Assembly (NCBI GenBank): GCA_900541975.1
Contig: UQLR01000007.1
Location: 43,765 to 107,764 of the forward strand
Direction: 5' to 3'
DNA from: an uncultured Oscillospiraceae bacterium
Lineage (GTDB): Bacteria > Bacillota > Clostridia > Oscillospirales > Acutalibacteraceae
Length of the DNA: 64,000 nucleotides
Shown here: positions 1 to 64,000 of the stretch, piece after piece
Numbering within the stretch: position 1 is the first letter of the stretch
How the letters are laid out: every line of letters starts with the position of its first letter
Notes under the pieces: generated by a model
Told to the model about the DNA's origin: nothing
The model's database searches: none
The model's input: only the letters and a program-made list of their open reading frames with translations
Translations under genes and position numbers: made by a program

Positions 1-82
1 AGACAGTATATGTTACTGCTATTACCCGGCGGTGCAGATAGATGCACTGTACGCCGGTAGAATAAAAGGAGGAATCTTAAAA

Positions 83-1147
83 ATGAGAAAAGGTTTGTGT
101 GTGGTACTTTGTATGTTGCTTATAAGCGGGATTGCGCTGCTTGCGTCTTGCTCTTCAGAAGGACAGGCGGGGGAAATCAACGTTTATAACTGGGGCGAGT
201 ACATTTCCAACGGGGAAGACGGTTCCATGGATGTTATTGCTGAATTTGAGCGGCAGTATGGGATTAAAGTCAATTATACCAATTATGAAACCAATGAGGA
301 AATGTATAATATACTGAAAAACAGCGGTTCTTCTTATGATGTGATTATACCTTCTGATTATATGATCCATAAGCTGGTTGAAGAGGATATGCTTGAAGAG
401 ATTAATTTTGACAACGTTCCCAACTATAAAAATATTATGGATGAATATAAAAATCTGGATTTTGACAAAGAAAATAAATATAGCGTGCCGTACTCCTGGG
501 GTGTGGTAGCGCTTGTTTATAATACGGAAATGGTGGAGGAAAAGCCGGACAGTTTTGATGCGCTGTGGGATGAAAGATACAAGGGAAATATGCTGATGTT
601 TAACAACTCCAGGGACGCCATGGCAATTGCCATGAAGCTCAAGGGAATTGATCCAAGCGTAGTGACAAAAGAAGATATAGATACGGCAACAGCCTATTTA
701 AAGGAACAAAAGCCGCTGTTGAAAAAATATGTGATGGATCAGGTCTTTACAGAGATGGAGGGCGACCAGGCCGCACTTGCACCTTATTATGCAGGGGATA
801 TTGCCATGATGATGGAAAACAATGAAGCGCTTGACTATGTGCTGCCGAAGGAAGGTTCAAATTTGTTTATTGACTCCATGTGCATTCCCAAAACCAGCAA
901 AAACAAGGAGCTTGCAGAAAAGTTTATCAACTTTATGCTGGAAGCAGAGGTAGCCAAAGCAAACGCGGAATATATTGGATATTCCACACCAAATCAGGCA
1001 GCGTACGATTTGTTGGATGAGGATCTAAAAAATAACGAACTGATCTATCCGCCGCAGGAATATCTGGACAAGTGCTACTATTTTTCAAACCTGCCGGATG
1101 ATGTTTACAATTATATGCAGGAGCAGTTTTTGCAGGTACAGGCATAA
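83..1147 (+). CDS. potD: Spermidine/putrescine ABC transporter substrate-binding lipoprotein
   Basis: Extracytoplasmic polyamine-binding protein that would deliver spermidine or putrescine to a PotABC importer. The frame opens upstream, but AAAGGAGG precedes the ATG at 83, giving 354 aa. The N terminus MRKGLCVVLCML has a lipoprotein signal peptide with lipobox LLASC, so it should be anchored to the outer face of the membrane. The mature part begins INVYNWGEYIS, the hallmark first strand of PotD/PotF-type proteins, and the length fits the family. potA, potB and potC would lie upstream, outside the window; the first 82 bases contain no fragment I can assign to potC with confidence. A strong hairpin terminator follows. 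Confidence 0.93.
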   Translation: MRKGLCVVLCMLLISGIALLASCSSEGQAGEINVYNWGEYISNGEDGSMDVIAEFERQYGIKVNYTNYETNEEMYNILKNSGSSYDVIIPSDYMIHKLVEEDMLEEINFDNVPNYKNIMDEYKNLDFDKENKYSVPYSWGVVALVYNTEMVEEKPDSFDALWDERYKGNMLMFNNSRDAMAIAMKLKGIDPSVVTKEDIDTATAYLKEQKPLLKKYVMDQVFTEMEGDQAALAPYYAGDIAMMMENNEALDYVLPKEGSNLFIDSMCIPKTSKNKELAEKFINFMLEAEVAKANAEYIGYSTPNQAAYDLLDEDLKNNELIYPPQEYLDKCYYFSNLPDDVYNYMQEQFLQVQA

Positions 1148-1160
1148 AATTTGACGGCAG

Positions 1161-1196
1161 ACGGGCAGGCAAAGAAATGCACCTGCCCGTTTTTTG
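1161..1196 (+). terminator. Rho-independent terminator after potD
   Basis: ACGGGCAGG pairs with CCTGCCCGT across a 12-base loop and is followed by a run of T. It ends the potD transcript just before the next promoter. Confidence 0.85.
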
Positions 1197-1199
1197 CTG

Positions 1200-1228
1200 T
1201 TGTAAAAAAAAACGGAGTGTGTTACAAT
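1200..1228 (+). promoter_or_regulatory. Sigma-A promoter for the DtxR-family regulator
   Basis: TTGTAA at 1200-1205 and TACAAT at 1223-1228 with 17-bp spacing, upstream of the gene at 1264. It partly abuts the potD terminator. Confidence 0.6.
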
Positions 1229-1263
1229 ACAGACAAGGAAATAAAAGCAGATGAGGGAACGTT

Positions 1264-1665
1264 ATGAAAATGCAGGAATCCGCTGAAAACTATTTGGAAA
1301 CGATCCTCGTTTTAAAACAGAAAAATGGTATGGTGCGCGCAATTGATATAGCAAACGAACTGTCTTTTACGAAACCCAGCGTAAGTGTGGCGATGAAAAA
1401 GCTGCAGGAAAACAACTATATTCGCAGAGACGCGGAAGGGTATATAGAGTTAACCGACAGCGGGATGACGGAAGCGCAGAGAGTATATGAGCGTCACCGC
1501 GTTTTATCAGATTGCCTGATCGCGCTTGGCGTTACAGAAAGTACGGCGAAGGAAGATGCCTGCCGCATTGAGCATGTTATCAGTTGTGAAAGCTTTGAAA
1601 AGCTGAAAAAACATTATATGGAAGGAATTAAAAAAAATATTGAAAAGAACCGCGCAGGAGAGTAA
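1264..1665 (+). CDS. DtxR/MntR-family metal-dependent transcriptional regulator
   Basis: 133-aa cytosolic repressor. Residues 1-60 form the winged helix-turn-helix of iron/manganese-dependent repressors (ESAENYLETI, then DIANELSFTKPSVSVAMKKL as the recognition region), followed by the metal-binding dimerisation domain (residues 65-125) with the conserved E-DACRIEHVIS segment that supplies metal ligands. There is no C-terminal SH3-like domain, so it resembles the short MntR type more than DtxR. It starts at the ATG preceded by GATGAGGG. It is monocistronic, with its own promoter and an overlapping terminator. The metal (Mn or Fe) and its targets cannot be read from the sequence. Confidence 0.88.
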   Translation: MKMQESAENYLETILVLKQKNGMVRAIDIANELSFTKPSVSVAMKKLQENNYIRRDAEGYIELTDSGMTEAQRVYERHRVLSDCLIALGVTESTAKEDACRIEHVISCESFEKLKKHYMEGIKKNIEKNRAGE

Positions 1666-1678
1666 AACCTGCGCGGTT
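1648..1678 (+). terminator. Terminator overlapping the regulator stop codon
   Basis: AACCGCGCAGG pairs with CCTGCGCGGTT. The stop codon lies in the loop region and a short T-rich stretch follows. It may also serve the convergent aldo/keto reductase gene. Confidence 0.65.
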
Positions 1679-1693
1679 GTATTTATGTAAATT

Positions 1694-2608
1694 TCAAGGA
1701 AGCACGTTTCCCGCAGCGCGGTATATTTCATACCATTCTTCCCTGGTCAGTGTGACGTCTGCGCCTTTGGAAATCTGTAAAAGGCGTTGCGCGTTGGTCG
1801 TACCTGTTACAACCTGTGTTTTCGCGGGATGGCGCAAAATCCATGCAGCGGCTATGGCGCTGTTTGTAACGCCGTATTTTTGCGCCGCTTTCGCAATGCA
1901 GGCGTTAAGCTGTGGGAACTTTGCATTGTCTAAAAACACGCCTTCAAAAAAGCCGTATTGAAAAGGCGACCATGCCTGCAGGGTGATATCATGCAGACGG
2001 CAGTATTCCAAAACAGAGCCGTCGCGCATTACAGAGGCGGGATCGGCCATATTTACATGAAAGCCGCTGTTAATCATACCGGTATGCATAACGCCAAACT
2101 GCAGTTGATTGATAACAAGCGGCTGTGCAACAGCCTTTTTTAAAAGCTCTATCTGCATGGGATTTTGGTTGCTTACGCCAAAACAGCGCACCTTGCCGTC
2201 TTTGTGCAGCCTCTCAAATGCCTGTGCAATTTCTTCGGGTTCCATCAGCGTGTCGGGCCGATGCAGCAACAGCACGTCTAAATAATCTGTTTGCAGTCTT
2301 TTCAGGCTGCCCTCTACAGAAGCCACAATATGTTTTGTGGAAAAATCATAATAGCCGTTGCAAATGCCGCATTTTGTTTGCAGCCTTATTTTTTCCCGAA
2401 TGCCGGGGCGGCGCTGCAGCGCCTGGCCAAAAATTTTTTCCGATCTTCCTTCAGCATAAATATCTGCATGGTCAAAGAAAGAAATACCGCCTTCCATGGC
2501 GGCGTCAATCAAATGCTCCACCTTATCGACGGAAAGTGTGCCAATGCGCATGCAGCCCATAATAACGCGAGAGCCGGCCAGCTTTGGAGTAATCTGAATT
2601 GTTTTCAT
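1694..2608 (-). CDS. Aldo/keto reductase (YdhF-like)
   Basis: 304-aa cytosolic NADPH-dependent oxidoreductase of the aldo/keto reductase superfamily with a TIM-barrel fold. The catalytic tetrad is visible: Asp in FFDHADIYA, Tyr in the same segment, Lys in RLQTKCGIC, and His in LLLHRPDTLM. The C-terminal GTTNAQRLLQ segment matches the NADP-phosphate binding region. AGGAGG sits 5 bases before the ATG at 2608 and overlaps the stop of the decayed channel gene upstream, so the two were probably once co-transcribed. The substrate is unknown. Confidence 0.9.
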   Translation of the reverse strand: MKTIQITPKLAGSRVIMGCMRIGTLSVDKVEHLIDAAMEGGISFFDHADIYAEGRSEKIFGQALQRRPGIREKIRLQTKCGICNGYYDFSTKHIVASVEGSLKRLQTDYLDVLLLHRPDTLMEPEEIAQAFERLHKDGKVRCFGVSNQNPMQIELLKKAVAQPLVINQLQFGVMHTGMINSGFHVNMADPASVMRDGSVLEYCRLHDITLQAWSPFQYGFFEGVFLDNAKFPQLNACIAKAAQKYGVTNSAIAAAWILRHPAKTQVVTGTTNAQRLLQISKGADVTLTREEWYEIYRAAGNVLP

Positions 2609-2619
2609 GGAAATTCCTC

Positions 2620-3002
2620 CTATTTTGTATGGATATTAATAAATTTGGCTTTAAGCTTGGAATACATGATTTTCTGGCTGCTGTGAAGGCCATAATAGCC
2701 TGAAAGGCGCAGGCAATGGCAAAGAGTATAAGCCCCTGTGCGCCAAAAAGTTCTATACCGAGCATGAATGAGGCAATGGGACAATTAACAACACCGCAAA
2801 AAAGCGAAACAAGCCCGATTGCCGCTGCAAGGCCGGGGTTCAAACCGAGCAGACTGCCTATTGTGCATCCAAAGGTTGCTCCGATAAAAAAGGTGGCAAC
2901 AATTTCACCGCCCTTGAAGCCGGCGCCAATGGTAACAGCGGTAAATAAAATTTTAAGTACAAAGGCTTCAGGGCGCGTTGTGCTGCGCATTGCCTGTTCA
3001 AT
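2620..3002 (-). pseudogene. Decayed CLC-family chloride channel, C-terminal remnant
   Basis: The minus strand encodes the C-terminal third of a voltage-gated-type chloride channel (GAGFKGGEIVATFFIGATFG, then GVVNCPIASFMLGIELFG). No start-proximal part is present: a stop lies directly upstream at 3003-3005. After FAIACAF the homologous frame is lost, and a second frame resumes with GYYGLHSSQKIMYSKLKAKF and runs to a TAG at 2620-2622. A small deletion that is not a multiple of three therefore removed the expected SYMLS-like segment. The gene is doubly dead, both truncated and frameshifted. The aldo/keto reductase RBS overlaps its end. Confidence 0.8.
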
Positions 3003-3137
3003 TTAACCTGCCCCAAGTGTGGAAAAACAGAGATGTGCAAACATCGAGTCACAAGATAAGTATGACTTCTGGTAATAGCAAACCCAGCCGGAGCAGTCAA
3101 CGGTCAAGATGAATGGGCTACGCCCGCCTTTGCAGGA

Positions 3138-3182
3138 GGGTAATCAAGGGGCGACAGCAAGGAGTGCTGCCGCCCCCTGATT
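3138..3182. repeat. Inverted repeat (GGGGCG-CAGCA hairpin)
   Basis: TCAAGGGGCGACAGCA and TGCTGCCGCCCCCTGA form a long imperfect stem around AGGAG. It lies upstream of the sigma-factor scrap and resembles the inter-gene hairpins of Tn916/Tn1549-type conjugative elements. Confidence 0.55.
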
Positions 3183-3239
3183 ATCATAAATGCAACCTGT
3201 CAACCATGCACAAGCCTTTTAGGAAAGGGGGGAATTTCT

Positions 3240-3352
3240 ATGACCTGTACGGAAGAATACAAAGAGCATATCGAGTACGCCTTCCACGCTTTTGTAAGGT
3301 TGTTATCCGCAACGCCATGTATAACGCCGCCAGACAAAACCGGCACGCGCTC
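3240..3352 (+). pseudogene. Remnant of a conjugative-element sigma-70-like factor
   Basis: A frame beginning MTCTEEYKEHIEYAFHAF after GGGGGGAATTTCT continues in the next frame as CKVVIRNAMYNAARQN, with the shift near 3290. The joined reading matches the N terminus of the small sigma-like proteins of Tn1549-type integrative conjugative elements. The rest is missing, cut off at the 3' end of tcdA. Together with the hairpin at 3138 and a Cys-rich scrap at 2998-3060 it marks the scar of a lost mobile element. Family assignment is from memory of the motif. Confidence 0.55.
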
Positions 3353-3353
3353 T

Positions 3354-4076
3354 TTACTGTATTTGCCGGATCAAGTCTCTGATTACCTCGCCGGCGATCA
3401 TCAGCCCGGCAACAGAAGGAACAAAGGCTATACTGCCCGGCGTCTGTCTGCGCGCAGAAAGTTCGTTTTCTGTTTCGTTTTGAAAAAGGGGCGTTTTTGG
3501 GTGCTCTTTGGAATACAAAACTTTCAGATGTGCAATTCCTGCTTTTTTCAGTTCGCGGCGCATCACGCGTGCAAGCGGGCATACAGATGTTTTGGAAAGA
3601 TCTGTAATTTCAAACATAAATGGATCCAGTTTGTTGCCCGTGCCCATACAGCTGATAATTGGAATACCCAGCTGTTTTGCCTTTTTGATCAGTAGAAGTT
3701 TGGAAGAAACGGTGTCGATTGCATCGACAATATAATCACAGGCAGAGAGATCTATGGAATCTGCATTTTCCGCGGTGTAAAATACGGGGAAGGCGGAAAC
3801 GGCAGCATCCGGATTGATAGATAGGATGCGTTCCCGCATCACATCCACCTTTGTACAGCCGATGGTTTTGCAGGTTGCAATCAGCTGGCGGTTCAGGTTG
3901 CTTGGGGCGATGGTATCGTTGTCCACCAAAAGCAGCGCGCCCACGCCGCTTCTTGCAAGCGCCTCGCAGGTATAAGAACCCACGCCGCCAATCCCAAACA
4001 CAGCTACACGCGCTTTTTTAAGTTTGGCGATTCCCGCCTGTCCAAGCAGCATTTCTGTTCTGGTAAGGTCCAGCAA
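3354..4076 (-). CDS. tcdA: tRNA threonylcarbamoyladenosine dehydratase
   Basis: 240-aa E1-like enzyme (ThiF/MoeB/HesA superfamily) that uses ATP to cyclise t6A37 of ANN-decoding tRNAs to ct6A. It has the nucleotide-binding GIGGVGSYT (residues 29-37), the D-N-D and NLNRQ arginine segment, and the DAIDTVSSK motif typical of TcdA/YgdL rather than MoeB. The start is a TTG at 4076 placed 10 bases after AGGAGG. It works downstream of TsaD, also encoded in this window (30445). This housekeeping E1-like gene should not be confused with the true E1 of the island at 11802. Confidence 0.92.
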   Translation of the reverse strand: MLDLTRTEMLLGQAGIAKLKKARVAVFGIGGVGSYTCEALARSGVGALLLVDNDTIAPSNLNRQLIATCKTIGCTKVDVMRERILSINPDAAVSAFPVFYTAENADSIDLSACDYIVDAIDTVSSKLLLIKKAKQLGIPIISCMGTGNKLDPFMFEITDLSKTSVCPLARVMRRELKKAGIAHLKVLYSKEHPKTPLFQNETENELSARRQTPGSIAFVPSVAGLMIAGEVIRDLIRQIQ

Positions 4077-4182
4077 ATCTTTTGCGCCTCCTGTTTATTT
4101 CTATGCTGATTTTACCATAAATGTAAAATATTTTCAATGGATTGTTCGACAATTTAAACAGCTGTATTGCCATAAAATAGAT

Positions 4183-4211
4183 TTGACAGGTCCGTTGGAT
4201 TGTGTTAGAAT
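4183..4211 (+). promoter_or_regulatory. Sigma-A promoter for smpB
   Basis: TTGACA at 4183-4188 and TAGAAT at 4206-4211 with 17-bp spacing, about 30 bp before the smpB RBS. Confidence 0.75.
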
Positions 4212-4244
4212 GGCAGCGCGTATAAAAGCAAAGGAGGGTTGAAA

Positions 4245-4709
4245 ATGGGAAACGAAAGCGTAAAAACCATTGCGCAAAATAAAAGGGCGCGCCATGATTA
4301 TTTTATTATAGAAAGCATGGAAGCCGGCATTGAGCTTTGTGGAACAGAGGTGAAGTCGCTGCGGCAGGGCAGGGTGAGCCTGAAGGACGCGTGGTGCTCC
4401 ATTAACCATGGAGAGCTTTTTATCAACGGGATGCATGTTACCCCTTACGCCCATGGCAATATTTTCAACCGCGACCCATTGCGTGTGCGCAGGCTGCTGA
4501 TGCACAAACGTGAAATTATGCGCCTTTTTGGCCTGACCAAGCAGGCCGGGTATGCGCTGGTGCCCATTTCGCTTTATTTTAAGGGCTCCAGAGTAAAGGT
4601 GCAGGTTGGCTTGTGTAAGGGGAAAAAGCTTTATGATAAGCGCGCTGATCTGGCAGAGAAAGACGCCAGGCGGACGATGGAGCGTGCTTTAAAGGAACAG
4701 CGCCGGTAA
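4245..4709 (+). CDS. smpB: SsrA-binding protein SmpB
   Basis: 154-aa RNA-binding beta-barrel protein that brings tmRNA into the A site of stalled ribosomes. It begins [20 protein letters not shown], and contains the family hallmarks [13 protein letters not shown] and [20 protein letters not shown] with a basic C-terminal tail. The ATG at 4245 follows AAGGAGGG; a TTG at 4239 in frame is too close to that RBS. It lies directly upstream of its RNA partner ssrA (gap 26 bp), and both probably share the promoter at 4183. Confidence 0.97.
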
Positions 4710-4735
4710 GATGCAAGAATTTCCCTTTTATATTT

Positions 4736-5090
4736 GGGGATGTAAAGGTTTCGACGGGGATTGTAAGCCCTGGTAAGCGAGTAGCGGTGCGGAACCGCTT
4801 GAAAATCCGCATTTTATAAATGAAACAACAACAATAAAGTTGCTTACGCTGCTGCTTAATTAGCAGCGCGCGTTCTTACCGGAAGCACCGCGGTCCGGCA
4901 AAGAGCGTCGATTAAGCGGTGAACGTGAACCGGAAAGTAGTCTTGTATCCGGTCATGCACAAAAGACTACCAATGCAAAAAGCCTGCCTGTGGGCGTTTT
5001 GCGGAGGGAATTTAAAAACACAGGCTACACTCGTAGAAAGCCTTGGTAAGCGATTTTCGGACAGGGGTTCGATTCCCCTCATCTCCACCA
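4736..5090 (+). ncRNA. ssrA: Transfer-messenger RNA (tmRNA)
   Basis: One-piece tmRNA of 355 nt. The 5' GGGGATG pairs with 3' CATCTCC ahead of the encoded ACCA, and the T-arm GGGTTCGATTCCC is intact. The tag frame reads NNNNKVAYAAA then TAA (4824-4859); the codon before it in frame is TGA, so the resume codon seems to be AAC at 4824 rather than GCN. The tag ends in a small hydrophobic tail as required for ClpXP recognition. SmpB is encoded immediately upstream. The 3' end forms one boundary of the genomic island. Confidence 0.95.
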
Positions 5091-5130
5091 CGTCGCCGCG
5101 GATGTCATATCGTTCGCGGCGACGTTTTTT
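5083..5130. repeat. Left boundary repeat of the island (attL-like)
   Basis: 48 bp beginning with the tmRNA 3' end CTCCACCA and running through the terminator hairpin. It is 46/48 identical to 16784-16831, differing at 5091 (C versus T) and 5103 (T versus C). The repeats bracket the island in direct orientation. Confidence 0.75.
5091..5130 (+). terminator. tmRNA terminator
   Basis: CGTCGCCGCG pairs with CGCGGCGACG and is followed by six T. The same hairpin is duplicated at the right end of the island (16792-16832). Confidence 0.9.
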
Positions 5131-5168
5131 CAAACGTCACCTCTCGCTCATTTTGTCGCGGCTCCTCT

Positions 5169-5210
5169 CCGAATCGAACCCGCTGCGCTGGGCTTCGATT
5201 CGGTTTTTTT
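5169..5210 (+). terminator. Second terminator downstream of ssrA
   Basis: CCGAATCGAA pairs with TTCGATTCGG, followed by seven T. It lies inside the island, just past the left repeat. Confidence 0.75.
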
Positions 5211-5311
5211 ATCTGCAACTTTGGGCATCTATTTTATCAATACTTCCCAAACAAATATTGGACGAACACCTACGCGGCTTCGCCGTGAAATGTTCGCTCT
5301 GATACAAGCAG

Positions 5312-5349
5312 AAAACGCCGTCTTAGACTTTATTCTAAGGCGGCGTTTT
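5312..5349. terminator. Hairpin terminator upstream of tnpV remnant
   Basis: AAAACGCCGTCTTAG pairs with CTAAGGCGGCGTTTT. The flanking A and T runs make it bidirectional. No further gene is seen in 5091-5432. Confidence 0.75.
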
Positions 5350-5432
5350 GCTATGTCCGAAATCGGCACATTCGTATTATTTTTCATCCTCCTGGAAAAT
5401 GAAAGTACAATAAAAACAGGAGGATAAATATT

Positions 5433-5778
5433 ATGGAAAGATCATTATTTGAGCAAATGGGCGGGACATATACTCAGGTTGGAGATTATATGCTACCGGA
5501 TCTCATACTCTCCGAACAAGAGCATAAGTCTATCGGAATATGGGGACAACGACACGCAAATTATCTTAAACAGCACCACAAAGTTTTGTATATGAATCTA
5601 CTTACAAGCGGAAAGTTAAACAGTTATCTTGCTGACATTGATGAACGGGCAGAAAATATGTTTTCAAGGCATTACCGAGCAGCTAAAGGTAAACGACCAA
5701 ATGATATGGGTAGGTAGAATGAATGCTGTTCGCAACGCCGCCACAGAAATCGTGAATAAGAAGCTAATTTACATATGA
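5433..5778 (+). pseudogene. TnpV-family transposon protein, frameshifted
   Basis: The N-terminal frame (LFEQMGGTYTQVGDY, SIGIWGQRHANYLKQHH, LLTSGKLNSYLADID) matches the small TnpV proteins carried by clostridial mobile elements. After MFS at about 5670 the family continuation GITEQLKVNDQMIWVGRMN appears in a different frame and runs through VNKKLIYI to a stop at 5776-5778. The expected ten or so residues between them are missing, so a short out-of-frame deletion inactivated the gene. It has a good RBS (AGGAGG). It is a relic of the element that brought in the island. Confidence 0.8.
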
Positions 5779-5876
5779 AAATTTTGAAGTATCGCATGTA
5801 TTGGTGCATCACAAAACAACATATTGGCGACCTCTTTTTCATTGAATTAGAAAAAGTTAAGCGTACCTGATACTAT

Positions 5877-5915
5877 AAAGCCGTCTGCCTTTCATTTTGA
5901 AAGGCAGACGGCTTT
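5877..5915 (-). terminator. Terminator of the island operon
   Basis: A 17-bp perfect stem, AAAGCCGTCTGCCTTTC with GAAAGGCAGACGGCTTT, directly after the stop of the last operon gene at 5920. Flanking sequence makes it usable in both directions. Confidence 0.9.
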
Positions 5916-5919
5916 AGTA

Positions 5920-7062
5920 TTATTTAGTCAATGGGATTAAGACAGTTTGCCCGACATAAATCTGATCAGGATTGCTGATTCCATTTATGGCAAGAATAAT
6001 TCCTTTGTTGGAATTATAGTCCAAACCGTACTCATCACAAATTTTTGACAGGCTATCGCCAGATTCAACAGTGTAGGTAATAAATTCAATCTTATTACTG
6101 TTACCTGTTTCACCATCGTTCTTTTGGCTTTCCACAAACTCCTTCAGCTCAGTCAATACAGCATCTTGATTTTGAAGTGTTAATTCATGATTTTCAATCA
6201 TTTCAATCAGGTCAGCAGCAGTAGTCTGACCACTACTGTCAAGAATACCGTTCACCAACTGTTCTTGAAGCTTGGAAATTGAATCAGCTTGGTTATCGAG
6301 TAACTGCTTCTGATTATCAATTTCTTCAAGCATCTCATCTTGCATTTGTAGTTGTTGCTCATATTTCTTATTCAGGGAAGCAGTAAAGAAGGATAAAAAT
6401 ATAGTTGCAAGGCACAGTACAGCAACGAGAGAGGTTGTTAATATTGGCGGTTTGCGAGGAATATCATCTTTTTTGACGACTTTGGTTTGTTCAATCTTAA
6501 TTGGCTTGCCAACATCATCGTAAATATAGTATCCCTTTAGTTTTTCAATTTTGCCATTTTTCCATTGGAAAAATCCACGAATGTTTTGAATGGGATCAAT
6601 AACATAAGCCACTTGAAACGGCATATTAAAGAAATTTTCCTGAATGAAAAGATCATAATTAGACAGAAAAACACCATAGTTGGGATGAGTATGTTGCCAT
6701 CCAACTATTTTTTGGTTAGGATACAACCTTTCATGCTCAGCATGAACATAATCCCATGTTTCGTGAGTGAATGTTAAAGTTGAAGCAGAAGCATCCGTAT
6801 ACTTTGCTTCTACATAACTTGATATAATAACATTCATTTTTCCCATTTCCTGAGCATAATCACCAATGATGATACTTCCAAGTTCCTTGCTAGTATCGGA
6901 TGATGCCAGTTTTTCAAGAGCTTTATAAACATCTTGCTTGATATAAACCTTTACATCATCACTTTCAATTTCACCAAAAGTCAAGAAATTCATCGGGAGC
7001 TGAACGCTCTGTGTTTGTTCTACATCGTTGTCCTGGATTTCAATTTCAAAATCTTTGTCCAC
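5920..7062 (-). CDS. Membrane-anchored JAMM isopeptidase with C-terminal LysM
   Basis: 380-aa protein. Residues 35-180 are a JAB/JAMM (MPN+) zinc isopeptidase: catalytic Glu60 in KELGSIIIG and the His-x-His-x10-Asp signature HTHPNYGVFLSNYD (His124, His126, Ser134, Asp137). A single membrane segment lies at about 208-228, a predicted coiled coil at 230-315, and a LysM peptidoglycan-binding domain at 329-377 (YTVESGDSLSKI to GQTVLIP). The topology implied is catalytic domain inside and LysM outside. It starts at GTG 7062 after AAGGAAGG. It is the last gene of the ubiquitin-like operon and is paralogous to the JAMM at 7950. The probable role is removing or maturing the UBL at the membrane. Confidence 0.88.
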   Translation of the reverse strand: MDKDFEIEIQDNDVEQTQSVQLPMNFLTFGEIESDDVKVYIKQDVYKALEKLASSDTSKELGSIIIGDYAQEMGKMNVIISSYVEAKYTDASASTLTFTHETWDYVHAEHERLYPNQKIVGWQHTHPNYGVFLSNYDLFIQENFFNMPFQVAYVIDPIQNIRGFFQWKNGKIEKLKGYYIYDDVGKPIKIEQTKVVKKDDIPRKPPILTTSLVAVLCLATIFLSFFTASLNKKYEQQLQMQDEMLEEIDNQKQLLDNQADSISKLQEQLVNGILDSSGQTTAADLIEMIENHELTLQNQDAVLTELKEFVESQKNDGETGNSNKIEFITYTVESGDSLSKICDEYGLDYNSNKGIILAINGISNPDQIYVGQTVLIPLTK

Positions 7063-7075
7063 CTTTTACCTTCCT

Positions 7076-7957
7076 TTACAAAGAGATTATTAAAATAAGA
7101 ACTGAATATCCTATAATGGTCAAAATGGTAGCAGTGGAATTTGCCCCGCCATTTTGAGCAATAAATTGAGAACGATAAGGTTCTGTCATTGACTTAATCT
7201 GATTCGCTTTACTCTCAAGATAAGTCATGTAGATGTAATTTGCAAAAATACCCAATACAATATACCCGGCAAGTGTCAGCAATGATAGGAAGGCAGAGCC
7301 AATCAGAAAAATTACGAAAGCTACTGCAAGGACAGCTGCACCATACCCATACATCTTCCGGTAAATCAACCAATATGGAGTTACCAAAAAAGCACACCAG
7401 TTCCAAGATGTTTTCTTATTTTGGGCTTTCATCTCTTGAAATTTAGGATAGTAATACTCAGATTTTGTTCCAATAAGTTGAACCACATCTGCATCTACTG
7501 TTGTGGTTGAAGAATACACATACGAATTATTGAATGCTGTTTGTTGCTGATAACCATTGTATTGCGGATTCGTATATCTGTAAGGATTAGTATTGTTAGG
7601 ATCAGCAGGCGTAAATGTATGCTTAACTTCAGGCTGAGAAATTCCTGTTACCAATCGTGCTCCACACCCGCTACAAAATAATGCTGTATTATCATTTTTT
7701 CTTCTGCATCGGGTACAGAAAATATTTTGATCAGGTTTAATATCATCTTCATATTCCAAAGTGCTGGCTGTAACAGTAGTTGCCGATCCATCGGCAGCTT
7801 TGATAGAACCCATGCACCCGAAAGTGGTGCATCCTTGATTTTCAATCCAACAGTCTTTATGGTGTGGCATGTCACATTCACTGCATACAACAATATCGTC
7901 TGTTTCTTGGAAAGCTGTTTTGCAGAATGGACAAATTTTGCCTACATAATCATTCAC
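7076..7957 (-). CDS. Prok-RING / zinc-ribbon / DUF2628 membrane protein
   Basis: 293-aa protein. Residues 9-48 form a prokaryotic RING finger (family 1) with Cys9, Cys12, Cys25, Cys28, His32/33, Cys36, Cys43 and Cys48 (motif PHHKDCW then CTTFGC). A zinc ribbon follows near residues 80-100 (FCTRCRRKN, FCSGCGARL). The C-terminal part, about 180-260, is a DUF2628-type module with three hydrophobic helices and a preceding WNWCAFLVTPYWLIYRKMY motif. It starts at GTG 7957, overlapping the end of the upstream JAMM gene by 8 bases after AAGGAGG, so it is translationally coupled. In this operon it is a plausible E3-like adaptor; that role is inference. Confidence 0.85.
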   Translation of the reverse strand: MNDYVGKICPFCKTAFQETDDIVVCSECDMPHHKDCWIENQGCTTFGCMGSIKAADGSATTVTASTLEYEDDIKPDQNIFCTRCRRKNDNTALFCSGCGARLVTGISQPEVKHTFTPADPNNTNPYRYTNPQYNGYQQQTAFNNSYVYSSTTTVDADVVQLIGTKSEYYYPKFQEMKAQNKKTSWNWCAFLVTPYWLIYRKMYGYGAAVLAVAFVIFLIGSAFLSLLTLAGYIVLGIFANYIYMTYLESKANQIKSMTEPYRSQFIAQNGGANSTATILTIIGYSVLILIISL

Positions 7958-8969
7958 TCACAGTTCCTCCTTGTTCTTTTGCACTCTTGGTCGATGAAAC
8001 ACTATTAGTAGTTTTTTCGACCGGCTCGGAGGTGTCGGTACTTTCCGTCCCTTTGTCTGAGCCTTCCGTTGTTGATTCATCTTCAATTTCTTCGGTGGAA
8101 GGCAGAACAGTTTCGTATTCATTTGAAGGAATGTCAGTTTCTTCACCTTTCAGCATCTTATTTAAGTTTTCAATCTCTATAGCCTGCGATGCAAGTTGTT
8201 GCTGCATATAAGCTAAGCTTTGATTGGCACTTGAAACAATTGTTTTCTGTTGCTCTTGAAGCTGTTCCAATTTGTTATTTGTTGAAATTTGAGAAAAAAT
8301 AAGGAATACAACTGCAACGGAAAGCAATGCAAGAATAATGTTTTTGATACTAAGCAGCGATTTTTCGGGAATAGATTCGGCTTCTTCTTTCTCTGTTTCA
8401 ACCGTAATCTTAACGCCGGTTTTATCGTAGATGTAGAATCCTTTGCATCTTTCAATATTTCCATTTATCCAGAAATAGAAGCCCTCAATGTTCTGAATAG
8501 GATCTACAACATAGGCGATTTGATAATCTTCACTAAAAAAGTTTTGCTGAATAAACTTGTCATATTCGGAGAGAAAAATACCAAAGTCCGGGTGAGTATG
8601 TATCCAACCTACTATTTTCTTACCACTATGTTTTTTCTCTATTTCCTTGTGTACATAATCCCATGTTTCGTGGGTGAATTTCAATGTGGTTGGAGTTCCT
8701 TCGGCATACTTGGCTTCAACAAATCCACTTATCACAATATTGGTCTTGCCGAATTCGTCAATGACACAGCCTATGAGCATACCGCCACTTTCATTGGTAG
8801 TCTTATTTTGAGTGAACTTATGGATTTCCTTATACACTTGCTGGGAAATATAGATATTTTTATTTTCTTCGACTCGATCTCCCATAGGCAAAATATTCTG
8901 CGGCAATATATTATCGGGAAGCGATGCTTGACTTTCTTTGTTTACTTTTTTTCTTGCCTTTTTAGCCAC
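7950..8969 (-). CDS. Membrane-anchored JAMM isopeptidase
   Basis: 339-aa paralogue of the JAMM protein at 5920, aligned residue for residue through the catalytic domain: Glu60 in NESGGMLIG and HTHPDFGIFLSEYD with His124, His126, Ser134, Asp137. A membrane helix lies at about 208-227 and a coiled coil after it. The tail (residues 280-339) is rich in Ser, Thr and Glu with no LysM, so it should lie outside as a flexible stalk. It starts at GTG 8969, only 6 bases after the stop of the protease gene. It overlaps the next gene. The two JAMM genes look like an in-operon duplication whose extracytoplasmic parts diverged. Confidence 0.87.
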   Translation of the reverse strand: MAKKARKKVNKESQASLPDNILPQNILPMGDRVEENKNIYISQQVYKEIHKFTQNKTTNESGGMLIGCVIDEFGKTNIVISGFVEAKYAEGTPTTLKFTHETWDYVHKEIEKKHSGKKIVGWIHTHPDFGIFLSEYDKFIQQNFFSEDYQIAYVVDPIQNIEGFYFWINGNIERCKGFYIYDKTGVKITVETEKEEAESIPEKSLLSIKNIILALLSVAVVFLIFSQISTNNKLEQLQEQQKTIVSSANQSLAYMQQQLASQAIEIENLNKMLKGEETDIPSNEYETVLPSTEEIEDESTTEGSDKGTESTDTSEPVEKTTNSVSSTKSAKEQGGTVSE

Positions 8970-8975
8970 CGGTTT

Positions 8976-9878
8976 TCACTCCCATATATCAATGTCAAAG
9001 TCAGTTCGTTCTTTAGGATCATATTTTAAGGTTAAGTTCTTCTTTTTCTGATATATTAACAAAACAAGCAAAACCACATTACCAATCAGCGAAACACCCG
9101 CAATCACAAAAGCTACATAAGTGATTACCGATATGCTTTCGCTTTCAGTAGAAGGTTTATCATTTTGAGTTTCGTCATTACTATTAGACTGCGTGGGCTC
9201 AATTGTATCTCCCGTAGAAGGGAGTACTTTATCTACCACATTTCCGGAACTATCAAGCTCAATACCCAGTTCATTAAGATAGTCACAAATTACATTTTCT
9301 GGAATTGCAAGACCAATGCCTTCGCTGTCTGACATTTTAAGCGTATTCATGCCCAACACTTGTCCACTATCATTCAATAGGGGACCTCCGCTATTTCCTT
9401 CATTTATAGCGGCATCAATTTGGATATATGTATTATAGCCGACTATGCGTTCTTTTGCGGAGATTACTCCTTTTGTTAAGGTGTATGCCATGCTTTTTGG
9501 CGCTCCTATTGCATATATGTCATCACCTGTATTCATTACTGAAAGATCAGCGATTGGGAGATAAGAAAATTCTGCTCCAGTAATAACTAATACAGCTATG
9601 TCTTGGAATTCATTTATTCCAAGAATAGTTGCTTGGTATTCCTCTCCGCCGTAAGATTTCACATAAACATTTCGTTCATTGGAAATAACATGGGCGTTTG
9701 TCACGATACAATTCTTTCCTACAGCAAACCCACTTCCAAGGGAATTTTCAGAATAAACAACAAATACCGATTCATATACTTCCTCAGCGTTAAATCCAAT
9801 GGCATAGACTGAGAGTGTGGAGGCGAATAATATCGCCACCACAATCATCAAAGAGAGTAACACTTTGATTGGCTTCAC
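8976..9878 (-). CDS. Secreted membrane-anchored trypsin-like serine protease
   Basis: 300 aa. Signal peptide or anchor at residues 1-26 (ending VYA), then an HtrA/DegP-type chymotrypsin-fold protease domain, about 30-215. The triad is visible: His63 in VTNAHV, Asp93 in FQDIAVL, Ser163 in GNSGGPLL. No PDZ domain is present. A Ser/Thr/Asn-rich linker leads to a C-terminal membrane helix at about 245-272 and a short basic cytosolic tail. It starts at GTG 9878 after AGGAGG. It is the only enzyme of the operon predicted to act outside the membrane, and may cleave extracytoplasmic parts of partner proteins. That link is inferred from co-transcription. Confidence 0.87.
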   Translation of the reverse strand: MKPIKVLLSLMIVVAILFASTLSVYAIGFNAEEVYESVFVVYSENSLGSGFAVGKNCIVTNAHVISNERNVYVKSYGGEEYQATILGINEFQDIAVLVITGAEFSYLPIADLSVMNTGDDIYAIGAPKSMAYTLTKGVISAKERIVGYNTYIQIDAAINEGNSGGPLLNDSGQVLGMNTLKMSDSEGIGLAIPENVICDYLNELGIELDSSGNVVDKVLPSTGDTIEPTQSNSNDETQNDKPSTESESISVITYVAFVIAGVSLIGNVVLLVLLIYQKKKNLTLKYDPKERTDFDIDIWE

Positions 9879-9901
9879 GATATTACTCGCCTCCTAATCT
9901 C

Positions 9902-11788
9902 TTACTTCGTATTAAACACTAACACAGAGTTACCGATAGCGATTGTATCGCCTTGGCGAAGAACGTGCCGTGCTGTTTTCTGACCATTTACAATAGTCCC
10001 CATAGGTGTACCACAATCTGTCAAAACATACTTACTGCCTTCTAACTTAATATCGCAGTGATGAGGTCCGACAAGCTTGTCTTTGAACAGAACGATAGTA
10101 TTCTTGCCATTATTGCCAATGCTTGTTGTTCCTGCAAAGACAAGATATTCCTTGCCTTCAAATTCACCACGAATAACTTTGAGCCATGCAGCTTTTGCAA
10201 ACTGTTCAAGCAACCCAACACCAACACCAATCAGGATACCCATGATAACGATAGCAACACCTCTTGCAACTATATCGTTTGGAATGATGTCAACCACATA
10301 GTTAAACAGGAAGCCGCCGATAAAGGCACCTACCAAACTGCCAAGGGCACAGAATAAGATACGTTTCTTTTCCGGCTTAATAAGACCAACAGCAATACCA
10401 ATGCCAAGTCCCATTATTGCCCACCCAAGGCCACGAACAAATGCTGCTGTTAAGTCAGCGGGATCATCCGTAAGCATTTCGGTATACATCCATTGTGCTA
10501 AATAACCGCTAACGAATCCAATGGCGAGAGAAACACCTGCGCCTATCAAAGCGTATTTTATGGCTTTCTCCTTCGAGCCATAGAACACGCCCTCGCCAAT
10601 GCCAAGGAACAGCCCAATAAACAATGCAATGATTGCCGACCAAAGCGCAGTACTGATCCTTGTTACTGTTGCTAAAGCATCACCGAGTTTATCTTCGTTC
10701 TCATTGTATTCATCTACATAGACATCATAGAGAGCATCATCCGCTTTATTGCTAAGTTGCAGATAATCTTCTATGTATCCTTCGACCGCATCTGAAATTT
10801 CACCACTTGATATCCATTTAGACAAACCATCCTCATCTTCAGGATCTACATTATTTTGAGAGCACCACTTCTTAAATTCAGCATCTACCTTATCAAGCTC
10901 ATTGTTGGCATCAGCAGTATATTCATAGTACTCGACGAGTTCTCCGTGGCCACTTAACCGTGCAGCGGTAATTTCACCGGTAATGTTATTATCAGTTAAT
11001 TCTGATACACCAAAACCAATAAATGCGCCAATCAACGCCCACAGTAAACCTTTGACAAAAACAGTTTTGAAGTTAATCTTATTTCCTTTTACTGTTCCTC
11101 CATGAGATACCGTCTGCATACGCTGTGCGGTTGGAACAAATTCAATTCCTGCAAGTTCTTCTGCTGTAATCTCGAAGTCGTTCTCGTCATCTTTTTCAGT
11201 TGTAGCAACGGCGACTGATATCTGTGCAGAGCCTTCATTTTCATGAACAGCAAAAGACGGCTCCGCTACTTTTTGCCCCTCGTCATCAAACAGATCGATA
11301 TCCACAGTATCTTTTGCAGAAGTATAATCGGCAATATGCAATTCAACATTACCAACCGGAAACAGATGTTTATTGTCCATTGCCCATTGTGCCGCATCTG
11401 CTGAAAGAGGGCTATATGAATTCCATGATTTATACTGTATCATATCCCCGATATTGATGATAATATCGCTTAGTGATTCGCCAGCCCCCCAAATATCTCC
11501 GATACAGATTTGTTCATCTCGGAAATTAGGATGCCAAATGGGTGTAAGAATTTTGCAAATCGGTTTATAACGTGGATAATCAGCATGAAGTGTAATTTCC
11601 ACCTCATGCCGACTGAGTGTTTCGATTCTGCCATCTGGCAGAAGATATATACCGTTCACAAAATATGTAACATGATATTTCTCCGGCGGCGCATCGCCAA
11701 TCGGAGTAACAATTATGTTTTTGTGACCGGTAAAGTCTTTTTTGACTTGCTCGTAGTCAGATGCAAGTCGTCTCATTCTCGCGGTCAT
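9902..11788 (-). CDS. E2-like ubiquitin-conjugating domain fused to membrane segments and FHA-like domain
   Basis: 628 aa from ATG 11788, which follows AAAGGAG; the longer frame (from 11845) would overlap the E1 gene. Residues 1-140 are a UBC-fold E2: YPRYKP, the HPN motif (86-88) and active-site Cys95 in QICIGD, eight residues after HPN as in canonical E2s. The middle third holds about eight Gly-rich membrane helices in two blocks separated by an acidic, helical soluble segment. The last 85 residues are FHA-like (SIGNNG, PHHCDI, VNGQK), but the usual phosphothreonine-contacting Arg and Ser-Arg are replaced. It should therefore conjugate the UBL at the inner membrane face. The fusion is unusual. 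Confidence 0.85.
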   Translation of the reverse strand: MTARMRRLASDYEQVKKDFTGHKNIIVTPIGDAPPEKYHVTYFVNGIYLLPDGRIETLSRHEVEITLHADYPRYKPICKILTPIWHPNFRDEQICIGDIWGAGESLSDIIINIGDMIQYKSWNSYSPLSADAAQWAMDNKHLFPVGNVELHIADYTSAKDTVDIDLFDDEGQKVAEPSFAVHENEGSAQISVAVATTEKDDENDFEITAEELAGIEFVPTAQRMQTVSHGGTVKGNKINFKTVFVKGLLWALIGAFIGFGVSELTDNNITGEITAARLSGHGELVEYYEYTADANNELDKVDAEFKKWCSQNNVDPEDEDGLSKWISSGEISDAVEGYIEDYLQLSNKADDALYDVYVDEYNENEDKLGDALATVTRISTALWSAIIALFIGLFLGIGEGVFYGSKEKAIKYALIGAGVSLAIGFVSGYLAQWMYTEMLTDDPADLTAAFVRGLGWAIMGLGIGIAVGLIKPEKKRILFCALGSLVGAFIGGFLFNYVVDIIPNDIVARGVAIVIMGILIGVGVGLLEQFAKAAWLKVIRGEFEGKEYLVFAGTTSIGNNGKNTIVLFKDKLVGPHHCDIKLEGSKYVLTDCGTPMGTIVNGQKTARHVLRQGDTIAIGNSVLVFNTK

Positions 11789-11801
11789 ACGCTTGTCTCC
11801 T

Positions 11802-12986
11802 TTATAGATTTTCAAACACTTCGGCTTCGTCTTCCGAGAACTCATAATAAGTTGTATTCATTCCAATCCGTCCACCAATGATGTGAAGTAGCGGGATACC
11901 AATTTCATATGGTGTCTTATCCAGGAAATCTTCATCACCCTTAATGGAGTGGAGAGAATCAAAGACCATTTGCTTGCCACACTTGGGGCAAGTCAACATT
12001 TCGCCTTTCAACTTGTGAACAGGCATATAGAGGTCTTTATGCTCACCACATGAACAGTTAGCTGTAGTCGCTATATCTCGGTCAAAGTCAATTACTGCTT
12101 TTTCTCCGAGATCAGAGCGAACTTCCGAAAGCAAATCTCTCAAACGAATCGTTCTAACCGACCAGGATTTCGGTATAATTGTTTCATATGTATCATGGCT
12201 CATGCAGTCTTCTTTGCGCTGATACTCTACAACATATGAATCATGCGTAAGACCATTGAAAACAAAACCTTTTCCTGCCAGAGTAGGAAGCCCTCGATCA
12301 GAATGGAGAAGCTTTAACATCTCTTGGACTTGAATTCCTGCAATCACCGATGAAGATGTTGGGGTGGTTGGGATTTTGCCTTCTGCCATTTGTTCATGTG
12401 TCAGAAGCGCACAAGACTTTCTCTTGTTAATGAGCATCCAATCAGTTTCCGTCATAGTACACTCATAGCAAGCCCCTTGCCCTGGCACGAATACTCTTGC
12501 AAAACCGTTAAGAGCCTCAATAGCGCCATCAATCCATGGCTTATTAACCTTATAGCAGGACTGATTTATTGAAAGTCTGGCCTCTCGGTTGTCAAGCCCG
12601 CCAAGGACAACATCCATGCGCCGAAACACCCCAAGTCCTACATCATCAATGATATTGCTGACGAAAGCTTTTGCCTTTACATCTGGGTTGATCTCCATGG
12701 AACGCTCTGCGGCAATCTCAGCCTTGTATCTTCCCACGTCTTTGGCTCTAAACAGTATAGATCGGGTTAGATTGGTGCTTTCGATCGCATCCATATCAAA
12801 AACAAGAATTCTACCAATGCCGAGGAGCGTAAGGTTTTTGATTAGTTCATTGCCGATTGCGCCAGCTCCGACAACCATAATGATGGCATTTTTCAAGCGT
12901 TCCTGATCCCACCATGGTATCAGGCGAAGGCGGCTGTAACGGTCTTCCTCAAAATCTGAAGCCTGTAAATCAACGTTATTTTCCAT
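11802..12986 (-). CDS. E1-like ubiquitin-activating enzyme
   Basis: 394-aa ThiF-fold enzyme expected to adenylate the UBL C terminus and load it as a thioester. GAGAIG (40-45) is the ATP loop; NLTRS (72-76) carries the arginine finger; LDNREAR (131-137) follows. GACYECT (172-177) and a distant Cys carry the crossover-loop signature of eukaryotic UBA3/UBA2, and Cys192 in KSCALL aligns with their catalytic Cys, followed by TTPTSSSVIAGIQVQE. The C-terminal part (300-394) contains a zinc ribbon (CSC, CPKC). The ATG at 12986 shares one base with the UBL stop (TAATG), implying coupling. It is clearly different from housekeeping TcdA at 3354. Confidence 0.92.
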   Translation of the reverse strand: MENNVDLQASDFEEDRYSRLRLIPWWDQERLKNAIIMVVGAGAIGNELIKNLTLLGIGRILVFDMDAIESTNLTRSILFRAKDVGRYKAEIAAERSMEINPDVKAKAFVSNIIDDVGLGVFRRMDVVLGGLDNREARLSINQSCYKVNKPWIDGAIEALNGFARVFVPGQGACYECTMTETDWMLINKRKSCALLTHEQMAEGKIPTTPTSSSVIAGIQVQEMLKLLHSDRGLPTLAGKGFVFNGLTHDSYVVEYQRKEDCMSHDTYETIIPKSWSVRTIRLRDLLSEVRSDLGEKAVIDFDRDIATTANCSCGEHKDLYMPVHKLKGEMLTCPKCGKQMVFDSLHSIKGDEDFLDKTPYEIGIPLLHIIGGRIGMNTTYYEFSEDEAEVFENL

Positions 12987-13264
12987 TAGAAGACACCGCC
13001 TGCCGTAATTTCCGGCTGAAGGCGAAGTACATCACCATCTTTAATTCCTGCTTCTGAAAGCGTTTGAGCTTCGAGAAGTTGTCTTCCGGTAACTTTATGT
13101 ATAAATTTGTAGCTAATCGGATTTCCGTCAGGTCCAACGGAAGGCAGCTTAATTTTTTCAACAAGCTTCACCATAATGATGCCGCATTTAATATCGTCCG
13201 GCAAACCAACCTTTTGTTCTTTGTTGCCAGTGGCATCGACGATAACTACATTAACCTTTGCCAT
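12986..13264 (-). CDS. YukD-type ubiquitin-like modifier protein
   Basis: 92-aa beta-grasp protein of the YukD/EsaB family: VNVVIVDATGNKEQKVGLPD, then SYKFIHKVTGRQLLEAQTL and GIKDGDVLRLQP. Unlike YukD of type VII secretion systems it ends in TAGG-VF, a di-glycine (89-90) followed by two extra residues. In ubiquitin-like systems such a tail must be trimmed to expose GG before E1 activation, and the JAMM proteases of the same operon are candidates. It starts at ATG 13264 after AAAGGAGG. The stop overlaps the E1 start by one base. It is the modifier of the system. Confidence 0.9.
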   Translation of the reverse strand: MAKVNVVIVDATGNKEQKVGLPDDIKCGIIMVKLVEKIKLPSVGPDGNPISYKFIHKVTGRQLLEAQTLSEAGIKDGDVLRLQPEITAGGVF

Positions 13265-13280
13265 TGTATTATCCTCCTTT

Positions 13281-14243
13281 TTAATCTACTAAATTATCCA
13301 AAGCACGATAGCAAGACAAGAATTCATCGGTTGTTTCGTTATTGTCATCACTATAAGAGTTGTAGTTTCCTGAAGGAGCCGTAGCGAGGCTGTAAAAATC
13401 AGTGTATACATTATAGAGATCTTTGACTGCATCGCAGATTTCTTCTATATCATCAATATCTTCTTCTAACAAACCATCTGGAACAATTTTAATTTCGGAA
13501 TACAACGATTTCATTTGAGAATCATAAGTTTCTGCCTGCGAAATCTCAGCAGACTTATCAACAAGTGCATATAAAATTGCAGCATTGATATCTAACCCGT
13601 ATTTGTCCTCCCAAATATTTTCATACCAATAAGTCTGTACCGTGTCGGCAATATCTTCAAGGTTTGTACCCGCTTTATAAGAAAGTGAAAGAAATTTTTC
13701 AACATTGGCTAAATAGTCTTTTTTGACCTCTTCCGCCTTTTTACTACCCATAATCCCTGAGATTATTACTCCAAGTCCAACACAGACTACCAGAACCACC
13801 CCAATAATAATCGGCAATACTTTAGATTTCTTCTTTTTCTTTTCTACACTTGCATTGAACTGACTAATTGCAGAAGCCGCTGTAGTATCCACAACAACCC
13901 CCATTTTCTGACCGCACTTAGGGCAGAATTCCTGTCCTTCTTGCAGTTCTGCGCCGCACTTCCCACAGATGTTTTTTTTCACACCATCCTTTGGTGTTCC
14001 ACACTTAGGACAAAAAGCTTGTCCATCTCCAAGTGGTGTGCCACAATTTGGGCACACATCCGTCGGGTTGGTTCCTTGTGCCTCATAATGTTGCTCTGAG
14101 CATCCAAAGGTTGTGCAGCCCTTGTTTTCTTCCCAACATGCTTCATGATGCGGAAGTCCGCATGCCGGACAGACTTTGATTGCATCTTCTTCCTTGATTT
14201 CTGTTTTACAGAACGGGCAGATCTTACCGATGTAGTTTTCCAT
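13281..14243 (-). CDS. Prok-RING / double zinc-ribbon membrane protein
   Basis: 320 aa from ATG 14243, which is preceded by GAGGAGG. Residues 9-48 are a prokaryotic RING finger nearly identical in spacing to the one at 7076 (CPFCK, CPACGLPHHEACW, GCTTFGC). Two zinc ribbons follow (Cys64/67/78/81 and Cys93/96/107/110). A lysine-rich stretch precedes one membrane helix (143-165), and about 150 residues of helical, acidic sequence should lie outside. It is the first cargo gene of the operon, directly upstream of the UBL (gap 16 bp). Cytosolic RING plus external domain suggests a receptor-like E3 candidate; this is inference. Confidence 0.85.
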   Translation of the reverse strand: MENYIGKICPFCKTEIKEEDAIKVCPACGLPHHEACWEENKGCTTFGCSEQHYEAQGTNPTDVCPNCGTPLGDGQAFCPKCGTPKDGVKKNICGKCGAELQEGQEFCPKCGQKMGVVVDTTAASAISQFNASVEKKKKKSKVLPIIIGVVLVVCVGLGVIISGIMGSKKAEEVKKDYLANVEKFLSLSYKAGTNLEDIADTVQTYWYENIWEDKYGLDINAAILYALVDKSAEISQAETYDSQMKSLYSEIKIVPDGLLEEDIDDIEEICDAVKDLYNVYTDFYSLATAPSGNYNSYSDDNNETTDEFLSCYRALDNLVD

Positions 14244-14310
14244 GATGTTCCTCCTCAAAATAGACTTTTTCAATTTTTTAGCCGCCTTTCGGTAGCAAAT
14301 TAACAACATT

Positions 14311-14770
14311 TCAGTTCGGCAGACACATTTTACACGGCGCATATTCGCCACTTTCAAATTCTTTTACCGTTATTCTTTGCACATTTGTTTTATCCTTGAT
14401 AAATATACATTCTTCCTTGTGATACTTATTTCCACTTTCCGTCAGGTAGTATTCACCATAATAGCTTTGCTCTTTTTGAATTGCACCCCAAATTAAAACG
14501 CCGCCAATCATTAGCAGACTATTAAAGTCGAAAATACGACTGTCTTTTTGTGTTGATGCATCCTTTTGATTGCTCTATCGCTTTCTCGATTCCTAACGAA
14601 TTTATAAGTTTGGTAATATCCGGGTTGTTAAAAATACTGTTAAACTCTATAAGCGTATAACCTTGCCGGGTTAGAATGTTTCTCAGTGTTTCGAGATTAA
14701 CTGACTTTAAGTTATATTCTGTTAGGAACCTTTTTGCCTTTATTTTGGCATCATTCTGTATCACTTTCAC
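14311..14770 (-). pseudogene. ImmA/IrrE-family metallopeptidase, internal deletion
   Basis: The 5' part (from 14770) encodes the N terminus of an ImmA/IrrE-type peptidase (LRNILTRQGYTLIEFNSIF, then LGIEKAIEQSKG) and stops at 14522-14524 after a frame change. The 3' part, in another frame, has a membrane helix (LLMIGGVLIWGAI) and the C-terminal module SGNKYHKEECIFIK with GEYAPCKMCLP seen at the end of clostridial homologues. The central HExxH protease core is missing. Its partner regulator ends at 14751, overlapping the start by 20 bases, as in ImmR-ImmA pairs of integrative elements. The anti-repressor branch of island control is therefore lost. Confidence 0.7.
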
Positions 14771-15311
14771 TGGCCCTCTTGATAGCTTTTATTGTCTTGG
14801 CAACTTCAGCATCTCTTGCAACTGAAGTTGCCTGGGAAAGACTTAATCCGCCAAACGATTTTATAATCGCTTCGCTTGGCAGTTGGCTACAACGAGCATA
14901 TTCCACCATAATCACAGAACGGATTGATTGAAGAGCCTGCTGATCCAAACTTTCGAGAATTTCCTGAGAGTGCTCGTCCAGAATGGCACGCATCTCAAAA
15001 CTTGAATAATTCAGTCCGTCATTGAATCTCGTAACAAGATCTTTCGGAAAAATTGAAAGCATACGAATCATTTTATGTGTTTTGTGGTTGTAATCAAAGA
15101 ACAGTACAAGAGAAAGATATGTGCTCCATGCCATTTTTCTGCTCTTGTGCTCAACAGCACTATAGGTCTGTCTTGAAATGCCGATAAGATTTGCCAAATC
15201 TTCTTGCGAAATCCCAGCTTGAGTTCTTAATGCGGCTAAATTATTTGTAAGTATCGCAATGTACTTTTCCTTTTCCGTAACTGTCAATGCCCATTTGGAT
15301 TCAGATGTCAT
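14751..15311 (-). CDS. XRE-family transcriptional regulator of the island
   Basis: 186 aa from ATG 15311 (RBS AGGAAAG); a GTG at 15323 is less well placed. A Cro/C1-type helix-turn-helix occupies residues 20-60 (LAALRTQAGISQEDLANLIG, ISRQTYSAVEHKSR). The rest is helical with no recognised domain and may be the dimerisation or effector part. It is encoded first from the operon promoter at 15402-15430 and overlaps the broken immA gene, an arrangement like ImmR/ImmA of ICEBs1. It probably represses its own promoter, which is flanked by an inverted repeat. Confidence 0.85.
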   Translation of the reverse strand: MTSESKWALTVTEKEKYIAILTNNLAALRTQAGISQEDLANLIGISRQTYSAVEHKSRKMAWSTYLSLVLFFDYNHKTHKMIRMLSIFPKDLVTRFNDGLNYSSFEMRAILDEHSQEILESLDQQALQSIRSVIMVEYARCSQLPSEAIIKSFGGLSLSQATSVARDAEVAKTIKAIKRASESDTE

Positions 15312-15376
15312 TGATGCGCCCACTTTCCTATAAACATGTATACAATTTTCATAAAGTATCTTACTTTACGAAAGCA

Positions 15377-15428
15377 GACAAATTATCATTTACACTATAA
15401 GATTATACATAATGTTGTCGAATTTGTC
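15377..15428. promoter_or_regulatory. Inverted repeat flanking the island promoter (candidate operator)
   Basis: GACAAATT at 15377-15384 and AATTTGTC at 15421-15428 are perfect inverted copies that straddle the -10 and overlap the -35. A likely site for the XRE regulator encoded immediately downstream. Confidence 0.5.
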
Positions 15429-15430
15429 AA
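15402..15430 (-). promoter_or_regulatory. Consensus sigma-A promoter of the island operon
   Basis: On the minus strand TTGACA (15430-15425) and TATAAT (15407-15402) are separated by exactly 17 bp, a perfect consensus. It reads into the XRE gene and probably on through all nine downstream genes to the terminator at 5877. Confidence 0.85.
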
Positions 15431-15529
15431 TATGTCGCATAAAAAATCGAAAATAAGCGTTTAATGTGTAAATTCTGTAGCGGTTTTGACATTGTGAGGT
15501 TGAAACAACATTGTTTTCTTGTTTTAAGC

Positions 15530-16790
15530 CGTCAACTATGCCGAGTCGCACAATTACACGGTAGTCGGTGAATATATAGACCGGGCGCAAAGCGGCAAGT
15601 TTGATAACCGTGCCGATTTTCAAAGGATGATCGCAGACAGCGAAAAACACACCTTTGAAGGGGGGCTTGTATACCAGCTTGACCGCTTTGCCCGTAACCG
15701 ATACGACAGTGCGATTTACAAATCAAAGCTGAAGAAAAACGGCGTAAGAGGCCTGTCTGCGAAAGAGAATATTACCGATGATGCTTCGGGCATTCTTATT
15801 GAAGGCGTCCTTGAAAGTATGGCGGAATATTACTCCGTAGAACTTGCACAGAAGATTCATCGAGGTATGTCCATCAATGCCGAAAAGTGTTTGTCAAACG
15901 GCAGTAATTCCGGTCTCGGATTTAAAGTAAACAAAAAGGACCGCACATTCTATGTTGATGAGGACGAAGCGGCTATTGTCCGTGAAATTTACGAGCGATA
16001 TGCCGCAGGTGAAACAAAAGCGGAAATCGTTAAGGACTTGCAGAGAAGGAAGGTGAAAACTTCCCTTGGAAACGAGTTCACATACAACAGTCTCAGCCGC
16101 TTGCTCAAGAACAAACGCGATCTTGGCATATATTTATACAAAGGAGTTGAAACACCCGGCGGAATGCCACTGCATCCTGGATGACGATTTATTCTATCGG
16201 GTACAAGCGCTTATGAACAAGAACAAATCTGCACCTGCCCGGACAAGGGGCGAAAACGAATATCTGTTGACTACAAAGCTTTTCTGCGGCCATTGCAAGG
16301 AAATGATGGTGGGATACGGCGGAACGGGAAAATCCGGCAAGCAGTACCACTGTTATATGTGCAAGAGAGCCCGCAAAAAGAAATGTGACAAGAAGATAGT
16401 CAGTAAGGATTATATCGAAAATCGTGCTATCAGCGAGTGCCTTAAAATGCTGACCGAGCGGTTGAATCAACGGCAGGCGGAAAAAGCAGAATTGGAAACG
16501 CAGCTTGCCATTGAGAACAATAAGAAAATCTGCCTGTCCGAAGCGCAGATTTTAGCCTTTCTGGATTATGTGTGTGAAATGCCGATGGATGACTTTCATA
16601 AGCGCAGAGCGATTATCAATATATTCGTTCATTCCATTTACCTGTATGACGACCACTTCACATTGATTATCAATGCGAGCAAGAAGCCTTTAAGCATTGA
16701 TAATATCCCGCTCAATGATATTGAAGCCGTTTTTGAAGGCAAAAACAGCGAAACGGGGGGGTGTTCATCGTTGATGACACCCGCTCCACC
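15530..16790 (+). pseudogene. Large serine recombinase, N-terminally truncated and frameshifted
   Basis: The frame enters at VNYAESHNYTVVGEYIDRA and continues through YQLDRFARNRYDSAIYK, the recombinase domain and a zinc ribbon (LFCGHCKEMM ... CYMCKRARKKKCD). The N-terminal 40-60 residues with the catalytic serine are absent: a stop lies directly upstream. After VETPGGMP near 16170 an extra base shifts the frame, and LDDDLFYRVQALM resumes in the next frame. The reading runs into the right boundary repeat, its last codons spelling APP over CTCCACCA. It is a dead integrase of the island. Confidence 0.85.
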
Positions 16791-16831
16791 ATGTCGCCGC
16801 GGACGTCATATCGTTCGCGGCGACGTTTTTT
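16784..16831. repeat. Right boundary repeat of the island (attR-like)
   Basis: Same 48 bp as 5083-5130 with two substitutions: a CTCCACCA copy of the tmRNA end followed by the GTCGCCGCGG/CGCGGCGAC hairpin and T run. It coincides with the 3' end of the recombinase remnant. Confidence 0.75.
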
Positions 16832-17166
16832 TATTCCGCGCCGGCTTTTTTGGAAAGGGCATTGGCTTGTTATGCAGGTGTTTTTCTTTCCGAAAATACC
16901 GTACTTACTGCGACTGTTTGCAAACGCACTTGCGGCGTTTCTGCTGCGCTATTTCTTAGGGAGTTCATTTCCTTGTTTGCCTGTGGATATTTTTTGTATA
17001 CGCCTTGCCCGCAAAAGGTTTATTTTATAGAGGTTGGCGTTTATTTGCACCATGATGGTGAATTTCTTAAAGCGGTGTTTTTCTGTGCGTGACAGCTGAC
17101 ACATCACCGGCGAAAAAGCAAGCTCAAAAAGCCTAAAACATATTTTTTTCATTGCCGAAAGAAGAC
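16832..17166. other. Non-coding stretch right of the island
   Basis: About 340 bases on the chromosomal side of the right repeat. Short open frames exist on both strands, but none has an RBS, recognisable motif or sensible composition. I see no gene here. Confidence 0.4.
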
Positions 17167-17190
17167 GCAAAAGCCCCGCCGAAGCGGGGC
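17167..17190 (-). terminator. Terminator of the DUF3788 gene
   Basis: On the minus strand GCCCCGC-TTC-GCGGGGC is followed by TTTTGC. It lies 48 bp after the stop of the gene at 17238. Confidence 0.75.
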
Positions 17191-17237
17191 GAATGGGACA
17201 ACAAACAGGAATTTTTCTATTTTATTAACTTATATTG

Positions 17238-17651
17238 TTATTTCCGATTTGGTTTTCTTTTAATAGCCAACAATTTAATATAGTCATCAAATTCAGCAGG
17301 ATCGGTCGGTTCAAACATTACCCATTTTCCATCATGATAGGTTTTTGCTTTATCATATTGCCTACAAATGGTATCAGAAAGAGTATCTCTTATATCTTCA
17401 AATTTTGTTCTCTCATCTTTCCCAAAGACAATCATAAAACCAACGCAATTACTTTTTGCGTACAGGCAACAAAGTGTTTTACCGCCTCTACGATATTTAT
17501 ACTCATAAGCCCAATTCTTACCACCAGTATTCCATAATCGTTCCATTTCGTATTTTTCATCAATTAAAGTGCACAACTGCTTCCATATATCGTATAAGGA
17601 TTGTCCGAGTAAATTCGTCATTTCTTCTGCATTCGGTATTTTATCAAGCAT
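17238..17651 (-). CDS. DUF3788 family protein
   Basis: 137-aa soluble protein with the family pattern WAYEYKYRRGGKTLCCLYAK followed by VGFMIVFGKDERTKFE and a C-terminal YHDGKWVMFEP motif. The function of the family is unknown. It starts at an ATG after AAAGGAGAG. It is followed by its own terminator and preceded, 27 bp away, by a co-directional acetyltransferase gene with which it may be co-transcribed. Confidence 0.8.
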   Translation of the reverse strand: MLDKIPNAEEMTNLLGQSLYDIWKQLCTLIDEKYEMERLWNTGGKNWAYEYKYRRGGKTLCCLYAKSNCVGFMIVFGKDERTKFEDIRDTLSDTICRQYDKAKTYHDGKWVMFEPTDPAEFDDYIKLLAIKRKPNRK

Positions 17652-17678
17652 AGTTGTCTCTCCTTTACAAATGATAAT

Positions 17679-18137
17679 TTACACCTGCTTTTCCATAACA
17701 TCATAACATAAAAAATCACCAAAACCTGTGGGAATTATGTGATACGCAGTATCTTTATATCTTCTTTTGAGATACATATTTTTAGCAGGAAGTGAAGCAC
17801 TCAGTATAATTTTTGAATATTTATAAGAGATTAAACTTTCTGCAAATTCAAGCATTTCCGTACCATATCCTTTGCCCTGATATGCGGGCAACACAAAAAG
17901 ACGGCATATTTCATTAGCCTTTATTGTAACTGTACCGGCCACATTTTGCATTATATCAAAACAAAGATAAACCCGTTGTAATTTGATGTCATTACAAATA
18001 TTTGCTTCACTATGATGTGCAAGGAAAAACTCTACTGCACCTTTCGGGTAATAATGTGGATAGATTTCAGAGATTGTAACCTTTGAAATTTCTTTAACTA
18101 AACTTAAATCCGATAAAGCAGCTTGTTTTATACTCAT
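17679..18137 (-). CDS. GNAT-family N-acetyltransferase
   Basis: 152-aa acetyl-CoA-dependent acyltransferase. The acetyl-CoA binding motif A reads RLFVLPAYQGKGYGTEMLEFAE (residues 89-110), with Q-G-K-G-Y-G as the pyrophosphate loop. An N-terminal KEISKVTISEIYPHYYP segment resembles families acting on small amines or aminoglycosides, but the substrate cannot be assigned. It lies between the DUF3788 and SRPBCC genes on the same strand. Confidence 0.85.
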   Translation of the reverse strand: MSIKQAALSDLSLVKEISKVTISEIYPHYYPKGAVEFFLAHHSEANICNDIKLQRVYLCFDIMQNVAGTVTIKANEICRLFVLPAYQGKGYGTEMLEFAESLISYKYSKIILSASLPAKNMYLKRRYKDTAYHIIPTGFGDFLCYDVMEKQV

Positions 18138-18264
18138 TTTTGTATCCCACCAAAGTCAGGTTGTTTCTCTGATTATACCACGCGGGGTTTTAAAATAAAA
18201 GCATACGATACGCATCAAAAGCCCTGCTGAAGCGTAATCAAGTAAAGCGAAAAACAGAAAGTGG

Positions 18265-18657
18265 TTACAACAACGCTTTTTTTAAATCTGAAACAAATTT
18301 TGCCTGTTGTTTTTTGCAATAAAATTTTACAAATGGTTTTAGAAAGAATTTTTTTGCAACTATATTTTCTGTAAAATCTATTTCTGTTTCATTGCCTTTT
18401 TGTGTGAAAATACCAACCCAATGTCCTTTCATATTGCTGTTTTCCATATCAAATTCCCAACGCTTGTATGGTTCTACAATAGTGGTTGTAAAGTTTGTAG
18501 CATAACCGCCTTTCGTGTATTCAACAAACTGTTTTTCGTTGAGAATTTTAGTTTTACTTAAATCGCTGCGCCATGTATAATTCTCAACCGCTGTAACCAC
18601 TTCCCACACCGTATGAATATCGCTTTGGATCCTGGTTTTTATATTGGAAGTTGGCAT
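18265..18657 (-). CDS. SRPBCC-family (START-like) protein
   Basis: 130 aa from ATG 18657, chosen because GAGGTG precedes it and the longer frame overlaps the MBL gene. The N-terminal TRIQSDIHTVWEVVTAVENYTWRSDL and mid WEFDMENSNMKGHWVGIFTQ are typical of the polyketide-cyclase/START-like fold that forms a hydrophobic ligand pocket. The ligand is unknown. It follows the MBL-fold hydrolase gene by 26 bases and is probably co-expressed with it. Confidence 0.75.
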   Translation of the reverse strand: MPTSNIKTRIQSDIHTVWEVVTAVENYTWRSDLSKTKILNEKQFVEYTKGGYATNFTTTIVEPYKRWEFDMENSNMKGHWVGIFTQKGNETEIDFTENIVAKKFFLKPFVKFYCKKQQAKFVSDLKKALL

Positions 18658-18683
18658 TTTTAACACCTCACAAAAAAGAAATT

Positions 18684-19445
18684 TTATAACCATACGCCCC
18701 AATCACCATAGTCAAATGTACCACTACCATGATGCAGTTTTCCGTTTGCTTTAAGCTGTTTGAATGCTTCTCGCATACGGAGTAAAATTTCTGGTTGTAT
18801 ATCCAATGCATGGTGTGCGGGAAATACTTTTTTTACAGGCAATGCTGCAACTTTTTCCAGCGAAGCAAGATATGCTTCCGGATCAGTAGACGGATAATAG
18901 GCAAACAGTATACCCTTATAGGCCAGGTCGCCGGTAAATAAATATCCTTTGTCTTTTTCCCAAAAGCACAGATGCCCCGGTGCGTGCCCGGGTGTATGCA
19001 ATGCTTCAATTTGCCGCCCTCCAATGTCAATTACGTCATGGTCGGCTAAAATTTTTGACGGTATTCCCTGAAAAAGTTTGTAATTTTTTACATGGAATGC
19101 ATTTGGTAAATCACAACGGTCAACAACCATTTCCTTAATCGTTTCGATTGACAGAGGAAACTTGCCATTGAGCCAATCTAATTCCTCAGCATGCGCATAA
19201 AAATCCGGGAAATATTTGTGTCCGCCAATATGGTCCCAATGAATATGCGTTGCAACTGCCGTAATGGGTTTATTGGTAAGTTTTACTACTTCATTATATA
19301 TGTTTGAAATACCAAGGCCCGTGTCAATAAGCAGGCTTCTTTTACTTCCATTTAGCAAATAACAATGCGTTTCTTCCCAATGCCGGTATTCGCTGATCCC
19401 ATAAGTTTTTGCATCAATTTTATCTATTGTAAACCAGTTGTCCAA
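18684..19445 (-). CDS. MBL-fold metallo-hydrolase
   Basis: 253-aa metallo-beta-lactamase fold hydrolase. The dinuclear zinc site is visible: HIHWDH (THIHWDHIGG), a distal His in TPGHAPGHLC, Asp in FTGDLAY, and the last His in FPAHHALD. This arrangement fits glyoxalase II or lactonase-like enzymes rather than antibiotic beta-lactamases. The start is a TTG at 19445, 10 bases after AAAGGAG. The substrate is not determinable. It is divergent from the MerR-ABC operon. Confidence 0.85.
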   Translation of the reverse strand: MDNWFTIDKIDAKTYGISEYRHWEETHCYLLNGSKRSLLIDTGLGISNIYNEVVKLTNKPITAVATHIHWDHIGGHKYFPDFYAHAEELDWLNGKFPLSIETIKEMVVDRCDLPNAFHVKNYKLFQGIPSKILADHDVIDIGGRQIEALHTPGHAPGHLCFWEKDKGYLFTGDLAYKGILFAYYPSTDPEAYLASLEKVAALPVKKVFPAHHALDIQPEILLRMREAFKQLKANGKLHHGSGTFDYGDWGVWL

Positions 19446-19607
19446 TATTTTACACTCCTTTCATTCCCGGTTTGCACTCTGAATATATCACATTCTGTTT
19501 CCAGATGAAAGAAGGATATGCTTACCCCCAAAAAAAGCTCCGCCAATACGGGAACGACGCGGTTATTGGCTCTTAATCGCGATAGATTGGAAAAAGTCTT
19601 AAAAAGC

Positions 19608-19638
19608 TTGCTTGTGACGCAGCGTAATGTACTATACT
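19608..19638 (+). promoter_or_regulatory. MerR-type promoter with 19-bp spacer
   Basis: TTGCTT at 19608-19613 and TATACT at 19633-19638 are 19 bp apart, the elongated spacing that MerR-family activators correct by DNA untwisting. The spacer carries the dyad TGACGC-AGCGTA. It indicates autoregulation of the MerR-ABC operon. Confidence 0.65.
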
Positions 19639-19661
19639 ACAGAACAGGAGGTAGTTATGCC

Positions 19662-20462
19662 ATGGAAAAGTATAAAGCAATACCACAGGGATATATGACC
19701 ACAGGCGAGGTTGCCAGGAAAATGGGGATTACCGTTCGTACCTTGCAATATTACGATAAAGAGGGATTGTTTTCCCCGTCGGCTGCAAGTGAAGGAGGCC
19801 GCAGACTGTATACGGACAAAGACCTGATTCTGCTTCATCAGATTATATCTTTGAAATCATTGGGGTTTTCTTTGGATGATATAAAACAACGCTTAATTTC
19901 TTTAGATACACCCGCTGAGGTTGCAAGTGCTCTTACGGAGCAGGCGGGGAATATACGCAAAAAAATAGAACAGCTATCCGCTTCTTTAACGGCGATAGAA
20001 CAGCTAAAAATGGAAGTGCTGCAAATGCAGACGGTAAACTTTAAAAAATATGCGGATATTATTGTCAATCTGCAAATGAAGAATGAATTTTACTATCTTA
20101 TTAAACGCTTTGATGACGACACGCTGGACCATATACGCAGTCAGTTTGATAAAGAAAGCGGTCTGGATTTTATAAACAGGTTTAACCGTTTGTGTGAAGA
20201 GATCATCCAACTGCAAGAAAGCGGTGTGCCGCCCGAAAGCGAAAAATGTCAACAGGCCGTGCAGGAATACTGGGGTTTGATTGTGGAATTTACAGGCGGC
20301 GATATGAGTATACTGCCGAAACTGATGGAGATTGGAAGCATGGATGTTGCAACAAATGAATGGGAAGAAAAATACAAAATTGTAAACAAGTATTTAGAAC
20401 CTGCTTTACAAATCTATTTTTCAAGACTCGGCGTGAATCCGTTTGAGGAGGTGGAACAATGA
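19662..20462 (+). CDS. MerR-family transcriptional regulator of an ABC exporter
   Basis: 266 aa from ATG 19662 after AGGAGG. The N-terminal winged helix (YMTTGEVARKMGITVRTLQYYDKEGLF, residues 11-37) is canonical MerR, followed by the wing RRLYTDKDL and a long coiled coil (GNIRKKIEQLSASLTAIEQLKME). The C-terminal 150 residues are a helical effector domain like those of TipA-type regulators that sense drugs or peptides. The stop overlaps the ABC ATPase start (ATGA), and the promoter upstream has the MerR 19-bp spacer. It probably activates its own exporter when ligand is present. Confidence 0.88.
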   Translation: MEKYKAIPQGYMTTGEVARKMGITVRTLQYYDKEGLFSPSAASEGGRRLYTDKDLILLHQIISLKSLGFSLDDIKQRLISLDTPAEVASALTEQAGNIRKKIEQLSASLTAIEQLKMEVLQMQTVNFKKYADIIVNLQMKNEFYYLIKRFDDDTLDHIRSQFDKESGLDFINRFNRLCEEIIQLQESGVPPESEKCQQAVQEYWGLIVEFTGGDMSILPKLMEIGSMDVATNEWEEKYKIVNKYLEPALQIYFSRLGVNPFEEVEQ

Positions 20463-21274
20463 GCAGCGCCATACAAGTTTGTGGGTTAAAGAAAAGCTAT
20501 GGCAGCCATACCGTTCTTAAAGGGCTTAATTTGCAGATTGCGTCAGGGGAAATTTTTGCCCTGCTTGGCGTGAATGGGGCGGGAAAAACGACCGCGCTTG
20601 AATGTATGGAGGGTCTGAGAAAATATGATGGCGGCACAGTTACCGTAGACGGAAAAATGGGCATCCAGCTGCAATCGTCGTCGTTGCCTGCTCATATCAA
20701 ACCAATGGAAGCCGTAAAATTGTTTGCGAAATGGAATAAGACAAGGATTGATTATTCTATGCTTAATCTCCTTGGTATAAAAGAAATGGAAAAGAAACAA
20801 TATATTCAGCTGTCAACAGGGCAGAAAAGACGGTTGCACCTTGCTCTTGCGCTTATCAGCGACCCGGATATTATTTTTCTTGATGAGCCAACGGCGGGGC
20901 TTGATGTCGAAGGCAGGCTGCTGCTGCACGAACAAATTCGCAAACTACAATTACAGGGGAAAACAATCGTTTTGGCAAGCCACGATATGGCGGAAGTGGA
21001 AACATTGTGCGATCGCATTGCAATTTTGAACGATGGGAACATTGTATTTTGCGGTGCGGTTTCAGAACTAAGCGATAAAATAGGGGAAAAATATTTTATT
21101 CATCTCAAAACACAGCAGGGAAGTGATACCATTGAAACGGACAATATAGAAGATACCCTGCTTTCCCTGCTCGGTGAGCTAAGACATAAGGGAATGAAAA
21201 TATTTGATATCAAAGTGGACAGGGGCGGGCTTGAACAGTATTTTATCGAAATAGCAGGGAGGGCGGAAGAATGA
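20459..21274 (+). CDS. ABC transporter ATP-binding protein
   Basis: 271-aa nucleotide-binding subunit. Walker A is GVNGAGKTT (around residue 40), the signature is STGQKRRLHLALAL, Walker B is IIFLDEPTAGLD, and the switch His lies in LASHDMAEVE. The Q-loop region and C-terminal extension fit CcmA/DrrA-type exporters. It overlaps by 4 bases both the MerR gene before it and the permease gene after it, so all three are translated together. A drug, peptide or lipid efflux role is probable. Confidence 0.92.
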   Translation: MSSAIQVCGLKKSYGSHTVLKGLNLQIASGEIFALLGVNGAGKTTALECMEGLRKYDGGTVTVDGKMGIQLQSSSLPAHIKPMEAVKLFAKWNKTRIDYSMLNLLGIKEMEKKQYIQLSTGQKRRLHLALALISDPDIIFLDEPTAGLDVEGRLLLHEQIRKLQLQGKTIVLASHDMAEVETLCDRIAILNDGNIVFCGAVSELSDKIGEKYFIHLKTQQGSDTIETDNIEDTLLSLLGELRHKGMKIFDIKVDRGGLEQYFIEIAGRAEE

Positions 21275-21987
21275 GTGGTTTTTTATATAGTGTGGCGTTA
21301 CAGTGGAAATTAGATATAAGAAGTAAATCTTTGTTAGTTGCCTGCTATATTGTTCCGCTTGTTTTTTTCCTGCTTATGGGCGGTATTTTTACCTCTGTAA
21401 TGCCGGAAATGAAAAAGACGCTGATACCGTCTATGATTATTATGGGGGTGTCAATGGGTGCGTTCATCGGATTTCCGCCCGCCTTGGTTGAAATCTATGG
21501 AAGCGATATAAAAAAGGTTTATAAGGTAAACGGAGTATCTTTATACCTGGGTCTGGCCGCAATGTTTCTTTCTGCATTCCTCCATTTGATGATTTTGTGC
21601 ATTGTGATACTGCTGCTTGCTCCTGTTCTGTTTGAAGCTTCCTTACCGGCCAATTTTCCCTTCTTTTTTCTTGCTCTGGCGATCTGCATTATTGTATCGC
21701 TGAGTATCGGGAGCGCTTTAGGATTGGTTGTAAAAAATCAGGCGAAGCTGACAATGGTTGCGCAACTTGTATTTTTACCCTCTATTATGCTTTCAGGAAT
21801 TATGTTTCCAATTGACTTACTGCCAAAAGCACTTGAAAGTGTGGGGAAAATATTTCCTGCCTTTTGGGGCTATAAGCTGATGACAGGGCAAAGTTTTCAA
21901 CCAGGCTGGCTTGCGCCGCTAGTGGGAAGCTTTCTTATTGCAATTGGAATCTGTGGGTATGCGCTGTCAAGAAAAACAAAAGAGTGA
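21271..21987 (+). CDS. ABC-2 type transporter permease
   Basis: 238-aa integral membrane protein with six hydrophobic segments in the ABC-2 pattern (LLVACYIVPLVFFLLMGGIF near the N terminus; FLPSIMLSGIMFPIDLLPKAL as the conserved ABC-2 signature near residue 175). It forms the channel for the ATPase encoded just upstream, with ATGA overlap. It is the last gene of the MerR-regulated operon; convergent with nrdG. Confidence 0.88.
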   Translation: MSGFLYSVALQWKLDIRSKSLLVACYIVPLVFFLLMGGIFTSVMPEMKKTLIPSMIIMGVSMGAFIGFPPALVEIYGSDIKKVYKVNGVSLYLGLAAMFLSAFLHLMILCIVILLLAPVLFEASLPANFPFFFLALAICIIVSLSIGSALGLVVKNQAKLTMVAQLVFLPSIMLSGIMFPIDLLPKALESVGKIFPAFWGYKLMTGQSFQPGWLAPLVGSFLIAIGICGYALSRKTKE

Positions 21988-22111
21988 AAGATACATTATT
22001 TACCTCTGTAACAGACAGATACGCATTAAAAGCCCGGAAACAAAAAATTTATAAAGCAAAAAGTGTTCTTTACACGGTTGGAAGCCGCGTAAGGAGCGCA
22101 AGGAAAAACCG

Positions 22112-22621
22112 TTAAATGTCTATTTCTACGGCTTTTCCCTGGCGCATGGATTCCTTTACGTCTAACGCGCGCTGGTTTTTGGAGCCGCGAAAGTGCAGCA
22201 TCAGACTTTTCTGTTCCAGAATAAACGGGCCGTCGATCAGAATATCCGTCTGTTCCAGCAGTTCTTTCCAGTCTGGGTGTTGCTGAAAACCTGCTTGCAG
22301 ATTTTCAAAGGTATAGCCCGTGTAGGTAATAATATCAAGTCCCATGGCATGAAGCTGTTCTGCCAGTATTGCCAATGCGTGCGCCTGCATAAACGGCTCG
22401 CCGCCGGAAAAGGTTACGCCTTTAAGCATGGGGTTTTTTCCGACTGCTTCCAGGATATTATCGGTATTGCTGTCATAGCCGCCGTTTGGGTCGTGTGTAC
22501 CCGGATTGTGGCATCCTTTGCATTTGTGCGGGCATCCCTGTGTAAAAACTACAAAACGTATGCCGGGGCCGTCCACAATGGATTCTTTGATTACGCCGGA
22601 AAGACGCAGGGGCTGGCTCAT
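22112..22621 (-). CDS. nrdG: Anaerobic ribonucleotide reductase activating protein
   Basis: 169-aa radical SAM enzyme that installs the glycyl radical on NrdD. The [4Fe-4S] motif CPHKCKGC (CxxxCxxC) follows GIRFVVFTQG, and the SAM-binding GGEP segment appears as TFSGGEPF. The length is typical. It lies downstream of nrdD but a strong terminator hairpin separates them, so nrdG must depend on read-through or its own promoter. Confidence 0.95.
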   Translation of the reverse strand: MSQPLRLSGVIKESIVDGPGIRFVVFTQGCPHKCKGCHNPGTHDPNGGYDSNTDNILEAVGKNPMLKGVTFSGGEPFMQAHALAILAEQLHAMGLDIITYTGYTFENLQAGFQQHPDWKELLEQTDILIDGPFILEQKSLMLHFRGSKNQRALDVKESMRQGKAVEIDI

Positions 22622-22695
22622 TTTATCTCATCCTTTGTTGTTACAATTTGTATGTTTTGTGGCGTGTTCCACCAAAACCGCGGGACAATCTGCTT

Positions 22696-22725
22696 GAAAA
22701 GGGCCGGCAACTGCCGGCCCTTTTC
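22696..22725 (-). terminator. Hairpin terminator between nrdD and nrdG
   Basis: GAAAAGGGCCGGCA pairs with TGCCGGCCCTTTTC. The A and T arms make it functional in either direction. It sits 10 bp after the nrdD stop. Confidence 0.85.
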
Positions 22726-22735
22726 GCTTATGGGC

Positions 22736-25069
22736 TTAAATTTGTTCCATCTCTGAAGTGATTGCGTGTTTTACTCTGTCTTCTACTTCCGCGCGCTTTG
22801 CGTTGTTGAACCGGTCAACCGTTCCTACCAGATAGCCTGTAATCCTGCGGATGCGTTCAAAGGCAACATCGTCGTTTTCTTTTCTGCCGCATTTGGGGCA
22901 CTCGTCGCCAATAATGCCGGTATAGCCGCAGCAGGGGTCGCGGTCTACGGGATGGTTAATGGAGCCGTAGCCAATGCCGCACTCTTTCATAAAATGTACC
23001 ACCTGCTCAAAGGCGTCCAGATTTTCGGTTGGGTCGCCGTCGAGCTCAATATAAGAAATATGGCCGCCGTTTGTCAGGTTGTGATAAGGCGCTTCCAGTT
23101 TAATTTTATCATAGGCGGAAATGGGAAAATACACGGGGATATGGAAAGAGTTCGTATAGTATTCCCTGTCTGTAACACCGGGAATTTTCCCGAAGCGTTC
23201 GGCGTCTATACGGACAAACCGCCCGGAAAGGCCTTCGGCAGGCGTTGCAATTAAAGAAAAGTTCATACCATACTTTTTTGTCGCCGCATCCATCCGTTTG
23301 CGCATATAGCCGACAATTTCAAGCCCAAGATTTTGGGATTCCTTGCTTTCACCATGGTGCGCGCCCACAAGTGCTTTTAAGCATTCCGCAAGACCGATAA
23401 AGCCCAAAGTAAGCGTACCGTGCTTTAAGATGTCGCGAATGCTGTCGTTGGGGCCAAGCTTTTCTGAATCAATCCACACGCCCTGCCCCATCAAAAACGG
23501 GAAGTTGCGCACAAGCTTTTGCGCCTGTATTTCATAACGCTCTAAAAGCTGGTCAATAACAAGGTCAATCATGCGATCCAGCTGTTCGTAGAAAAAGTCT
23601 ATATTTTTGTTACTTAAAATCGCCAGGCGGGGAAGATTGATCGAGGTGAAGCTTAGGTTCCCCCTGCCGTTGACAATCTCTCTGGAGGGGTCGTAAGTGT
23701 TACCAATGACCCTGGTGCGGCAGCCCATATAGGCACATTCCGTCTCAGGGTGGCCTTCCTTATAATACTGCAGGTTAAACGGAGCGTCAATAAACGAAAA
23801 GTTTGGGAACAGCCTTTTGGCGCTTACGCGGCAGGCCAGCTTAAACAGGTCGTAATTGGGGTCGTCGTGGTTGTAATTGACGCCTTCCTTTACTTTAAAA
23901 ATATGAATGGGAAAAATAGGCGTTTCGCCGTTGCCCAGGCCGGCTTCTGTAGCAAGCAGAACGTTTTTAATAACCATGCGGCCTTCCGGCGTGGTGTCTG
24001 TTCCGTAATTGATGGAACTGAACGGAATTTGCGCCCCTGCTCTGGAATGCATGGTATTCAAATTATGAACGAAAGCTTCCATTGCCTGAAACACTGCCCG
24101 GTCTGTTTCTTTGTTTGCATGGTTGAAAGCAAAGCGCTGCATCTTGCGCGCAATTTTCTCACCGTATTTTTCCGTCAGAAGAGAAAGCTCCGCTTCCATA
24201 TAAGTTTCGCCGTCATCCAGCTTGGGATTGCTGCCGCTGTCTGCTTCCGCCGTATTGGCAAGATCCAAAGCCATCTGCGCCGCGTCTTCGTCCTCTGTTA
24301 AAAGCTCTGCTGCTCTGGACAGATTCTGACGATAAATCCTCCGGTAGGTTTTGGCAACGCCTTTAGCCATGCCATAATCAAAGTTGGGAATGCTCTGCCC
24401 GCCGTGCTGGTCGTTTTGATTGGACTGGATGGCAATGCAGGCGAGCGCCGCATAGCTTGCAATGTCATTTGGTTCACGCAAAAAGCCGTGGCCTGTGGAA
24501 AACCCGCCTGTAAAAAGTTTGTCAATATCAATCTGACAGCAGGTGGTTGTCAGGGTCAGAAAGTCCAGGTCATGAATATGAATATCGCCGTTTCTGTGCG
24601 CAGCGGCGTGCTTGGGGTTTAATATATACATTTCATAAAATTGTTTTGCACCCTCTGATCCATATTTAAGCATGGTCCCCATGGCGGTGTCGCCGTCTAT
24701 ATTGGCATTTTCACGCTTTACATCGTTATCTTTGGCCGCCTTAAAGGTCAAATCTTCATAAATTTTCATCAGACGGGTATTCATTTCGCGCACTCTTGTG
24801 CGCTCCGCACGGTATAGAATAAATTCCTTTGCCGTACGGGCATGTCCGTTTTCAATTAAAATTTTTTCCACAACGTCCTGCACGTGCTCGACCGTCGGCG
24901 TCGCCTGTGTTTCCTTTTCCAGATGGTCACGCACCTTTTTTGCAAGCTCCTGCGCGGCCTCATAATCGTTTCCTCCAATGGCCTGCGCAGCCTTAAAGAT
25001 AGCGTCTGTAATTTTCTTTAAATCAAACTGAACGGTTCGTCCATCACGTTTTTCTATGCTGGTCAACAT
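22736..25069 (-). CDS. nrdD: Anaerobic (class III) ribonucleoside-triphosphate reductase
   Basis: 777 aa from ATG 25069 (RBS AAGGAG); the longer frame from 25156 runs through the regulatory region. An N-terminal ATP-cone (residues 1-95, MLTSIEKRDGRTVQFDLKKI) gives allosteric control. The catalytic barrel follows, and the C terminus carries the zinc site (CCGYTG, CPKCGR) and the glycyl-radical loop RITGYLVGTVDRFN. It reduces NTPs to dNTPs with formate as reductant, and needs strict anaerobiosis and NrdG. A consensus promoter and an NrdR box precede it. Confidence 0.96.
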   Translation of the reverse strand: MLTSIEKRDGRTVQFDLKKITDAIFKAAQAIGGNDYEAAQELAKKVRDHLEKETQATPTVEHVQDVVEKILIENGHARTAKEFILYRAERTRVREMNTRLMKIYEDLTFKAAKDNDVKRENANIDGDTAMGTMLKYGSEGAKQFYEMYILNPKHAAAHRNGDIHIHDLDFLTLTTTCCQIDIDKLFTGGFSTGHGFLREPNDIASYAALACIAIQSNQNDQHGGQSIPNFDYGMAKGVAKTYRRIYRQNLSRAAELLTEDEDAAQMALDLANTAEADSGSNPKLDDGETYMEAELSLLTEKYGEKIARKMQRFAFNHANKETDRAVFQAMEAFVHNLNTMHSRAGAQIPFSSINYGTDTTPEGRMVIKNVLLATEAGLGNGETPIFPIHIFKVKEGVNYNHDDPNYDLFKLACRVSAKRLFPNFSFIDAPFNLQYYKEGHPETECAYMGCRTRVIGNTYDPSREIVNGRGNLSFTSINLPRLAILSNKNIDFFYEQLDRMIDLVIDQLLERYEIQAQKLVRNFPFLMGQGVWIDSEKLGPNDSIRDILKHGTLTLGFIGLAECLKALVGAHHGESKESQNLGLEIVGYMRKRMDAATKKYGMNFSLIATPAEGLSGRFVRIDAERFGKIPGVTDREYYTNSFHIPVYFPISAYDKIKLEAPYHNLTNGGHISYIELDGDPTENLDAFEQVVHFMKECGIGYGSINHPVDRDPCCGYTGIIGDECPKCGRKENDDVAFERIRRITGYLVGTVDRFNNAKRAEVEDRVKHAITSEMEQI

Positions 25070-25127
25070 GTTCTGATTCTCCTTTTCGTGCGTGGTTACA
25101 CCGAAATTGTTGTTCCTATTCTCCACA

Positions 25128-25143
25128 TCACTATATATAGTGT
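25128..25143. promoter_or_regulatory. NrdR box
   Basis: TCACTATATATAGTGT differs from the NrdR-box consensus ACACWATATATWGTGT at one position. It lies just downstream of the predicted nrdD start of transcription. A weaker half-site, TATAGT at 25168-25173, sits about 32 bp away over the -10, the usual spacing of paired NrdR boxes. Confidence 0.75.
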
Positions 25144-25165
25144 CCACGACTTCCAACGTTTAAAC

Positions 25166-25194
25166 AGTATAGTCCATATATAAGGGATAGTCAA
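25166..25194 (-). promoter_or_regulatory. Sigma-A promoter of nrdD
   Basis: On the minus strand TTGACT (25194-25189) and TATACT (25171-25166) with 17-bp spacing, adjacent to the NrdR box. Confidence 0.75.
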
Positions 25195-25530
25195 TAGTAA
25201 AATTGACGGTTTTAAAGGTTGTTTTTCGTGCAAAAGTGAAGAAAAGGCAGACTTAATGAGAAAGAAGAATTAAACAATTTATTGAGTTTGTTTTTTTAAA
25301 AACCACAATATATAGTTATAAAATAATAATAATTCTCAATTTATTTTTATGGAGTGTAAAAAGTCTTTTGGCATACGTATGCACGGTTGTGCTCTTTTCA
25401 GCCTGTGCAATACAGAAAAAGCACACGCACAATATATTGTGTGCCTGTTTTTTAATGTTTTATTAAAAAATAGGGAAAAGCGGTACCAAGGCATGCAAAC
25501 TGCAGGTAGAAAAGCAGCCGGGTATGATGG
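25195..25530. other. AT-rich nrdD-alr intergenic region with palindromes
   Basis: No convincing gene. It holds an NrdR-like element at 25303-25318 (CCACAATATATAGTTA), a perfect 12-bp palindrome GCATACGTATGC at 25371-25382, and a hairpin at 25421-25450 whose core GCACAATATATTGTGT (25427-25442) also matches the NrdR-box consensus at all but the first base and is followed by T6. Confidence 0.5.
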
Positions 25531-25559
25531 TTGACGGAAATGTAACAGAGGCATATAAT
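25531..25559 (+). promoter_or_regulatory. Sigma-A promoter of alr
   Basis: TTGACG at 25531-25536, 17-bp spacer, TATAAT at 25554-25559, about 46 bp upstream of the alr start. Confidence 0.85.
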
Positions 25560-25605
25560 ACATATTTATAAGGGAATAAAACAAAAAGCGGAGGAACCAG
25601 TCAGG

Positions 25606-26796
25606 ATGAATACCTTTGTCAGACGAACATGGGCGGAGATTAATCTAGACCATATTGCGCACAATTACCATGTAATCCGGCAGCATACGGACAAACATGC
25701 AATGGTTTGCTGCGTCATCAAAGCGGACGGCTATGGCCATGGGGCCGTAGAGCTTGCAAAACTGTACGAAAAGCTGGGGGCAGACTGGTTTGCCGTTTCG
25801 AATATAGAAGAGGCTATGCAGCTTCGCAATGCGGGGATCAGGCTGCCGATTTTGATCCTGGGATATACGCCGTGCGACTGCGCCGCCCTTTTGAGCAGGC
25901 AGAATATTTCACAGACAGTTTATTCAAACGATTATGCGCAGGCTTTGTCAAAAAGCGCACGGCAGGCGGGCGTAAAAATACAAATCCATTTAAAACTGGA
26001 CACCGGCATGAGCCGTATTGGTTTAATGTGCCAACGCTTTGCACGCGATGCGCATTCCATAGATGAAGCCGAGCAGATCTGCAGGTATGAAGGGCTGGTA
26101 CCGCAGGGGATTTTTACGCATTTTTCCGTAGCGGATGAGGGCCGGGCAGGAAAATCCTTTACGTTGCAGCAGTTTGCATGCTTTATGCATGTAGTTGAAG
26201 CGCTTGAAAAAAGAGGTATTTGTTTTGCCATTCGCCATTGCGCAAACAGCGGCGCGGTAATCGATTATAAGCAGACGCATCTGGACATGATAAGGGCGGG
26301 GATCATTTTGTATGGCCTTTCTCCATCGCCAAATTTGAAGGGAAAGCTTGAACTGTTGCCTGCCATGGAGCTTAAATCGGTGGTTTCGCATGTTAAGACT
26401 GTGCAACCCGGCGCAGACGTGAGTTACGGAAGGACATTTACCGCCGGGCAGGCAATGCGCCTGGCGACAGTTCCGGTGGGCTATGCAGACGGCTATATCC
26501 GCGCGCTTGCAAAAGAGGGGCGTGTGGGCATACGCGGCCGTCAGGCGAAAATTGTGGGCAGGATTTGTATGGATCAGCTGATTGCAGATGTGACCGAAAT
26601 CAAGGGTGTACAAATGGGCGATACGGTTACATTGTTTGGAACGGGGGAAAAGAATGCCCCTACGGCGGACGACATTGCGCGATGGAGCAATACGATTAAC
26701 TATGAGGTTACATGTCTTGTGGGCAAGCGTGTGGCAAGGGTTTATGTGGAAAACGGCGAGGTGGTCCATGCAGTTACGCTTGCAGACAATCTATAA
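25606..26796 (+). CDS. alr: Alanine racemase
   Basis: 396-aa PLP enzyme converting L- to D-alanine for peptidoglycan. The N-terminal RTWAEINLDHIAHNY leads to the PLP lysine (Lys39) in VIKADGYGHG. LKLDTGMSRIG and the second-domain VSYGRTF segment with its catalytic Tyr are present, as is GRICMDQ near the active-site entrance. The length is normal. It starts at ATG 25606 after GCGGAGG and a perfect-spacing promoter. polA begins 46 bp downstream, so the two may be co-transcribed. Confidence 0.96.
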   Translation: MNTFVRRTWAEINLDHIAHNYHVIRQHTDKHAMVCCVIKADGYGHGAVELAKLYEKLGADWFAVSNIEEAMQLRNAGIRLPILILGYTPCDCAALLSRQNISQTVYSNDYAQALSKSARQAGVKIQIHLKLDTGMSRIGLMCQRFARDAHSIDEAEQICRYEGLVPQGIFTHFSVADEGRAGKSFTLQQFACFMHVVEALEKRGICFAIRHCANSGAVIDYKQTHLDMIRAGIILYGLSPSPNLKGKLELLPAMELKSVVSHVKTVQPGADVSYGRTFTAGQAMRLATVPVGYADGYIRALAKEGRVGIRGRQAKIVGRICMDQLIADVTEIKGVQMGDTVTLFGTGEKNAPTADDIARWSNTINYEVTCLVGKRVARVYVENGEVVHAVTLADNL

Positions 26797-26842
26797 ATAT
26801 GCAGGCAGTATGCCGGGCGATGGATGGAAGGAGTAAAAGCAT

Positions 26843-29446
26843 ATGAAGCTTCTTGTGCTGGACGGAAACAGCATTTTAAACCGCGCATTTTACGGAATCA
26901 AACTATTGACTACCAAAGACGGCCGCTATACAAATGCCATTTACGGTTTTTTGACCATGTTTCGCAAGATTGCAGAAACCGTGGAGCCGCAGGGTGTGGC
27001 GGTGGCCTTCGATATGCGCGCCCCTACGTTCCGGCACAGGGAATATGCAGGTTACAAAGCGCAGCGCAAGGGTATGCCGGAAGAGCTGGCCCAGCAGCTG
27101 CCGGTGCTGAAAAGGCTGCTGGCGCTTTTGGGGTATAAGATTGTAGAGTGTGAGGGCTATGAAGCCGACGATATTCTTGGCACGCTTGCGGCCGCCTGTG
27201 AAAAAACGGGGAACACATGCGTGATTGCCACAGGGGACCGGGACAGCCTGCAGCTTGTGTCGGATTATGTAACCGTGCGCCTTGCCGCAACGAAGATGGG
27301 AAGGCCGGAGGTAACTGTGTACGACCGGGCGAAAATCAAAGAAGATTATGGTGTGGAGCCGGCGCAGCTGATTGATATTAAGGCTCTGCAGGGGGACAGT
27401 TCCGATAATATTCCAGGCGTCAGAGGGATTGGGCCAAAGGGCGCGGCAGATTTAATTATACGCTTTCAAGACCTGGATACGGTTTATCAAAAGATTGATA
27501 CTGCCGATATAAAAGATAGCGTACGCCGCAAGCTTTTGGAAGACAAAGACAACGCGTATTTAAGCCGGCGCCTGGGTACCATTTGTAAAACGGCGCCGAT
27601 TGATACAGAGCTTGCGCATTATATCCCTGCACCCGGTGATCATGCAGGCGCGGTGCGCCTGATGGCGGAGCTGGAGTTGTTTTCTTTAATTGACAAAATG
27701 GGGCTTCGCAATGCGGACACTATGCCCCAATCCACGCCGCAGAAACAGGAAAAACCTTGGGATATTGTTTATGCGAAGGATTTGCAGCAGCTGTTAAATG
27801 CAGTGATCGCGCAGGGCGTTGCTACCTTTGCTGTAGATATGGAAAACGGGCAGACCAACGCGCTTGCATTTGCGCTTGACGGGCGGGTTGAAATTGTACA
27901 AAACCAGCCGGGCTTTTCCGCTTTTTTAAAGGCGTTGTTTGAAAACCGTACCATTAAAAAACAAACGCACGACATCAAACCGGTATTATCTGCGCTGCAC
28001 AAAATGGATATTACGGCTGAAAATGCAGGGTTTGACACAATGCTGGCGGCTTATCTTTTAAACCCTTCGGCCAATTCCTATGCAGTGTCCCGTTTGTTGG
28101 AGGAATATGCCGTTTCCGCACCAAGAGTGCAACAGGAGGAAGAACAGCGGCTTCCTTTTGCAGAAGAAGCGGCCGCGTTGCCGGCGCTTATACAGGCGCT
28201 TGCGCGCAAAATTGAAGTAAACGGACAGGAAAAACTCTTGCAGGAAATTGAGATTCCGCTTGCAGACGTGCTTTCCAGAATGGAAAACACAGGCTTTATG
28301 GTGGATGCACAGGGAATTGCGCAATATGGGAAGTCTTTGGAGGCAAGGCTTGCGGAAATACAGCAGACGGTGTATGACGAAGTTGGTTATACGTTTAATA
28401 TCAATTCCCCCAAGCAACTGGGGGAAGCGCTGTTTGAAAAGTTGATGCTGCCTGTTGGAAAGAAGACAAAAAGCGGCTATTCCACCAGTGCAGAGGTATT
28501 GGAAAATCTGAAAAACGACCATCCGGCTGTTGCGCATGTGCTGGAATACCGCGCGCTTGCCAAGCTGAAATCCACATATTGCGACGGACTGCTGAAGGTG
28601 ATCGCACAGGACGAGCGTATCCATTCCAGTTTTAATCAGACAGAAACGCGTACCGGCAGAATCAGCTCGACAGAACCAAACTTGCAGAACATTCCGGTGC
28701 GCACTCAGCAGGGCAAAGAGATGCGCCGCTTTTTCTGTGCAAAAGAAGGCTGGCTGCTGGTAGATGCAGATTATTCGCAGATTGAGCTGCGCGTTCTGGC
28801 AGATCTGGCAGACGACAAGGCTATGATCCAGGCGTTTCAAAACGAAGAGGATATCCATGCCATCACGGCTTCGCAGGTGTTTAATATACCGCTTTCTATG
28901 GTAACGCCCATTATGCGCAGCCGTGCAAAGGCGGTAAATTTTGGAATTGTATACGGCATTGGCGCGTTTTCCCTTTCCAAGGATATTGGCGTTACCAGAA
29001 AGGAAGCAGCTAACTATATTCAGGCGTATTTAAAACATTACAGCGGCGTGGATGCGTATATGCGCCACATTGTCGAAAAAGCGAAAAGTGACGGTTATGT
29101 GGAAACGCTATACGGCAGACGTCGGTATTTGCCGGAGCTTGCCTCCAGCAATTTTAATCTGCGCTCCTTTGGTGAACGTGTTGCAAGAAATATGCCCATA
29201 CAGGGAACGGCCGCGGATATTATAAAAATTGCGATGATCCGCGTAGACCGCCGCCTGCGAAAGGAGGGCATGCGCGCCCGTTTGATTTTGCAGGTGCATG
29301 ACGAGCTGCTGGTGGAAGCACCTGCAGACGAGGCAATGCGGGCGGCCATGCTTTTGCAGGAGGAGATGGAAGCTGCCTGCAAGCTGCGTGTACCGCTTGT
29401 AGCCCAGGCGGCGATTGGAAGAACGTGGTTTGACGCAAAAGGTTAA
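26843..29446 (+). CDS. polA: DNA polymerase I
   Basis: 867 aa. Residues 1-290 form the 5'-3' exonuclease/flap domain (KLLVLDGNSILNRAFYG, EADDILGT, GDSSDNIPGVRGIGPKGA). The 3'-5' exonuclease region (about 305-480) keeps the fold and a D-x-E-like first motif (VDMEN), but the third motif YxxxD is not found, so proofreading is probably lost as in Bacillus Pol I. The polymerase domain is intact: DYSQIELRVLA (motif A), RSRAKAVNFGIVYG (motif B), QVHDELLVE (motif C). It starts at ATG 26843 after GGAAGGAG. It handles Okazaki fragments and repair synthesis. Confidence 0.96.
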   Translation: MKLLVLDGNSILNRAFYGIKLLTTKDGRYTNAIYGFLTMFRKIAETVEPQGVAVAFDMRAPTFRHREYAGYKAQRKGMPEELAQQLPVLKRLLALLGYKIVECEGYEADDILGTLAAACEKTGNTCVIATGDRDSLQLVSDYVTVRLAATKMGRPEVTVYDRAKIKEDYGVEPAQLIDIKALQGDSSDNIPGVRGIGPKGAADLIIRFQDLDTVYQKIDTADIKDSVRRKLLEDKDNAYLSRRLGTICKTAPIDTELAHYIPAPGDHAGAVRLMAELELFSLIDKMGLRNADTMPQSTPQKQEKPWDIVYAKDLQQLLNAVIAQGVATFAVDMENGQTNALAFALDGRVEIVQNQPGFSAFLKALFENRTIKKQTHDIKPVLSALHKMDITAENAGFDTMLAAYLLNPSANSYAVSRLLEEYAVSAPRVQQEEEQRLPFAEEAAALPALIQALARKIEVNGQEKLLQEIEIPLADVLSRMENTGFMVDAQGIAQYGKSLEARLAEIQQTVYDEVGYTFNINSPKQLGEALFEKLMLPVGKKTKSGYSTSAEVLENLKNDHPAVAHVLEYRALAKLKSTYCDGLLKVIAQDERIHSSFNQTETRTGRISSTEPNLQNIPVRTQQGKEMRRFFCAKEGWLLVDADYSQIELRVLADLADDKAMIQAFQNEEDIHAITASQVFNIPLSMVTPIMRSRAKAVNFGIVYGIGAFSLSKDIGVTRKEAANYIQAYLKHYSGVDAYMRHIVEKAKSDGYVETLYGRRRYLPELASSNFNLRSFGERVARNMPIQGTAADIIKIAMIRVDRRLRKEGMRARLILQVHDELLVEAPADEAMRAAMLLQEEMEAACKLRVPLVAQAAIGRTWFDAKG

Positions 29447-29540
29447 AAATATAATTATAAATTGGTCTGCTTTGGCCCTTTTTGGATTGTTCAGGCGGGT
29501 TTGGCAGTATCTGACAGAAAAAGCGGAGGATGAAAGTATT

Positions 29541-29981
29541 TTGAACATTACGTTTATATGTACGGGCAATACCTGCCGCAGCCCCATGGCGCAGGCTTTG
29601 TTTACACAGATGGCGCAAGATAGCGGGATAACATTTACCGCCAGCAGCGCCGGGCTTGCCGCCATGCCGGGACAACCCGCGGCGGAATATGCGGTTAAGG
29701 CCTGTAAAGCGCTGGGAGCAGATTTGTCTGCACACCGCTCAAAAAGCCTTTTACAAGAAGACCTCGCATCGACTGACCTTTTTGTGGTTATGACTATGCA
29801 GCATGCACAGGCACTTATGAAGCTTGGTGTTGCGAAAAATAAAATTTATATTCTTCATGTTCCAGACCCGTTTGGCGGTAATTTGGAAACCTACACGCAA
29901 TGTTGTAAAGAAATCCGCCGGCAGCTGGCTACTCTTCTGGAGCTGATCAAAAAACAGGAGCAAAAAAGGACGGATGAATAA
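29541..29981 (+). CDS. Low molecular weight protein tyrosine phosphatase (YwlE-like)
   Basis: 146 aa from TTG 29541, placed after GGAGGA; the longer frame overlaps polA and is not homologous. The catalytic P-loop CTGNTCRS (C-x5-R-S) begins at residue 7, and the general-acid Asp is in VPDPFGG. In Bacillota this subfamily, with Thr in the P-loop, includes the protein-arginine phosphatase YwlE that opposes McsB; here the Thr in GNTCRS supports that activity. The tsaC gene that often neighbours it is not in the window. The stop overlaps the start of rimI. Confidence 0.85.
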   Translation: MNITFICTGNTCRSPMAQALFTQMAQDSGITFTASSAGLAAMPGQPAAEYAVKACKALGADLSAHRSKSLLQEDLASTDLFVVMTMQHAQALMKLGVAKNKIYILHVPDPFGGNLETYTQCCKEIRRQLATLLELIKKQEQKRTDE

Positions 29982-30423
29982 GAAAATAACCGTTATTCCC
30001 ATGGAACGCAGGCATATAAAAGAAGTTGCACAGCTTGAAGCATTATGCTTTTCAAAGCCCTGGAGCGAACAGGGGCTTTTGTCAGAGCTTGTAAACGGCA
30101 CGGCGCATTTTTTTGTAGCGCAAAACGAAGGAGAAACGATTGGATACATAGGTATGCACATTGTATGCGACGAGGCGTACATTGCAAATCTTGCCGTACA
30201 CCCCGGCCACAGAAAAAAAGGTGTGGGGCGCACGCTTTTACATATGGCACAGGGGTTTGCGTTGGGTATGGGCGCTAAATTTTTATCTCTGGAAGTACGC
30301 CAGAGCAATCAGCCGGCTATCAGCCTGTACCGCAGCGAAGGCTTTAAAACGGCGGGCAGGCGCAAAGGGTTTTATACCCAGCCGAAAGAGGATGCGCTGA
30401 TCTTAACGCTACTTTTTGACTGA
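29974..30423 (+). CDS. rimI: Ribosomal protein S18-alanine N-acetyltransferase
   Basis: 149-aa GNAT enzyme that N-terminally acetylates S18. It has VIPMERRHIKEVAQLEALCF at the N terminus, ANLAVHPGHRKKGVGRTLL as the acetyl-CoA loop, and the RimI-specific LEVRQSNQPAISLYRSEGF motif followed by RRKGFYTQPKEDALIL. It overlaps the phosphatase gene by 8 bases and precedes tsaD by 21 bp, the common rimI-tsaD order. tsaB and tsaE are not adjacent. Confidence 0.93.
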   Translation: MNKKITVIPMERRHIKEVAQLEALCFSKPWSEQGLLSELVNGTAHFFVAQNEGETIGYIGMHIVCDEAYIANLAVHPGHRKKGVGRTLLHMAQGFALGMGAKFLSLEVRQSNQPAISLYRSEGFKTAGRRKGFYTQPKEDALILTLLFD

Positions 30424-30444
30424 TCTGAAAAACGGAGGACAAAT

Positions 30445-31455
30445 ATGAAAATTCTTGCGATAGAAAGCTCTTGTGATGAAACGGCCGCAGCCGTAGTAGA
30501 AGACGGCAGAACAGTTTTGTCTTCGGTGGTTGCTTCGCAGGTAGAGGAACACAGGCTGTATGGCGGCGTAGTGCCGGAAATTGCGTCGCGCAGGCATGCA
30601 GAAGCGATCTGCGCAGTAACACAGCAGGCGTTGGAACAGGCACAGTGTACGCTTGCTGCCATAGACGCGTTTGCAGTGACATATGCGCCGGGGTTGATTG
30701 GGGCGCTGTTGGTGGGCGTAAATTATGTAAAGGGGCTGTCGCTTGCAGCGGGCAAACCGCTGATCCCCGTACACCATCTGCGCGCGCATATTGCAGCCAA
30801 TTATATAGCTCACAGCGCGCTTGAACCACCGTTTTTATGCCTAGTGGTCAGCGGCGGACACAGCCATATTATCAGGGTGGACGGCTATACACAGATGCAT
30901 GTAATAGGAAAAACGCGCGACGATGCCGCGGGTGAAGCTTTTGATAAGGCCGCGCGGACAATGGGGATGCCTTATCCCGGCGGCGTTTATCTGGACAAGA
31001 TTGCACAGCAGGGAAATGACGCGGCGTTCAGACTGCCGCACCCGACCGTGGAGGGCGCGCCGTATGATTTTAGCTTTTCCGGGCTCAAAACAGCGATGAT
31101 TAACCTTGTTCATAATGCCATGCAAAAGGGGGAAGAGCTTCCGGTGGAAGATTTGTCCGCATCATTTCGCAAAGCGGTGGTGGACTGCCTGACAGACCGT
31201 TTTTTAAAAGCCGCAAAGAATACGGGCAGTAAAACGCTTGTAACGGCGGGCGGCGTTTCTGCAAATTCCCTGCTGCGCAACCGTTTGCAAAACGCGTGCA
31301 AAGAGCTGAATTATAAGCTGTATATGCCGCCGCTTTCGTTGTGTGGTGATAATGCGGCTATGGTGGGCGCGCAGGGATATTTCGAATTTTTAAACGGAAG
31401 GACGGCAGATCTTTCCCTGAACGCCTGCGCCACAATGTCTATTGAACAGGGATAA
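30445..31455 (+). CDS. tsaD: tRNA N6-adenosine threonylcarbamoyltransferase
   Basis: 336-aa ASKHA-fold protein that transfers threonylcarbamoyl to A37 of ANN-decoding tRNAs (t6A) with TsaB and TsaE. It begins MKILAIESSCDETAAAVVED; the metal ligands His-x3-His are in HHLRAHIAANY; DDAAGEAFDKAARTMG and GGVSANSLLRNRL are conserved ATP-site segments. It starts at ATG 30445 after GGAGG. The product t6A is the substrate of TcdA (3354). Confidence 0.97.
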   Translation: MKILAIESSCDETAAAVVEDGRTVLSSVVASQVEEHRLYGGVVPEIASRRHAEAICAVTQQALEQAQCTLAAIDAFAVTYAPGLIGALLVGVNYVKGLSLAAGKPLIPVHHLRAHIAANYIAHSALEPPFLCLVVSGGHSHIIRVDGYTQMHVIGKTRDDAAGEAFDKAARTMGMPYPGGVYLDKIAQQGNDAAFRLPHPTVEGAPYDFSFSGLKTAMINLVHNAMQKGEELPVEDLSASFRKAVVDCLTDRFLKAAKNTGSKTLVTAGGVSANSLLRNRLQNACKELNYKLYMPPLSLCGDNAAMVGAQGYFEFLNGRTADLSLNACATMSIEQG

Positions 31456-31674
31456 TTGCAAAGGCGTCTTCTCAGTTTTACGCACAGACCCAATGTTATT
31501 GTTTTTGAATAGTATTGTTTTGCAATAGAAGGATTTTTATTTATTTCTTGCGAAAAGCAGGCTTTCGTTTAAATAAAGTGACTATTTTATATAAATTTTG
31601 CAGGATTTTGCAAGAGATTATTCGTTTTAACAGAAAAAATGCAGGAAGCTGATTATAAATTCACAATTTGTACA
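31456..31674. other. tsaD-pckG intergenic region
   Basis: AT-rich, no gene or clear terminator after tsaD seen; the pckG promoter begins at 31675. Confidence 0.4.
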
Positions 31675-31703
31675 TTGATAAATCTTTTCGATTGTATTAT
31701 AAT
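31675..31703 (+). promoter_or_regulatory. Sigma-A promoter of pckG
   Basis: TTGATA at 31675-31680 and TATAAT at 31698-31703 with 17-bp spacing, 52 bp before the start codon. Confidence 0.8.
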
Positions 31704-31754
31704 AAAAGACAGTGTTGAAGGCCCATATAAACGTATAGAAAGGGGATTGTAATC

Positions 31755-33521
31755 ATGACAAACAATAAGTCGGTTCTTGCATGGCTGGATGAAATGAAAG
31801 AACTGCTTACGCCTGACAAAATAGTATGGATCGACGGCTCTGAGGAACAGCTTGGGACGTTGCGTGCACAGGCCTGTTCCACAGGCGAATTGATAAAGCT
31901 CAATGAAGAAAAGCTCCCGGGGTGTTATCTGCACAGAACAGCTGTCAACGACGTGGCGCGGGTGGAGGACAGAACCTTTATCTGCTCCAGAAAGGAAGAG
32001 GACGCAGGTCCTACCAACAACTGGAAAGAGCCGCAGGAAGCCTATAAAATGCTTTTTGATATTGCAAGGGGCAGCTACAAAGGGCGCACAATGTATATTA
32101 TTCCCTATTCTATGGGGCCGATCGGTTCGCCGCTTGCACAGATTGGCATAGAGGTGACCGATTCGATCTATGTGGTGCTGAATATGGCAATCATGACGCG
32201 CGTGGGGTCTGCAGTTTTGGCTCAGCTGGGCGACAGTGAAGACTGGGTAAAGGGGCTGCATTCCCGCTGCGATATTGATGCGGAAAAACGCTATATCTGC
32301 CATTTTCCAGAGGATAATTATATTATTTCCGTTAATTCCGGTTACGGTGGAAATGTGCTGCTTGGTAAAAAGTGCTTTGCACTGCGCATTGCGTCTTACC
32401 TTGGGAAAAATCACGAATGGATGGCTGAGCATATGCTTATCCTTGGGATAGAAAACCCGCAGGGAGAGGTTAAGTATATTTCTGCCGCTTTCCCGTCTGC
32501 CTGCGGCAAAACCAACCTTGCCATGCTCATTCCGCCGGAGGGCTACACTTCCAGAGGGTATAAGGTTTGGTGCGTTGGGGACGACATTGCCTGGATGCGC
32601 AAAGGGCCGGACGGCAGGCTTTGGGCCATTAATCCTGAAAACGGGTTTTTCGGCGTTGCGCCGGGAACAAATGCAAAATCTAATCCGAATGCGCTGGCTT
32701 CTACCCGGAAGGGCACCATTTTTACAAATGTTGTGCATAATCTGGATGATAATACCGTATGGTGGGAGGGGCTGGACAAGAACCCGCCCACAAACGCGGT
32801 AGATTGGAAGGGCAACCCCTGGAACGGAAAAACGTCCACAGAAAAGGGGGCACATCCAAATAGTCGTTTTACAGCGCCGGCAAAAAACTGCCCGTGTATC
32901 AGTGATAAGTTTGACGATGTGCAGGGCGTGCCGATTTCTGCAATTATTTTTGGCGGAAGAAGGGCGCAGACTACGCCGCTTGTATACCAGTCGAGAGATT
33001 GGGATAACGGTGTATTTGTGGGCTCCATTATGGCTTCTGAGACGACGGCTGCCGCAACAGGCGCCGTAGGCGTTGTGCGCCGCGACCCAATGGCTATGCT
33101 TCCGTTTTGCGGTTATCATATGGGCGACTATTTTAAGCACTGGTTTGAAATGGGCAGGTTGCTGGGCGACAAAGCACCCAAGATTTTTAATGTAAACTGG
33201 TTCCGTCTGGACGACGAGGGTAATTTCCTTTGGCCGGGCTTTGGCGATAACTTCCGTGTGCTGGAATGGATTATTGACCGCTGCGAAGGTAAAAAAGATG
33301 CGGTTGAAACGGCAATTGGCTATGTGCCCAAGCCGGAAGATATTAATATTGAAGGACTGGATATTGACAGAAAAACGCTGGGAGAAATTCTTTCTGTTGA
33401 CAATGCAAAGTGGATGAAGGAAGCTCAGGGTATTGAAGAATTTTACAAAAAGTTTGGCAGCAAACTGCCGCAGGAACTTGCCGACCAGCTGCAGGCGTTG
33501 AAGCAAAGGCTTGCAAAGTAA
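31755..33521 (+). CDS. pckG: Phosphoenolpyruvate carboxykinase (GTP)
   Basis: 588-aa cytosolic enzyme interconverting oxaloacetate + GTP with PEP + CO2 + GDP. The kinase loop FPSACGKTNLAML carries the reactive cysteine typical of the GTP class, followed by VGDDIAWMR metal-binding Asp residues; RTMYIIPYSMGP and the guanine-binding region WFRLDDEGNFLWPGFGDN (residues about 480-497) confirm the GTP rather than the ATP family. In fermenting Clostridia it can run in the carboxylating direction. It has its own promoter and terminator, so it is monocistronic. Confidence 0.97.
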   Translation: MTNNKSVLAWLDEMKELLTPDKIVWIDGSEEQLGTLRAQACSTGELIKLNEEKLPGCYLHRTAVNDVARVEDRTFICSRKEEDAGPTNNWKEPQEAYKMLFDIARGSYKGRTMYIIPYSMGPIGSPLAQIGIEVTDSIYVVLNMAIMTRVGSAVLAQLGDSEDWVKGLHSRCDIDAEKRYICHFPEDNYIISVNSGYGGNVLLGKKCFALRIASYLGKNHEWMAEHMLILGIENPQGEVKYISAAFPSACGKTNLAMLIPPEGYTSRGYKVWCVGDDIAWMRKGPDGRLWAINPENGFFGVAPGTNAKSNPNALASTRKGTIFTNVVHNLDDNTVWWEGLDKNPPTNAVDWKGNPWNGKTSTEKGAHPNSRFTAPAKNCPCISDKFDDVQGVPISAIIFGGRRAQTTPLVYQSRDWDNGVFVGSIMASETTAAATGAVGVVRRDPMAMLPFCGYHMGDYFKHWFEMGRLLGDKAPKIFNVNWFRLDDEGNFLWPGFGDNFRVLEWIIDRCEGKKDAVETAIGYVPKPEDINIEGLDIDRKTLGEILSVDNAKWMKEAQGIEEFYKKFGSKLPQELADQLQALKQRLAK

Positions 33522-33574
33522 AGTAAAAGACATCCAAAGTTTTTGGATATTTGGATATAGGATCCTCCTGAGCG

Positions 33575-33610
33575 AAAATCGCCGCCGGCAAAAACTGGCG
33601 GCGGTTTTGC
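33575..33610 (+). terminator. Terminator of pckG
   Basis: AAAATCGCCGCCGG pairs with CTGGCGGCGGTTTT, ending in a T-rich run. Confidence 0.8.
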
Positions 33611-33805
33611 ATGTTTATCCAGGATTACGGGTACGGTATAATAAATGAGCATGCGTATTATAAGGTACAGACGTACCGCAGAGATTGCTTTAAAATGGGT
33701 TTTTGCAAGTACAATGAAAAAAGCAAAGATCGCGATGACGGCGTTTTGTATGAAGCCGAAAGAAGGCAGGATTCACCAATTTAGGCGACAATATGTTTAT
33801 AATTG
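33611..33805. other. Intergenic stretch with possible gene remnant
   Basis: TATAAT at 33638 precedes a 53-codon plus frame with no RBS. Another frame without a start reads protein-like (YRRDCFKMGFCKYNE, DRDDGVLYEAERR) up to a stop near 33784. It may be a degraded gene end; I cannot identify it. Confidence 0.3.
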
Positions 33806-33840
33806 AAAGAAGATGCCACTATTTTGGTGGCATCTTCTTT
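33806..33840. terminator. Bidirectional terminator between remnant and ABC permease
   Basis: AAAGAAGATGCCAC pairs perfectly with GTGGCATCTTCTTT. Confidence 0.85.
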
Positions 33841-33915
33841 GATGAATGGTATGTTATATATCGATTAAAATACGTAAAAGGTATTTGTGTTGTTTTATGC
33901 AAACCGGGGTTAGCT

Positions 33916-34554
33916 TTATAAGTCAACTTTTTCAAAACGTTTGACAGAGATCCGGTATGCCAGTGAAAGCAAAATAAGATAACACAAAATCCCCATAAAC
34001 AGAATGGGTGTTTGTTTTAGCAGATCCTGTGGAGTGTAACTGTCCAGCCAGGCGAGCGCCGGAAAATGGACGGCCCCTTCAGCTGCAGCCATCAGCATCA
34101 GCATGGGAACAGCAGCAATGATAAATGCCTTTCCGGCTTTATAGCCGTTTTTGTAATAGGCGGGAAAAAACACAAGGTCAAATACAGCGTAAATGATAAA
34201 CCCGAAACCATACCAGGCAATTGTCGCATCGATTCCCACAGGATTGTTTTCTATCTGAAGAGCACCGCGAAGAATAACGCTGGGGATGGAAATCAGCAGC
34301 TGAAAGAGCTGGATAGAAACAATCAGCAGACATTTTCCCTTAACGTTTTCCCGCTTGGTTACAGGGAGCACGGCGGTGTACCAGGCGTCGTTGGTTTCTC
34401 TGGCATAGAGAAAGGTAAGATAGGGGGCCAGACAACCAAACATAAAGATGACGGTATAGGGGTAGGCCGGCACAATAACCAGGCAGCCCAGAAAAGCAAA
34501 TACAATGGAGGTAGGATGGGCGGCTAAGGCCAGTTCTTTATAGAGCAGATTCAT
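33916..34554 (-). CDS. ABC-2 family transporter permease
   Basis: 212-aa membrane protein with about six hydrophobic helices (HPTSIVFAFLGCLVIVPAYPY at the N terminus; FMGILCYLILLSLAYRISV at the C terminus), of the short permease type paired with BcrA-like ATPases. The motif FLYARETNDAWYTAVLPVTKRENVKGK is typical of this exporter group. It overlaps the ATPase gene by 17 bases. The substrate is unknown; antibiotic-peptide export or resistance is a common role for such pairs. Confidence 0.85.
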   Translation of the reverse strand: MNLLYKELALAAHPTSIVFAFLGCLVIVPAYPYTVIFMFGCLAPYLTFLYARETNDAWYTAVLPVTKRENVKGKCLLIVSIQLFQLLISIPSVILRGALQIENNPVGIDATIAWYGFGFIIYAVFDLVFFPAYYKNGYKAGKAFIIAAVPMLMLMAAAEGAVHFPALAWLDSYTPQDLLKQTPILFMGILCYLILLSLAYRISVKRFEKVDL

Positions 34555-35296
34555 CCAAATCTCTCCCTTCTGTACGAAGCATGATTTCCTCCAGGGTGAG
34601 CGGGCCGGAATCTTCTGCGTTTTTCAGATGCGCAAAGGACTGAAGAAAGGTTTTTTTATCCGCGCTTTTCAGCACCCGGCCGTTTTGGATATAAGTGATG
34701 TCGTCGGCGCAGCGGTCTAAATCTGAAGTGATATGGGTGGAAAACAGAATGGAGCGTTTTCCGTCCTTTACAATGCGGGTAAAGATATGTAAGATTTCGT
34801 CCCTGGAAACAGGATCTAAGCCCGAAGTGGGTTCGTCGAGAAAATAGAGCTGTGCATTGTGGGATAACGCCAAAGCCAGCAGGTATTTTACCTTCATTCC
34901 ATTGGAAAGCATCCGGAACTGCTTGCTTTCATCAAGAGAAAACTGGCAGAGATATGCTTTATATTTCTCCTGCTCCCAATCCGGATAGAAGCGCCTGGTA
35001 ACGGAGGTAATGGCAGACAGTTTTTTCAATGGATAAAAGTCAATCCCTCCAAATACAACCCCAATTTTCTGCTTGCATTCCTTTTCATTTTGCAGGAAAT
35101 CCTTTCCAAACATCGTAACGGCCCCGGACTCCGGCCGGACTATATTCAGTATGGATTTTAAAGTTGTGCTTTTGCCGGCGCCGTTTTTTCCAATTAACCC
35201 CATAATACGGCCGGGTTTTACCGTAATGGAAAGATCTTGCAAATCAAAACCCGGATAGCATTTGTTCAGATGCTTTACCTGTAATAAATCTGTCAT
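34538..35296 (-). CDS. ABC transporter ATP-binding protein
   Basis: 252 aa from ATG 35296, which overlaps the regulator stop as ATGA; the longer frame upstream is the out-of-frame shadow of the regulator. Walker A GKNGAGKSTT, Walker B LYFLDEPTSGLD and switch FSTHITSD are intact. The signature LSGGQ is degenerate, reading LSNGMKVKYLLALALS, as usual in YtrB/BcrA-type exporters. It is the middle gene of a regulator-ATPase-permease operon. Confidence 0.9.
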   Translation of the reverse strand: MTDLLQVKHLNKCYPGFDLQDLSITVKPGRIMGLIGKNGAGKSTTLKSILNIVRPESGAVTMFGKDFLQNEKECKQKIGVVFGGIDFYPLKKLSAITSVTRRFYPDWEQEKYKAYLCQFSLDESKQFRMLSNGMKVKYLLALALSHNAQLYFLDEPTSGLDPVSRDEILHIFTRIVKDGKRSILFSTHITSDLDRCADDITYIQNGRVLKSADKKTFLQSFAHLKNAEDSGPLTLEEIMLRTEGRDLDESAL

Positions 35297-35763
35297 TCCC
35301 CGTCCTCCTTTTCGCCGCTGGAAAGCATATCCCGCAGAAAGGCGATGTTGTGAAGGACAGCGTTTCCTGGAACCAGGGCGATGCCCGCGCTTTCCGGGTT
35401 TTCGTCTCCAAGCGCTACCAGAAGGTCGCCAGGTTTGATATGAAACAGATCGCGGGCTTTTTTGGGCAGGACCACCTGCCCGCGCTCCCCCACTTTCACG
35501 GCGCCAAAAAGGTGTTTGCCTCTGGGCGGTATCGGCATGCGTTCGTCTTGCTGGTTGAAATGAAGAAGATCGTCTACCGATACATTGTAAAGTTCCGCCA
35601 GAGCGTCGCAGTTTAAAATGTCTGGCACGGTTTCTCCGGATTCCCATTTTGCCACGGCCTGTCGGGAAACACCGATTTTTTCGGCTATTTCTTCCTGAGA
35701 GTATTTATGAAATTGCCGCAGTGTGGTTAAATTCTGAGAAATATAATTGGATTGCTTTTTCAT
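35293..35763 (-). CDS. XRE helix-turn-helix regulator fused to AbrB-like domain
   Basis: 156 aa. Residues 8-65 are a Cro/C1-type HTH (LRQFHKYSQEEIAEKIGVSR, QAVAKWESGETVPD), ending with the common VSVDDLL cap. Residues 85-130 resemble a SpoVT/AbrB swapped-hairpin DNA-binding domain (AVKVGERGQVVLPKKARDLF, IKPGDLLVAL). Two DNA-binding modules in one small protein suggest looping or tandem operator binding. It is first in the operon with the ABC exporter (ATGA overlap), so it most likely controls it. It is divergent from the WYL regulator at 35927. Confidence 0.88.
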   Translation of the reverse strand: MKKQSNYISQNLTTLRQFHKYSQEEIAEKIGVSRQAVAKWESGETVPDILNCDALAELYNVSVDDLLHFNQQDERMPIPPRGKHLFGAVKVGERGQVVLPKKARDLFHIKPGDLLVALGDENPESAGIALVPGNAVLHNIAFLRDMLSSGEKEDGE

Positions 35764-35926
35764 GTATTTCCAACCTCCTTGCCATTATTATACCGCTTTC
35801 TATCTGGATTTCTACCAACCGGAAATAACGAAAAATGTACGTTTTGGTTGCATTTGCGGCGGAAACATGACATACTATCGTCGTGGATAATATGTTATAC
35901 TGATTCAAAAACAAAGGGGAAGTCAA

Positions 35927-36835
35927 ATGAAGATAAACAGGCTGATCGGGATTGTGTCCATTTTGCTGCAGCAGGATAAGGTGACGGCTCCCTATCTGGC
36001 AAAAAAATTTGAAGTTTCCCGCCGCACCATCAGCCGGGATATTGAAGACCTGTGCCAAGCGGGGATTCCGTTGGTAACTGCGCGGGGATCGAATGGCGGA
36101 ATTTCCATTATGGAAGGGTATAAGATGAGCAACACCCTGTTGACCTCTGCTGACATGCGGGCGATTCTGGCAGGACTTCGCAGCCTGGACAGCGTGAGCG
36201 GTACAAGCCGGTATGCACAGCTTATGGAGAAACTGTCTGCTGGCGCTTCCGATTTGATGCCCGGAGGACAGCATATTTTAATTGATCTTTCCGCATGGAG
36301 CAAATCCGCGCTGTCTCCTAAAATTGAACTGCTTCACAGCGCGATCGAGTGCGGGCGGTGCGTCCGCTTCCGTTATTTCGCGCCAAGCGGGGAGTCGATC
36401 CGCGTGATAGAACCCTGCTACCTGATTTTTCGCTGGGCCAGCTGGTATGTCTGGGGCTATTGTCGGGAGCGGGAAGATTACCGATTGTTTAAATTAGGGC
36501 GCATGACGGAGCTTCAGACAAATGAACTCTTTGAAAAACGGCCTGCTCCATTGCCGGATTTGTCCAACGAAAGGGTGTTTCCGCATACGTACTGCGTGAA
36601 AGCGCTGGTCACGCCGGAATACCGCTGGCGTCTGGTAGAGGAGTATGGGCCGGATTGCTTTTCTGTGCAAGAAGACGGCCGGCTGCTTGTTTCTTTGAGT
36701 TTTACAGACGAGGAAAGCATTCTGGGCTGGATTTTATCTTTTCGGAACGGCGCAGAAATTTTGGAGCCGGCAGAATTCAGGGAGAAACTGGCTGTGTTTG
36801 GAAAAAATCTTCAGCGGCGGTATTCCGATTCATGA
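35927..36835 (+). CDS. WYL-domain transcriptional regulator (DeoR/YafY type)
   Basis: 302 aa. An N-terminal winged HTH (INRLIGIVSILLQQDKVTAP, LAKKFEVSRRTISRDIEDL, residues 2-55) is followed by a WYL domain (about 135-220; RYFAPSGESIRVIEPCYLIF, WYVWGYCREREDYRLFKLGRM) and a C-terminal WCX extension. WYL proteins sense ligands or nucleic acid. The start is ATG 35927 after AAAGGGG. A GyrI-like/VOC gene string follows at 36896 on the same strand, separated by an inverted repeat, and may be its target. Confidence 0.9.
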   Translation: MKINRLIGIVSILLQQDKVTAPYLAKKFEVSRRTISRDIEDLCQAGIPLVTARGSNGGISIMEGYKMSNTLLTSADMRAILAGLRSLDSVSGTSRYAQLMEKLSAGASDLMPGGQHILIDLSAWSKSALSPKIELLHSAIECGRCVRFRYFAPSGESIRVIEPCYLIFRWASWYVWGYCREREDYRLFKLGRMTELQTNELFEKRPAPLPDLSNERVFPHTYCVKALVTPEYRWRLVEEYGPDCFSVQEDGRLLVSLSFTDEESILGWILSFRNGAEILEPAEFREKLAVFGKNLQRRYSDS

Positions 36836-36853
36836 CAGACTGTTGTCCGGTTT

Positions 36854-36880
36854 GGTTTGGTAGAATGGGAACACCAAACC
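36854..36880. promoter_or_regulatory. Inverted repeat upstream of GyrI-like gene
   Basis: GGTTTGGT and ACCAAACC, perfect 8-bp arms 11 bp apart, directly before the RBS AAAGGAG. Candidate operator or translational control hairpin. Confidence 0.5.
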
Positions 36881-36895
36881 GAAAGGAGCTTTCAA

Positions 36896-37378
36896 ATGGA
36901 ATATGAAATTGTAAATTTGCCAGAGAAACTGGTTGCAGGAACTGCCGCCCGCACAAACAACCATGCGCCGGATATGGGGCGGGTGATCGGCGGCCTGTGG
37001 GCCCGGTTTTATCAGGACGGGCTCTATGAGAACATACCAAACAAGGCGGATGACAAAGCCATAGGGCTCTATACGGACTATGTCGGAGATGCCGACGATG
37101 ATTATACCGCTATGGTTTGCTGTGCGGTGACAGAGGAAACAGAGGCTTCTGGATATGCGCTTCGTAAAATCCCGGCGGGCCCCTATGCAAAATTTGTGCT
37201 TGTCTGCAACATGGATACGGCGGTTGCGCAGATTGCAGGGGCATGGCAGGAAATTTGGAAGATGGACCTTCCAAGAACATATATCTGCGACTATGAAGAA
37301 TATCAGGATAACAGGCGAGAGGGCACAGAAATCCACCTCTATATTGGGTTAAAGGAGAAACAAAAAGATGAAATTTAA
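36896..37378 (+). CDS. GyrI-like small-molecule binding (effector-binding) protein
   Basis: 160 aa from ATG 36896 after AAAGGAG. The sequence EYEIVNLPEKLVAGTAARTNNHA, then IGLYTDYVGDADDDYTAMVC and RKIPAGPYAKFVL, follows the stand-alone AraC effector-binding/GyrI-like fold (SHS2 duplicates) that binds or hydrolyses small hydrophobic molecules. It begins a string of closely packed genes (VOC, TfoX, second GyrI-like). Whether it sequesters a toxic compound or acts enzymatically is unknown. Confidence 0.82.
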   Translation: MEYEIVNLPEKLVAGTAARTNNHAPDMGRVIGGLWARFYQDGLYENIPNKADDKAIGLYTDYVGDADDDYTAMVCCAVTEETEASGYALRKIPAGPYAKFVLVCNMDTAVAQIAGAWQEIWKMDLPRTYICDYEEYQDNRREGTEIHLYIGLKEKQKDEI

Positions 37379-37859
37379 AAATCCGCTGCTGGTGGTTACG
37401 AATATGGAAGCCTCCAAAACCTTTTACAGGAAAGTGCTGGGGCTTCGCGTGGTTATGGATTTCGGCGCGAATGTAACGCTGACGGGCGGCGTCTGCCTGC
37501 AGACGAAGGAAAGCTGGCTTGATCTGATTCACGCGGAAAAGGACAGAATATCCTTTGCCGGAATGAATGCGGAGCTTTATTTTGAAGAGGACGCCTTTGA
37601 TGCATTTTTAGAGAAGATCGGGAAGCTGGACGCCTTGCGCTATGTCCATCCGGCAATTGAACACCCGTGGGGGCAACGCGTTGTACGGTTTTATGATCCC
37701 GACCGGCATATTATTGAGGTTGGAGAGAATATGGAAACGGTATGCAGGCGTTTTTTTGATACCGGTATGACGGAGGAGAAGATCGCGGAGAGGATGGGCG
37801 TTCCCCTGAAGTATGTGACCAGAAGTATTCGGGCGGGTAAAAAACATGGCCTCCAGTAA
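37368..37859 (+). CDS. VOC-family (glyoxalase/bleomycin-resistance-like) protein
   Basis: 163 aa. Residues 1-120 form a vicinal-oxygen-chelate fold (NPLLVVTNMEASKTFYRKVLG, then VVRFYDPDRHIIEVGE with the metal-binding Glu). The last 40 residues (TGMTEEKIAERMGVPLKYVTRSIRAG) read as a small helix-turn-helix-like tail, unusual for VOC proteins. It overlaps the previous gene by 11 bases and the next by 14. A detoxification or drug-binding role is plausible but unproven. Confidence 0.85.
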   Translation: MKFKNPLLVVTNMEASKTFYRKVLGLRVVMDFGANVTLTGGVCLQTKESWLDLIHAEKDRISFAGMNAELYFEEDAFDAFLEKIGKLDALRYVHPAIEHPWGQRVVRFYDPDRHIIEVGENMETVCRRFFDTGMTEEKIAERMGVPLKYVTRSIRAGKKHGLQ

Positions 37860-38181
37860 AGAGTTTGTGGAATACGCGGTGGAACAGCTGCGGGATGCAG
37901 GCGCTGTTTCGTATCGTAAAATGTTCGGGGAATATGGGTGGTACTGCGACGGCAAGTTTTTGGGTGTGATTTGCGATGACCAGCTCTTTGTGAAGATTAC
38001 GCCGGAGACGGCAGCGTGTTTTCCGGGTGTTCCGAAAGTGCCTCCTTACGAAGGGGCAAAGGCATATTTTCTGGTGGAGGATATCGACAACCGGGAACTT
38101 CTCACCGAGCTGGTGAGGGCCACCTGGAAAGTCCTTCCGGAACCAAAATCGAAGAAAAAGAGGAATAAATATGGCGTTTGA
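37846..38181 (+). CDS. TfoX N-terminal domain protein
   Basis: 111 aa with the TfoX_N pattern FVEYAVEQLRDAGAVSYRKMFGEYGWYCDGKFLGVICDDQLFVK and a basic tail. Stand-alone TfoX_N proteins are common in Clostridia and have no established role in competence there. It overlaps its neighbours at both ends (14 and 11 bases), showing one tightly coupled operon. Confidence 0.88.
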   Translation: MASSKEFVEYAVEQLRDAGAVSYRKMFGEYGWYCDGKFLGVICDDQLFVKITPETAACFPGVPKVPPYEGAKAYFLVEDIDNRELLTELVRATWKVLPEPKSKKKRNKYGV

Positions 38182-38803
38182 CTATAAAAAGGAGTATAAG
38201 GCGTTTTACCTGCCGCCTGAGAAGCCGCAGGTTATCCAAATTCCCTCCATGCATTTTCTGGCCGTGCGCGGTCAAGGGGATCCCAATGAAGAGGGCGGAG
38301 CGTATAAAGCTTCCATCGGACTCTTGTATGGTATGGCGTACACCATTAAAATGAGTAAGATGGGAACGCATAAAATGGAAGGGTACTTTGATTATGTGGT
38401 TCCGCCGTTAGAAGGTTTCTGGTGGCAGGAAGGCGTACAGGGCATAGATTACGCCCATAAAGAGAATTTTCAGTGGATTTCCCTCATACGTCTGCCGGAG
38501 TTTGTTACACAGGAGGCGTTCGATTGGGCGGTCCGGGAGGCATCTGCAAAGAAAGGGATGGATTTTTCCAGAGTGGAATACCTGACCTATAAAGAAGGGC
38601 TGTGTGTGCAATGTATGCATATTGGTCCCTATGACAGCGAGCCGAGTACCATCCGAAATATGGAGCGATACGCAGAAGAACAGGGATATAAGCTGGATTT
38701 TTCCCCACAGCGCTGCCACCATGAGATATATCTGAGCGATGTTCGCAAATGCAACCCGGAGAATTTGAAGACGGTGATCCGGCAGCCGGTCAAAAAGAGG
38801 TGA
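38171..38803 (+). CDS. GyrI-like domain-containing protein
   Basis: 210 aa of the larger GyrI-like small-molecule-binding family (FDYKKEYKAFYLPPEKPQVI, MHFLAVRGQGDPNEEGGAY, and HIGPYDSEPSTIRNMERYAEEQGY). It overlaps the TfoX gene by 11 bases. It is the second effector-binding protein of the cluster, after the one at 36896. The ligand is unknown; the location just before a chloramphenicol acetyltransferase gene suggests a xenobiotic-response cluster. Confidence 0.87.
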   Translation: MAFDYKKEYKAFYLPPEKPQVIQIPSMHFLAVRGQGDPNEEGGAYKASIGLLYGMAYTIKMSKMGTHKMEGYFDYVVPPLEGFWWQEGVQGIDYAHKENFQWISLIRLPEFVTQEAFDWAVREASAKKGMDFSRVEYLTYKEGLCVQCMHIGPYDSEPSTIRNMERYAEEQGYKLDFSPQRCHHEIYLSDVRKCNPENLKTVIRQPVKKR

Positions 38804-38896
38804 GCCAAAAGAAACGCTTCCCTGTCCAAGGCGGAAAAGCTGATCCTGCAAGAGCTTGCCTGAGAAAATGAAAATTTTATTGAAAGGGGTGAGAAT

Positions 38897-38926
38897 ATGA
38901 AACGCGGTCTGGATGCTGCCTTCTAA
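38897..38926 (+). CDS. Leader peptide of chloramphenicol acetyltransferase
   Basis: Nine-codon ORF MKRGLDAAF followed by TAA, with a good RBS (GAAAGGGG) 7 bases before its ATG. Its last codons and stop run into the left arm of a 13-bp stem that hides the cat RBS. Drug-stalled ribosomes here would open the stem. Too short for standard gene finding. Confidence 0.75.
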   Translation: MKRGLDAAF

Positions 38927-38950
38927 AATAGAGAGTATATTTTAGGAGGC
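38918..38950 (+). promoter_or_regulatory. RBS-sequestering attenuator hairpin of cat
   Basis: Bases 38918-38930 pair with 38938-38950 over 13 bp (one G-T), loop GAGAGTA. The right arm contains TTTAGGAGG, the cat ribosome binding site, making it inaccessible unless the leader is occupied. Confidence 0.8.
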
Positions 38951-38956
38951 TAAAAA

Positions 38957-39598
38957 ATGAAATTTAAAAAATTAAATCTGGAAACCTGGGAACGCAAAGC
39001 TGTATTTCAGTACTTTATCAACAATCTCCGCTGTGTGATGAGTCTGACGGCAGACGTGGATATAACAGATTTTCTACGGACACTCCACAAGAAGGGGTAC
39101 AAATTTTATCCATCTATGCTGTGGGTGATTAGTTCCGCTGTGAACAGCCGGGAGGAGCTCCGAATGGGGTACGACGCGCAGAAAAATCCTGGGGTCTGGG
39201 ATTTTGTTTCCCCCTACTACGCCCATTTTCACAAGAAGGACGGAAGATTTGTTAAACTGGTAACAGAATATCATCCGGATTTCCGTATCTTTTACGATCG
39301 TTTTTTGAAAGACAGGCAACGCTGCTGGGAGCTGCGGGAATTTGATTTAAAGGAGATCCCGCCCAACACGTTTGACGTATCCTGTCTGCCCTGGGTGTAT
39401 TATAAGAATTTTGATATACACGTTTTTGATTCCGGAACCTACCTGGCCCCCGTGATTACCTGGGGGAAGTACACGGAGGACCACAACGGAAGAATACAAC
39501 TACCGCTTACCATGAATATTCATCATGCGGCAGCGGACGGATTCCACCTTTGCCGTTTTTTTTCTGATGTGGAAGAGTGGATGAAACGGGTTGAATAA
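38957..39598 (+). CDS. Type A chloramphenicol O-acetyltransferase
   Basis: 213-aa CatA-family enzyme that inactivates chloramphenicol with acetyl-CoA. The catalytic His is in NIHHAAADGFHLCRFF; the N-terminal WERKAVFQYFIN and trimer-interface segments FYPSMLWVISSAVN are standard. The length is normal and the reading frame intact. It is preceded by a leader peptide and an attenuator hairpin and followed by a strong terminator. Some CatA-fold homologues in Clostridia are not resistance enzymes, but the attenuator argues for drug-induced resistance. Confidence 0.9.
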   Translation: MKFKKLNLETWERKAVFQYFINNLRCVMSLTADVDITDFLRTLHKKGYKFYPSMLWVISSAVNSREELRMGYDAQKNPGVWDFVSPYYAHFHKKDGRFVKLVTEYHPDFRIFYDRFLKDRQRCWELREFDLKEIPPNTFDVSCLPWVYYKNFDIHVFDSGTYLAPVITWGKYTEDHNGRIQLPLTMNIHHAAADGFHLCRFFSDVEEWMKRVE

Positions 39599-39641
39599 AG
39601 CAAGGCGCCTGATACAAAACGTACCAGGCGCCTTGCTTTAT
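39595..39641 (+). terminator. Terminator of cat
   Basis: ATAAAGCAAGGCGCCTG pairs with CAGGCGCCTTGCTTTAT, a 17-bp perfect stem starting inside the stop codon. Confidence 0.9.
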
Positions 39642-40109
39642 CGTCCAAAACCCTTCGACTGGATAAAAACAGGTTTATGCAGTTATGGTGCAAGCGCCTC
39701 ACAGGTGAAACGGTTCATGCATTTTTTGAAGAGCAGCCAGGCAAAGGAACACGCATGGATGGCTTCCGCCCCTGGGATTGCGCTGTTCTATCTTACCGCC
39801 GTTTTGGGACCTGCTATAAAAAGCCGGCCGGTGCAGCGTTTGAAGTTATGTGCAGAAGTCCGGGCGGATGAAAGGCGCAGGCAGCGGACTGCACAGCGGG
39901 AGAAACAGAAATAAAGTTGTAGCTTCAGAAAATGAATGATATAATTATAAAATATAAACAGAAATTTGTTCGGATTTGAACCGGCAGGAAATTAAATAGA
40001 GCAAAGCAACGCGCTTGACCGCAACGGGAGGTACGACCCTTATTGGAGGCAAGAAAAAAGGAAAACATTGTGCCTGGGAAATTGCGCAGGCGGTGTGATT
40101 TTCTTCAGA
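39642..40109. other. Intergenic region with unidentified coding-like stretch
   Basis: Between the cat terminator and the LysR promoter. The frame covering 39660-39910 reads GASASQVKRFMHFLKSSQ, then WMASAPGIALFYLTAVLGP, plausible protein but without a start or RBS of its own. It may be the 3' end of a lost gene. Nothing else is seen. Confidence 0.3.
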
Positions 40110-40138
40110 TTGACATAGCATCAATTGCTGTGTATAGT
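40110..40138 (+). promoter_or_regulatory. Sigma-A promoter of the LysR gene
   Basis: TTGACA at 40110-40115, 17-bp spacer containing the dyad AGCATCAATTGCT, TATAGT at 40133-40138. Confidence 0.8.
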
Positions 40139-40180
40139 GGTAAATAAGCAAGACAAAGAGCCTGCAGGAGAGAGGATCCC

Positions 40181-41068
40181 ATGGAACTACGTGTACTAAA
40201 TTATTTTCTAGCGATTGCCAGAGAAGAGAACATGACAAAAGCGGCGCAGATGCTGCATGTCAGCCAGCCGGCGCTGTCACGCCAAATGGTGCAGCTGGAA
40301 GAAGAACTGGGTGTAAAGCTGTTTAATCGCAGCAACCACAATATTGTTTTAACGGAGGACGGCCTGCTTCTGAAACGGCGGGCCCAGGAACTGCTGTCCC
40401 TTGCAGACAAAACAAAACGCGATTTTCTTCATAAGGATGCGGCGCTGGCAGGGGAGATCACAATTGGCAGCGGAGAATTCCGCAGCACAGGAGAGCTTGC
40501 AAGAGCTATGGTCGCTTTTCGGAAAAAACATCCGCTGGTGCGATTTCAGATTTACAGCGGCAACGCTGATAATGTCCAGGATTATATCGAACGGGGCCTT
40601 CTGGATCTGGGCGTGATAGGAGAACCGGTGGATATCCGCAAATATGAATTTGTTTCTATGCCGGTCAGGGAAAGGTGGGGGATTCTGGTGCGAAAGGATT
40701 CCAAGCTGGCCCAAAAGGAGCGGATAGAAGCCAAAGATCTGGCAGGGATTCCATTGGTTACAGGGGTTTTGGATTTTCACGGGGAGCTTACCAGCTGGTT
40801 TGGTAAGTTATATGATAAGTTGGAGATCACAGCAGTGGGCAACCTGCTATATAATGAGGCCATGCTCGTAGAAAATGGTATGGAAGCGGTGCTTTGTATT
40901 CAGTTGAATTGCAGCTATGAAAACCTGTGTTTTATTCCTCTTTATCCGGCAGTTGAATCTCGTACGGCTTTGGTCTGGAAAAAAGATTCATTTTTTTCCC
41001 GCGCTACCTCCGCTTTTATTGACTTCATCTCGCAATACCTGAAAGTTATTTCTGGTGATAAAATATAA
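40181..41068 (+). CDS. LysR-family transcriptional regulator
   Basis: 295 aa. The N-terminal winged HTH (MELRVLNYFLAIAREENMTK, AQMLHVSQPALSRQMVQLEE) is canonical; residues 90-290 form the type 2 periplasmic-binding-like effector domain. It precedes, on the same strand, a string of flavin- and redox-related genes (41551-44990), its likely regulon. It starts at ATG 40181 after GGAGAGAGG. The effector is unknown. Confidence 0.93.
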   Translation: MELRVLNYFLAIAREENMTKAAQMLHVSQPALSRQMVQLEEELGVKLFNRSNHNIVLTEDGLLLKRRAQELLSLADKTKRDFLHKDAALAGEITIGSGEFRSTGELARAMVAFRKKHPLVRFQIYSGNADNVQDYIERGLLDLGVIGEPVDIRKYEFVSMPVRERWGILVRKDSKLAQKERIEAKDLAGIPLVTGVLDFHGELTSWFGKLYDKLEITAVGNLLYNEAMLVENGMEAVLCIQLNCSYENLCFIPLYPAVESRTALVWKKDSFFSRATSAFIDFISQYLKVISGDKI

Positions 41069-41101
41069 GTATTTTACATGACAAATAAAACACGTTACAA
41101 T

Positions 41102-41137
41102 AAAGGTGTTCCAAAACGGAGCACCTTTATTTTTTGT
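41102..41137 (+). terminator. Terminator of the LysR gene
   Basis: AAAGGTGTTCC pairs with GGAGCACCTTT around AAAAC, followed by ATTTTTTG. Confidence 0.8.
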
Positions 41138-41161
41138 ACAGCAAGGATCCGAGGCGAAAAG

Positions 41162-41548
41162 ATGACGATTTATGAGGCGAGCGAGCGCTATAATATTCCG
41201 GTAGAAATCCTCCAAGAGTACGAAAACTGGGGACTGTGCGGCGTTGTAAAAACGATTATGGGAGCATGGCAGTACGATGATGAGGATATCCAGTGTCTGA
41301 GTATCATTATGAGCCTGCATGACGCAGGTTTTTCCAACAGTGAGGCAGAAGCTTATATGCGGCTGCTTTTGGAGGAAGAAAATACGGAACAGGAACGCCT
41401 GGCGCTGATAAACCGGCATCGTGACAGTACGCTGGATGAAATTCATTTACGGCAAAAACAGTTGGATTGCCTGGATTGCCTCCGGTACAGGATCCAAAAG
41501 AAAAGTCAAATGAAACCGCAGACAAAAGGCGGAAAGAAAGGCGAATGA
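41162..41548 (+). CDS. MerR-family regulator (short)
   Basis: 128 aa from ATG 41162 (RBS GAGGCG). Residues 1-70 match the MerR winged helix in degenerate form (MTIYEASERYNIPVEILQEY, NWGLCG, YDDEDIQCLSIIMSLHDAGFS), ending with a coiled-coil segment and a basic tail (LRYRIQKKSQMK). It follows a terminator and overlaps the flavin reductase gene start region, so both are probably one unit. The target and ligand are unknown. Confidence 0.75.
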   Translation: MTIYEASERYNIPVEILQEYENWGLCGVVKTIMGAWQYDDEDIQCLSIIMSLHDAGFSNSEAEAYMRLLLEEENTEQERLALINRHRDSTLDEIHLRQKQLDCLDCLRYRIQKKSQMKPQTKGGKKGE

Positions 41549-41550
41549 TG

Positions 41551-42108
41551 ATGAAAAAGGATATAGGAAGCGTATTGGCGTTGTATCCCGCTGTGCTGAC
41601 GGTAGTCGGCGCTATGGTGAACGGAAAACCAAATTGGGTGCTGGTAGGGCATGCAGGCATTATGGGACACGACCACATTCTGGTCAGCCTTGCAAAAACG
41701 CATTACACCAATCAGGGAATATATGAAAACAGGGTATTGTCGGTTAATATCGTGGATGAAGCGATACTCCAGAAAGCAGATTATGTAGGGTGCGTCAGCG
41801 GAAACAAGACAGATAAATCTGAAGTATTTGCTTTCAGCATTGGCCGAAACGGAGCTCCGGTGCTTGAGGAGTCGAAGCTGTCCATGGAATGCACGGTGGT
41901 GGATATTTACGAAACCGGGGGCTTTGACAACTTCATCCTGAAAATTGACAATACCTGTGCTGAAGAAAGTATTCTGAACGAAGCCGGTAAAATTGACTAC
42001 AGCGTTTTTAAGCCAATTCTGTTTGAGATGCCCGGTTATACTTACCTGAAAACCGGCGATACCGCCGCAAAGTGCATGACACTGGGCAAAGCGAAAAAAC
42101 GGAAATAA
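41551..42108 (+). CDS. Flavin reductase-like FMN-binding protein
   Basis: 185 aa. Three ATGs in a row (41545, 41548, 41551); the last best fits the spacing from GAAAGAAAGG. The sequence DIGSVLALYPAVLTVVGAMV, then NWVLVGHAGIMGHDHILVSLAKTHYT and LSVNIV, is the split-barrel flavin reductase fold of the NADH:FMN oxidoreductase-like group. It may feed reduced flavin to, or bind flavin for, the neighbouring flavodoxins. Confidence 0.85.
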   Translation: MKKDIGSVLALYPAVLTVVGAMVNGKPNWVLVGHAGIMGHDHILVSLAKTHYTNQGIYENRVLSVNIVDEAILQKADYVGCVSGNKTDKSEVFAFSIGRNGAPVLEESKLSMECTVVDIYETGGFDNFILKIDNTCAEESILNEAGKIDYSVFKPILFEMPGYTYLKTGDTAAKCMTLGKAKKRK

Positions 42109-42177
42109 ACCGGCGGGTGAAAAGCACTCCGGAGACACTTTGTCACGCGGCAGCCGGCCAAATGAAAGGAGCAAGCT

Positions 42178-42864
42178 ATGATGAAGAAAATTTTTACTTT
42201 TGTGCTGACCCTCACAATTGTATTTACTCTTGTAGCCTGTGAAAACGGCGGTTCTTTGGAAAATGGTTCTTCTACAGCGCCTTCTCAAACAGAGGAGGTT
42301 TCTTCCGTAGCGGAAGAAACCTCCAACCTTTCCGGAAGTGCGCCGCAGGCCGGGGGATCTTCCCGGCTGGAGGTGGAAGCGGGCTCCAACGCATTGGTGG
42401 TCTATTTCTCCTGGTCCGGCAATACCGCATCGGTGGCAAATGAAATCCAGGCACAGACAGGGGCGGAGATTTTTGAAATCGTTCCTGAAAACCCTTATAC
42501 AGACGATTATAATACCATGCTGGATATTGCACAGGAAGAACAGGCGGATAATGCTCGTCCTGCAATTGCCGAAGCGATAGAAAATTTTGCACAGTACGAT
42601 GTGGTATATTTGGGATTCCCTAACTGGTGGGGCGATATGCCGATGATTCTTTACACCTTCCTGGAGGAATATGATTTCTCCGGTAAAACCATCGCGCCGT
42701 TTGTCACTTCCGGAGGCAGCGGATTTTCCAATACTCTCAGCACCATTGCGAGTATGGAGCCGAACGCCACCGTAACGGAGGGGCTTTCTCCGGGAAGTTC
42801 CACCGCAGCTGATTCCGGAAGCGATGTCACGCAATGGCTTTCCGGCATTGGGCTAATGGAGTAA
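42178..42864 (+). CDS. Flavodoxin-domain lipoprotein
   Basis: 228 aa. A lipoprotein signal (FVLTLTIVFTLVACENGG, lipobox LVAC) and a Ser/Thr/Glu linker (to residue about 65) precede a flavodoxin domain: VVYFSWSGNTASVANEIQ is the FMN phosphate loop and FPNWWGDMPMILYTFLEEYD, then FVTSGGSGFS, the flavin-stacking loops. It should therefore be an extracytoplasmic, membrane-tethered electron carrier, unusual for flavodoxins. It starts at ATG 42178 after AAAGGAG. It is a relative of the cytosolic flavodoxin at 44490. Confidence 0.88.
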   Translation: MMKKIFTFVLTLTIVFTLVACENGGSLENGSSTAPSQTEEVSSVAEETSNLSGSAPQAGGSSRLEVEAGSNALVVYFSWSGNTASVANEIQAQTGAEIFEIVPENPYTDDYNTMLDIAQEEQADNARPAIAEAIENFAQYDVVYLGFPNWWGDMPMILYTFLEEYDFSGKTIAPFVTSGGSGFSNTLSTIASMEPNATVTEGLSPGSSTAADSGSDVTQWLSGIGLME

Positions 42865-43074
42865 TGCAGGCGTATATAAGCTCTTCCGGGAAGAAGGCTG
42901 TAAAAAACTGTCTGATTTGTTCTGGACACCGGAGATTCTGATGAAAGAAGCAAACGTAAATATAGAAGAGTTCCGGGGAAATCTATGGTATAATTTTACC
43001 TGAAGAGAAACGGCGGTCTTTTCCGTTTCTCCCTGCCTGCATAGAAAAATCTAATGCATAAGGAGGAAATAAAA
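42865..43074. other. Intergenic stretch with coding-like remnant
   Basis: A startless frame at 42876-43003 reads YKLFREEGCKKLSDLFWTPE, then NVNIEEFRGNLWYNFT and a stop. It may be the 3' end of a deleted gene. No promoter is certain. Confidence 0.3.
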
Positions 43075-43815
43075 ATGGCAGAAAAACAGACGGCGGGACG
43101 CCGAAATTTAGGTGATTTCGCCCCCAAATTTGCACAACTCAACGACGACGTGCTTTTTGGCGAGGTGTGGAACCGGGAGGATAAGCTCTCCCTGCGAGAC
43201 CGTTCCCTGGTGACCGTAGTGGCGCTGATGTCTCAGGGCCTTGTAGATTCTTCGTTCCAGTACCATCTGGAAACAGCAAAGAAGAATGGGATCAGCAGAA
43301 AAGAAATTGCGGAAGTTCTCACGCATGCAGCCTTCTATGCGGGGTGGCCCAAGGCATGGTCGGCTTTCCGTATGGCTAAGGAAGTCTGGAAGGAAAAAGA
43401 TACCCAGAAGGGAACCCATGGCGGATTGTTCGGATTGGGACAGCCCAACGACGCTTTTGCGCAGTACTTTATTGGGCAGAGCTATTTAAAGATGCTTACC
43501 ACAGGAGGACTACCCATTGCCAACGTGACCTTTGAACCAGGCTGCCGCAATAACTGGCATATTCATAAAGCAGACAGAAACGGCGGACAGATTTTGCTTT
43601 GCACCGAGGGCCGGGGTTGGTATCAGGAATGGGGCAGTGAAGCAAAAGAGCTGCATCCCGGCGACGCGGTGGTAATTCCCGCAGGCGTCAAGCACTGGCA
43701 TGGCGCGGCTAAAGACAGTTGGTTTACCCATCTGGCGGTCGAGGTGCCGGGGGAAAATACCGCCAACGAATGGATGGAGCCGGTTTCTGAGGAAGTATAT
43801 GCCGGTTTAAAATAG
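43075..43815 (+). CDS. Carboxymuconolactone decarboxylase-like / cupin fusion protein
   Basis: 246 aa from ATG 43075 after AAGGAGG. Residues 10-110 are a CMD/AhpD-like helical domain (FAPKFAQLNDDVLFGEVWNR, RSLVTVVALMSQGL, ITHAAFYAGWPKAWSA-like), but it lacks the CxxC of AhpD. Residues 125-235 are a cupin with metal ligands in NNWHIHKADRNGGQILLCTE and VVIPAGVKHWHGA. Such fusions are widespread beside redox and LysR genes; the function is not established. Confidence 0.88.
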   Translation: MAEKQTAGRRNLGDFAPKFAQLNDDVLFGEVWNREDKLSLRDRSLVTVVALMSQGLVDSSFQYHLETAKKNGISRKEIAEVLTHAAFYAGWPKAWSAFRMAKEVWKEKDTQKGTHGGLFGLGQPNDAFAQYFIGQSYLKMLTTGGLPIANVTFEPGCRNNWHIHKADRNGGQILLCTEGRGWYQEWGSEAKELHPGDAVVIPAGVKHWHGAAKDSWFTHLAVEVPGENTANEWMEPVSEEVYAGLK

Positions 43816-43838
43816 TTAGACAGGGGAGAAAAATATTT

Positions 43839-44441
43839 TTGATCAGTCCAGGCAATGTATTGGCGAAACAATTTGTAAAAAGATGTTTGCTGTTTTGGGC
43901 GGGTGTCTGTGTTCTCTTTATGCTTTCCGCTTGCGGCAATGTGCCCGCAGAGCCCTCCTCTATCCCCGGGCGCGGCAATTCAAACACGCTGCAAAACAGG
44001 CTTGCCGGCGACAGCAGGGAATCTTCAGCGGCAGTAGAAACTAAGCCGGAAGAAGCGCCCAACAGTGTAGATGCATTTGAAGGGGAAAATACCATGAAAA
44101 TTCAAACAGGCGATACGGTACTGACCGCGACCCTTATAGATAATACATCCACACAGGCGCTTTTGGAACTTTTATCCGAAGGCCCGCTGACGATTGAAAT
44201 GGAAGACTACGGCAATATGGAAAAGGTAGGGGACATTGGCGCCAGCCTGCCGCGCAACGATGAACAGATCACCACTAAGGCGGGCGATCTGATCCTGTAT
44301 GAGGGGTCTTCTTTTGTCATCTACTATGCGCCAAATTGCTGGAATTTAACCCGTCTTGGACATATTGATAATGTAAATGGAAATGAGCTTAAGGAGCTTC
44401 TGGGAGATGGAACCGTAACGGTTACGCTTTCTCTTGGATAA
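43839..44441 (+). CDS. Cyclophilin-like fold lipoprotein
   Basis: 200 aa from a TTG at 43839 (RBS GGGGAGA); no better start is visible. The N terminus has a hydrophobic signal and lipobox MLSACGN, then a low-complexity linker. Residues 85-198 are a cyclophilin-like beta-barrel domain (DTVLTATLIDNTSTQALLEL, GPLTIEMEDYGNMEKVGDIG, ILYEGSSFVIYYAPN). The family often occurs beside flavodoxins, as here. Prolyl isomerase activity is not implied. Confidence 0.82.
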   Translation: MISPGNVLAKQFVKRCLLFWAGVCVLFMLSACGNVPAEPSSIPGRGNSNTLQNRLAGDSRESSAAVETKPEEAPNSVDAFEGENTMKIQTGDTVLTATLIDNTSTQALLELLSEGPLTIEMEDYGNMEKVGDIGASLPRNDEQITTKAGDLILYEGSSFVIYYAPNCWNLTRLGHIDNVNGNELKELLGDGTVTVTLSLG

Positions 44442-44489
44442 TCTGCGCCCACGGCAGTTTCCAAACAAGAAAGAACAGGAGGATGTATT

Positions 44490-44990
44490 ATGAGTAAAAT
44501 ACTAGTTGCCTATTTTTCCGCCAGCGGTGTAACCGCCCGGCTGGCAAAAACGCTGAAGGAAGCAACCGGCGGGGATTTGCATGAAATTAAACCTGCCAAG
44601 CCTTATAGCAGTGCAGACCTGAACTGGAACAACAAGCAGAGCCGCAGCAGCGTGGAGATGAACGACAAAGCATCCCGCCCGGCGATTGCCGCATTTGTGG
44701 AGAACATGGCGCAGTACGACGCCGTATTTGTAGGGTTCCCCATCTGGTGGTATGAAGCGCCCCGCATTGTGCAGACCTTTTTGGAAAGCTATGATTTTTC
44801 CGGGAAGACCGTGATCCCTTTTGCTACCTCCGGCGGCAGCGGTATGGGAAAGACAGCCGACATTCTGCAAAAAAGCTGCCCGGCGGCAAAGGTACTGCCC
44901 GGAAAAAAGCTAAGCGGTTCTGCATCTGCAGATGAAGTTTCTGCATGGGTGAAAAGCCTGTCTTACAGGTGGGAAGATCAGCATGGTTAA
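44490..44990 (+). CDS. Flavodoxin
   Basis: 166-aa cytosolic flavodoxin of the large NAD(P)H-dependent group. The FMN loop is AYFSASGVTARLAKTL, with VFVGFPIWWYEAPRIVQTFLE and ATSGGSGMGKTADIL as isoalloxazine-binding loops. It starts at ATG 44490 after AGGAGG. It is the last member of the redox cluster with the lipoprotein paralogue at 42178. The partner reductase is unknown. Confidence 0.9.
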   Translation: MSKILVAYFSASGVTARLAKTLKEATGGDLHEIKPAKPYSSADLNWNNKQSRSSVEMNDKASRPAIAAFVENMAQYDAVFVGFPIWWYEAPRIVQTFLESYDFSGKTVIPFATSGGSGMGKTADILQKSCPAAKVLPGKKLSGSASADEVSAWVKSLSYRWEDQHG

Positions 44991-45122
44991 GGCGGCGCTG
45001 AATCTGTGGCCTGTGCGGATATGTACAGGCAGTGATCAGCAAAATAAATTCCAACACAGCACGGTAGTGGTACTTTTTATCCTGTCAAAGATGCAAAGAA
45101 CATAAATTTTGTACCTTTCGTA

Positions 45123-45151
45123 TTGACTTTTCAGAAAAAACGTGTTATTAT
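45123..45151 (+). promoter_or_regulatory. Sigma-A promoter of ymdB
   Basis: TTGACT at 45123-45128 and TATTAT at 45146-45151 with 17-bp spacing. Confidence 0.7.
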
Positions 45152-45165
45152 AACTCTGCAAAAAG

Positions 45166-45202
45166 CGGTGTAGGGAGAGCGTCCCTGCACCGTTCACTTT
45201 TT
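45166..45202 (+). terminator. Leader hairpin upstream of ymdB
   Basis: CGGTGTAGGGA pairs with TCCCTGCACCG, followed after a few bases by TTTTT. It lies in the transcript leader between promoter and gene, so it may be an attenuator. Confidence 0.5.
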
Positions 45203-45232
45203 CCAGTAGAAAAGAAAGAGGAACAGCAGATT

Positions 45233-46012
45233 ATGAATATTCTTGCAATCGGCGATGTAGTGGGCGGTATTGGCTGTCGCTTTTTGCGGCAGAAACTACC
45301 GGCATTTAAAAAATTTAAAAATATAGATCTTGTTATAGCAAACGGAGAAAATTCTGCAGACGGCAACGGTATTACGCCCGCCAGTGCAGATTTTCTGTTT
45401 CAGAGCGGTGTAGATGTTATAACAGGAGGGAACCATTCTTTTCGCAGAAAAGAAGTTTTTCCGCTGTATGAGGAAAATGCATATTTGCTGCGGCCTGCTA
45501 ATTTTCCGCAGGGAACGACGCCTGGACGAGGTATGTGCATAGTAGATATGGGATATACCCAGGTTGCGGTTATCAGTTTGATGGGTACAGCGCTTTTAGA
45601 ATCTCTGGATTGTCCATTTCATACCGTTGACCGTCTGATTGACGAAGCTGCGCAGCAGGGAGCAAAGGTTGTTATAGTGGATCTGCACGCAGAGGCTACC
45701 GGAGAAAAGCGCGCAATGGGCTATTATCTGGACGGTCGTGTGTCGGCACTGTTTGGAACACACACGCATGTGCCTACCGCAGACGAAACCGTATTGCCAA
45801 ACGGAACAGGTTATATTACGGATGTGGGGATGACCGGCACTGTGCACTCTGTGCTGGGTGTAAAGCCGGAAATTATTATTGCAAAGCTGAAAGAAAAGCT
45901 GCCCCAGCGTTTTGATCTGGCAGATGGCCCATGTAAGCTGGATTGTATTTTGTTTGAAATTGACGAAAAGACAGGGAAGACGCGCAGTGTGGAAAGAAAC
46001 GAAATTCTGTGA
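45233..46012 (+). CDS. YmdB-family metallophosphoesterase
   Basis: 259 aa. The dinuclear metal site is spread along MNILAIGDVVGGIGCR, NGENSADGNGI, TGGNHSFRR, DLHAEAT and FGTHTHVPTADE, all diagnostic of the YmdB family (2',3'-cyclic nucleotide phosphodiesterase in Bacillus, affecting biofilm and sporulation). The length is standard. It starts at ATG 45233. It has its own promoter and leader hairpin and is followed by the yloV-recG genes. Confidence 0.92.
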   Translation: MNILAIGDVVGGIGCRFLRQKLPAFKKFKNIDLVIANGENSADGNGITPASADFLFQSGVDVITGGNHSFRRKEVFPLYEENAYLLRPANFPQGTTPGRGMCIVDMGYTQVAVISLMGTALLESLDCPFHTVDRLIDEAAQQGAKVVIVDLHAEATGEKRAMGYYLDGRVSALFGTHTHVPTADETVLPNGTGYITDVGMTGTVHSVLGVKPEIIIAKLKEKLPQRFDLADGPCKLDCILFEIDEKTGKTRSVERNEIL

Positions 46013-46104
46013 GCACATTGCCTGTCCGTTAAGTTGGCGTATTCTTTCTCCTTGTGCATTTTGCTATAATTTTACAACAATATTGCGCAATTTTTGCTAG
46101 TGTA

Positions 46105-46134
46105 TTGAATTTCATTGCCTGCATATGCTATAAT
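46105..46134 (+). promoter_or_regulatory. Sigma-A promoter of yloV/fakA
   Basis: TTGAAT at 46105-46110 and TATAAT at 46129-46134 with 18-bp spacing. A perfect 16-bp palindrome GCAGTGGTACCACTGC (46163-46178) followed by TTCTTTTT lies in the short leader. Confidence 0.7.
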
Positions 46135-46200
46135 ATAAAAGTCTATTTATGAATGGAATAGGGCAGTGGTACCACTGCTTCTTTTTAAGGAAGTGTTTTT

Positions 46201-47874
46201 ATGATAAACGGCGTAATATTAAAAAACGCCATTATATCCGGTGCAAATCATATTACTTCACAAAAATCAGCGATTGATGATTTAAACATTTTTCCTGTTC
46301 CCGACGGTGACACGGGGACGAATATGTCCATGACCATCAATGCTGCAGTGGCCGAACTGAAGAAAAGTGAAGAAGAAAGCGCAGGTGCGGTTGCAAAGAC
46401 AGCGGCGTCTGCCTTTTTACGCGGCGCCAGAGGGAATTCGGGCGTCATTCTGTCGCTTTTGTTTCGGGGCTTTTCAAAGGGGCTTGCCGGAAAGGACAGT
46501 GCAGATGGTGTGGATCTTGCCAACGCCCTGTCGATTGGGGTAGAAGCAGCCTACAGTGCCGTTATGAAGCCCACAGAGGGAACAATCCTGACAGTTGCGC
46601 GCGTGGCGGCGCAGGCTGGTAAGGCTTTTGCGCAGGAAAACAGCGACCCCGCAGCGGTGTGGGACGTAATTTGTACTGCGGCGCTTGACGCACTGGAAAC
46701 AACGCCGGAGCTTCTGCCTGTTTTGAAAAAGGCTGGTGTAGTGGACGCAGGCGGTAAAGGGCTTTGTGTGATTTTTGAGGGAATGCAGTCTGTTTTTAAA
46801 GACGGCGTGATTGTGGAAAATACGCAGGCAGCAGCGCCGCAGGGAATAGAGGAAGACGACTTTTTCCGCAGTGCTGCCGCAGAATTTGACAGCGATATAA
46901 CCTTTACCTATTGTACTGAATTTATTGTAAGGCGCGACAGCGGAGTAGAAAAAGAGCCTTCTGAGCTGCGCGCATATCTGGAAACCATTGGCGACTGTGT
47001 AGTTGTGGTGGACGACGAAGAGATTATAAAAGTTCATGTGCATACGGAAGACCCCGGTAATGCGCTGCAGGCAGGCCTTACCTTTGGGCAGCTTTTGACG
47101 GTTAAGATTGAGAATATGAAAGAGCAGCACAAAAAGGCCGCCGAAACAAACGAAGAAAACAGGAGAAAGGCGGCGAAAAAAGAAAAGCTTGCTTTTGCAC
47201 CGCCGGAAGAGGAAACTGGTTTTGTGGCGGTTGCCGCCGGGGACGGACTTTGCGAACTGTTCCGGGATCTGGGCTGCAAGCATGTAGTAAGCGGCGGGCA
47301 GAGTATGAATCCCAGCACGGACGATATTTTGGAAGCGGTCAGGGCAACAGGGGCAAAAACTGTTTTCGTGCTGCCAAATAACAAAAATATTATTATGGCG
47401 GCACAACAGGTTGCGCCGCTTGTGGAAGACAGAAAGGTAATTGTACTGCCCACAAGAACAATCCCGCAGGGTCTGAGCGCTATGCTTGCCTATGACCCAG
47501 ATCTGACAGAGGACGGCAACAAGCAGTTAATGTTGGATGCAGCGTCCGGTGTGGCGACAGGGCAGGTCACCTTTGCTGCAAGAAATTCTGAATTTGGCTC
47601 TACCAGGATCCGGGAGGGCGAAATCATTGCTTTGGAAAACGGCAAACTGTGTATTACAGATAAGGACGATCCCGTTAAGGCGGCGTATAAACTGACTAAG
47701 AATATGGTCCGGCGCGATACGGCTTTTATTACGATCATTTACGGGCAAGATGTTACAGAAGAGCAGGCGCAGGAATGCTTGCGGCTTGTACAGACAAAAT
47801 ATGGTTCGGGCATTGATGTAACGCTTGTAAACGGCGGGCAGCCGGTGTATTATTTTATTCTTTCGATCGAGTAA
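46201..47874 (+). CDS. DAK2-domain fatty acid kinase subunit (YloV/FakA-like)
   Basis: 557 aa. The N-terminal DAK2 ATP-binding domain (residues 1-200) has PDGDTGTNMSMTINAA with metal-binding Asp residues and LRGARGNSGVILS; a FakA-type middle linker and a C-terminal domain (FAAR, VLPNNKNIIMAAQQ, VLPTRTIPQGLSAML) follow. With a FakB acyl carrier (not in the window) it would phosphorylate exogenous fatty acids. Position before recG is conserved across Bacillota. Confidence 0.9.
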   Translation: MINGVILKNAIISGANHITSQKSAIDDLNIFPVPDGDTGTNMSMTINAAVAELKKSEEESAGAVAKTAASAFLRGARGNSGVILSLLFRGFSKGLAGKDSADGVDLANALSIGVEAAYSAVMKPTEGTILTVARVAAQAGKAFAQENSDPAAVWDVICTAALDALETTPELLPVLKKAGVVDAGGKGLCVIFEGMQSVFKDGVIVENTQAAAPQGIEEDDFFRSAAAEFDSDITFTYCTEFIVRRDSGVEKEPSELRAYLETIGDCVVVVDDEEIIKVHVHTEDPGNALQAGLTFGQLLTVKIENMKEQHKKAAETNEENRRKAAKKEKLAFAPPEEETGFVAVAAGDGLCELFRDLGCKHVVSGGQSMNPSTDDILEAVRATGAKTVFVLPNNKNIIMAAQQVAPLVEDRKVIVLPTRTIPQGLSAMLAYDPDLTEDGNKQLMLDAASGVATGQVTFAARNSEFGSTRIREGEIIALENGKLCITDKDDPVKAAYKLTKNMVRRDTAFITIIYGQDVTEEQAQECLRLVQTKYGSGIDVTLVNGGQPVYYFILSIE

Positions 47875-47943
47875 ATTTCCGCTTGTTCGCTGTAAAGTTT
47901 TTTACGTCTTACAGCGGCGTATTTGTGGGAAGTGAAAGTCTTT

Positions 47944-47978
47944 ACAACAGGGCGCTTGAAGCGCCCTGTTGTTTTTTT
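47944..47978 (+). terminator. Terminator of yloV
   Basis: ACAACAGGGCGC pairs with GCGCCCTGTTGT over loop TTGAA, followed by T7. Confidence 0.9.
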
Positions 47979-48028
47979 CTGTTAAAAAAGGTACAATAGG
48001 GGCAATACAAAATGGATGGATGATGGAA

Positions 48029-50071
48029 ATGGCCTCCTTATTTGAAAAACCTATTGAAACGTTACATGGGGTTGGAAAGCGGCGCGGTGAGCTTTTACGT
48101 AAGCTTGGTGCGGGCACTGTGGGGGATTTGCTGCGCTTTTACCCGCGCACATACGAAGACCACAGCCATCCTGTTTATATTGGACAGGCAAAGGCGGGAG
48201 AGATATGCTGTATACGGGCTACGCTGGAAAATTCCGTAATAGAACGAAGGATTCCGGGAGGCAGGCTTTTAAGCCGCGTGGACGTATATGATGAAAGCGG
48301 CCGTATGCAGATTACCTTTTTTAACAACCGGTTTATTAAGAACATGCTGAAAATGGGGGAAACTTACATATTTTATGGAAAACTGGTGCAAAACACAGGA
48401 AGAAAGGAAATGGTGTCTCCCGAATTTTCACCGCTGCAGGGCGGGCAGCGTGTGCGGCCTGTTTACAGTGTGACCAACGGTTTATCTTCGCGTCAGGTGG
48501 AGGCGGCGGTTAAAGAAGCGCTCAAGCTTTTGCCACAGACGGTCAAAGAGCCGATACCGCCGGATATTATGAAAAACCATGCACTGTGCCCATTGCGTTT
48601 TGCTATGGAAAATATCCATTTTCCTGCAGATACGGCTGCATTGCAAGCGGCAAGGAAGCGGCTGATTTTTGAAGAATTGCTGGTTTTGAACCTTGGCCTG
48701 CGGCAGTTAAAGGGCCGTAGGCGGGAGGAAACCTGCCTGCGGCTTGTACGGGATTTTAGCGAGGAGTTTTTTACACGGCTGTCTTTTGCACCGACGGATG
48801 CGCAAAGGAAAGCAGTGGCAGATTGTATAGACGACATGATGTGCGGAAAATCCCCCATGAACAGGCTGGTTCAGGGAGACGTGGGTTCAGGTAAGACAGC
48901 CGTAGCGGCGGCATTATGTTATAGTGCGGTAAAAAATGGATGGCAAACAGCGTATATGGCGCCTACCGAAATCCTGTGCGAGCAGCATTACAGTACTTTC
49001 TGCTCCATGCTGCAGGGAACGGGCATACGCATTGCGCTGCTTACCGGTTCTGTGACGCCCGGAAAGAAAAAAGAGCTGCGGCAACAACTGGCGCAGGGGC
49101 AGATAGACCTGGTCATTGGAACCCATGCGTTGCTGTCCGACGAAGTGGAATTCCGGCGGCTGGGACTTGCCGTTACAGACGAACAGCATCGGTTTGGCGT
49201 AGCGCAGCGCGCACGGCTGTTGTCAAAAGGAAAAAATCCACATCTGCTGGTTATGAGTGCAACGCCAATTCCACGTACGCTGGCGCTTATTATATACGGC
49301 GATTTGGATATTACTGTGATGGACCAGCTGCCGCCCGGCAGACAAAAGGTGGAGACATTTTTAATTGACAGCGGTAAGCGGGAAAGAATGTATAACTTCT
49401 TAAAAAAGCAGATGGATCAGGGAAGGCAGTGCTATATTGTTTGTCCGGCGGTAGAGCAGGGAGAATTAAACCTGACCTCTGTACAGGAATATGCAGAGGA
49501 CCTGATGGCAGGGCCGTTTTGTGATTATGCCGTGGGGCTTTTGCATGGGAAGATGAAAAGCGTGCAGAAAGACAGCGTTATGCGCGCCTTTGCACAGGGC
49601 AAGATTGCGCTTCTTGTTGCAACAACTGTGGTTGAGGTGGGGGTAGACGTGCCCAATGCGGTTGTTATGGCGGTAGAGAACGCGGAACGTTTTGGCCTTT
49701 CGCAGCTGCACCAGCTGCGCGGCAGAGTTGGCAGAGGCGCTAATAAATCGTACTGTATTTTAATATCGGACGCAAAAAATGAAGAAGCCGTTGCACGTCT
49801 GCACACGATGTGTGAAACGGACAACGGCTTTGCAATTGCCGACGCAGATTTAAAGCTGCGTGGGCCGGGTGATTTTTTTGGCGCGCGCCAGCACGGCTTG
49901 CCGGATTTGAAAATTGCCGATTTGGCCGACATGCCCAATTTGGCGGCAGCGCAGAGCGCTGCGCAGGAGATTCTTTCAAAAAGCCCTGATTTATCCGCCC
50001 CGGCATATAAAAGTCTGCGCGCGGAGGTTGCAAGGCTATTTGGGAGGGTGGGGGAAAACGGGCTGAATTAG
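48029..50071 (+). CDS. recG: ATP-dependent DNA helicase RecG
   Basis: 680 aa from ATG 48029; in-frame ATGs at 48020 and 48023 are alternatives, GGATGGA being the only RBS-like sequence. The N-terminal wedge/OB region (ETLHGVGKRRGELLRKLG) is followed by superfamily 2 helicase motifs: GDVGSGKTAVA (I), TDEQHRFGV (II, DEQH), MSATPIPRTLAL (III), and QLHQLRGRVGRG (VI). It remodels stalled forks and recombination intermediates. It is convergent with sbcC with a 14-bp gap and no clear terminator. Confidence 0.96.
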   Translation: MASLFEKPIETLHGVGKRRGELLRKLGAGTVGDLLRFYPRTYEDHSHPVYIGQAKAGEICCIRATLENSVIERRIPGGRLLSRVDVYDESGRMQITFFNNRFIKNMLKMGETYIFYGKLVQNTGRKEMVSPEFSPLQGGQRVRPVYSVTNGLSSRQVEAAVKEALKLLPQTVKEPIPPDIMKNHALCPLRFAMENIHFPADTAALQAARKRLIFEELLVLNLGLRQLKGRRREETCLRLVRDFSEEFFTRLSFAPTDAQRKAVADCIDDMMCGKSPMNRLVQGDVGSGKTAVAAALCYSAVKNGWQTAYMAPTEILCEQHYSTFCSMLQGTGIRIALLTGSVTPGKKKELRQQLAQGQIDLVIGTHALLSDEVEFRRLGLAVTDEQHRFGVAQRARLLSKGKNPHLLVMSATPIPRTLALIIYGDLDITVMDQLPPGRQKVETFLIDSGKRERMYNFLKKQMDQGRQCYIVCPAVEQGELNLTSVQEYAEDLMAGPFCDYAVGLLHGKMKSVQKDSVMRAFAQGKIALLVATTVVEVGVDVPNAVVMAVENAERFGLSQLHQLRGRVGRGANKSYCILISDAKNEEAVARLHTMCETDNGFAIADADLKLRGPGDFFGARQHGLPDLKIADLADMPNLAAAQSAAQEILSKSPDLSAPAYKSLRAEVARLFGRVGENGLN

Positions 50072-50085
50072 ACGGTTTTTCCGAA

Positions 50086-52839
50086 TTAATCAGGGATGAT
50101 CACCTTTACGGTGCTTCCTTCTCTTGAGGGGAGCACTTCTATTTTTGCACCAATTCTGTTTTTCAGCTCTGTTACATGGGAGATCATACCTACGGTTCTG
50201 CCCATGCGCTGGATCTGCTCTAAAGCCCGCATTGCGGTATCGAGCGTCTCGCGGTCCAGCGTGCCAAACCCTTCGTCAATAAAAATGGAGTCCAGGCGGA
50301 TGCCCCCGCTATAGCTTTGGACAACGTCGGAAAGGCCAAACGCCAGCGACAGGGAAGCAAGGAACAATTCTCCGCCCGACAATGTATACATGCTGCGGCT
50401 GCTGCCACAGTATGCGTCAAAAATTTCAATATCCAGCCCCTTCAGCGCCTTTCCCCCGGTGTGCTCTGTAATGCGGCTGAGACTGTAACGCCCATTGGAA
50501 AGCGAGGAAAAATATTCGTTTGCCTGCAAAAGAATGTCATCAAGCATCATGCCCAGAACAAACATTTTGATAGGTGTTTTACATGCATTGTTTCCGCGCA
50601 GCAACTCAGCCAGACGGCTCGTCTTCGCGTAAGCATTTTCTGTTTCCTGCATGGAAGCCGAGCAGGAGGAAAGCATAGAAAGCGACTCGTTTACGCCGCG
50701 CAGCGCCTCTTTCATGCGTCCCGTGTCGGCCTGCGCTTTCTGGCTTGCAAGTTCCGCAAGTTCTGCTTCTTTTTGGTAAAGTGCGGGGTCTGTATCCTGT
50801 AGTGCAGGGTTTTGCTGCACCGCATCCAAAAAATCGGCTTGCGCCTGTGTAAAAGCGTCTTGTGCGTTATGCAGGTTGGTGTTTGCAATGTCAAGCCGGC
50901 GCCGGGCGTTTGTAAGCGCATCCTGTAAAGCGGAGGCTTGCTGGTCCGCAGTTTCTTTTTGTATGCCTGCTTTGTGTATTTGTTCCGCAATGGCAGCGCT
51001 GTCGTCTGCACCCTGCGGAAGGTACGAAGCAAGCGTTTCCATGGCGGATTGCATGCTTTGTATTTCCGTGGCGTTTTGTACAAGAGCCTGTTGGCTCTGC
51101 TCAAGCGTTTTTTGTGCGGATTCCAGCTCCTGCTTGCGCTGCTGTAAAAGCTGCCGCGCCTTGGGAAGCAGTGCGTCTTTTTTTTGCGCCTCTAAAAGCG
51201 CCTGCTGCGCTTCTGTCAGATCGTCACCCACGGTTTTATAATAAATATTATAACTGCCGCACAATTGCTGCTGCGCCTGATACAGCTGGTGCGTTTGATG
51301 CAATTGCGCTTTGTGGGCCAGCAGGCTGTTTTGTCTTTGTTCCAGCAGTTTCTCTGCTTTTTGCACCATGGCTTCAAGGCGTTCCAGATCTTTGGAGAGA
51401 GCGGCAAAATCCCCGCCGCTTCCACAGGCGGGAGCCGGATGGTGCAGCGCGCCACATACGGGGCAGGGCGCGTTTTCGCGCAGAGAAAGGGAAAGGGAGG
51501 CTGCCAGGTCTTTTTTTAAAAGGGCATCTGTGCGGTTGTACGCCGCTTTGTGCAGGTCCAGTTGCGTGTTGCTTTCTTCAAATTCTGCCCGTGCGTCTTT
51601 TACCAGCTTTTCGTCCTTTTCTTTTTGCAATGTAAGCTCCTGCAGCCGCTGGTAAGCCTGTGAAATCTCTTTAAGCGTCTGCACCTTGGCAAAAAGCGTG
51701 GGAATGCAACGAACTTCGTTTTGCAGCTGTTCTATATACTGTTCGCCTTTACGGCAGTTTACAAGCGCTGCATCAGAAGCTTTGACAGAATTTTGTATGG
51801 CGCTTTCCAGCGCCTTTCTCCGCTTTTGCAGCGTAGTGTATTTTTCGCGGTAGTCTGCAAGCTTTTGCGCGCTTGCAAGCGCTGTGCGCAGCGTGGCTAT
51901 TTTTGCAAGCAGTTGCTCGGAAGTTTTTTGCAGCGGTTTGATCTGCGCTGCGTTTTTTTCTGCGTCTTTCAGTGCCTTTTCTTCTACTTTGCAGGCTTGC
52001 TGCGCGGTTTTACAGGCGTTTTCACAAAGTGCCGCTTTACTTTGCAGCTTTTGCAGAGTAATAGCCGCGTTCAGGCGGGCGCTGGTGCTTTTTGCTTTTT
52101 CCAGAAGTACGTGCGCCTGTTGTGCGCTTTTGTCATAAAGAGCTGCAAACTGTTTTTGTTTTTCTTTAAGCGCCTGCAGGCTTTGTACGCCTTCGCGCTC
52201 TAAAATGCTGCTTTGTGTAATAAAAATGGAATCCATTGTTTTCTTTAGCTCGGCGGCGTTTGCAAGCAGTGCGTCCGTAACGCGCGACCATTTTTCTGTG
52301 GAAAACAGTTTTTCAAAAATTTTTGCCTTTTCCTGCGAGCTGGCGAGCAAGAGTTTTCGAAATTCCCCCTGCGGCAGCATCATAACTTTAGAAAATTGCC
52401 CGCAGTCAAGTCCCAGGATCTCCTGCGCGTATTGTGTGACGCTGCGTTCAGAGCCGGTTTGCAAAAGCGTCCATGTGCCGTTTTCCCTTTTATAGCAGGT
52501 ATGCTCTTCTTTTATTTTACGTTCTTTTGTTTTTCTGGCGGTGTATACGCTTTGGCTCCGGCAGAAACGGTAGGAGGTTTTACCCAGCGTAAAGCTGTAA
52601 TCTACCAGTGTGGGAAGGCTATCGGGCGCTGAAATATTGCGCATTTGAGAAAAGCTTCGCAGTGCGCCGGTCGATTTTCCGTAGAGCGCAAAACAGATCG
52701 CATCTAAAACAGCGGTTTTTCCTGCGCCTGTGGGACCTGTAATTAAAAAAAGGCCGCAGCGATTGAGCAGAGAAAAGTCTATTTGGGTCTTTTGTATGTA
52801 GGGACCAAAAGCCTGCATCACAACGGTTTGCGGCGTCAT
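50086..52839 (-). CDS. sbcC: Exonuclease SbcC (Rad50-like ATPase)
   Basis: 917 aa. The N-terminal Walker A (GPTGAGKTAVLDAICFALYG) and the C-terminal signature/Walker B half (YTLSGGELFLASLSLAFGLS, DSIFIDEGFGTLD) bracket two long Ala/Gln/Lys-rich coiled coils. The zinc hook is at mid-length in NAPCPVCGALHH. With SbcD it forms the SMC-like nuclease that cleaves hairpins and protein-blocked ends. The start overlaps the sbcD stop by 4 bases (ATGA). Confidence 0.96.
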   Translation of the reverse strand: MTPQTVVMQAFGPYIQKTQIDFSLLNRCGLFLITGPTGAGKTAVLDAICFALYGKSTGALRSFSQMRNISAPDSLPTLVDYSFTLGKTSYRFCRSQSVYTARKTKERKIKEEHTCYKRENGTWTLLQTGSERSVTQYAQEILGLDCGQFSKVMMLPQGEFRKLLLASSQEKAKIFEKLFSTEKWSRVTDALLANAAELKKTMDSIFITQSSILEREGVQSLQALKEKQKQFAALYDKSAQQAHVLLEKAKSTSARLNAAITLQKLQSKAALCENACKTAQQACKVEEKALKDAEKNAAQIKPLQKTSEQLLAKIATLRTALASAQKLADYREKYTTLQKRRKALESAIQNSVKASDAALVNCRKGEQYIEQLQNEVRCIPTLFAKVQTLKEISQAYQRLQELTLQKEKDEKLVKDARAEFEESNTQLDLHKAAYNRTDALLKKDLAASLSLSLRENAPCPVCGALHHPAPACGSGGDFAALSKDLERLEAMVQKAEKLLEQRQNSLLAHKAQLHQTHQLYQAQQQLCGSYNIYYKTVGDDLTEAQQALLEAQKKDALLPKARQLLQQRKQELESAQKTLEQSQQALVQNATEIQSMQSAMETLASYLPQGADDSAAIAEQIHKAGIQKETADQQASALQDALTNARRRLDIANTNLHNAQDAFTQAQADFLDAVQQNPALQDTDPALYQKEAELAELASQKAQADTGRMKEALRGVNESLSMLSSCSASMQETENAYAKTSRLAELLRGNNACKTPIKMFVLGMMLDDILLQANEYFSSLSNGRYSLSRITEHTGGKALKGLDIEIFDAYCGSSRSMYTLSGGELFLASLSLAFGLSDVVQSYSGGIRLDSIFIDEGFGTLDRETLDTAMRALEQIQRMGRTVGMISHVTELKNRIGAKIEVLPSREGSTVKVIIPD

Positions 52840-53969
52840 ACGTTTTCCTCCTGTATGCGTTTGAGTGTTTCAAAAAAAAGCGCGCAATCTTCAGGCGCGG
52901 CTGTTTGCGCGCAAATCTGCTCCATAAACTGCGTAAAAAGGACCGCATCGCCGGAAGGCTGTCTGGCCTGCCCATGCTGCAGGTCGGCCCGGCGCGATAA
53001 AAATTCGCTTTTCAGGCCTAACAGGTTGGGATAATATTCACGCAGCCTATCCATAGGCATATATACAGGCCGGTCGTCGGTAAGGGTGGCAAACAGATAG
53101 CTGTCGTCCGGCGTTTGCATACCGGCGTTATAAAGTTCCTCAAACGAGCCCTTTATGGTTTTTACGTCGTGTTTTGCATAAACTGGGAACTGTTTGATCT
53201 GCACGGCGGCACCTTCAAAGGTAACGAATGTGAGGGATTTCTTTTGGTGCGCTTCGTCAAACGAATATTTTAACGGGGAACCGCTGTAACGCGTATTGTC
53301 TCCCGCTCGTTGCGGTGCGTGCAGATGCCCGAGCGCCACATAATCAAAGCCTGCAAACGTGTCTGCATGCACTTCCCCGCTGCCGCCTACATAAGCGGAA
53401 CTTTCAGAGTCGGACGTACGGCAGCCCGTGACAAAGCAATGGGAAACCATGATATGCACACCGCCGGGTTGAAACGTTTGCCGGATTTTATCCGTCACTA
53501 TCTTGTAAGCTTGCGCAAAACCGCGGACATCCTCACAATGCAGAAAATCGCGCAGCTGTGCAGGCTCAAAATACGGAAGAAGGTAAAAATAATACGCCTG
53601 CTTGTCTTTTTCAAGGCGCACCGGTTCAAAAGCATCCTCCAGTCGGGTGGCAATATAAACGCCCCTGTCGCGCAGCAGTTCCCTGGCAAGCGCGATCCGG
53701 TCCCGTCCGTCGTGGTTTCCGGTGATCATGAGCAGCGGGATACAGAAATCCCGGCTGATGCGGACGACAAATTCGTCAAAAAGGCGGATCGCCTGTGGCG
53801 GAGCGACACTTCTGTCAAAAATGTCGCCGGCAATCACAATGGCATCTGGACGTTCTTTTTCTATAACGGGGAAAAGAACGTCGTTTAGAAAGGCGCGCTG
53901 TTCCTCCAGCATAGAAGCACCGTACAGGACCTTGCCCAAATGCCAGTCCGCCGTATGCAATAGTTTCAT
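52836..53969 (-). CDS. sbcD: Exonuclease SbcD (Mre11-like)
   Basis: 377 aa from ATG 53969 after GGAGGA. It begins MKLLHTADWHLGKVLYGASM; metallophosphoesterase motifs VIAGDIFDRSVAP, MITGNHDGRDRI, HIMVSHCFV and ALGHLHAPQR supply the Mn ligands. The C-terminal capping domain reaches the SbcC-binding tail. It is the first gene of the sbcDC operon. Confidence 0.96.
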   Translation of the reverse strand: MKLLHTADWHLGKVLYGASMLEEQRAFLNDVLFPVIEKERPDAIVIAGDIFDRSVAPPQAIRLFDEFVVRISRDFCIPLLMITGNHDGRDRIALARELLRDRGVYIATRLEDAFEPVRLEKDKQAYYFYLLPYFEPAQLRDFLHCEDVRGFAQAYKIVTDKIRQTFQPGGVHIMVSHCFVTGCRTSDSESSAYVGGSGEVHADTFAGFDYVALGHLHAPQRAGDNTRYSGSPLKYSFDEAHQKKSLTFVTFEGAAVQIKQFPVYAKHDVKTIKGSFEELYNAGMQTPDDSYLFATLTDDRPVYMPMDRLREYYPNLLGLKSEFLSRRADLQHGQARQPSGDAVLFTQFMEQICAQTAAPEDCALFFETLKRIQEENV

Positions 53970-54043
53970 AATAGCTGTTCCTCCAGGAATGGAATTATGC
54001 AAACAATACAAACAGTAAAAGCTTTCAAGATTGTAATTTGAAT

Positions 54044-54071
54044 TTGCCTATAATCTATTGTAAGATATAAT
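54044..54071 (+). promoter_or_regulatory. Probable promoter of the DD-carboxypeptidase gene
   Basis: TTGCCT at 54044-54049 and TATAAT at 54066-54071 with 16-bp spacing. Confidence 0.5.
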
Positions 54072-54109
54072 ATACATAAGTATTTTAACATACAGAGAGG
54101 ATTTTTTCT

Positions 54110-55450
54110 ATGAAGAAAAAGTTAACATATAAAATTTTGGGGACGTTTATTCTATGTCTGGCGCTGCTCTGTACGATATTTCCCACCGCGTCGGCCACAA
54201 GCTTTGACCCGGGATTTGAAACAAAATCGGATACTATTTTTTTAATCAATTTGGATACGGATACGCCGGTGTACCAGAAAAATGTGGATGAGAAACGCTA
54301 CCCTGCTTCTACTACAAAGATTATGACCTATACGGTTGTGGTAGAGCAGGTGAAAGATCTTGAAAATACAAAAGTGAAAATTAAGCAGGATGTTTTGGAT
54401 GAGCTTGATGGGACAGGCAGCTCGCTTTCCGGGCTGGAAAATCATGTGGATGAAGAACTGCCGGTTTTAGACCTTTTATATTGTATGATGGTCAGCTCTG
54501 GCAACGATGCCGCGCTGGTTTTGGCGGATTATGTGGGCAACGGGGATGTTTCTGCATTTGTGGAGCTGATGAACAACAAGGCCAAGGAGCTGGGGTGTAA
54601 AAATACACATTTTATGAATCCGCACGGATTGCACGACGACAACCAGTATACAACAGCCAGGGATTTATATAAAATTACGGAATACGCGATTTCCCTGCCG
54701 CATTTTATGGAAATTACCAATACGGTAACCTATTATTTGGACCCGGACGAAGAAGAGATATTAACCACATCCAATTATCTGATTGATGAAAACAGGGGCG
54801 GCGAATACTATTACGAGTATGCAAAAGGGATTAAAACCGGAACAACAGACGAAGCGGGTTATTGTTTGGTTTCGTGTGCAGTTAAAGACGCAACAGCTTA
54901 TATGTGTATTGCACTGCACGCACCTAACTATGATGAAAACGGGGAGTGGGCAGAAAACGGCGCAATGCTGGATTCCAAGGCGCTATATGAATGGGCGTTT
55001 TCTTCTCTTTCCATGCAAAAGATTGTTGAAGAGCAGACGCCGATATGTGAAACAAATATCAATTATGCTTTCAACCAGGATAAGCTGTTGCTCGTTCCAG
55101 AATACAGTTATTCCACCATCCTTCCGGCAGATGCAGACAAGAACAGTATAGAAATTATACCGGACGTACCGGAAGAGATAGACGCCCCGGTGACGGAAGG
55201 TCAGGTCATTGGTAAGGCCCAAATTCAATATAACGGGCAAAGCCTTGCAACCATCAACCTTGTGGCCAGTGAAACACTTGAAAGAAGCGAGCTTGTATAC
55301 GGCGCGACCATTATTAAAAACGTGATTACATCGCCGTGGTTTATTGGAGTTGCCGTATTGGTTTTAGTACTGTTCGTTATTTACCTGGTGCTTGTATCGG
55401 TCATAGGAAAAAATAAAAAGGGAAACGTAAAAAAACACCGTGATTTGTAA
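54110..55450 (+). CDS. D-alanyl-D-alanine carboxypeptidase (PBP5-like)
   Basis: 446 aa. Signal peptide (residues 1-30, ending ASA), then an S11 peptidase domain: S-x-x-K in YPASTTKIMTY, S-G-N in MVSSGNDAALVLAD, and K-T-G in GIKTGTTDEAGYC. A C-terminal beta domain follows, then a membrane helix (WFIGVAVLVLVLFVIYLVLV) near 405-430 and a basic tail, rather than an amphipathic helix. It trims stem peptides in the wall. It starts at ATG 54110 after AGAGAGG. Monocistronic. Confidence 0.94.
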   Translation: MKKKLTYKILGTFILCLALLCTIFPTASATSFDPGFETKSDTIFLINLDTDTPVYQKNVDEKRYPASTTKIMTYTVVVEQVKDLENTKVKIKQDVLDELDGTGSSLSGLENHVDEELPVLDLLYCMMVSSGNDAALVLADYVGNGDVSAFVELMNNKAKELGCKNTHFMNPHGLHDDNQYTTARDLYKITEYAISLPHFMEITNTVTYYLDPDEEEILTTSNYLIDENRGGEYYYEYAKGIKTGTTDEAGYCLVSCAVKDATAYMCIALHAPNYDENGEWAENGAMLDSKALYEWAFSSLSMQKIVEEQTPICETNINYAFNQDKLLLVPEYSYSTILPADADKNSIEIIPDVPEEIDAPVTEGQVIGKAQIQYNGQSLATINLVASETLERSELVYGATIIKNVITSPWFIGVAVLVLVLFVIYLVLVSVIGKNKKGNVKKHRDL

Positions 55451-55518
55451 ACGGCAGAGTTTTTTGTCCGATAAAAAGGAGAGAATCCGCATTCTATTAA
55501 TCTCTGTCCGAAAACAGA

Positions 55519-55567
55519 ACAAGCGGCCCGGTGCGCTTTTGTGCGTCACTGTGGCCGCTTGTTTTTT
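55519..55567. terminator. Terminator between carboxypeptidase and DUF1275 genes
   Basis: ACAAGCGGCC pairs with GGCCGCTTGT across a 24-base loop that contains secondary pairing; T-run on the plus side. It serves convergent genes. Confidence 0.7.
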
Positions 55568-55588
55568 GTGATCTTCAGAATGTTATGG

Positions 55589-56260
55589 TTATACTGGCTG
55601 CCTTTTTAGAAAAAGTATCACAACAGCTGCGAGCAAAATACCGCAGCACAGCAAAACGGAAATATCGCCCCATAGCAGGCTGCACAGACCGCCGGCAAAA
55701 GCACCCAGACAAAAAAACAGGATTATGGCCAGGTAACGCACCGCTTTTTTGCCAGCCTCCTTTTGTTTTCGCGCGGCAAAGGAGAAGACATGCTCACCTA
55801 AAGCGCGCAGATTGCCCGTGCACATGGTTGTAGCATAGGGAAGGCCGTTATTTTTTCGAAAAGAATTTACCTGTGCGGAACATATAAATGAAACAAAAAT
55901 GTTTACAAGAGAATCCGGTATGCTGTCTGGCAGGAAGGCGATTACCAAAAGCAGTCCCGCTTCCAGAAGCAGCACGACATGCCGCCATTGCACAAAACGG
56001 GCAGGCGGAAAGCGGCGGCGGATCCACTCTGTTCCGATGACACCCAGCAAAAAGGCGGCAACGGGGATCAGGCAGATAAACGATTGTACAAGCCGGCCCT
56101 GTGCAATATTTACGCCAAACAGCACCAGATTTCCTGTTTGTGCATTTGCAAACACGCCGCCTCGGAGTATGTAGGTATAAGCATCTAAAAAACCGCCGAC
56201 AAATGTAAGGCAAGCGCCAATATACAGCGTTTCATGGATGGGAATATGCTTCTTTATCAA
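55589..56260 (-). CDS. DUF1275 (YoaK) family membrane protein
   Basis: 223 aa from a TTG at 56260 preceded by GAGGAGG; upstream in-frame codons give an implausible basic extension. Six hydrophobic segments and the family motifs GACLTFVGGFLDAYTYILRGGVFANAQTGN and GLPYATTMCTGNLRALGEHVF, which form a repeated T-G-N pattern. The function of the family is unknown; transport is suspected from fold and topology. Confidence 0.85.
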   Translation of the reverse strand: MIKKHIPIHETLYIGACLTFVGGFLDAYTYILRGGVFANAQTGNLVLFGVNIAQGRLVQSFICLIPVAAFLLGVIGTEWIRRRFPPARFVQWRHVVLLLEAGLLLVIAFLPDSIPDSLVNIFVSFICSAQVNSFRKNNGLPYATTMCTGNLRALGEHVFSFAARKQKEAGKKAVRYLAIILFFCLGAFAGGLCSLLWGDISVLLCCGILLAAVVILFLKRQPV

Positions 56261-56375
56261 AATGCGCCTCCTCTTTCTGCAGAAACTTTCAATTATTATA
56301 CCAGACATATGGAAAGTTGTATACAGGTAAAAGAAAAAAGGGCGTTATCTATGCCGCCCTTTTACAGATGTACAT

Positions 56376-57104
56376 TCAGCTGTAGGTATATAATTGCTTA
56401 TAAGGATTTTTTGTATCCGGTTCTAATACGAAAAAGGCATGCTTTAAAATCGTTTTTTTCTTTTCGTCAAAGGCGTTGCAGTAGTCGTCAAGATACTCGT
56501 CAATTTCCTGCAAATCCTTTTCAGTTGCCAATCTGGCAACTACCTGACGGGGCAAATTACCGGGGAGTTCATTTTCATTACAGCGCAGAAAAATTTTGCC
56601 GCCGTGCATACCGGTTCCACAAAAATTGCCTACAATGGCCTTGGAGTCTGTGTGCATACCGAGGACAATAATCACGCCGCCCGCCTGGTATTCTCCAAGA
56701 AAACTGCCGGCAGCGCCGCCAATGACAATTACAGGCAATTTGTCCCTGTATGCCTTCATATGAATTCCGGTGCGGTAACCGGAGTTCCCCCGTATGAAAA
56801 TTTTGCCGCCGCGCATGCCATAACCAGTCGCGTCCCCGCAGGAGCCGTGCACGTAAATAGAACCGCTGTTCATGGTGTCGCCCGTGGCTTCCTGCGTGTT
56901 ACCGTATACATGGATGCTGCAGCCGTTCAGATAGCAGCCCAGCGCATTGCCGGGCGTTCCGTTTATTGTAATGTTTTTTCCTTTTAGGGCGCTTGCTATA
57001 TAGCGCTGGCCGGTGCAGTTATTAATTGTAATGTTAGCGTCTTCCGATTTTCTCACCAGGTCGTTGAGCAATTGAAAATGCATTAAATCAGCTTGTATTT
57101 TCAT
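56376..57104 (-). CDS. Glutamate synthase GXGXG-domain subunit (GltB3-like)
   Basis: 242 aa corresponding to the C-terminal alpha-subunit domain of GOGAT, a right-handed beta-helix with repeats such as GNALGCYLNGCSIHVYGNTQ, GDATGYGMRGGKIFIRGNSG and GGVIIVLG. It structures the large subunit rather than catalysing. It is the last gene of the split operon and overlaps the oxidoreductase gene by 4 bases. Confidence 0.93.
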   Translation of the reverse strand: MKIQADLMHFQLLNDLVRKSEDANITINNCTGQRYIASALKGKNITINGTPGNALGCYLNGCSIHVYGNTQEATGDTMNSGSIYVHGSCGDATGYGMRGGKIFIRGNSGYRTGIHMKAYRDKLPVIVIGGAAGSFLGEYQAGGVIIVLGMHTDSKAIVGNFCGTGMHGGKIFLRCNENELPGNLPRQVVARLATEKDLQEIDEYLDDYCNAFDEKKKTILKHAFFVLEPDTKNPYKQLYTYS

Positions 57105-58333
57105 TCTTTCATACCTCCCAGAGTTTTTGCTCTTTCGCGCTTGGAAAAAGCCATCAGCTGCGGCTTTTCTTTAATCAGTTCAAAATCTATGGTAGAAAGG
57201 CGCTTTTTTTCGCGTATTAAGGACGTGTAAATGCCTGCACGCTCCACGTCGCCGACCATAATATAGCCTTTTAAGAGGTCGTCTTTCACAATCAGCTTTT
57301 TATAGCTGCTGTCCGTTGCGACAACCTGCGGTGCACCGTCATAGCTGCCGGCAGTGATGATATGCAAGCCAAAAAAGCCGATCGCATTCATGGGGATTGC
57401 CTTGTCATACAGTGCGTCCGCGCCGGCCATATTTAACCCTGCGCATTCCCCCTGCATATAGGCGTTGGGCAAAAGCGCCAGAATTTTGTCTTGGTCTGTT
57501 GTGATGTCGTGGCTTTCCGTACAGTCGCCCGCGGCGTAAATATCTGTAAGCGTGGTCTGGCACCGCGCGCTGGTGTGGATGCCACGGTTTACCTTTGCAC
57601 CGGCCTGCTGGGCAAGTTCTGTATTGGGGCGTACACCGACCGCGATCACCAGTATGTCAAAATCAATGGTTTTTCCGCTTTGCAAAACGGCCTGTTTTTC
57701 CGTAAAATGTTCTACACTGTCGGACAATGTAAATTCTATTCCCTGTTTTTCAATATGCGCCTGCACAATGGCCGCGCTGTCCGCATCCAGAATGCTGGGC
57801 AATATCCTGTCCGCAAGGTCCACTACATGGATATGCCCAACCTTTGCGGCGATCCCTTCGGCACATTTAAGCCCGATCAGGCCTGCGCCTATGATCAGCA
57901 CGCGGCTGTCAGGGGTAATTGCACGCTCCAGAGCTTTTGCGTCGTCCAGTTTCATAAAGGTGAATTTGCTTTTTACGCGTTCCAGCCCGTCCATGGGAGG
58001 GATAAAGGGCCTGGAGCCGGTTGCCAGCAAAAGCTTATCATATTTGACTTTTTCCCCGTCCTCCAGCAGTACATGCTTTGTCTTTGGATCAATCTGTACC
58101 GCCTTTTTACCAAGAAGGGTTTGAACCGCATTGTCTTTATAAAAGGAATCCTTGCGGTACTTTATTTTTTGTTCGTCTGTTTTGCCCAAAAGAAGGTAAG
58201 AAATCAATGGCCTGGAATAGGTATGATAGGGTTCGTCGGAAATGACAGTGATCTTTCCCCGCTGGTCCATCTGCCGAATCCCTTCTATGCAGCCTGTGGC
58301 CGCGGTGGAGTTGCCAACGATGACGTAATGCAT
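57101..58333 (-). CDS. FAD-dependent NAD(P)H oxidoreductase of the glutamate synthase operon
   Basis: 410 aa with two Rossmann domains: HYVIVGNSTAATGCIEGIRQ (FAD) and SRVLIIGAGLIGLKCAEGIA (NAD(P)H), plus the FAD-ribityl motif DIYAAGDCTES. It resembles NADH-dependent nitrite-reductase/rubredoxin-reductase-like flavoproteins rather than classical GltD, and probably passes electrons through the neighbouring ferredoxin to the FMN subunit. It sits 1 bp after the ferredoxin gene. Confidence 0.9.
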   Translation of the reverse strand: MHYVIVGNSTAATGCIEGIRQMDQRGKITVISDEPYHTYSRPLISYLLLGKTDEQKIKYRKDSFYKDNAVQTLLGKKAVQIDPKTKHVLLEDGEKVKYDKLLLATGSRPFIPPMDGLERVKSKFTFMKLDDAKALERAITPDSRVLIIGAGLIGLKCAEGIAAKVGHIHVVDLADRILPSILDADSAAIVQAHIEKQGIEFTLSDSVEHFTEKQAVLQSGKTIDFDILVIAVGVRPNTELAQQAGAKVNRGIHTSARCQTTLTDIYAAGDCTESHDITTDQDKILALLPNAYMQGECAGLNMAGADALYDKAIPMNAIGFFGLHIITAGSYDGAPQVVATDSSYKKLIVKDDLLKGYIMVGDVERAGIYTSLIREKKRLSTIDFELIKEKPQLMAFSKRERAKTLGGMKE

Positions 58334-58334
58334 A

Positions 58335-58763
58335 TTACCTTTCCTCCCATTCGATTGCTTTATTGGGGCAGCCTTTTACGCAAGCGGGGGTGCCGCCGGC
58401 GTTTTTAACACACAGCTCGCATTTTTGTATTACGCCGCTGTCTGTTGGGGAAATACAACCGTAAGGACAGCAGAGCACGCAGGTAAGGCAGCCCACGCAT
58501 TTTTCCTGATCCACAGAGATAACGCCGTCTTCCATTGAAAGCGCGCCTGTAATGCAGCCTTTTACGCACAGAGGTTCTTCGCAGTGCCGGCACGAAACGG
58601 CAAAGCTGACGGAATTGCGCTCTTCAATGCGGATTCTGGGATTAATGGTGATATTTTTCAACGCTTTAACCATGTCGTCCTTGCCAGAATTTGCAAACGC
58701 GCAGTAATATTCACAAAGATGGCAGCCAAGACACCATTTTTCATTTACGTAAATACGTTTCAT
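58335..58763 (-). CDS. 4Fe-4S polyferredoxin subunit
   Basis: 142 aa with four clusters' worth of cysteines: CLGCHLCEYYC, CRHCEEPLCVKGC, CVGCLTCVLCCPYGC and CELCVKN/CVKGCPNKA. This is the HycB/NrfC-like electron-transfer arrangement. Between the FMN and FAD subunit genes it is the obvious electron conduit of the split glutamate synthase. Confidence 0.92.
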   Translation of the reverse strand: MKRIYVNEKWCLGCHLCEYYCAFANSGKDDMVKALKNITINPRIRIEERNSVSFAVSCRHCEEPLCVKGCITGALSMEDGVISVDQEKCVGCLTCVLCCPYGCISPTDSGVIQKCELCVKNAGGTPACVKGCPNKAIEWEER

Positions 58764-58777
58764 TGAAAACCTCTCCT

Positions 58778-60283
58778 TTACTCGCCGGCATGCTTAATAC
58801 CCAGAATATCAAGCTCTTTTTGGTTTAAGCCGATTCCCCGGAGCATCAGCCGGTTGCCGCGCAGGGCTTCAATTGAATTAATCCCCATACCGCCCATCAT
58901 TTCTTTAATTTCATGGTCCCAGGCAGTTACAAGGTTTACAAGCCGTTCACAACCTATATTGGGATTTAAACGCCGTACAAGCTCTGGCCGCTGTGTGGCG
59001 ATTCCCCAGTTGCATTTGCCTGTCTGGCAGCTTCTGCACTGGTGGCAGCCAAGAGCCAGCAGTGCGCCGGTAGCAATGTATACTGCGTCTGCACCCAGTG
59101 CAACGGCCTTTACAATGTCTGAACTGTTGCGGATAGTACCGCCGACGACAAGGGAGACATTGCCGCGTATGCCTTCGTCGCGCAGGCGCTGGTCGACACA
59201 GGCAAGGGCAAGCTCGATGGGGATACCCACGTTGTCGCGAATTCTGGTGGGCGCCGCACCTGTACCGCCGCGGAAACCGTCAATGGCGATAATATCTGCA
59301 CCGCCTCTTGCAATACCGCTTGCTATAGCAGCAATATTATGTACGGCCGCAATTTTGACAATCACAGGTTTTTTATAATTTGTAGCTTCTTTCAGCGAAT
59401 ATACCAGCTGGCGAAGATCTTCAATGGAATAAATGTCGTGATGAGGCGCGGGGGAAATCGCGTCGGAGCCTTCCGGAATCATACGTGTTTTGGAAATATC
59501 GCCTACAATTTTGTTTCCGGGCAGATGCCCGCCAATACCAGGCTTGGCGCCCTGTCCGATCTTGATTTCAATCGCCGCTCCCTGCTCCAGGTAATCTTTG
59601 TAAACGCCGAAACGGCCGGACGCAACCTGTACGATCGTGTTTTTGCCGTATTTATAAAAATCTTTGTGCAGTCCGCCTTCTCCCGTGTTATAAAACGTAC
59701 CAAGCGCTTTAGCAGCTCGGGCCAGGCTTTCATGCGCATTATAACTGATAGAACCGTAAGACATGGCAGAAAACATAACGGGAACTTTAAGCTCCAGCTG
59801 CGGGGTCAGATTGTTCTTTATATTTCCCTTTTCATCGCGCTCAATATGGGACGGCTTTTTCCCAAGAAATGTTTTTGTTTCCATTGGTTCACGCAGCGGG
59901 TCGATCGAGGGGTTTGTAACCTGTGAAGCGTTGATCAGCATCTTATCCCAGTAAATGGGGTATTTTTGCGGATTCCCCATAGAAGACAGCAATACGCCGC
60001 CTGTACCCGCCTGCCGGTAGACTTCACTGATGGCGTCTTTGCTCCAGTTCGCATTTTCTTTAAACGTATGGTCGGTTTTAACAATTTTTAATGCTCTTGT
60101 GGGACATAGCGCCACGCAACGATGGCAGACAACACATTTGGACTCGTCTGCAAACATTCGATTCAGCTCTTTGTCGTAATGGTGTACATTATTTGCACAT
60201 TGACGTTCACAAACACGGCAGGTAATGCACCTTGTGTGATCGCGGATGACTTCGTATTCCGGATAAAGAAAATCAATAGGCAT
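58778..60283 (-). CDS. Glutamate synthase FMN-binding subunit (GltB2-like) with N-terminal ferredoxin domain
   Basis: 501 aa. Residues 15-70 hold two [4Fe-4S] motifs (CITCRVCERQC, CVVCHRCVALC). The rest is the archaeal-type GOGAT synthase barrel: FNTGEGGLHKDFY (rendered TGEGGLH), EIKIGQGAKPGIGGHLPG, AIDGFRGGTGAAP and a 3Fe-4S cluster site CHQCRSCQTGKCNW. It converts 2-oxoglutarate plus ammonia into glutamate at FMN. The start shares one base with the amidotransferase stop. Confidence 0.94.
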   Translation of the reverse strand: MPIDFLYPEYEVIRDHTRCITCRVCERQCANNVHHYDKELNRMFADESKCVVCHRCVALCPTRALKIVKTDHTFKENANWSKDAISEVYRQAGTGGVLLSSMGNPQKYPIYWDKMLINASQVTNPSIDPLREPMETKTFLGKKPSHIERDEKGNIKNNLTPQLELKVPVMFSAMSYGSISYNAHESLARAAKALGTFYNTGEGGLHKDFYKYGKNTIVQVASGRFGVYKDYLEQGAAIEIKIGQGAKPGIGGHLPGNKIVGDISKTRMIPEGSDAISPAPHHDIYSIEDLRQLVYSLKEATNYKKPVIVKIAAVHNIAAIASGIARGGADIIAIDGFRGGTGAAPTRIRDNVGIPIELALACVDQRLRDEGIRGNVSLVVGGTIRNSSDIVKAVALGADAVYIATGALLALGCHQCRSCQTGKCNWGIATQRPELVRRLNPNIGCERLVNLVTAWDHEIKEMMGGMGINSIEALRGNRLMLRGIGLNQKELDILGIKHAGE

Positions 60284-61371
60284 TACTTTGCACCTCCGTT
60301 TAACGTGACGACAACGGGCTCCCCGCCCTTTGGCGCCCAGATTTTGTCAAGCTGCGGCTGTATCGCGCGAATGGCCGCTTCTTCGCTTGCAATATAGACC
60401 ATGTCTTTTTTTTCACCAATCACCATGGAACGCAGTTTCAGTCTGTCGTTTAAAGCCATCAACCCGCCCTCAAAGCCGACCAATATGGAAAAAGGTCCGG
60501 TTACCAGAAAGCTTGCAAAAGCGTTGCGCAGGTAGGTCATACGCTCACGCTGTGCTTTGGGCATAGATTCAATTGTACTCCAAAAGGGAGCGGCCATAAC
60601 CCAGGCGGCTTCCTCATGGGTTAATCCCTGCTTTCTTACAAGATAGTCTATAATATAGGTAATCGCTTCCGTGTCAGTCAAAAGAGTACAGCTGTAGCCC
60701 ATCATTTCGATATAACGGCGGTTGGCGTCATAGGAAGAGATTTCTCCATTGTGAACCACCGAACAGCCTAACATGGCAAACGGGTGTGCGCCGCCCCACC
60801 AGCCGGGGGTGTTGGTTGGGTAACGTCCATGTGCCGTCCAGCAGTAACCTTCATATTCTTCCAGGCGGTAGAATACGCCTACGTCTTCGGGATAACCCAC
60901 TGCTTTAAAAGCTCCCATATCTTTACCGCTTGAAAAAACATAGGCACCGTTGATTTTCTCATTAATATGCATAACGCTTTTAAAAACAAATTCGTCTTCC
61001 GTTACCTGCATGGCAGATACTCTGTATGGAAGAGGCTTTAAAAAGTAACGCCAGATCAGGGGTTCGTCTGTAATTGTTTTGATCTGTCTGGTAGGCATTT
61101 TCGACATGCTGACAATTTCAAAATTTTCGCTGATATACTTGTAACCGTCTTCTCTGGCGATGTCGTTGTCATAAAAGACATGAAATGCGTAAAAATCCTT
61201 GAATTCGGGGTAGATCCCATATGCGGCAAAGCCGCCGCCAAGACCGTTGCTTCGGTCATGCATGACCGATATGGATTTAATCATGTCCTCGCCGTTAAAT
61301 CTGGTTCCGTTCCTTGAGAACATACCGGAAATTGCACAGCCTGAAGGAATTCTTACCTGTCCTTCTTTCAT
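60283..61371 (-). CDS. Glutamate synthase glutaminase subunit (class II amidotransferase, GltB1-like)
   Basis: 362 aa. A class II (Ntn) glutamine amidotransferase. The nucleophile appears to be Cys13 in IPSGCAISG, so a 12-residue propeptide must be removed; there is no Cys at position 2. Downstream motifs include HDRSNGLGGGFAAYG, AHGRYPTNTPGWWGGAHPF and VVHNGEISSYD, the oxyanion-hole region. It releases ammonia from glutamine for the FMN subunit. First gene of the operon. Confidence 0.92.
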   Translation of the reverse strand: MKEGQVRIPSGCAISGMFSRNGTRFNGEDMIKSISVMHDRSNGLGGGFAAYGIYPEFKDFYAFHVFYDNDIAREDGYKYISENFEIVSMSKMPTRQIKTITDEPLIWRYFLKPLPYRVSAMQVTEDEFVFKSVMHINEKINGAYVFSSGKDMGAFKAVGYPEDVGVFYRLEEYEGYCWTAHGRYPTNTPGWWGGAHPFAMLGCSVVHNGEISSYDANRRYIEMMGYSCTLLTDTEAITYIIDYLVRKQGLTHEEAAWVMAAPFWSTIESMPKAQRERMTYLRNAFASFLVTGPFSILVGFEGGLMALNDRLKLRSMVIGEKKDMVYIASEEAAIRAIQPQLDKIWAPKGGEPVVVTLNGGAK

Positions 61372-61390
61372 AACCTTTTCCTCCTCTGAT

Positions 61391-61441
61391 TTACACTTTG
61401 CAAAATTTTGTCAACTACGTACTGGTAAAACAGGCAAAGTG
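61391..61441 (-). repeat. Inverted repeat in the glutamate synthase leader
   Basis: CACTTTGC and GCAAAGTG, 8-bp arms in the 5' leader just before the amidotransferase start. Function unknown; could shape the RBS region. Confidence 0.4.
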
Positions 61442-61533
61442 TATTAAATATAAAAAAACAAACATCTGCGCACCTTGCTTTATCTATTCTATATATGAAA
61501 AAGCGCGGATGGTGTATGTGGTTTACCGAGAAA

Positions 61534-61563
61534 ATTATACATGAAGGGGAAGAAGCATGTCAA
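61534..61563 (-). promoter_or_regulatory. Sigma-A promoter of the glutamate synthase operon
   Basis: On the minus strand TTGACA (61563-61558) and TATAAT (61539-61534) with an 18-bp spacer. It gives a leader of about 155 nt. Confidence 0.8.
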
Positions 61564-61704
61564 GAAAAAAACATGAAAAATTTTAAATTTTTGCAATTTT
61601 TAAATATGATTATTTTATAATCCTGTGATTTTATACGATTTTGGCAAGTTTAACCTTATAAAAATGCAATTTTTTAATATAATCCTGCAAATTTCCAAAA
61701 AGCA

Positions 61705-61733
61705 TTGACAAATGGAAAAGAAGGGTATATACT
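61705..61733 (+). promoter_or_regulatory. Sigma-A promoter of glutamine synthetase
   Basis: TTGACA at 61705-61710 and TATACT at 61728-61733 with 17-bp spacing, back-to-back with the glutamate synthase promoter. Confidence 0.85.
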
Positions 61734-61751
61734 CAATGCAGAACACAGCAA

Positions 61752-61787
61752 AGGCGCTGTAGGGGTTGGTCCTCTACGGCGCTTTTT
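61752..61787 (+). terminator. Leader terminator (attenuator) upstream of glutamine synthetase
   Basis: GCGCTGTAGGGG pairs with CCTCTACGGCGC over a 5-base loop, followed by T5 and a second T5. It lies about 12 nt after the predicted transcription start and 40 nt before the gene, so transcription must pass it. Confidence 0.75.
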
Positions 61788-61827
61788 GTGTTTTTACAAA
61801 ATTATTTTAGGGATAGGAGTTTTTGAC

Positions 61828-63924
61828 ATGGTAAATGTACCGGAACTTTTTGGAAGCCTGGTTTTTGACGATGTCACGATGAAGGAAAGGCTTCCCAAGC
61901 AAACCTATAAGGCGCTGAAGAAGACGATCCAAAATGGCGAGCCTTTGGACATCAATGTTGCAAACATTGTTGCCAACGCAATGAAGGACTGGGCGGTTGA
62001 GCAGGGAGCCACCCATTATACCCACTGGTTCCAGCCTATGACCGGAATCACTGCCGAAAAGCACGACAGCTTTATAAGCCCTACCGACGACGGAAGAATT
62101 ATTATGGAATTTTCCGGCAAGGAGCTTATTAAGGGCGAGCCGGATGCTTCAAGCTTTCCCTCCGGAGGGTTGCGCGCTACGTTTGAAGCCAGGGGTTATA
62201 CCGCGTGGGATCCTACCTCCTATGCCTTTATTAAGGACAGTACGCTTTGTATTCCTACCGCGTTTTGTTCTTATACGGGCGAGTCGCTCGACAAAAAGAC
62301 GCCGCTTTTGCGTTCTATGGATCGTATCAGCACAGAAGCGCTGCGAATTCTACGCTTGTTTGGTGATACGGAAACCACAAGAGTGCAGACCACTGTTGGG
62401 CCAGAGCAGGAATATTTTCTGATCGATAAGAAGCTGTACGACCAGCGTAAGGATCTGATTTATACAGGCAGAACGCTGTTCGGCGCAAAGGCGCCAAAGG
62501 GCCAGGAGCTGGAGGACCACTATTTTGGGACGATCAAACCCAGAGTTTCAGAATACATGAAGGACCTGGACCGGGCGCTCTGGAAGCTGGGTGTTTTTGC
62601 AAAAACCAAGCACAACGAGGTCGCTCCCGCACAGCATGAGCTGGCGCCGATTTTTACCAGCAGCAACCTGGCGACCGACCACAACCAGCTTACAATGGAA
62701 ATGATGAAAAAGGTTGCAAGAAAGCACGGTATGGTCTGCCTGCTGCATGAAAAACCGTTTGCAGGCGTCAACGGCAGCGGCAAGCACAATAACTGGTCTG
62801 TTTCCACCAATACAGGGAAAAATTTATTAAGTCCCGGAAAAAATCCCAGAGAGAATACACAGTTTTTGCTGTTTTTGGCGGCTGTGATCAAGGGTGTGGA
62901 CGAATACCAGGACCTGTTGCGCATTTCTGTAGCAAGCGCCGGCAACGACCACCGTCTGGGTGCAAACGAAGCGCCGCCGGCAATTATTTCAGTATTTTTG
63001 GGCGATGAGCTGACCGCTATTTTTGATTCGATCGAAAACGGCTCGGATTATACGAACAAAAGCAGTGCAAACATGGAGATGGGTACGGTGGTGCTTCCCA
63101 ATATCAAAAAGGATACGACAGACCGCAACCGCACCTCTCCGTTTGCCTTTACCGGAAATAAGTTTGAATTCCGCATGTTGGGTTCTGCTGTGAACATTGC
63201 ATGCCCAAATCTTATGCTGAATACGATTGTTGCAGAGGAGCTTTCTGAATTTGCAGATGAGCTTGAAAAAGCAAAGGACTTTGACAAGGCGGTTATGAAG
63301 CTAATTAAAAAGACGATTAAAGCGCATAAACGTATTATTTTTAACGGCAACAATTACTCTGACGAATGGGTGGAAGAGGCAAAGAAGCGGGGGCTGCTGA
63401 ACCTGCGTACCATGCCCGAAGCTATGCCGTATTATATCAGTGATAAAAACGTCAAACTGTTTACAAAAAACAAAATTTTCACAGAAACCGAAATTCATTC
63501 GCGGTATGAGATCCAGCTGGAAAACTATTCGAAAATTTTGAACATAGAGGCACTGACAATGCTGGATATGGCAAAGAAAGATATTCTGCCGGCGGTTACT
63601 TCTTATGTGCGTGATCTTACAGATACGGCGCTTTCCAAGAAAGCGTTGTCGCCCGATTTGCCATGCGATTTTGAAGAGGACCTGATTGCGAAGCTTTCGG
63701 GACTGACCTCTTGTTTTGCAAAAAAGATCACCGCCTTGGAGCAGGTGCTTTTGAAGACAAAAGACATAGAGGGCGTACAGGAAATCGCCAATTTCTATGG
63801 AGAAGAAGTATTTCCGGCTATGCAGGAACTGCGTGCAGTTGGTGACGAAATGGAGATCAATACAGGCGCCGAATACTGGCCCTATCCTACTTACGGCGAA
63901 TTGCTGTTTGGCGTAAACGACTAA
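61828..63924 (+). CDS. glnN: Glutamine synthetase type III
   Basis: 698 aa from ATG 61828 after AGGAG; the longer frame runs through the leader terminator. GSIII hallmarks: [51 protein letters not shown] (metal Glu), [36 protein letters not shown] (the GSG-H-N-W ATP/glutamate site) and ANEAPPAI. It forms glutamine from glutamate, ATP and ammonium, completing the GS-GOGAT cycle with the divergent operon. Confidence 0.96.
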
Positions 63925-63932
63925 AAGCGCGT

Positions 63933-63952
63933 GGTGGGAAAAGCCCACTTTT
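63933..63952 (+). terminator. Possible terminator of glnN
   Basis: GTGGG pairs with CCCAC across AAAAG, followed by TTTTG. A weak, short stem. Confidence 0.45.
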
Positions 63953-64000
63953 GCACAATGTACAAACAGCGCTTCCATTTTTTCATTTATTTCATTTATA

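Follow-up and report, generated by a model that had tools for sequence, protein, structure and literature searches.

We asked whether an uncultured Oscillospiraceae bacterium, in which genes for a ubiquitin-like modifier (UBL), E1, E2, RING and JAMM proteins lie in one row, encodes a complete conjugation system. The window, meaning the whole 64,000-nucleotide stretch of DNA analyzed, had been described in an initial annotation as harboring a nine-gene colinear operon. All nine genes were found on the minus strand (5920-15323) in the order XRE regulator, RING/zinc-ribbon, YukD-type UBL, E1, E2, trypsin-like protease, JAMM, RING/DUF2628 and JAMM-LysM (Table 1). The catalytic residues reported as intact are indeed present: HPNFRDEQIC in the E2, RKSC in the E1, H/D/GNSGG in the protease, HxHx7Sx2D in two JAMMs and eight ligands in each of two RINGs. 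Overlooked was a tenth gene between the XRE and RING genes, a broken M78 (ImmA/IrrE) peptidase of which an N-terminal piece (14522-14770) and a membrane/Cys-His piece (14311-14511) are left, the HExxH part being gone. A promoter-like site with perfect sigma-70 type consensus upstream of the XRE gene and a hairpin after the last gene, both consensus matches only, fit a single transcript. As proposed earlier, the E2, both RINGs and both JAMMs are predicted to be membrane-anchored; topology was inferred from hydropathy only. Overall, the full UBL/E1/E2/RING/JAMM set of the first reading stood, and what it had missed were a shared acidic motif, the variable tails and fusions of the UBL, the broken peptidase gene and the island at a tmRNA gene.

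Table 1. Positions of features in the window, with the basis of each assignment.
Feature	Position	Strand	Basis
Left direct repeat, island end (tmRNA gene 3' end and terminator-like hairpin)	5083..5130	+	48 bp, 96% identical to 16784-16831
TnpV, transposon-encoded protein	5433..5717	+	PF14198 95.2 bits
Strong hairpin, 19 pairs, right after last operon gene	5876..5916		consensus match only
JAMM-LysM: JAMM protease, one hydrophobic helix (212-230), LysM, 380 aa	5920..7062	-	PF01398 30.1 bits (Pfam cut-off 22.5); PF01476 44.7 bits; HTHPNYGVFLSNYD
SIM-like motif DKDFEIEIQDN, N-terminus of JAMM-LysM	7027..7059	-	regular-expression match
RING + DUF2628 membrane protein, helices 209-227 and 275-293, 293 aa	7076..7957	-	PF14446 52.6 bits (Pfam cut-off for Prok-RING_1 29.1); PF10947 24.1 bits
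Second JAMM protease, one hydrophobic helix (211-229), 339 aa	7950..8969	-	PF01398 (JAB) 37.0 bits; HTHPDFGIFLSEYD
HtrA/trypsin-like serine protease, signal-like N-terminus, C-terminal helix, predicted cytosolic tail, 300 aa	8976..9878	-	PF13365 (Trypsin_2) 98.0 bits
SIM-like motif RTDFDIDIWE, extreme C-terminus of protease	8979..9008	-	motif in 118 of best 120 listed homologues (close kin)
E2: UBC domain (Cys95), about six hydrophobic helices, degenerate FHA, 628 aa	9902..11788	-	PF00179 (UQ_con) 28.9 bits (Pfam cut-off 27); PF00498 47.1 bits; HPNFRDEQICIGD
SIM-like motif KDTVDIDLFDD after E2 UBC domain	11282..11314	-	motif in 116 of best 120 listed homologues (close kin)
E1, single ThiF adenylation domain, catalytic Cys192 by motif, Cys-rich C-terminal part, 394 aa	11802..12986	-	PF00899 184.5 bits; RKSC
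UBL, YukD family, 92 aa	12986..13264	-	PF08817 46.3 bits, cut-off 27
UBL variable tail GVF after conserved PEITAG	12989..12997	-	sequence comparison with relatives
RING + double zinc ribbon + one hydrophobic helix (143-161), 320 aa from MENYIG	13281..14243	-	PF14446 48.7 bits
Broken M78 (ImmA/IrrE) peptidase	14311..14770	-	relatives L006, L016 match PF06114; DNA alignment
XRE-type regulator, 190 aa	14751..15323	-	PF01381 (HTH_3) 34.1 bits
Promoter-like site TTGACA-17-TATAAT	15402..15430	-	12/12 sigma-70 type consensus positions; consensus match, not evidence of function
Broken large serine recombinase, two frames	15627..16959	+	PF00239/PF07508 and PF13408
Right direct repeat, island end	16784..16831	+	repeat match to 5083..5130

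Relatives of the operon span Clostridia, Ignavibacteria, Armatimonadetes, Zipacnadia and Acidobacteria. We took 80 of 200 UBL relatives as loci, many of which end at contig ends. With genes labelled only against the proteins of the window, 43 of the 80 loci bear UBL, E1, E2, JAMM and RING labels, and 31 also a protease. The active sites recur: HxHx7Sx2D in all 85 labelled JAMM proteins, HPN..C in 56/67 labelled E2s and the strict pattern CYECTM..R(K/R)SC(A/M/S)LL in 57/77 E1s, with 17 of the other 20 keeping the Cys with small changes. In a loose check, the protease-triad pattern fitted 26 of the 39 proteins that reach 200 aa, while 43 of 119 RING-labelled proteins lack the 8-ligand pattern, many of these being zinc-ribbon proteins picked up by the profile. 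The closest PDB relatives of the E1 are eukaryotic Uba1 (2.7e-33), as against ThiF (1.5e-20) and MoeB (8.4e-18). For the E2, whose reading frame opens at 11845, a start at 11788 is more likely (628 aa, the length of homologue P0001); similarly, the RING/zinc-ribbon frame opens at 14357, upstream of the MENYIG start. The notion that Ignavibacteria are missing the E2 was rejected, as it is located elsewhere in 7 of the 8 genomes searched (none was found in that of L050), and in four loci examined the distant Ignavibacterial E2 adjoins a JAMM gene.

The C-terminal GG initially ascribed to the UBL did not hold. The protein ends in EITAGGVF and the end conserved in relatives is EITAG, a single Gly after Ala. 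The second G of the apparent GG therefore already belongs to a variable tail, which it opens. PE(I/M)TAG is present in 80/80 UBL copies (79 loci and the window; the UBL of L001 was left out). Following it, 23 copies stop exactly at the Gly, 50 add 1-12 residues and 7 add more than 12, and a second Gly occurs in nine. Six fusions to lipoprotein-like or zinc-ribbon/membrane parts (L024, L031-L034 and L037) begin directly past this end. Because the end is invariant and the residues downstream vary, it appears that the UBL is made as a precursor and shortened after Gly89. The ubiquitin system of Caldiarchaeum subterraneum shares the Ub/E1/E2/RING/JAMM set and a tailed precursor, which is cut by a JAMM after Gly-Gly (PMC5654768, PMC6043591), whereas the mature end here would not be Gly-Gly and cutting by a JAMM is putative. 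The invariant ITAG end broadens the range of possible UBL ends. Caldiarchaeum ubiquitin also tops the Foldseek list obtained with the UBL model. That system is not known to include a membrane E2, an HtrA-like protease or a LysM-JAMM.

A short acidic motif (DFDIDIWE-like) is common to the predicted cytosolic tail of the protease, the E2 after its catalytic domain and the start of some JAMMs. Using a regular expression written after viewing three loci (the window, L047 and L052), we found it within the last 17 residues of 31/38 complete proteases versus 3/469 complete flanking proteins, and within the first 30 residues of 30/84 JAMMs versus 1/469 flanking proteins, the other 54 JAMMs being without it there. 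In 39 of 53 E2s it lies 35-110 residues past the Cys, where 0.017 hits per E2 are expected. The homologue counts in Table 1 refer to the best 120 listed per protein search (of 794, 742 and 6670 hits), which for the protease and E2 are close kin and not independent. Elsewhere, observed numbers against shuffles were 19 to 13 for the E1, 8 to 4 for the RING/zinc-ribbon and 10 to 2 for the RING/DUF2628 protein; the motif is not general across all operon parts. Of four Ignavibacterial E2s found later, one matched the strict pattern and three the core alone. Two strict DNA forms of the protease tail, built from known tails and informative only for absence elsewhere, matched 16 of 22 genomes (reversed controls, 0), and since all 17 matches are this protease, the exact tail was not seen on any other protein in those genomes.

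With its hydrophobic core and acidic residues, the motif resembles the SUMO-interacting motif (SIM) of eukaryotes, and it likely grips the UBL. Both are short hydrophobic/acidic motifs that form a strand, in the present case by prediction; the one on the E2, JAMM and protease differs in being bacterial, alternating (phi-acid-phi-acid-phi) and placed at fixed ends of proteins. In two AlphaFold models of motif-bearing chains tethered to the UBL, the second using the E1 copy, the motif is a strand (20-22; 110-111) as assigned by DSSP, not by pairing. Model confidence also rises locally at the motif (block means 66 and 68), next to linkers largely below 50, the first model being weak overall (mean pLDDT 70.1, pTM 0.56). 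The models, both of motif-bearing chains only, would place this strand beside the UBL with moderate confidence. VIA-align of both returned ubiquitin folds; among the top matches, the aligned range of a talin F0 NMR model includes the motif. No published description of the motif was found in the literature searched, a weak negative as subscription papers lay mostly outside the search. A 2025 review states that the SIM-binding groove of SUMO is not shared by the prokaryotic systems found to date, and adds that systems of this sort could reveal how SUMO and ubiquitin diverged (PMC12687455). The conserved motif opens that question to a direct test, for which short peptides and a single protein of 89 residues are enough.

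The protease had been called secreted. Its N-terminus is signal-like, a hydrophobic helix lies toward the C-terminus and a conserved tail follows this helix, so it is better read as a predicted type I membrane protease. Hydropathy places hydrophobic stretches at 6-24 and 257-275, the second followed by 4 K/R, and a third, borderline one (94-112) falls within the protease domain.

Four things can be read directly from sequence: which genes are present, their active-site residues, a UBL end (PEITAG) that stays constant while the tails vary, and the motif at its fixed positions. They suggest the following scheme. A JAMM would trim the UBL tail after Gly89, and the E1 would adenylate the UBL and hand it via Cys192 to the membrane-anchored E2, at Cys95. 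With help from the RINGs, the UBL would then pass to lysines of proteins in or near the membrane, with tagging predicted at the inner membrane face. The SIM-like motif would dock noncovalently on the UBL by adding a beta strand; on the protease tail it would bring the enzyme to tagged membrane proteins, whose outer part the docked protease, its catalytic domain predicted outside, could then cut. Removal of the tag would fall to the JAMMs, one of which would be held at the cell wall by its LysM. The purpose may be surveillance of membrane proteins or the envelope, moved between strains on an island. We consider the conjugation cascade by itself highly probable, and we see an even chance that a membrane cascade attaches the UBL and the motif binds it. 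Recruitment of the protease, taken alone, is a tentative proposal. We are just as hesitant about the broader claim that this would be the first bacterial modifier system with SIM-type readers. In this reading the UBL would have a SUMO-like groove, docking motifs would sit on the E2, the JAMM and a membrane-bound FHA partner, and a surface protease would act from the inside out, its cytosolic tail reading the tag before the outer part of tagged membrane proteins is cut. If true, SIM-type reading would be older than eukaryotes or have arisen twice, and a protease that works outside but senses a cytosolic tag through its own tail would give cells a new way to act across a membrane.

The cascade might also work with the motif docking on some other common partner (the E1, UBC domain, degenerate FHA or zinc ribbon) and just building one membrane complex, which we regard as somewhat unlikely. 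Motif-bearing E2 and JAMM must meet the E1 or the UBL anyway. FHA phosphothreonine readers have a conserved Arg after SxG and the Ser of SxxH, whereas Asn replaces the Arg in 152 of 158 E2s, with GPHH in 125; because the Arg is lost, a phospho-reader role was rejected and the domain may have taken another ligand. Deep branches have a separate membrane-FHA-like protein, recognized by eye, which in L076 carries one strict SIM-like motif and in L048 and L074 acidic hydrophobic stretches, again by eye. On the other hand, in the two tethered models only the UBL was present, and the motif turned into a strand while the long linkers did not, which favors docking on the UBL.

At the tmRNA gene (4736-5090) lies an 11.7-kb island that carries the operon as its cargo; both its recombinase and its M78 peptidase are broken. 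In 35 of the 80 loci examined for such genes, none had a tmRNA near the operon and three had tRNAs, one of them (L010) close by. The XRE regulator and M78 peptidase of relatives resemble CapH+CapP, which control immune operons after DNA damage (PMC13373217). They and the island would suit a Bil-kind anti-phage defence in which phage proteins receive the UBL in the course of infection and the regulator and peptidase switch the system on after DNA damage. We judge this improbable. PADLOC gave only generic E1-E2, JAB, trypsin-domain and HTH matches and none for the UBL, E2 or RINGs, the single UBL and E1 domains are unlike Bil, and a LysM-bearing JAMM and predicted-outside protease suit the envelope. 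An anti-phage role is compatible with the membrane mechanism.

A type VII secretion YukD/EsaB-like assembly factor that is never conjugated was rejected as very improbable: E1, E2, RING and JAMM genes recur as UBL neighbors in the 80 loci, the E2, RINGs and Uba1-like E1 and the invariant ITAG end argue against it (EsaB/YukD proteins are without a Gly-Gly end; PMC11217815). No EssC/EccC ATPase or WXG100 protein was among the operon and nearby proteins searched against Pfam. Rejected as scarcely credible was also a sulphur-carrier pathway (ThiS/MoaD type) with the E1 making a thiocarboxylate, since the E2 with intact HPN..C, the RINGs and an E1 closest to Uba1 argue against it, even though the E1 is of ThiF type and JAB has been described as a gene neighbor of a ThiS/MoaD-like UBL (PMC1779556).

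How new is the system, then? Because Burroughs, Iyer and Aravind reportedly predicted prokaryotic RING/YukD-like Ubl/E1/E2/JAB systems in 2011, it is not of a new kind; the same families (Prok-RING_1, YukD-like UBL, E1, E2 and JAB) lie side by side here, with conjugation predicted. Membrane helices on RINGs are part of the Prok-RING_1 Pfam entry. To our knowledge, the 2011 prediction mentions neither the SIM-like motif nor an AG end followed by variable tails, and neither UBL-lipoprotein fusions nor the protease tail. When the 2025 review refers to predictions of UBL conjugation in prokaryotes, the 2011 RING survey is one of its references (PMC12687455), and another paper mentions complete bacterial operons (PMC5654768). 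This mention and the 2011 prediction weaken the idea of a clearly new system; new are the SIM-like motif at fixed places in operon proteins and the operon as cargo of a tmRNA island. Bub (bacterial ubiquitination-like) operons use serine/oxyester chemistry and a DUF6527 protease, whereas canonical Cys sites and JAMMs are present here. DUF6527 was not among operon Pfam matches at E<=1. Bil (bacterial ISG15-like) shares UBL, E1, E2 and JAMM in one operon and, as far as we know, is without RING. The clear difference from Bil claimed earlier was borne out: BilA has two ubiquitin-like domains and BilD an inactive plus an active adenylation domain (PMC11354881), unlike the single-YukD UBL and one-ThiF E1 here. 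Bub operons hold a UBL, E1, E2 and a protease, as here (PMC12687455), and some have HTH and peptidase regulators upstream (PMC13373217).

Finally, viral carriage was rejected, as none of 37 pattern stretches in IMG/VR is a relative. The E1 matches in 2 phage records are annotated moeB (33.6% over 65%). Most of the E1 is covered by just one of 8 plasmid records, Crinalium epipsammum NC_019754.1 (34.8% over 95%).

The gene list and gene order proposed in the initial annotation were borne out. From the XRE regulator through the first RING/zinc-ribbon protein, UBL, E1, E2, protease, first JAMM and RING/DUF2628 to JAMM-LysM, all genes lie on the same strand (Table) and every product exceeded the Pfam cut-off for its own family. 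Adjacent genes mostly overlap or lie at most 25 bases apart; by consensus match only, a perfect sigma-70 consensus precedes XRE, and the last gene is followed by a 19-pair hairpin. Since the two JAMM genes have a 107-nt stretch in common at 70% identity, they likely arose by duplication. XRE and the first RING are separated by two short open reading frames, fragments of a single gene. Its counterpart is intact in two relatives' loci (L006 and L016), where the product of 223–228 aa combines a Peptidase_M78 domain and a hydrophobic helix with a Cys/His part at its C-terminus. The window's copy of this M78 (ImmA/IrrE) peptidase is without the HExxH part, and control of the operon may be altered because the peptidase is broken. 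XRE plus M78 pairs resemble CapH+CapP, which, according to a passage of one report, act after DNA damage (PMC13373217).

Coordinates of features in the window and in related sequences
Feature	Sequence	Position (nt)	Strand
Second ThiF-family gene	Window	3354-4076	
End of tmRNA gene	Window	5090	
UBL operon	Window	5920-15323	minus
Stretch common to both JAMM genes	Window	6743-6849 and 8650-8756	
M78 peptidase gene, in two pieces	Window	14311-14770	
Large serine recombinase, broken into two frames	Window	15627-16959	
48-bp repeat	Window	16784-16831	
Apparent kinase, von Willebrand A protein and phosphatase	Locus L042	6062-9325	
818-aa RING protein	Locus L018	6617-9073	
Related E1	Plasmid NC_019754.1	38831-39970	

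A UBL profile retrieved 200 relatives from a one-genome-per-species collection, and we analyzed the genome loci of the best 80. Their taxa, assigned from bins that may contain foreign contigs, include Clostridia, Ignavibacteria, Armatimonadetes, Zipacnadia, Acidobacteria and others, with some labelled Synergistaceae or Synergistales and one Roseiflexaceae. No relative was found in a search of viral contigs. Among the best 80, UBL identity to the window's is 60–69% outside the clostridial group. Many of these loci end early at contig ends; labels for UBL, E1, E2, JAMM and RING occur together in 43/80, of which 31 also have a protease label, and an XRE label is present in 10/80. In gene maps the clostridial form reads XRE, RING, UBL, E1, membrane E2-FHA, protease, JAMM, RING, JAMM-LysM. 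The deep form, whose E2 is soluble and ~180 aa long, reads protease, UBL, E1, JAMMs, E2, RING. Genes of the Ignavibacterial form occupy two separate places, with UBL, E1 and RING at one and, in 7/8 genomes, E2 at another. A JAMM gene adjoins the Ignavibacterial E2 in all four such loci examined, and one such JAMM (L085) has a Pfam match to LysM. In the E1 tree, one clade of 41 (support 0.94) takes in the 35 copies with a long membrane E2, which come from 34 loci and the window; the remaining six members showed no long E2 by pattern, and some of their contigs end early. As a membrane-FHA-like protein stands separate in three deep loci (L048, L074 and L076; profile label and inspection by eye), the clostridial E2 seems to have arisen when an E2 became fused to such a protein. 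Reading of phosphothreonine by its FHA part is unlikely, because Asn replaces the phosphate-binding Arg in 152/158 E2s. Next to one UBL operon (L042), the sequence looks by eye to encode a Ser/Thr kinase and a PP2C-like phosphatase, and a von Willebrand A protein as well. Upstream of another (L018), a large RING protein has a weak ANAPC3 (TPR) match (22.4 bits vs a cut-off of 27.2), and an E1 on a Crinalium epipsammum plasmid is related at 34.8% identity over 95%.

Placing the window and two relatives' loci (L047 and L052) side by side revealed the same short, acidic, strand-like stretch (DFDIDIWE-like) at the protease end, behind the E2 domain and where JAMM-LysM begins. The pattern derived from these loci, [FILVYMP][DEN][IVL][DESTQ][ILFVW] in acidic surroundings, matched per 1000 residues 2.81 times in proteases, 2.36 in E2s and 1.60 in JAMMs vs 0.22 in 519 flanking proteins. 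By the same count it was barely enriched in E1 and RING/zinc-ribbon proteins, and it occurred in 10/55 RING/DUF2628 proteins. The motif falls within the last 17 residues of 31/38 complete proteases (vs 3/469 flanking proteins), within the first 30 residues of 30/84 complete JAMMs (vs 1/469) and in the region that follows the catalytic domain of 39/53 complete E2s. Six of the 7 proteases missed by the pattern have a near form at the end and one (L077) is without it; four later-found Ignavibacterial E2s matched the strict pattern in 1/4 and its core in 3/4. In a second database, the motif was present in 118/120 proteases and 116/120 E2s among the best 120 listed homologues of each, which are closely related to the proteins of the window and not independent of descent. 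Entropy in these 120 proteases is below 0.3 bit at 8/11 tail positions around the motif and 1.5–2.5 bits at positions -12 to -8, in the linker that directly follows the membrane helix. Strict nucleotide forms of the tail gave 17 matches in 22 genomes (10/11 and 6/11 genomes), all within this protease, and their reversed control gave none in the same genomes; the patterns were built from known tails, and the informative part is the absence of matches elsewhere.

Its resemblance to a SUMO-interacting motif makes the UBL the motif's first candidate partner. By reading the stop codons between adjacent genes as residues, we made tethered chains joining the L052 protease tail to the UBL of that locus and the UBL of L076 to the N-terminus of its E1. 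Each of the two AlphaFold models shows the motif as a short strand where confidence peaks locally (block means 66 and 68), and the linkers are largely below 50 and without strand. These models, built for motif-bearing chains only and read for strand and confidence, lend moderate support to motif-UBL binding.

The UBL itself has a conserved end, EITAG, in 118 of the best 120 homologues listed from a large protein set; the two exceptions (P0129 and P0240) diverge just ahead of it. Among these 118, 43 stop exactly at Gly and the rest run on into unrelated residues. In the genome loci and the window, the end PE(I/M)TAG is conserved in 80/80 UBLs, with Gly as the last residue in 23, 1–12 extra residues in 50 and more than 12 in 7; a second Gly follows it in 9/80. 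Six loci carry large fusions starting directly after this end: a lipoprotein-like signal and then an outer domain (L024, L032–L034), another of the kind (L031), and a zinc ribbon with hydrophobic helices (L037). The zinc ribbon was the sole Pfam match in the fused parts scanned (L024, L031 and L037). The fused domains could represent either precursors or targets that were captured. Because the conserved end is combined with variable tails and with fusions starting right there, the UBL looks like a precursor that is cleaved behind Gly89. A C-terminal tail is likewise found on Caldiarchaeum ubiquitin and, according to passages of two papers, is removed by the JAMM of that system (PMC6043591, PMC5654768); in the window's family we infer the cleavage.

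Hydropathy indicated about six helices in E2, two in RING/DUF2628 and a single one in each JAMM and in the RING/zinc-ribbon protein. The protease has a signal-like stretch (6–24), a C-terminal stretch (257–275) followed by four Lys/Arg, and a borderline hydrophobic stretch inside the protease domain; the two terminal stretches and the Lys/Arg predict a motif in the cytosol and a catalytic domain outside. In the simplest whole picture, UBL tagging would take place at the inner membrane face, where the motif would hold the tagging machinery to the UBL and recruit the outside protease to membrane proteins that carry the tag. This recruitment is the boldest and least supported step. Envelope surveillance and defence would each fit as a purpose.

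Gene sets of this kind have already been predicted in print. A 2011 survey reportedly added RINGs and YukD-like UBLs to predicted prokaryotic systems. UBL/E1/E2/JAB neighbourhoods were found in a 2006 survey, a passage of which holds RING E3s to be apparently eukaryotic innovations (PMC1779556); a 2017 paper has a passage noting that some bacteria carry complete operons (PMC5654768), and a 2018 legend mentions LysM-associated bacterial JAMMs (PMC6043591). PADLOC matches of the operon were generic (E1-E2, JAB, trypsin-domain, HTH), and NCBIfam gave nothing above a cut-off for its proteins. In the literature searched we found no prior description of the motif, the AG end with variable tails and fusions, the protease tail or the island, and these are added here.

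As for the island, the 48-bp repeat corresponds to the tmRNA 3' end and a terminator-like hairpin at 96% identity, and the 11.7 kb between the repeats contain TnpV, the whole operon and the two-frame large serine recombinase. Given these repeats and this content, we read the operon as cargo of a tmRNA-site island with a broken recombinase. The 35 of the 80 relatives' loci that were scanned held no tmRNA and a tRNA lies close by in just one (L010), so the tmRNA site looks particular to the window's copy. Outside the island lies a second, TcdA-like ThiF-family gene that is unrelated to the operon.
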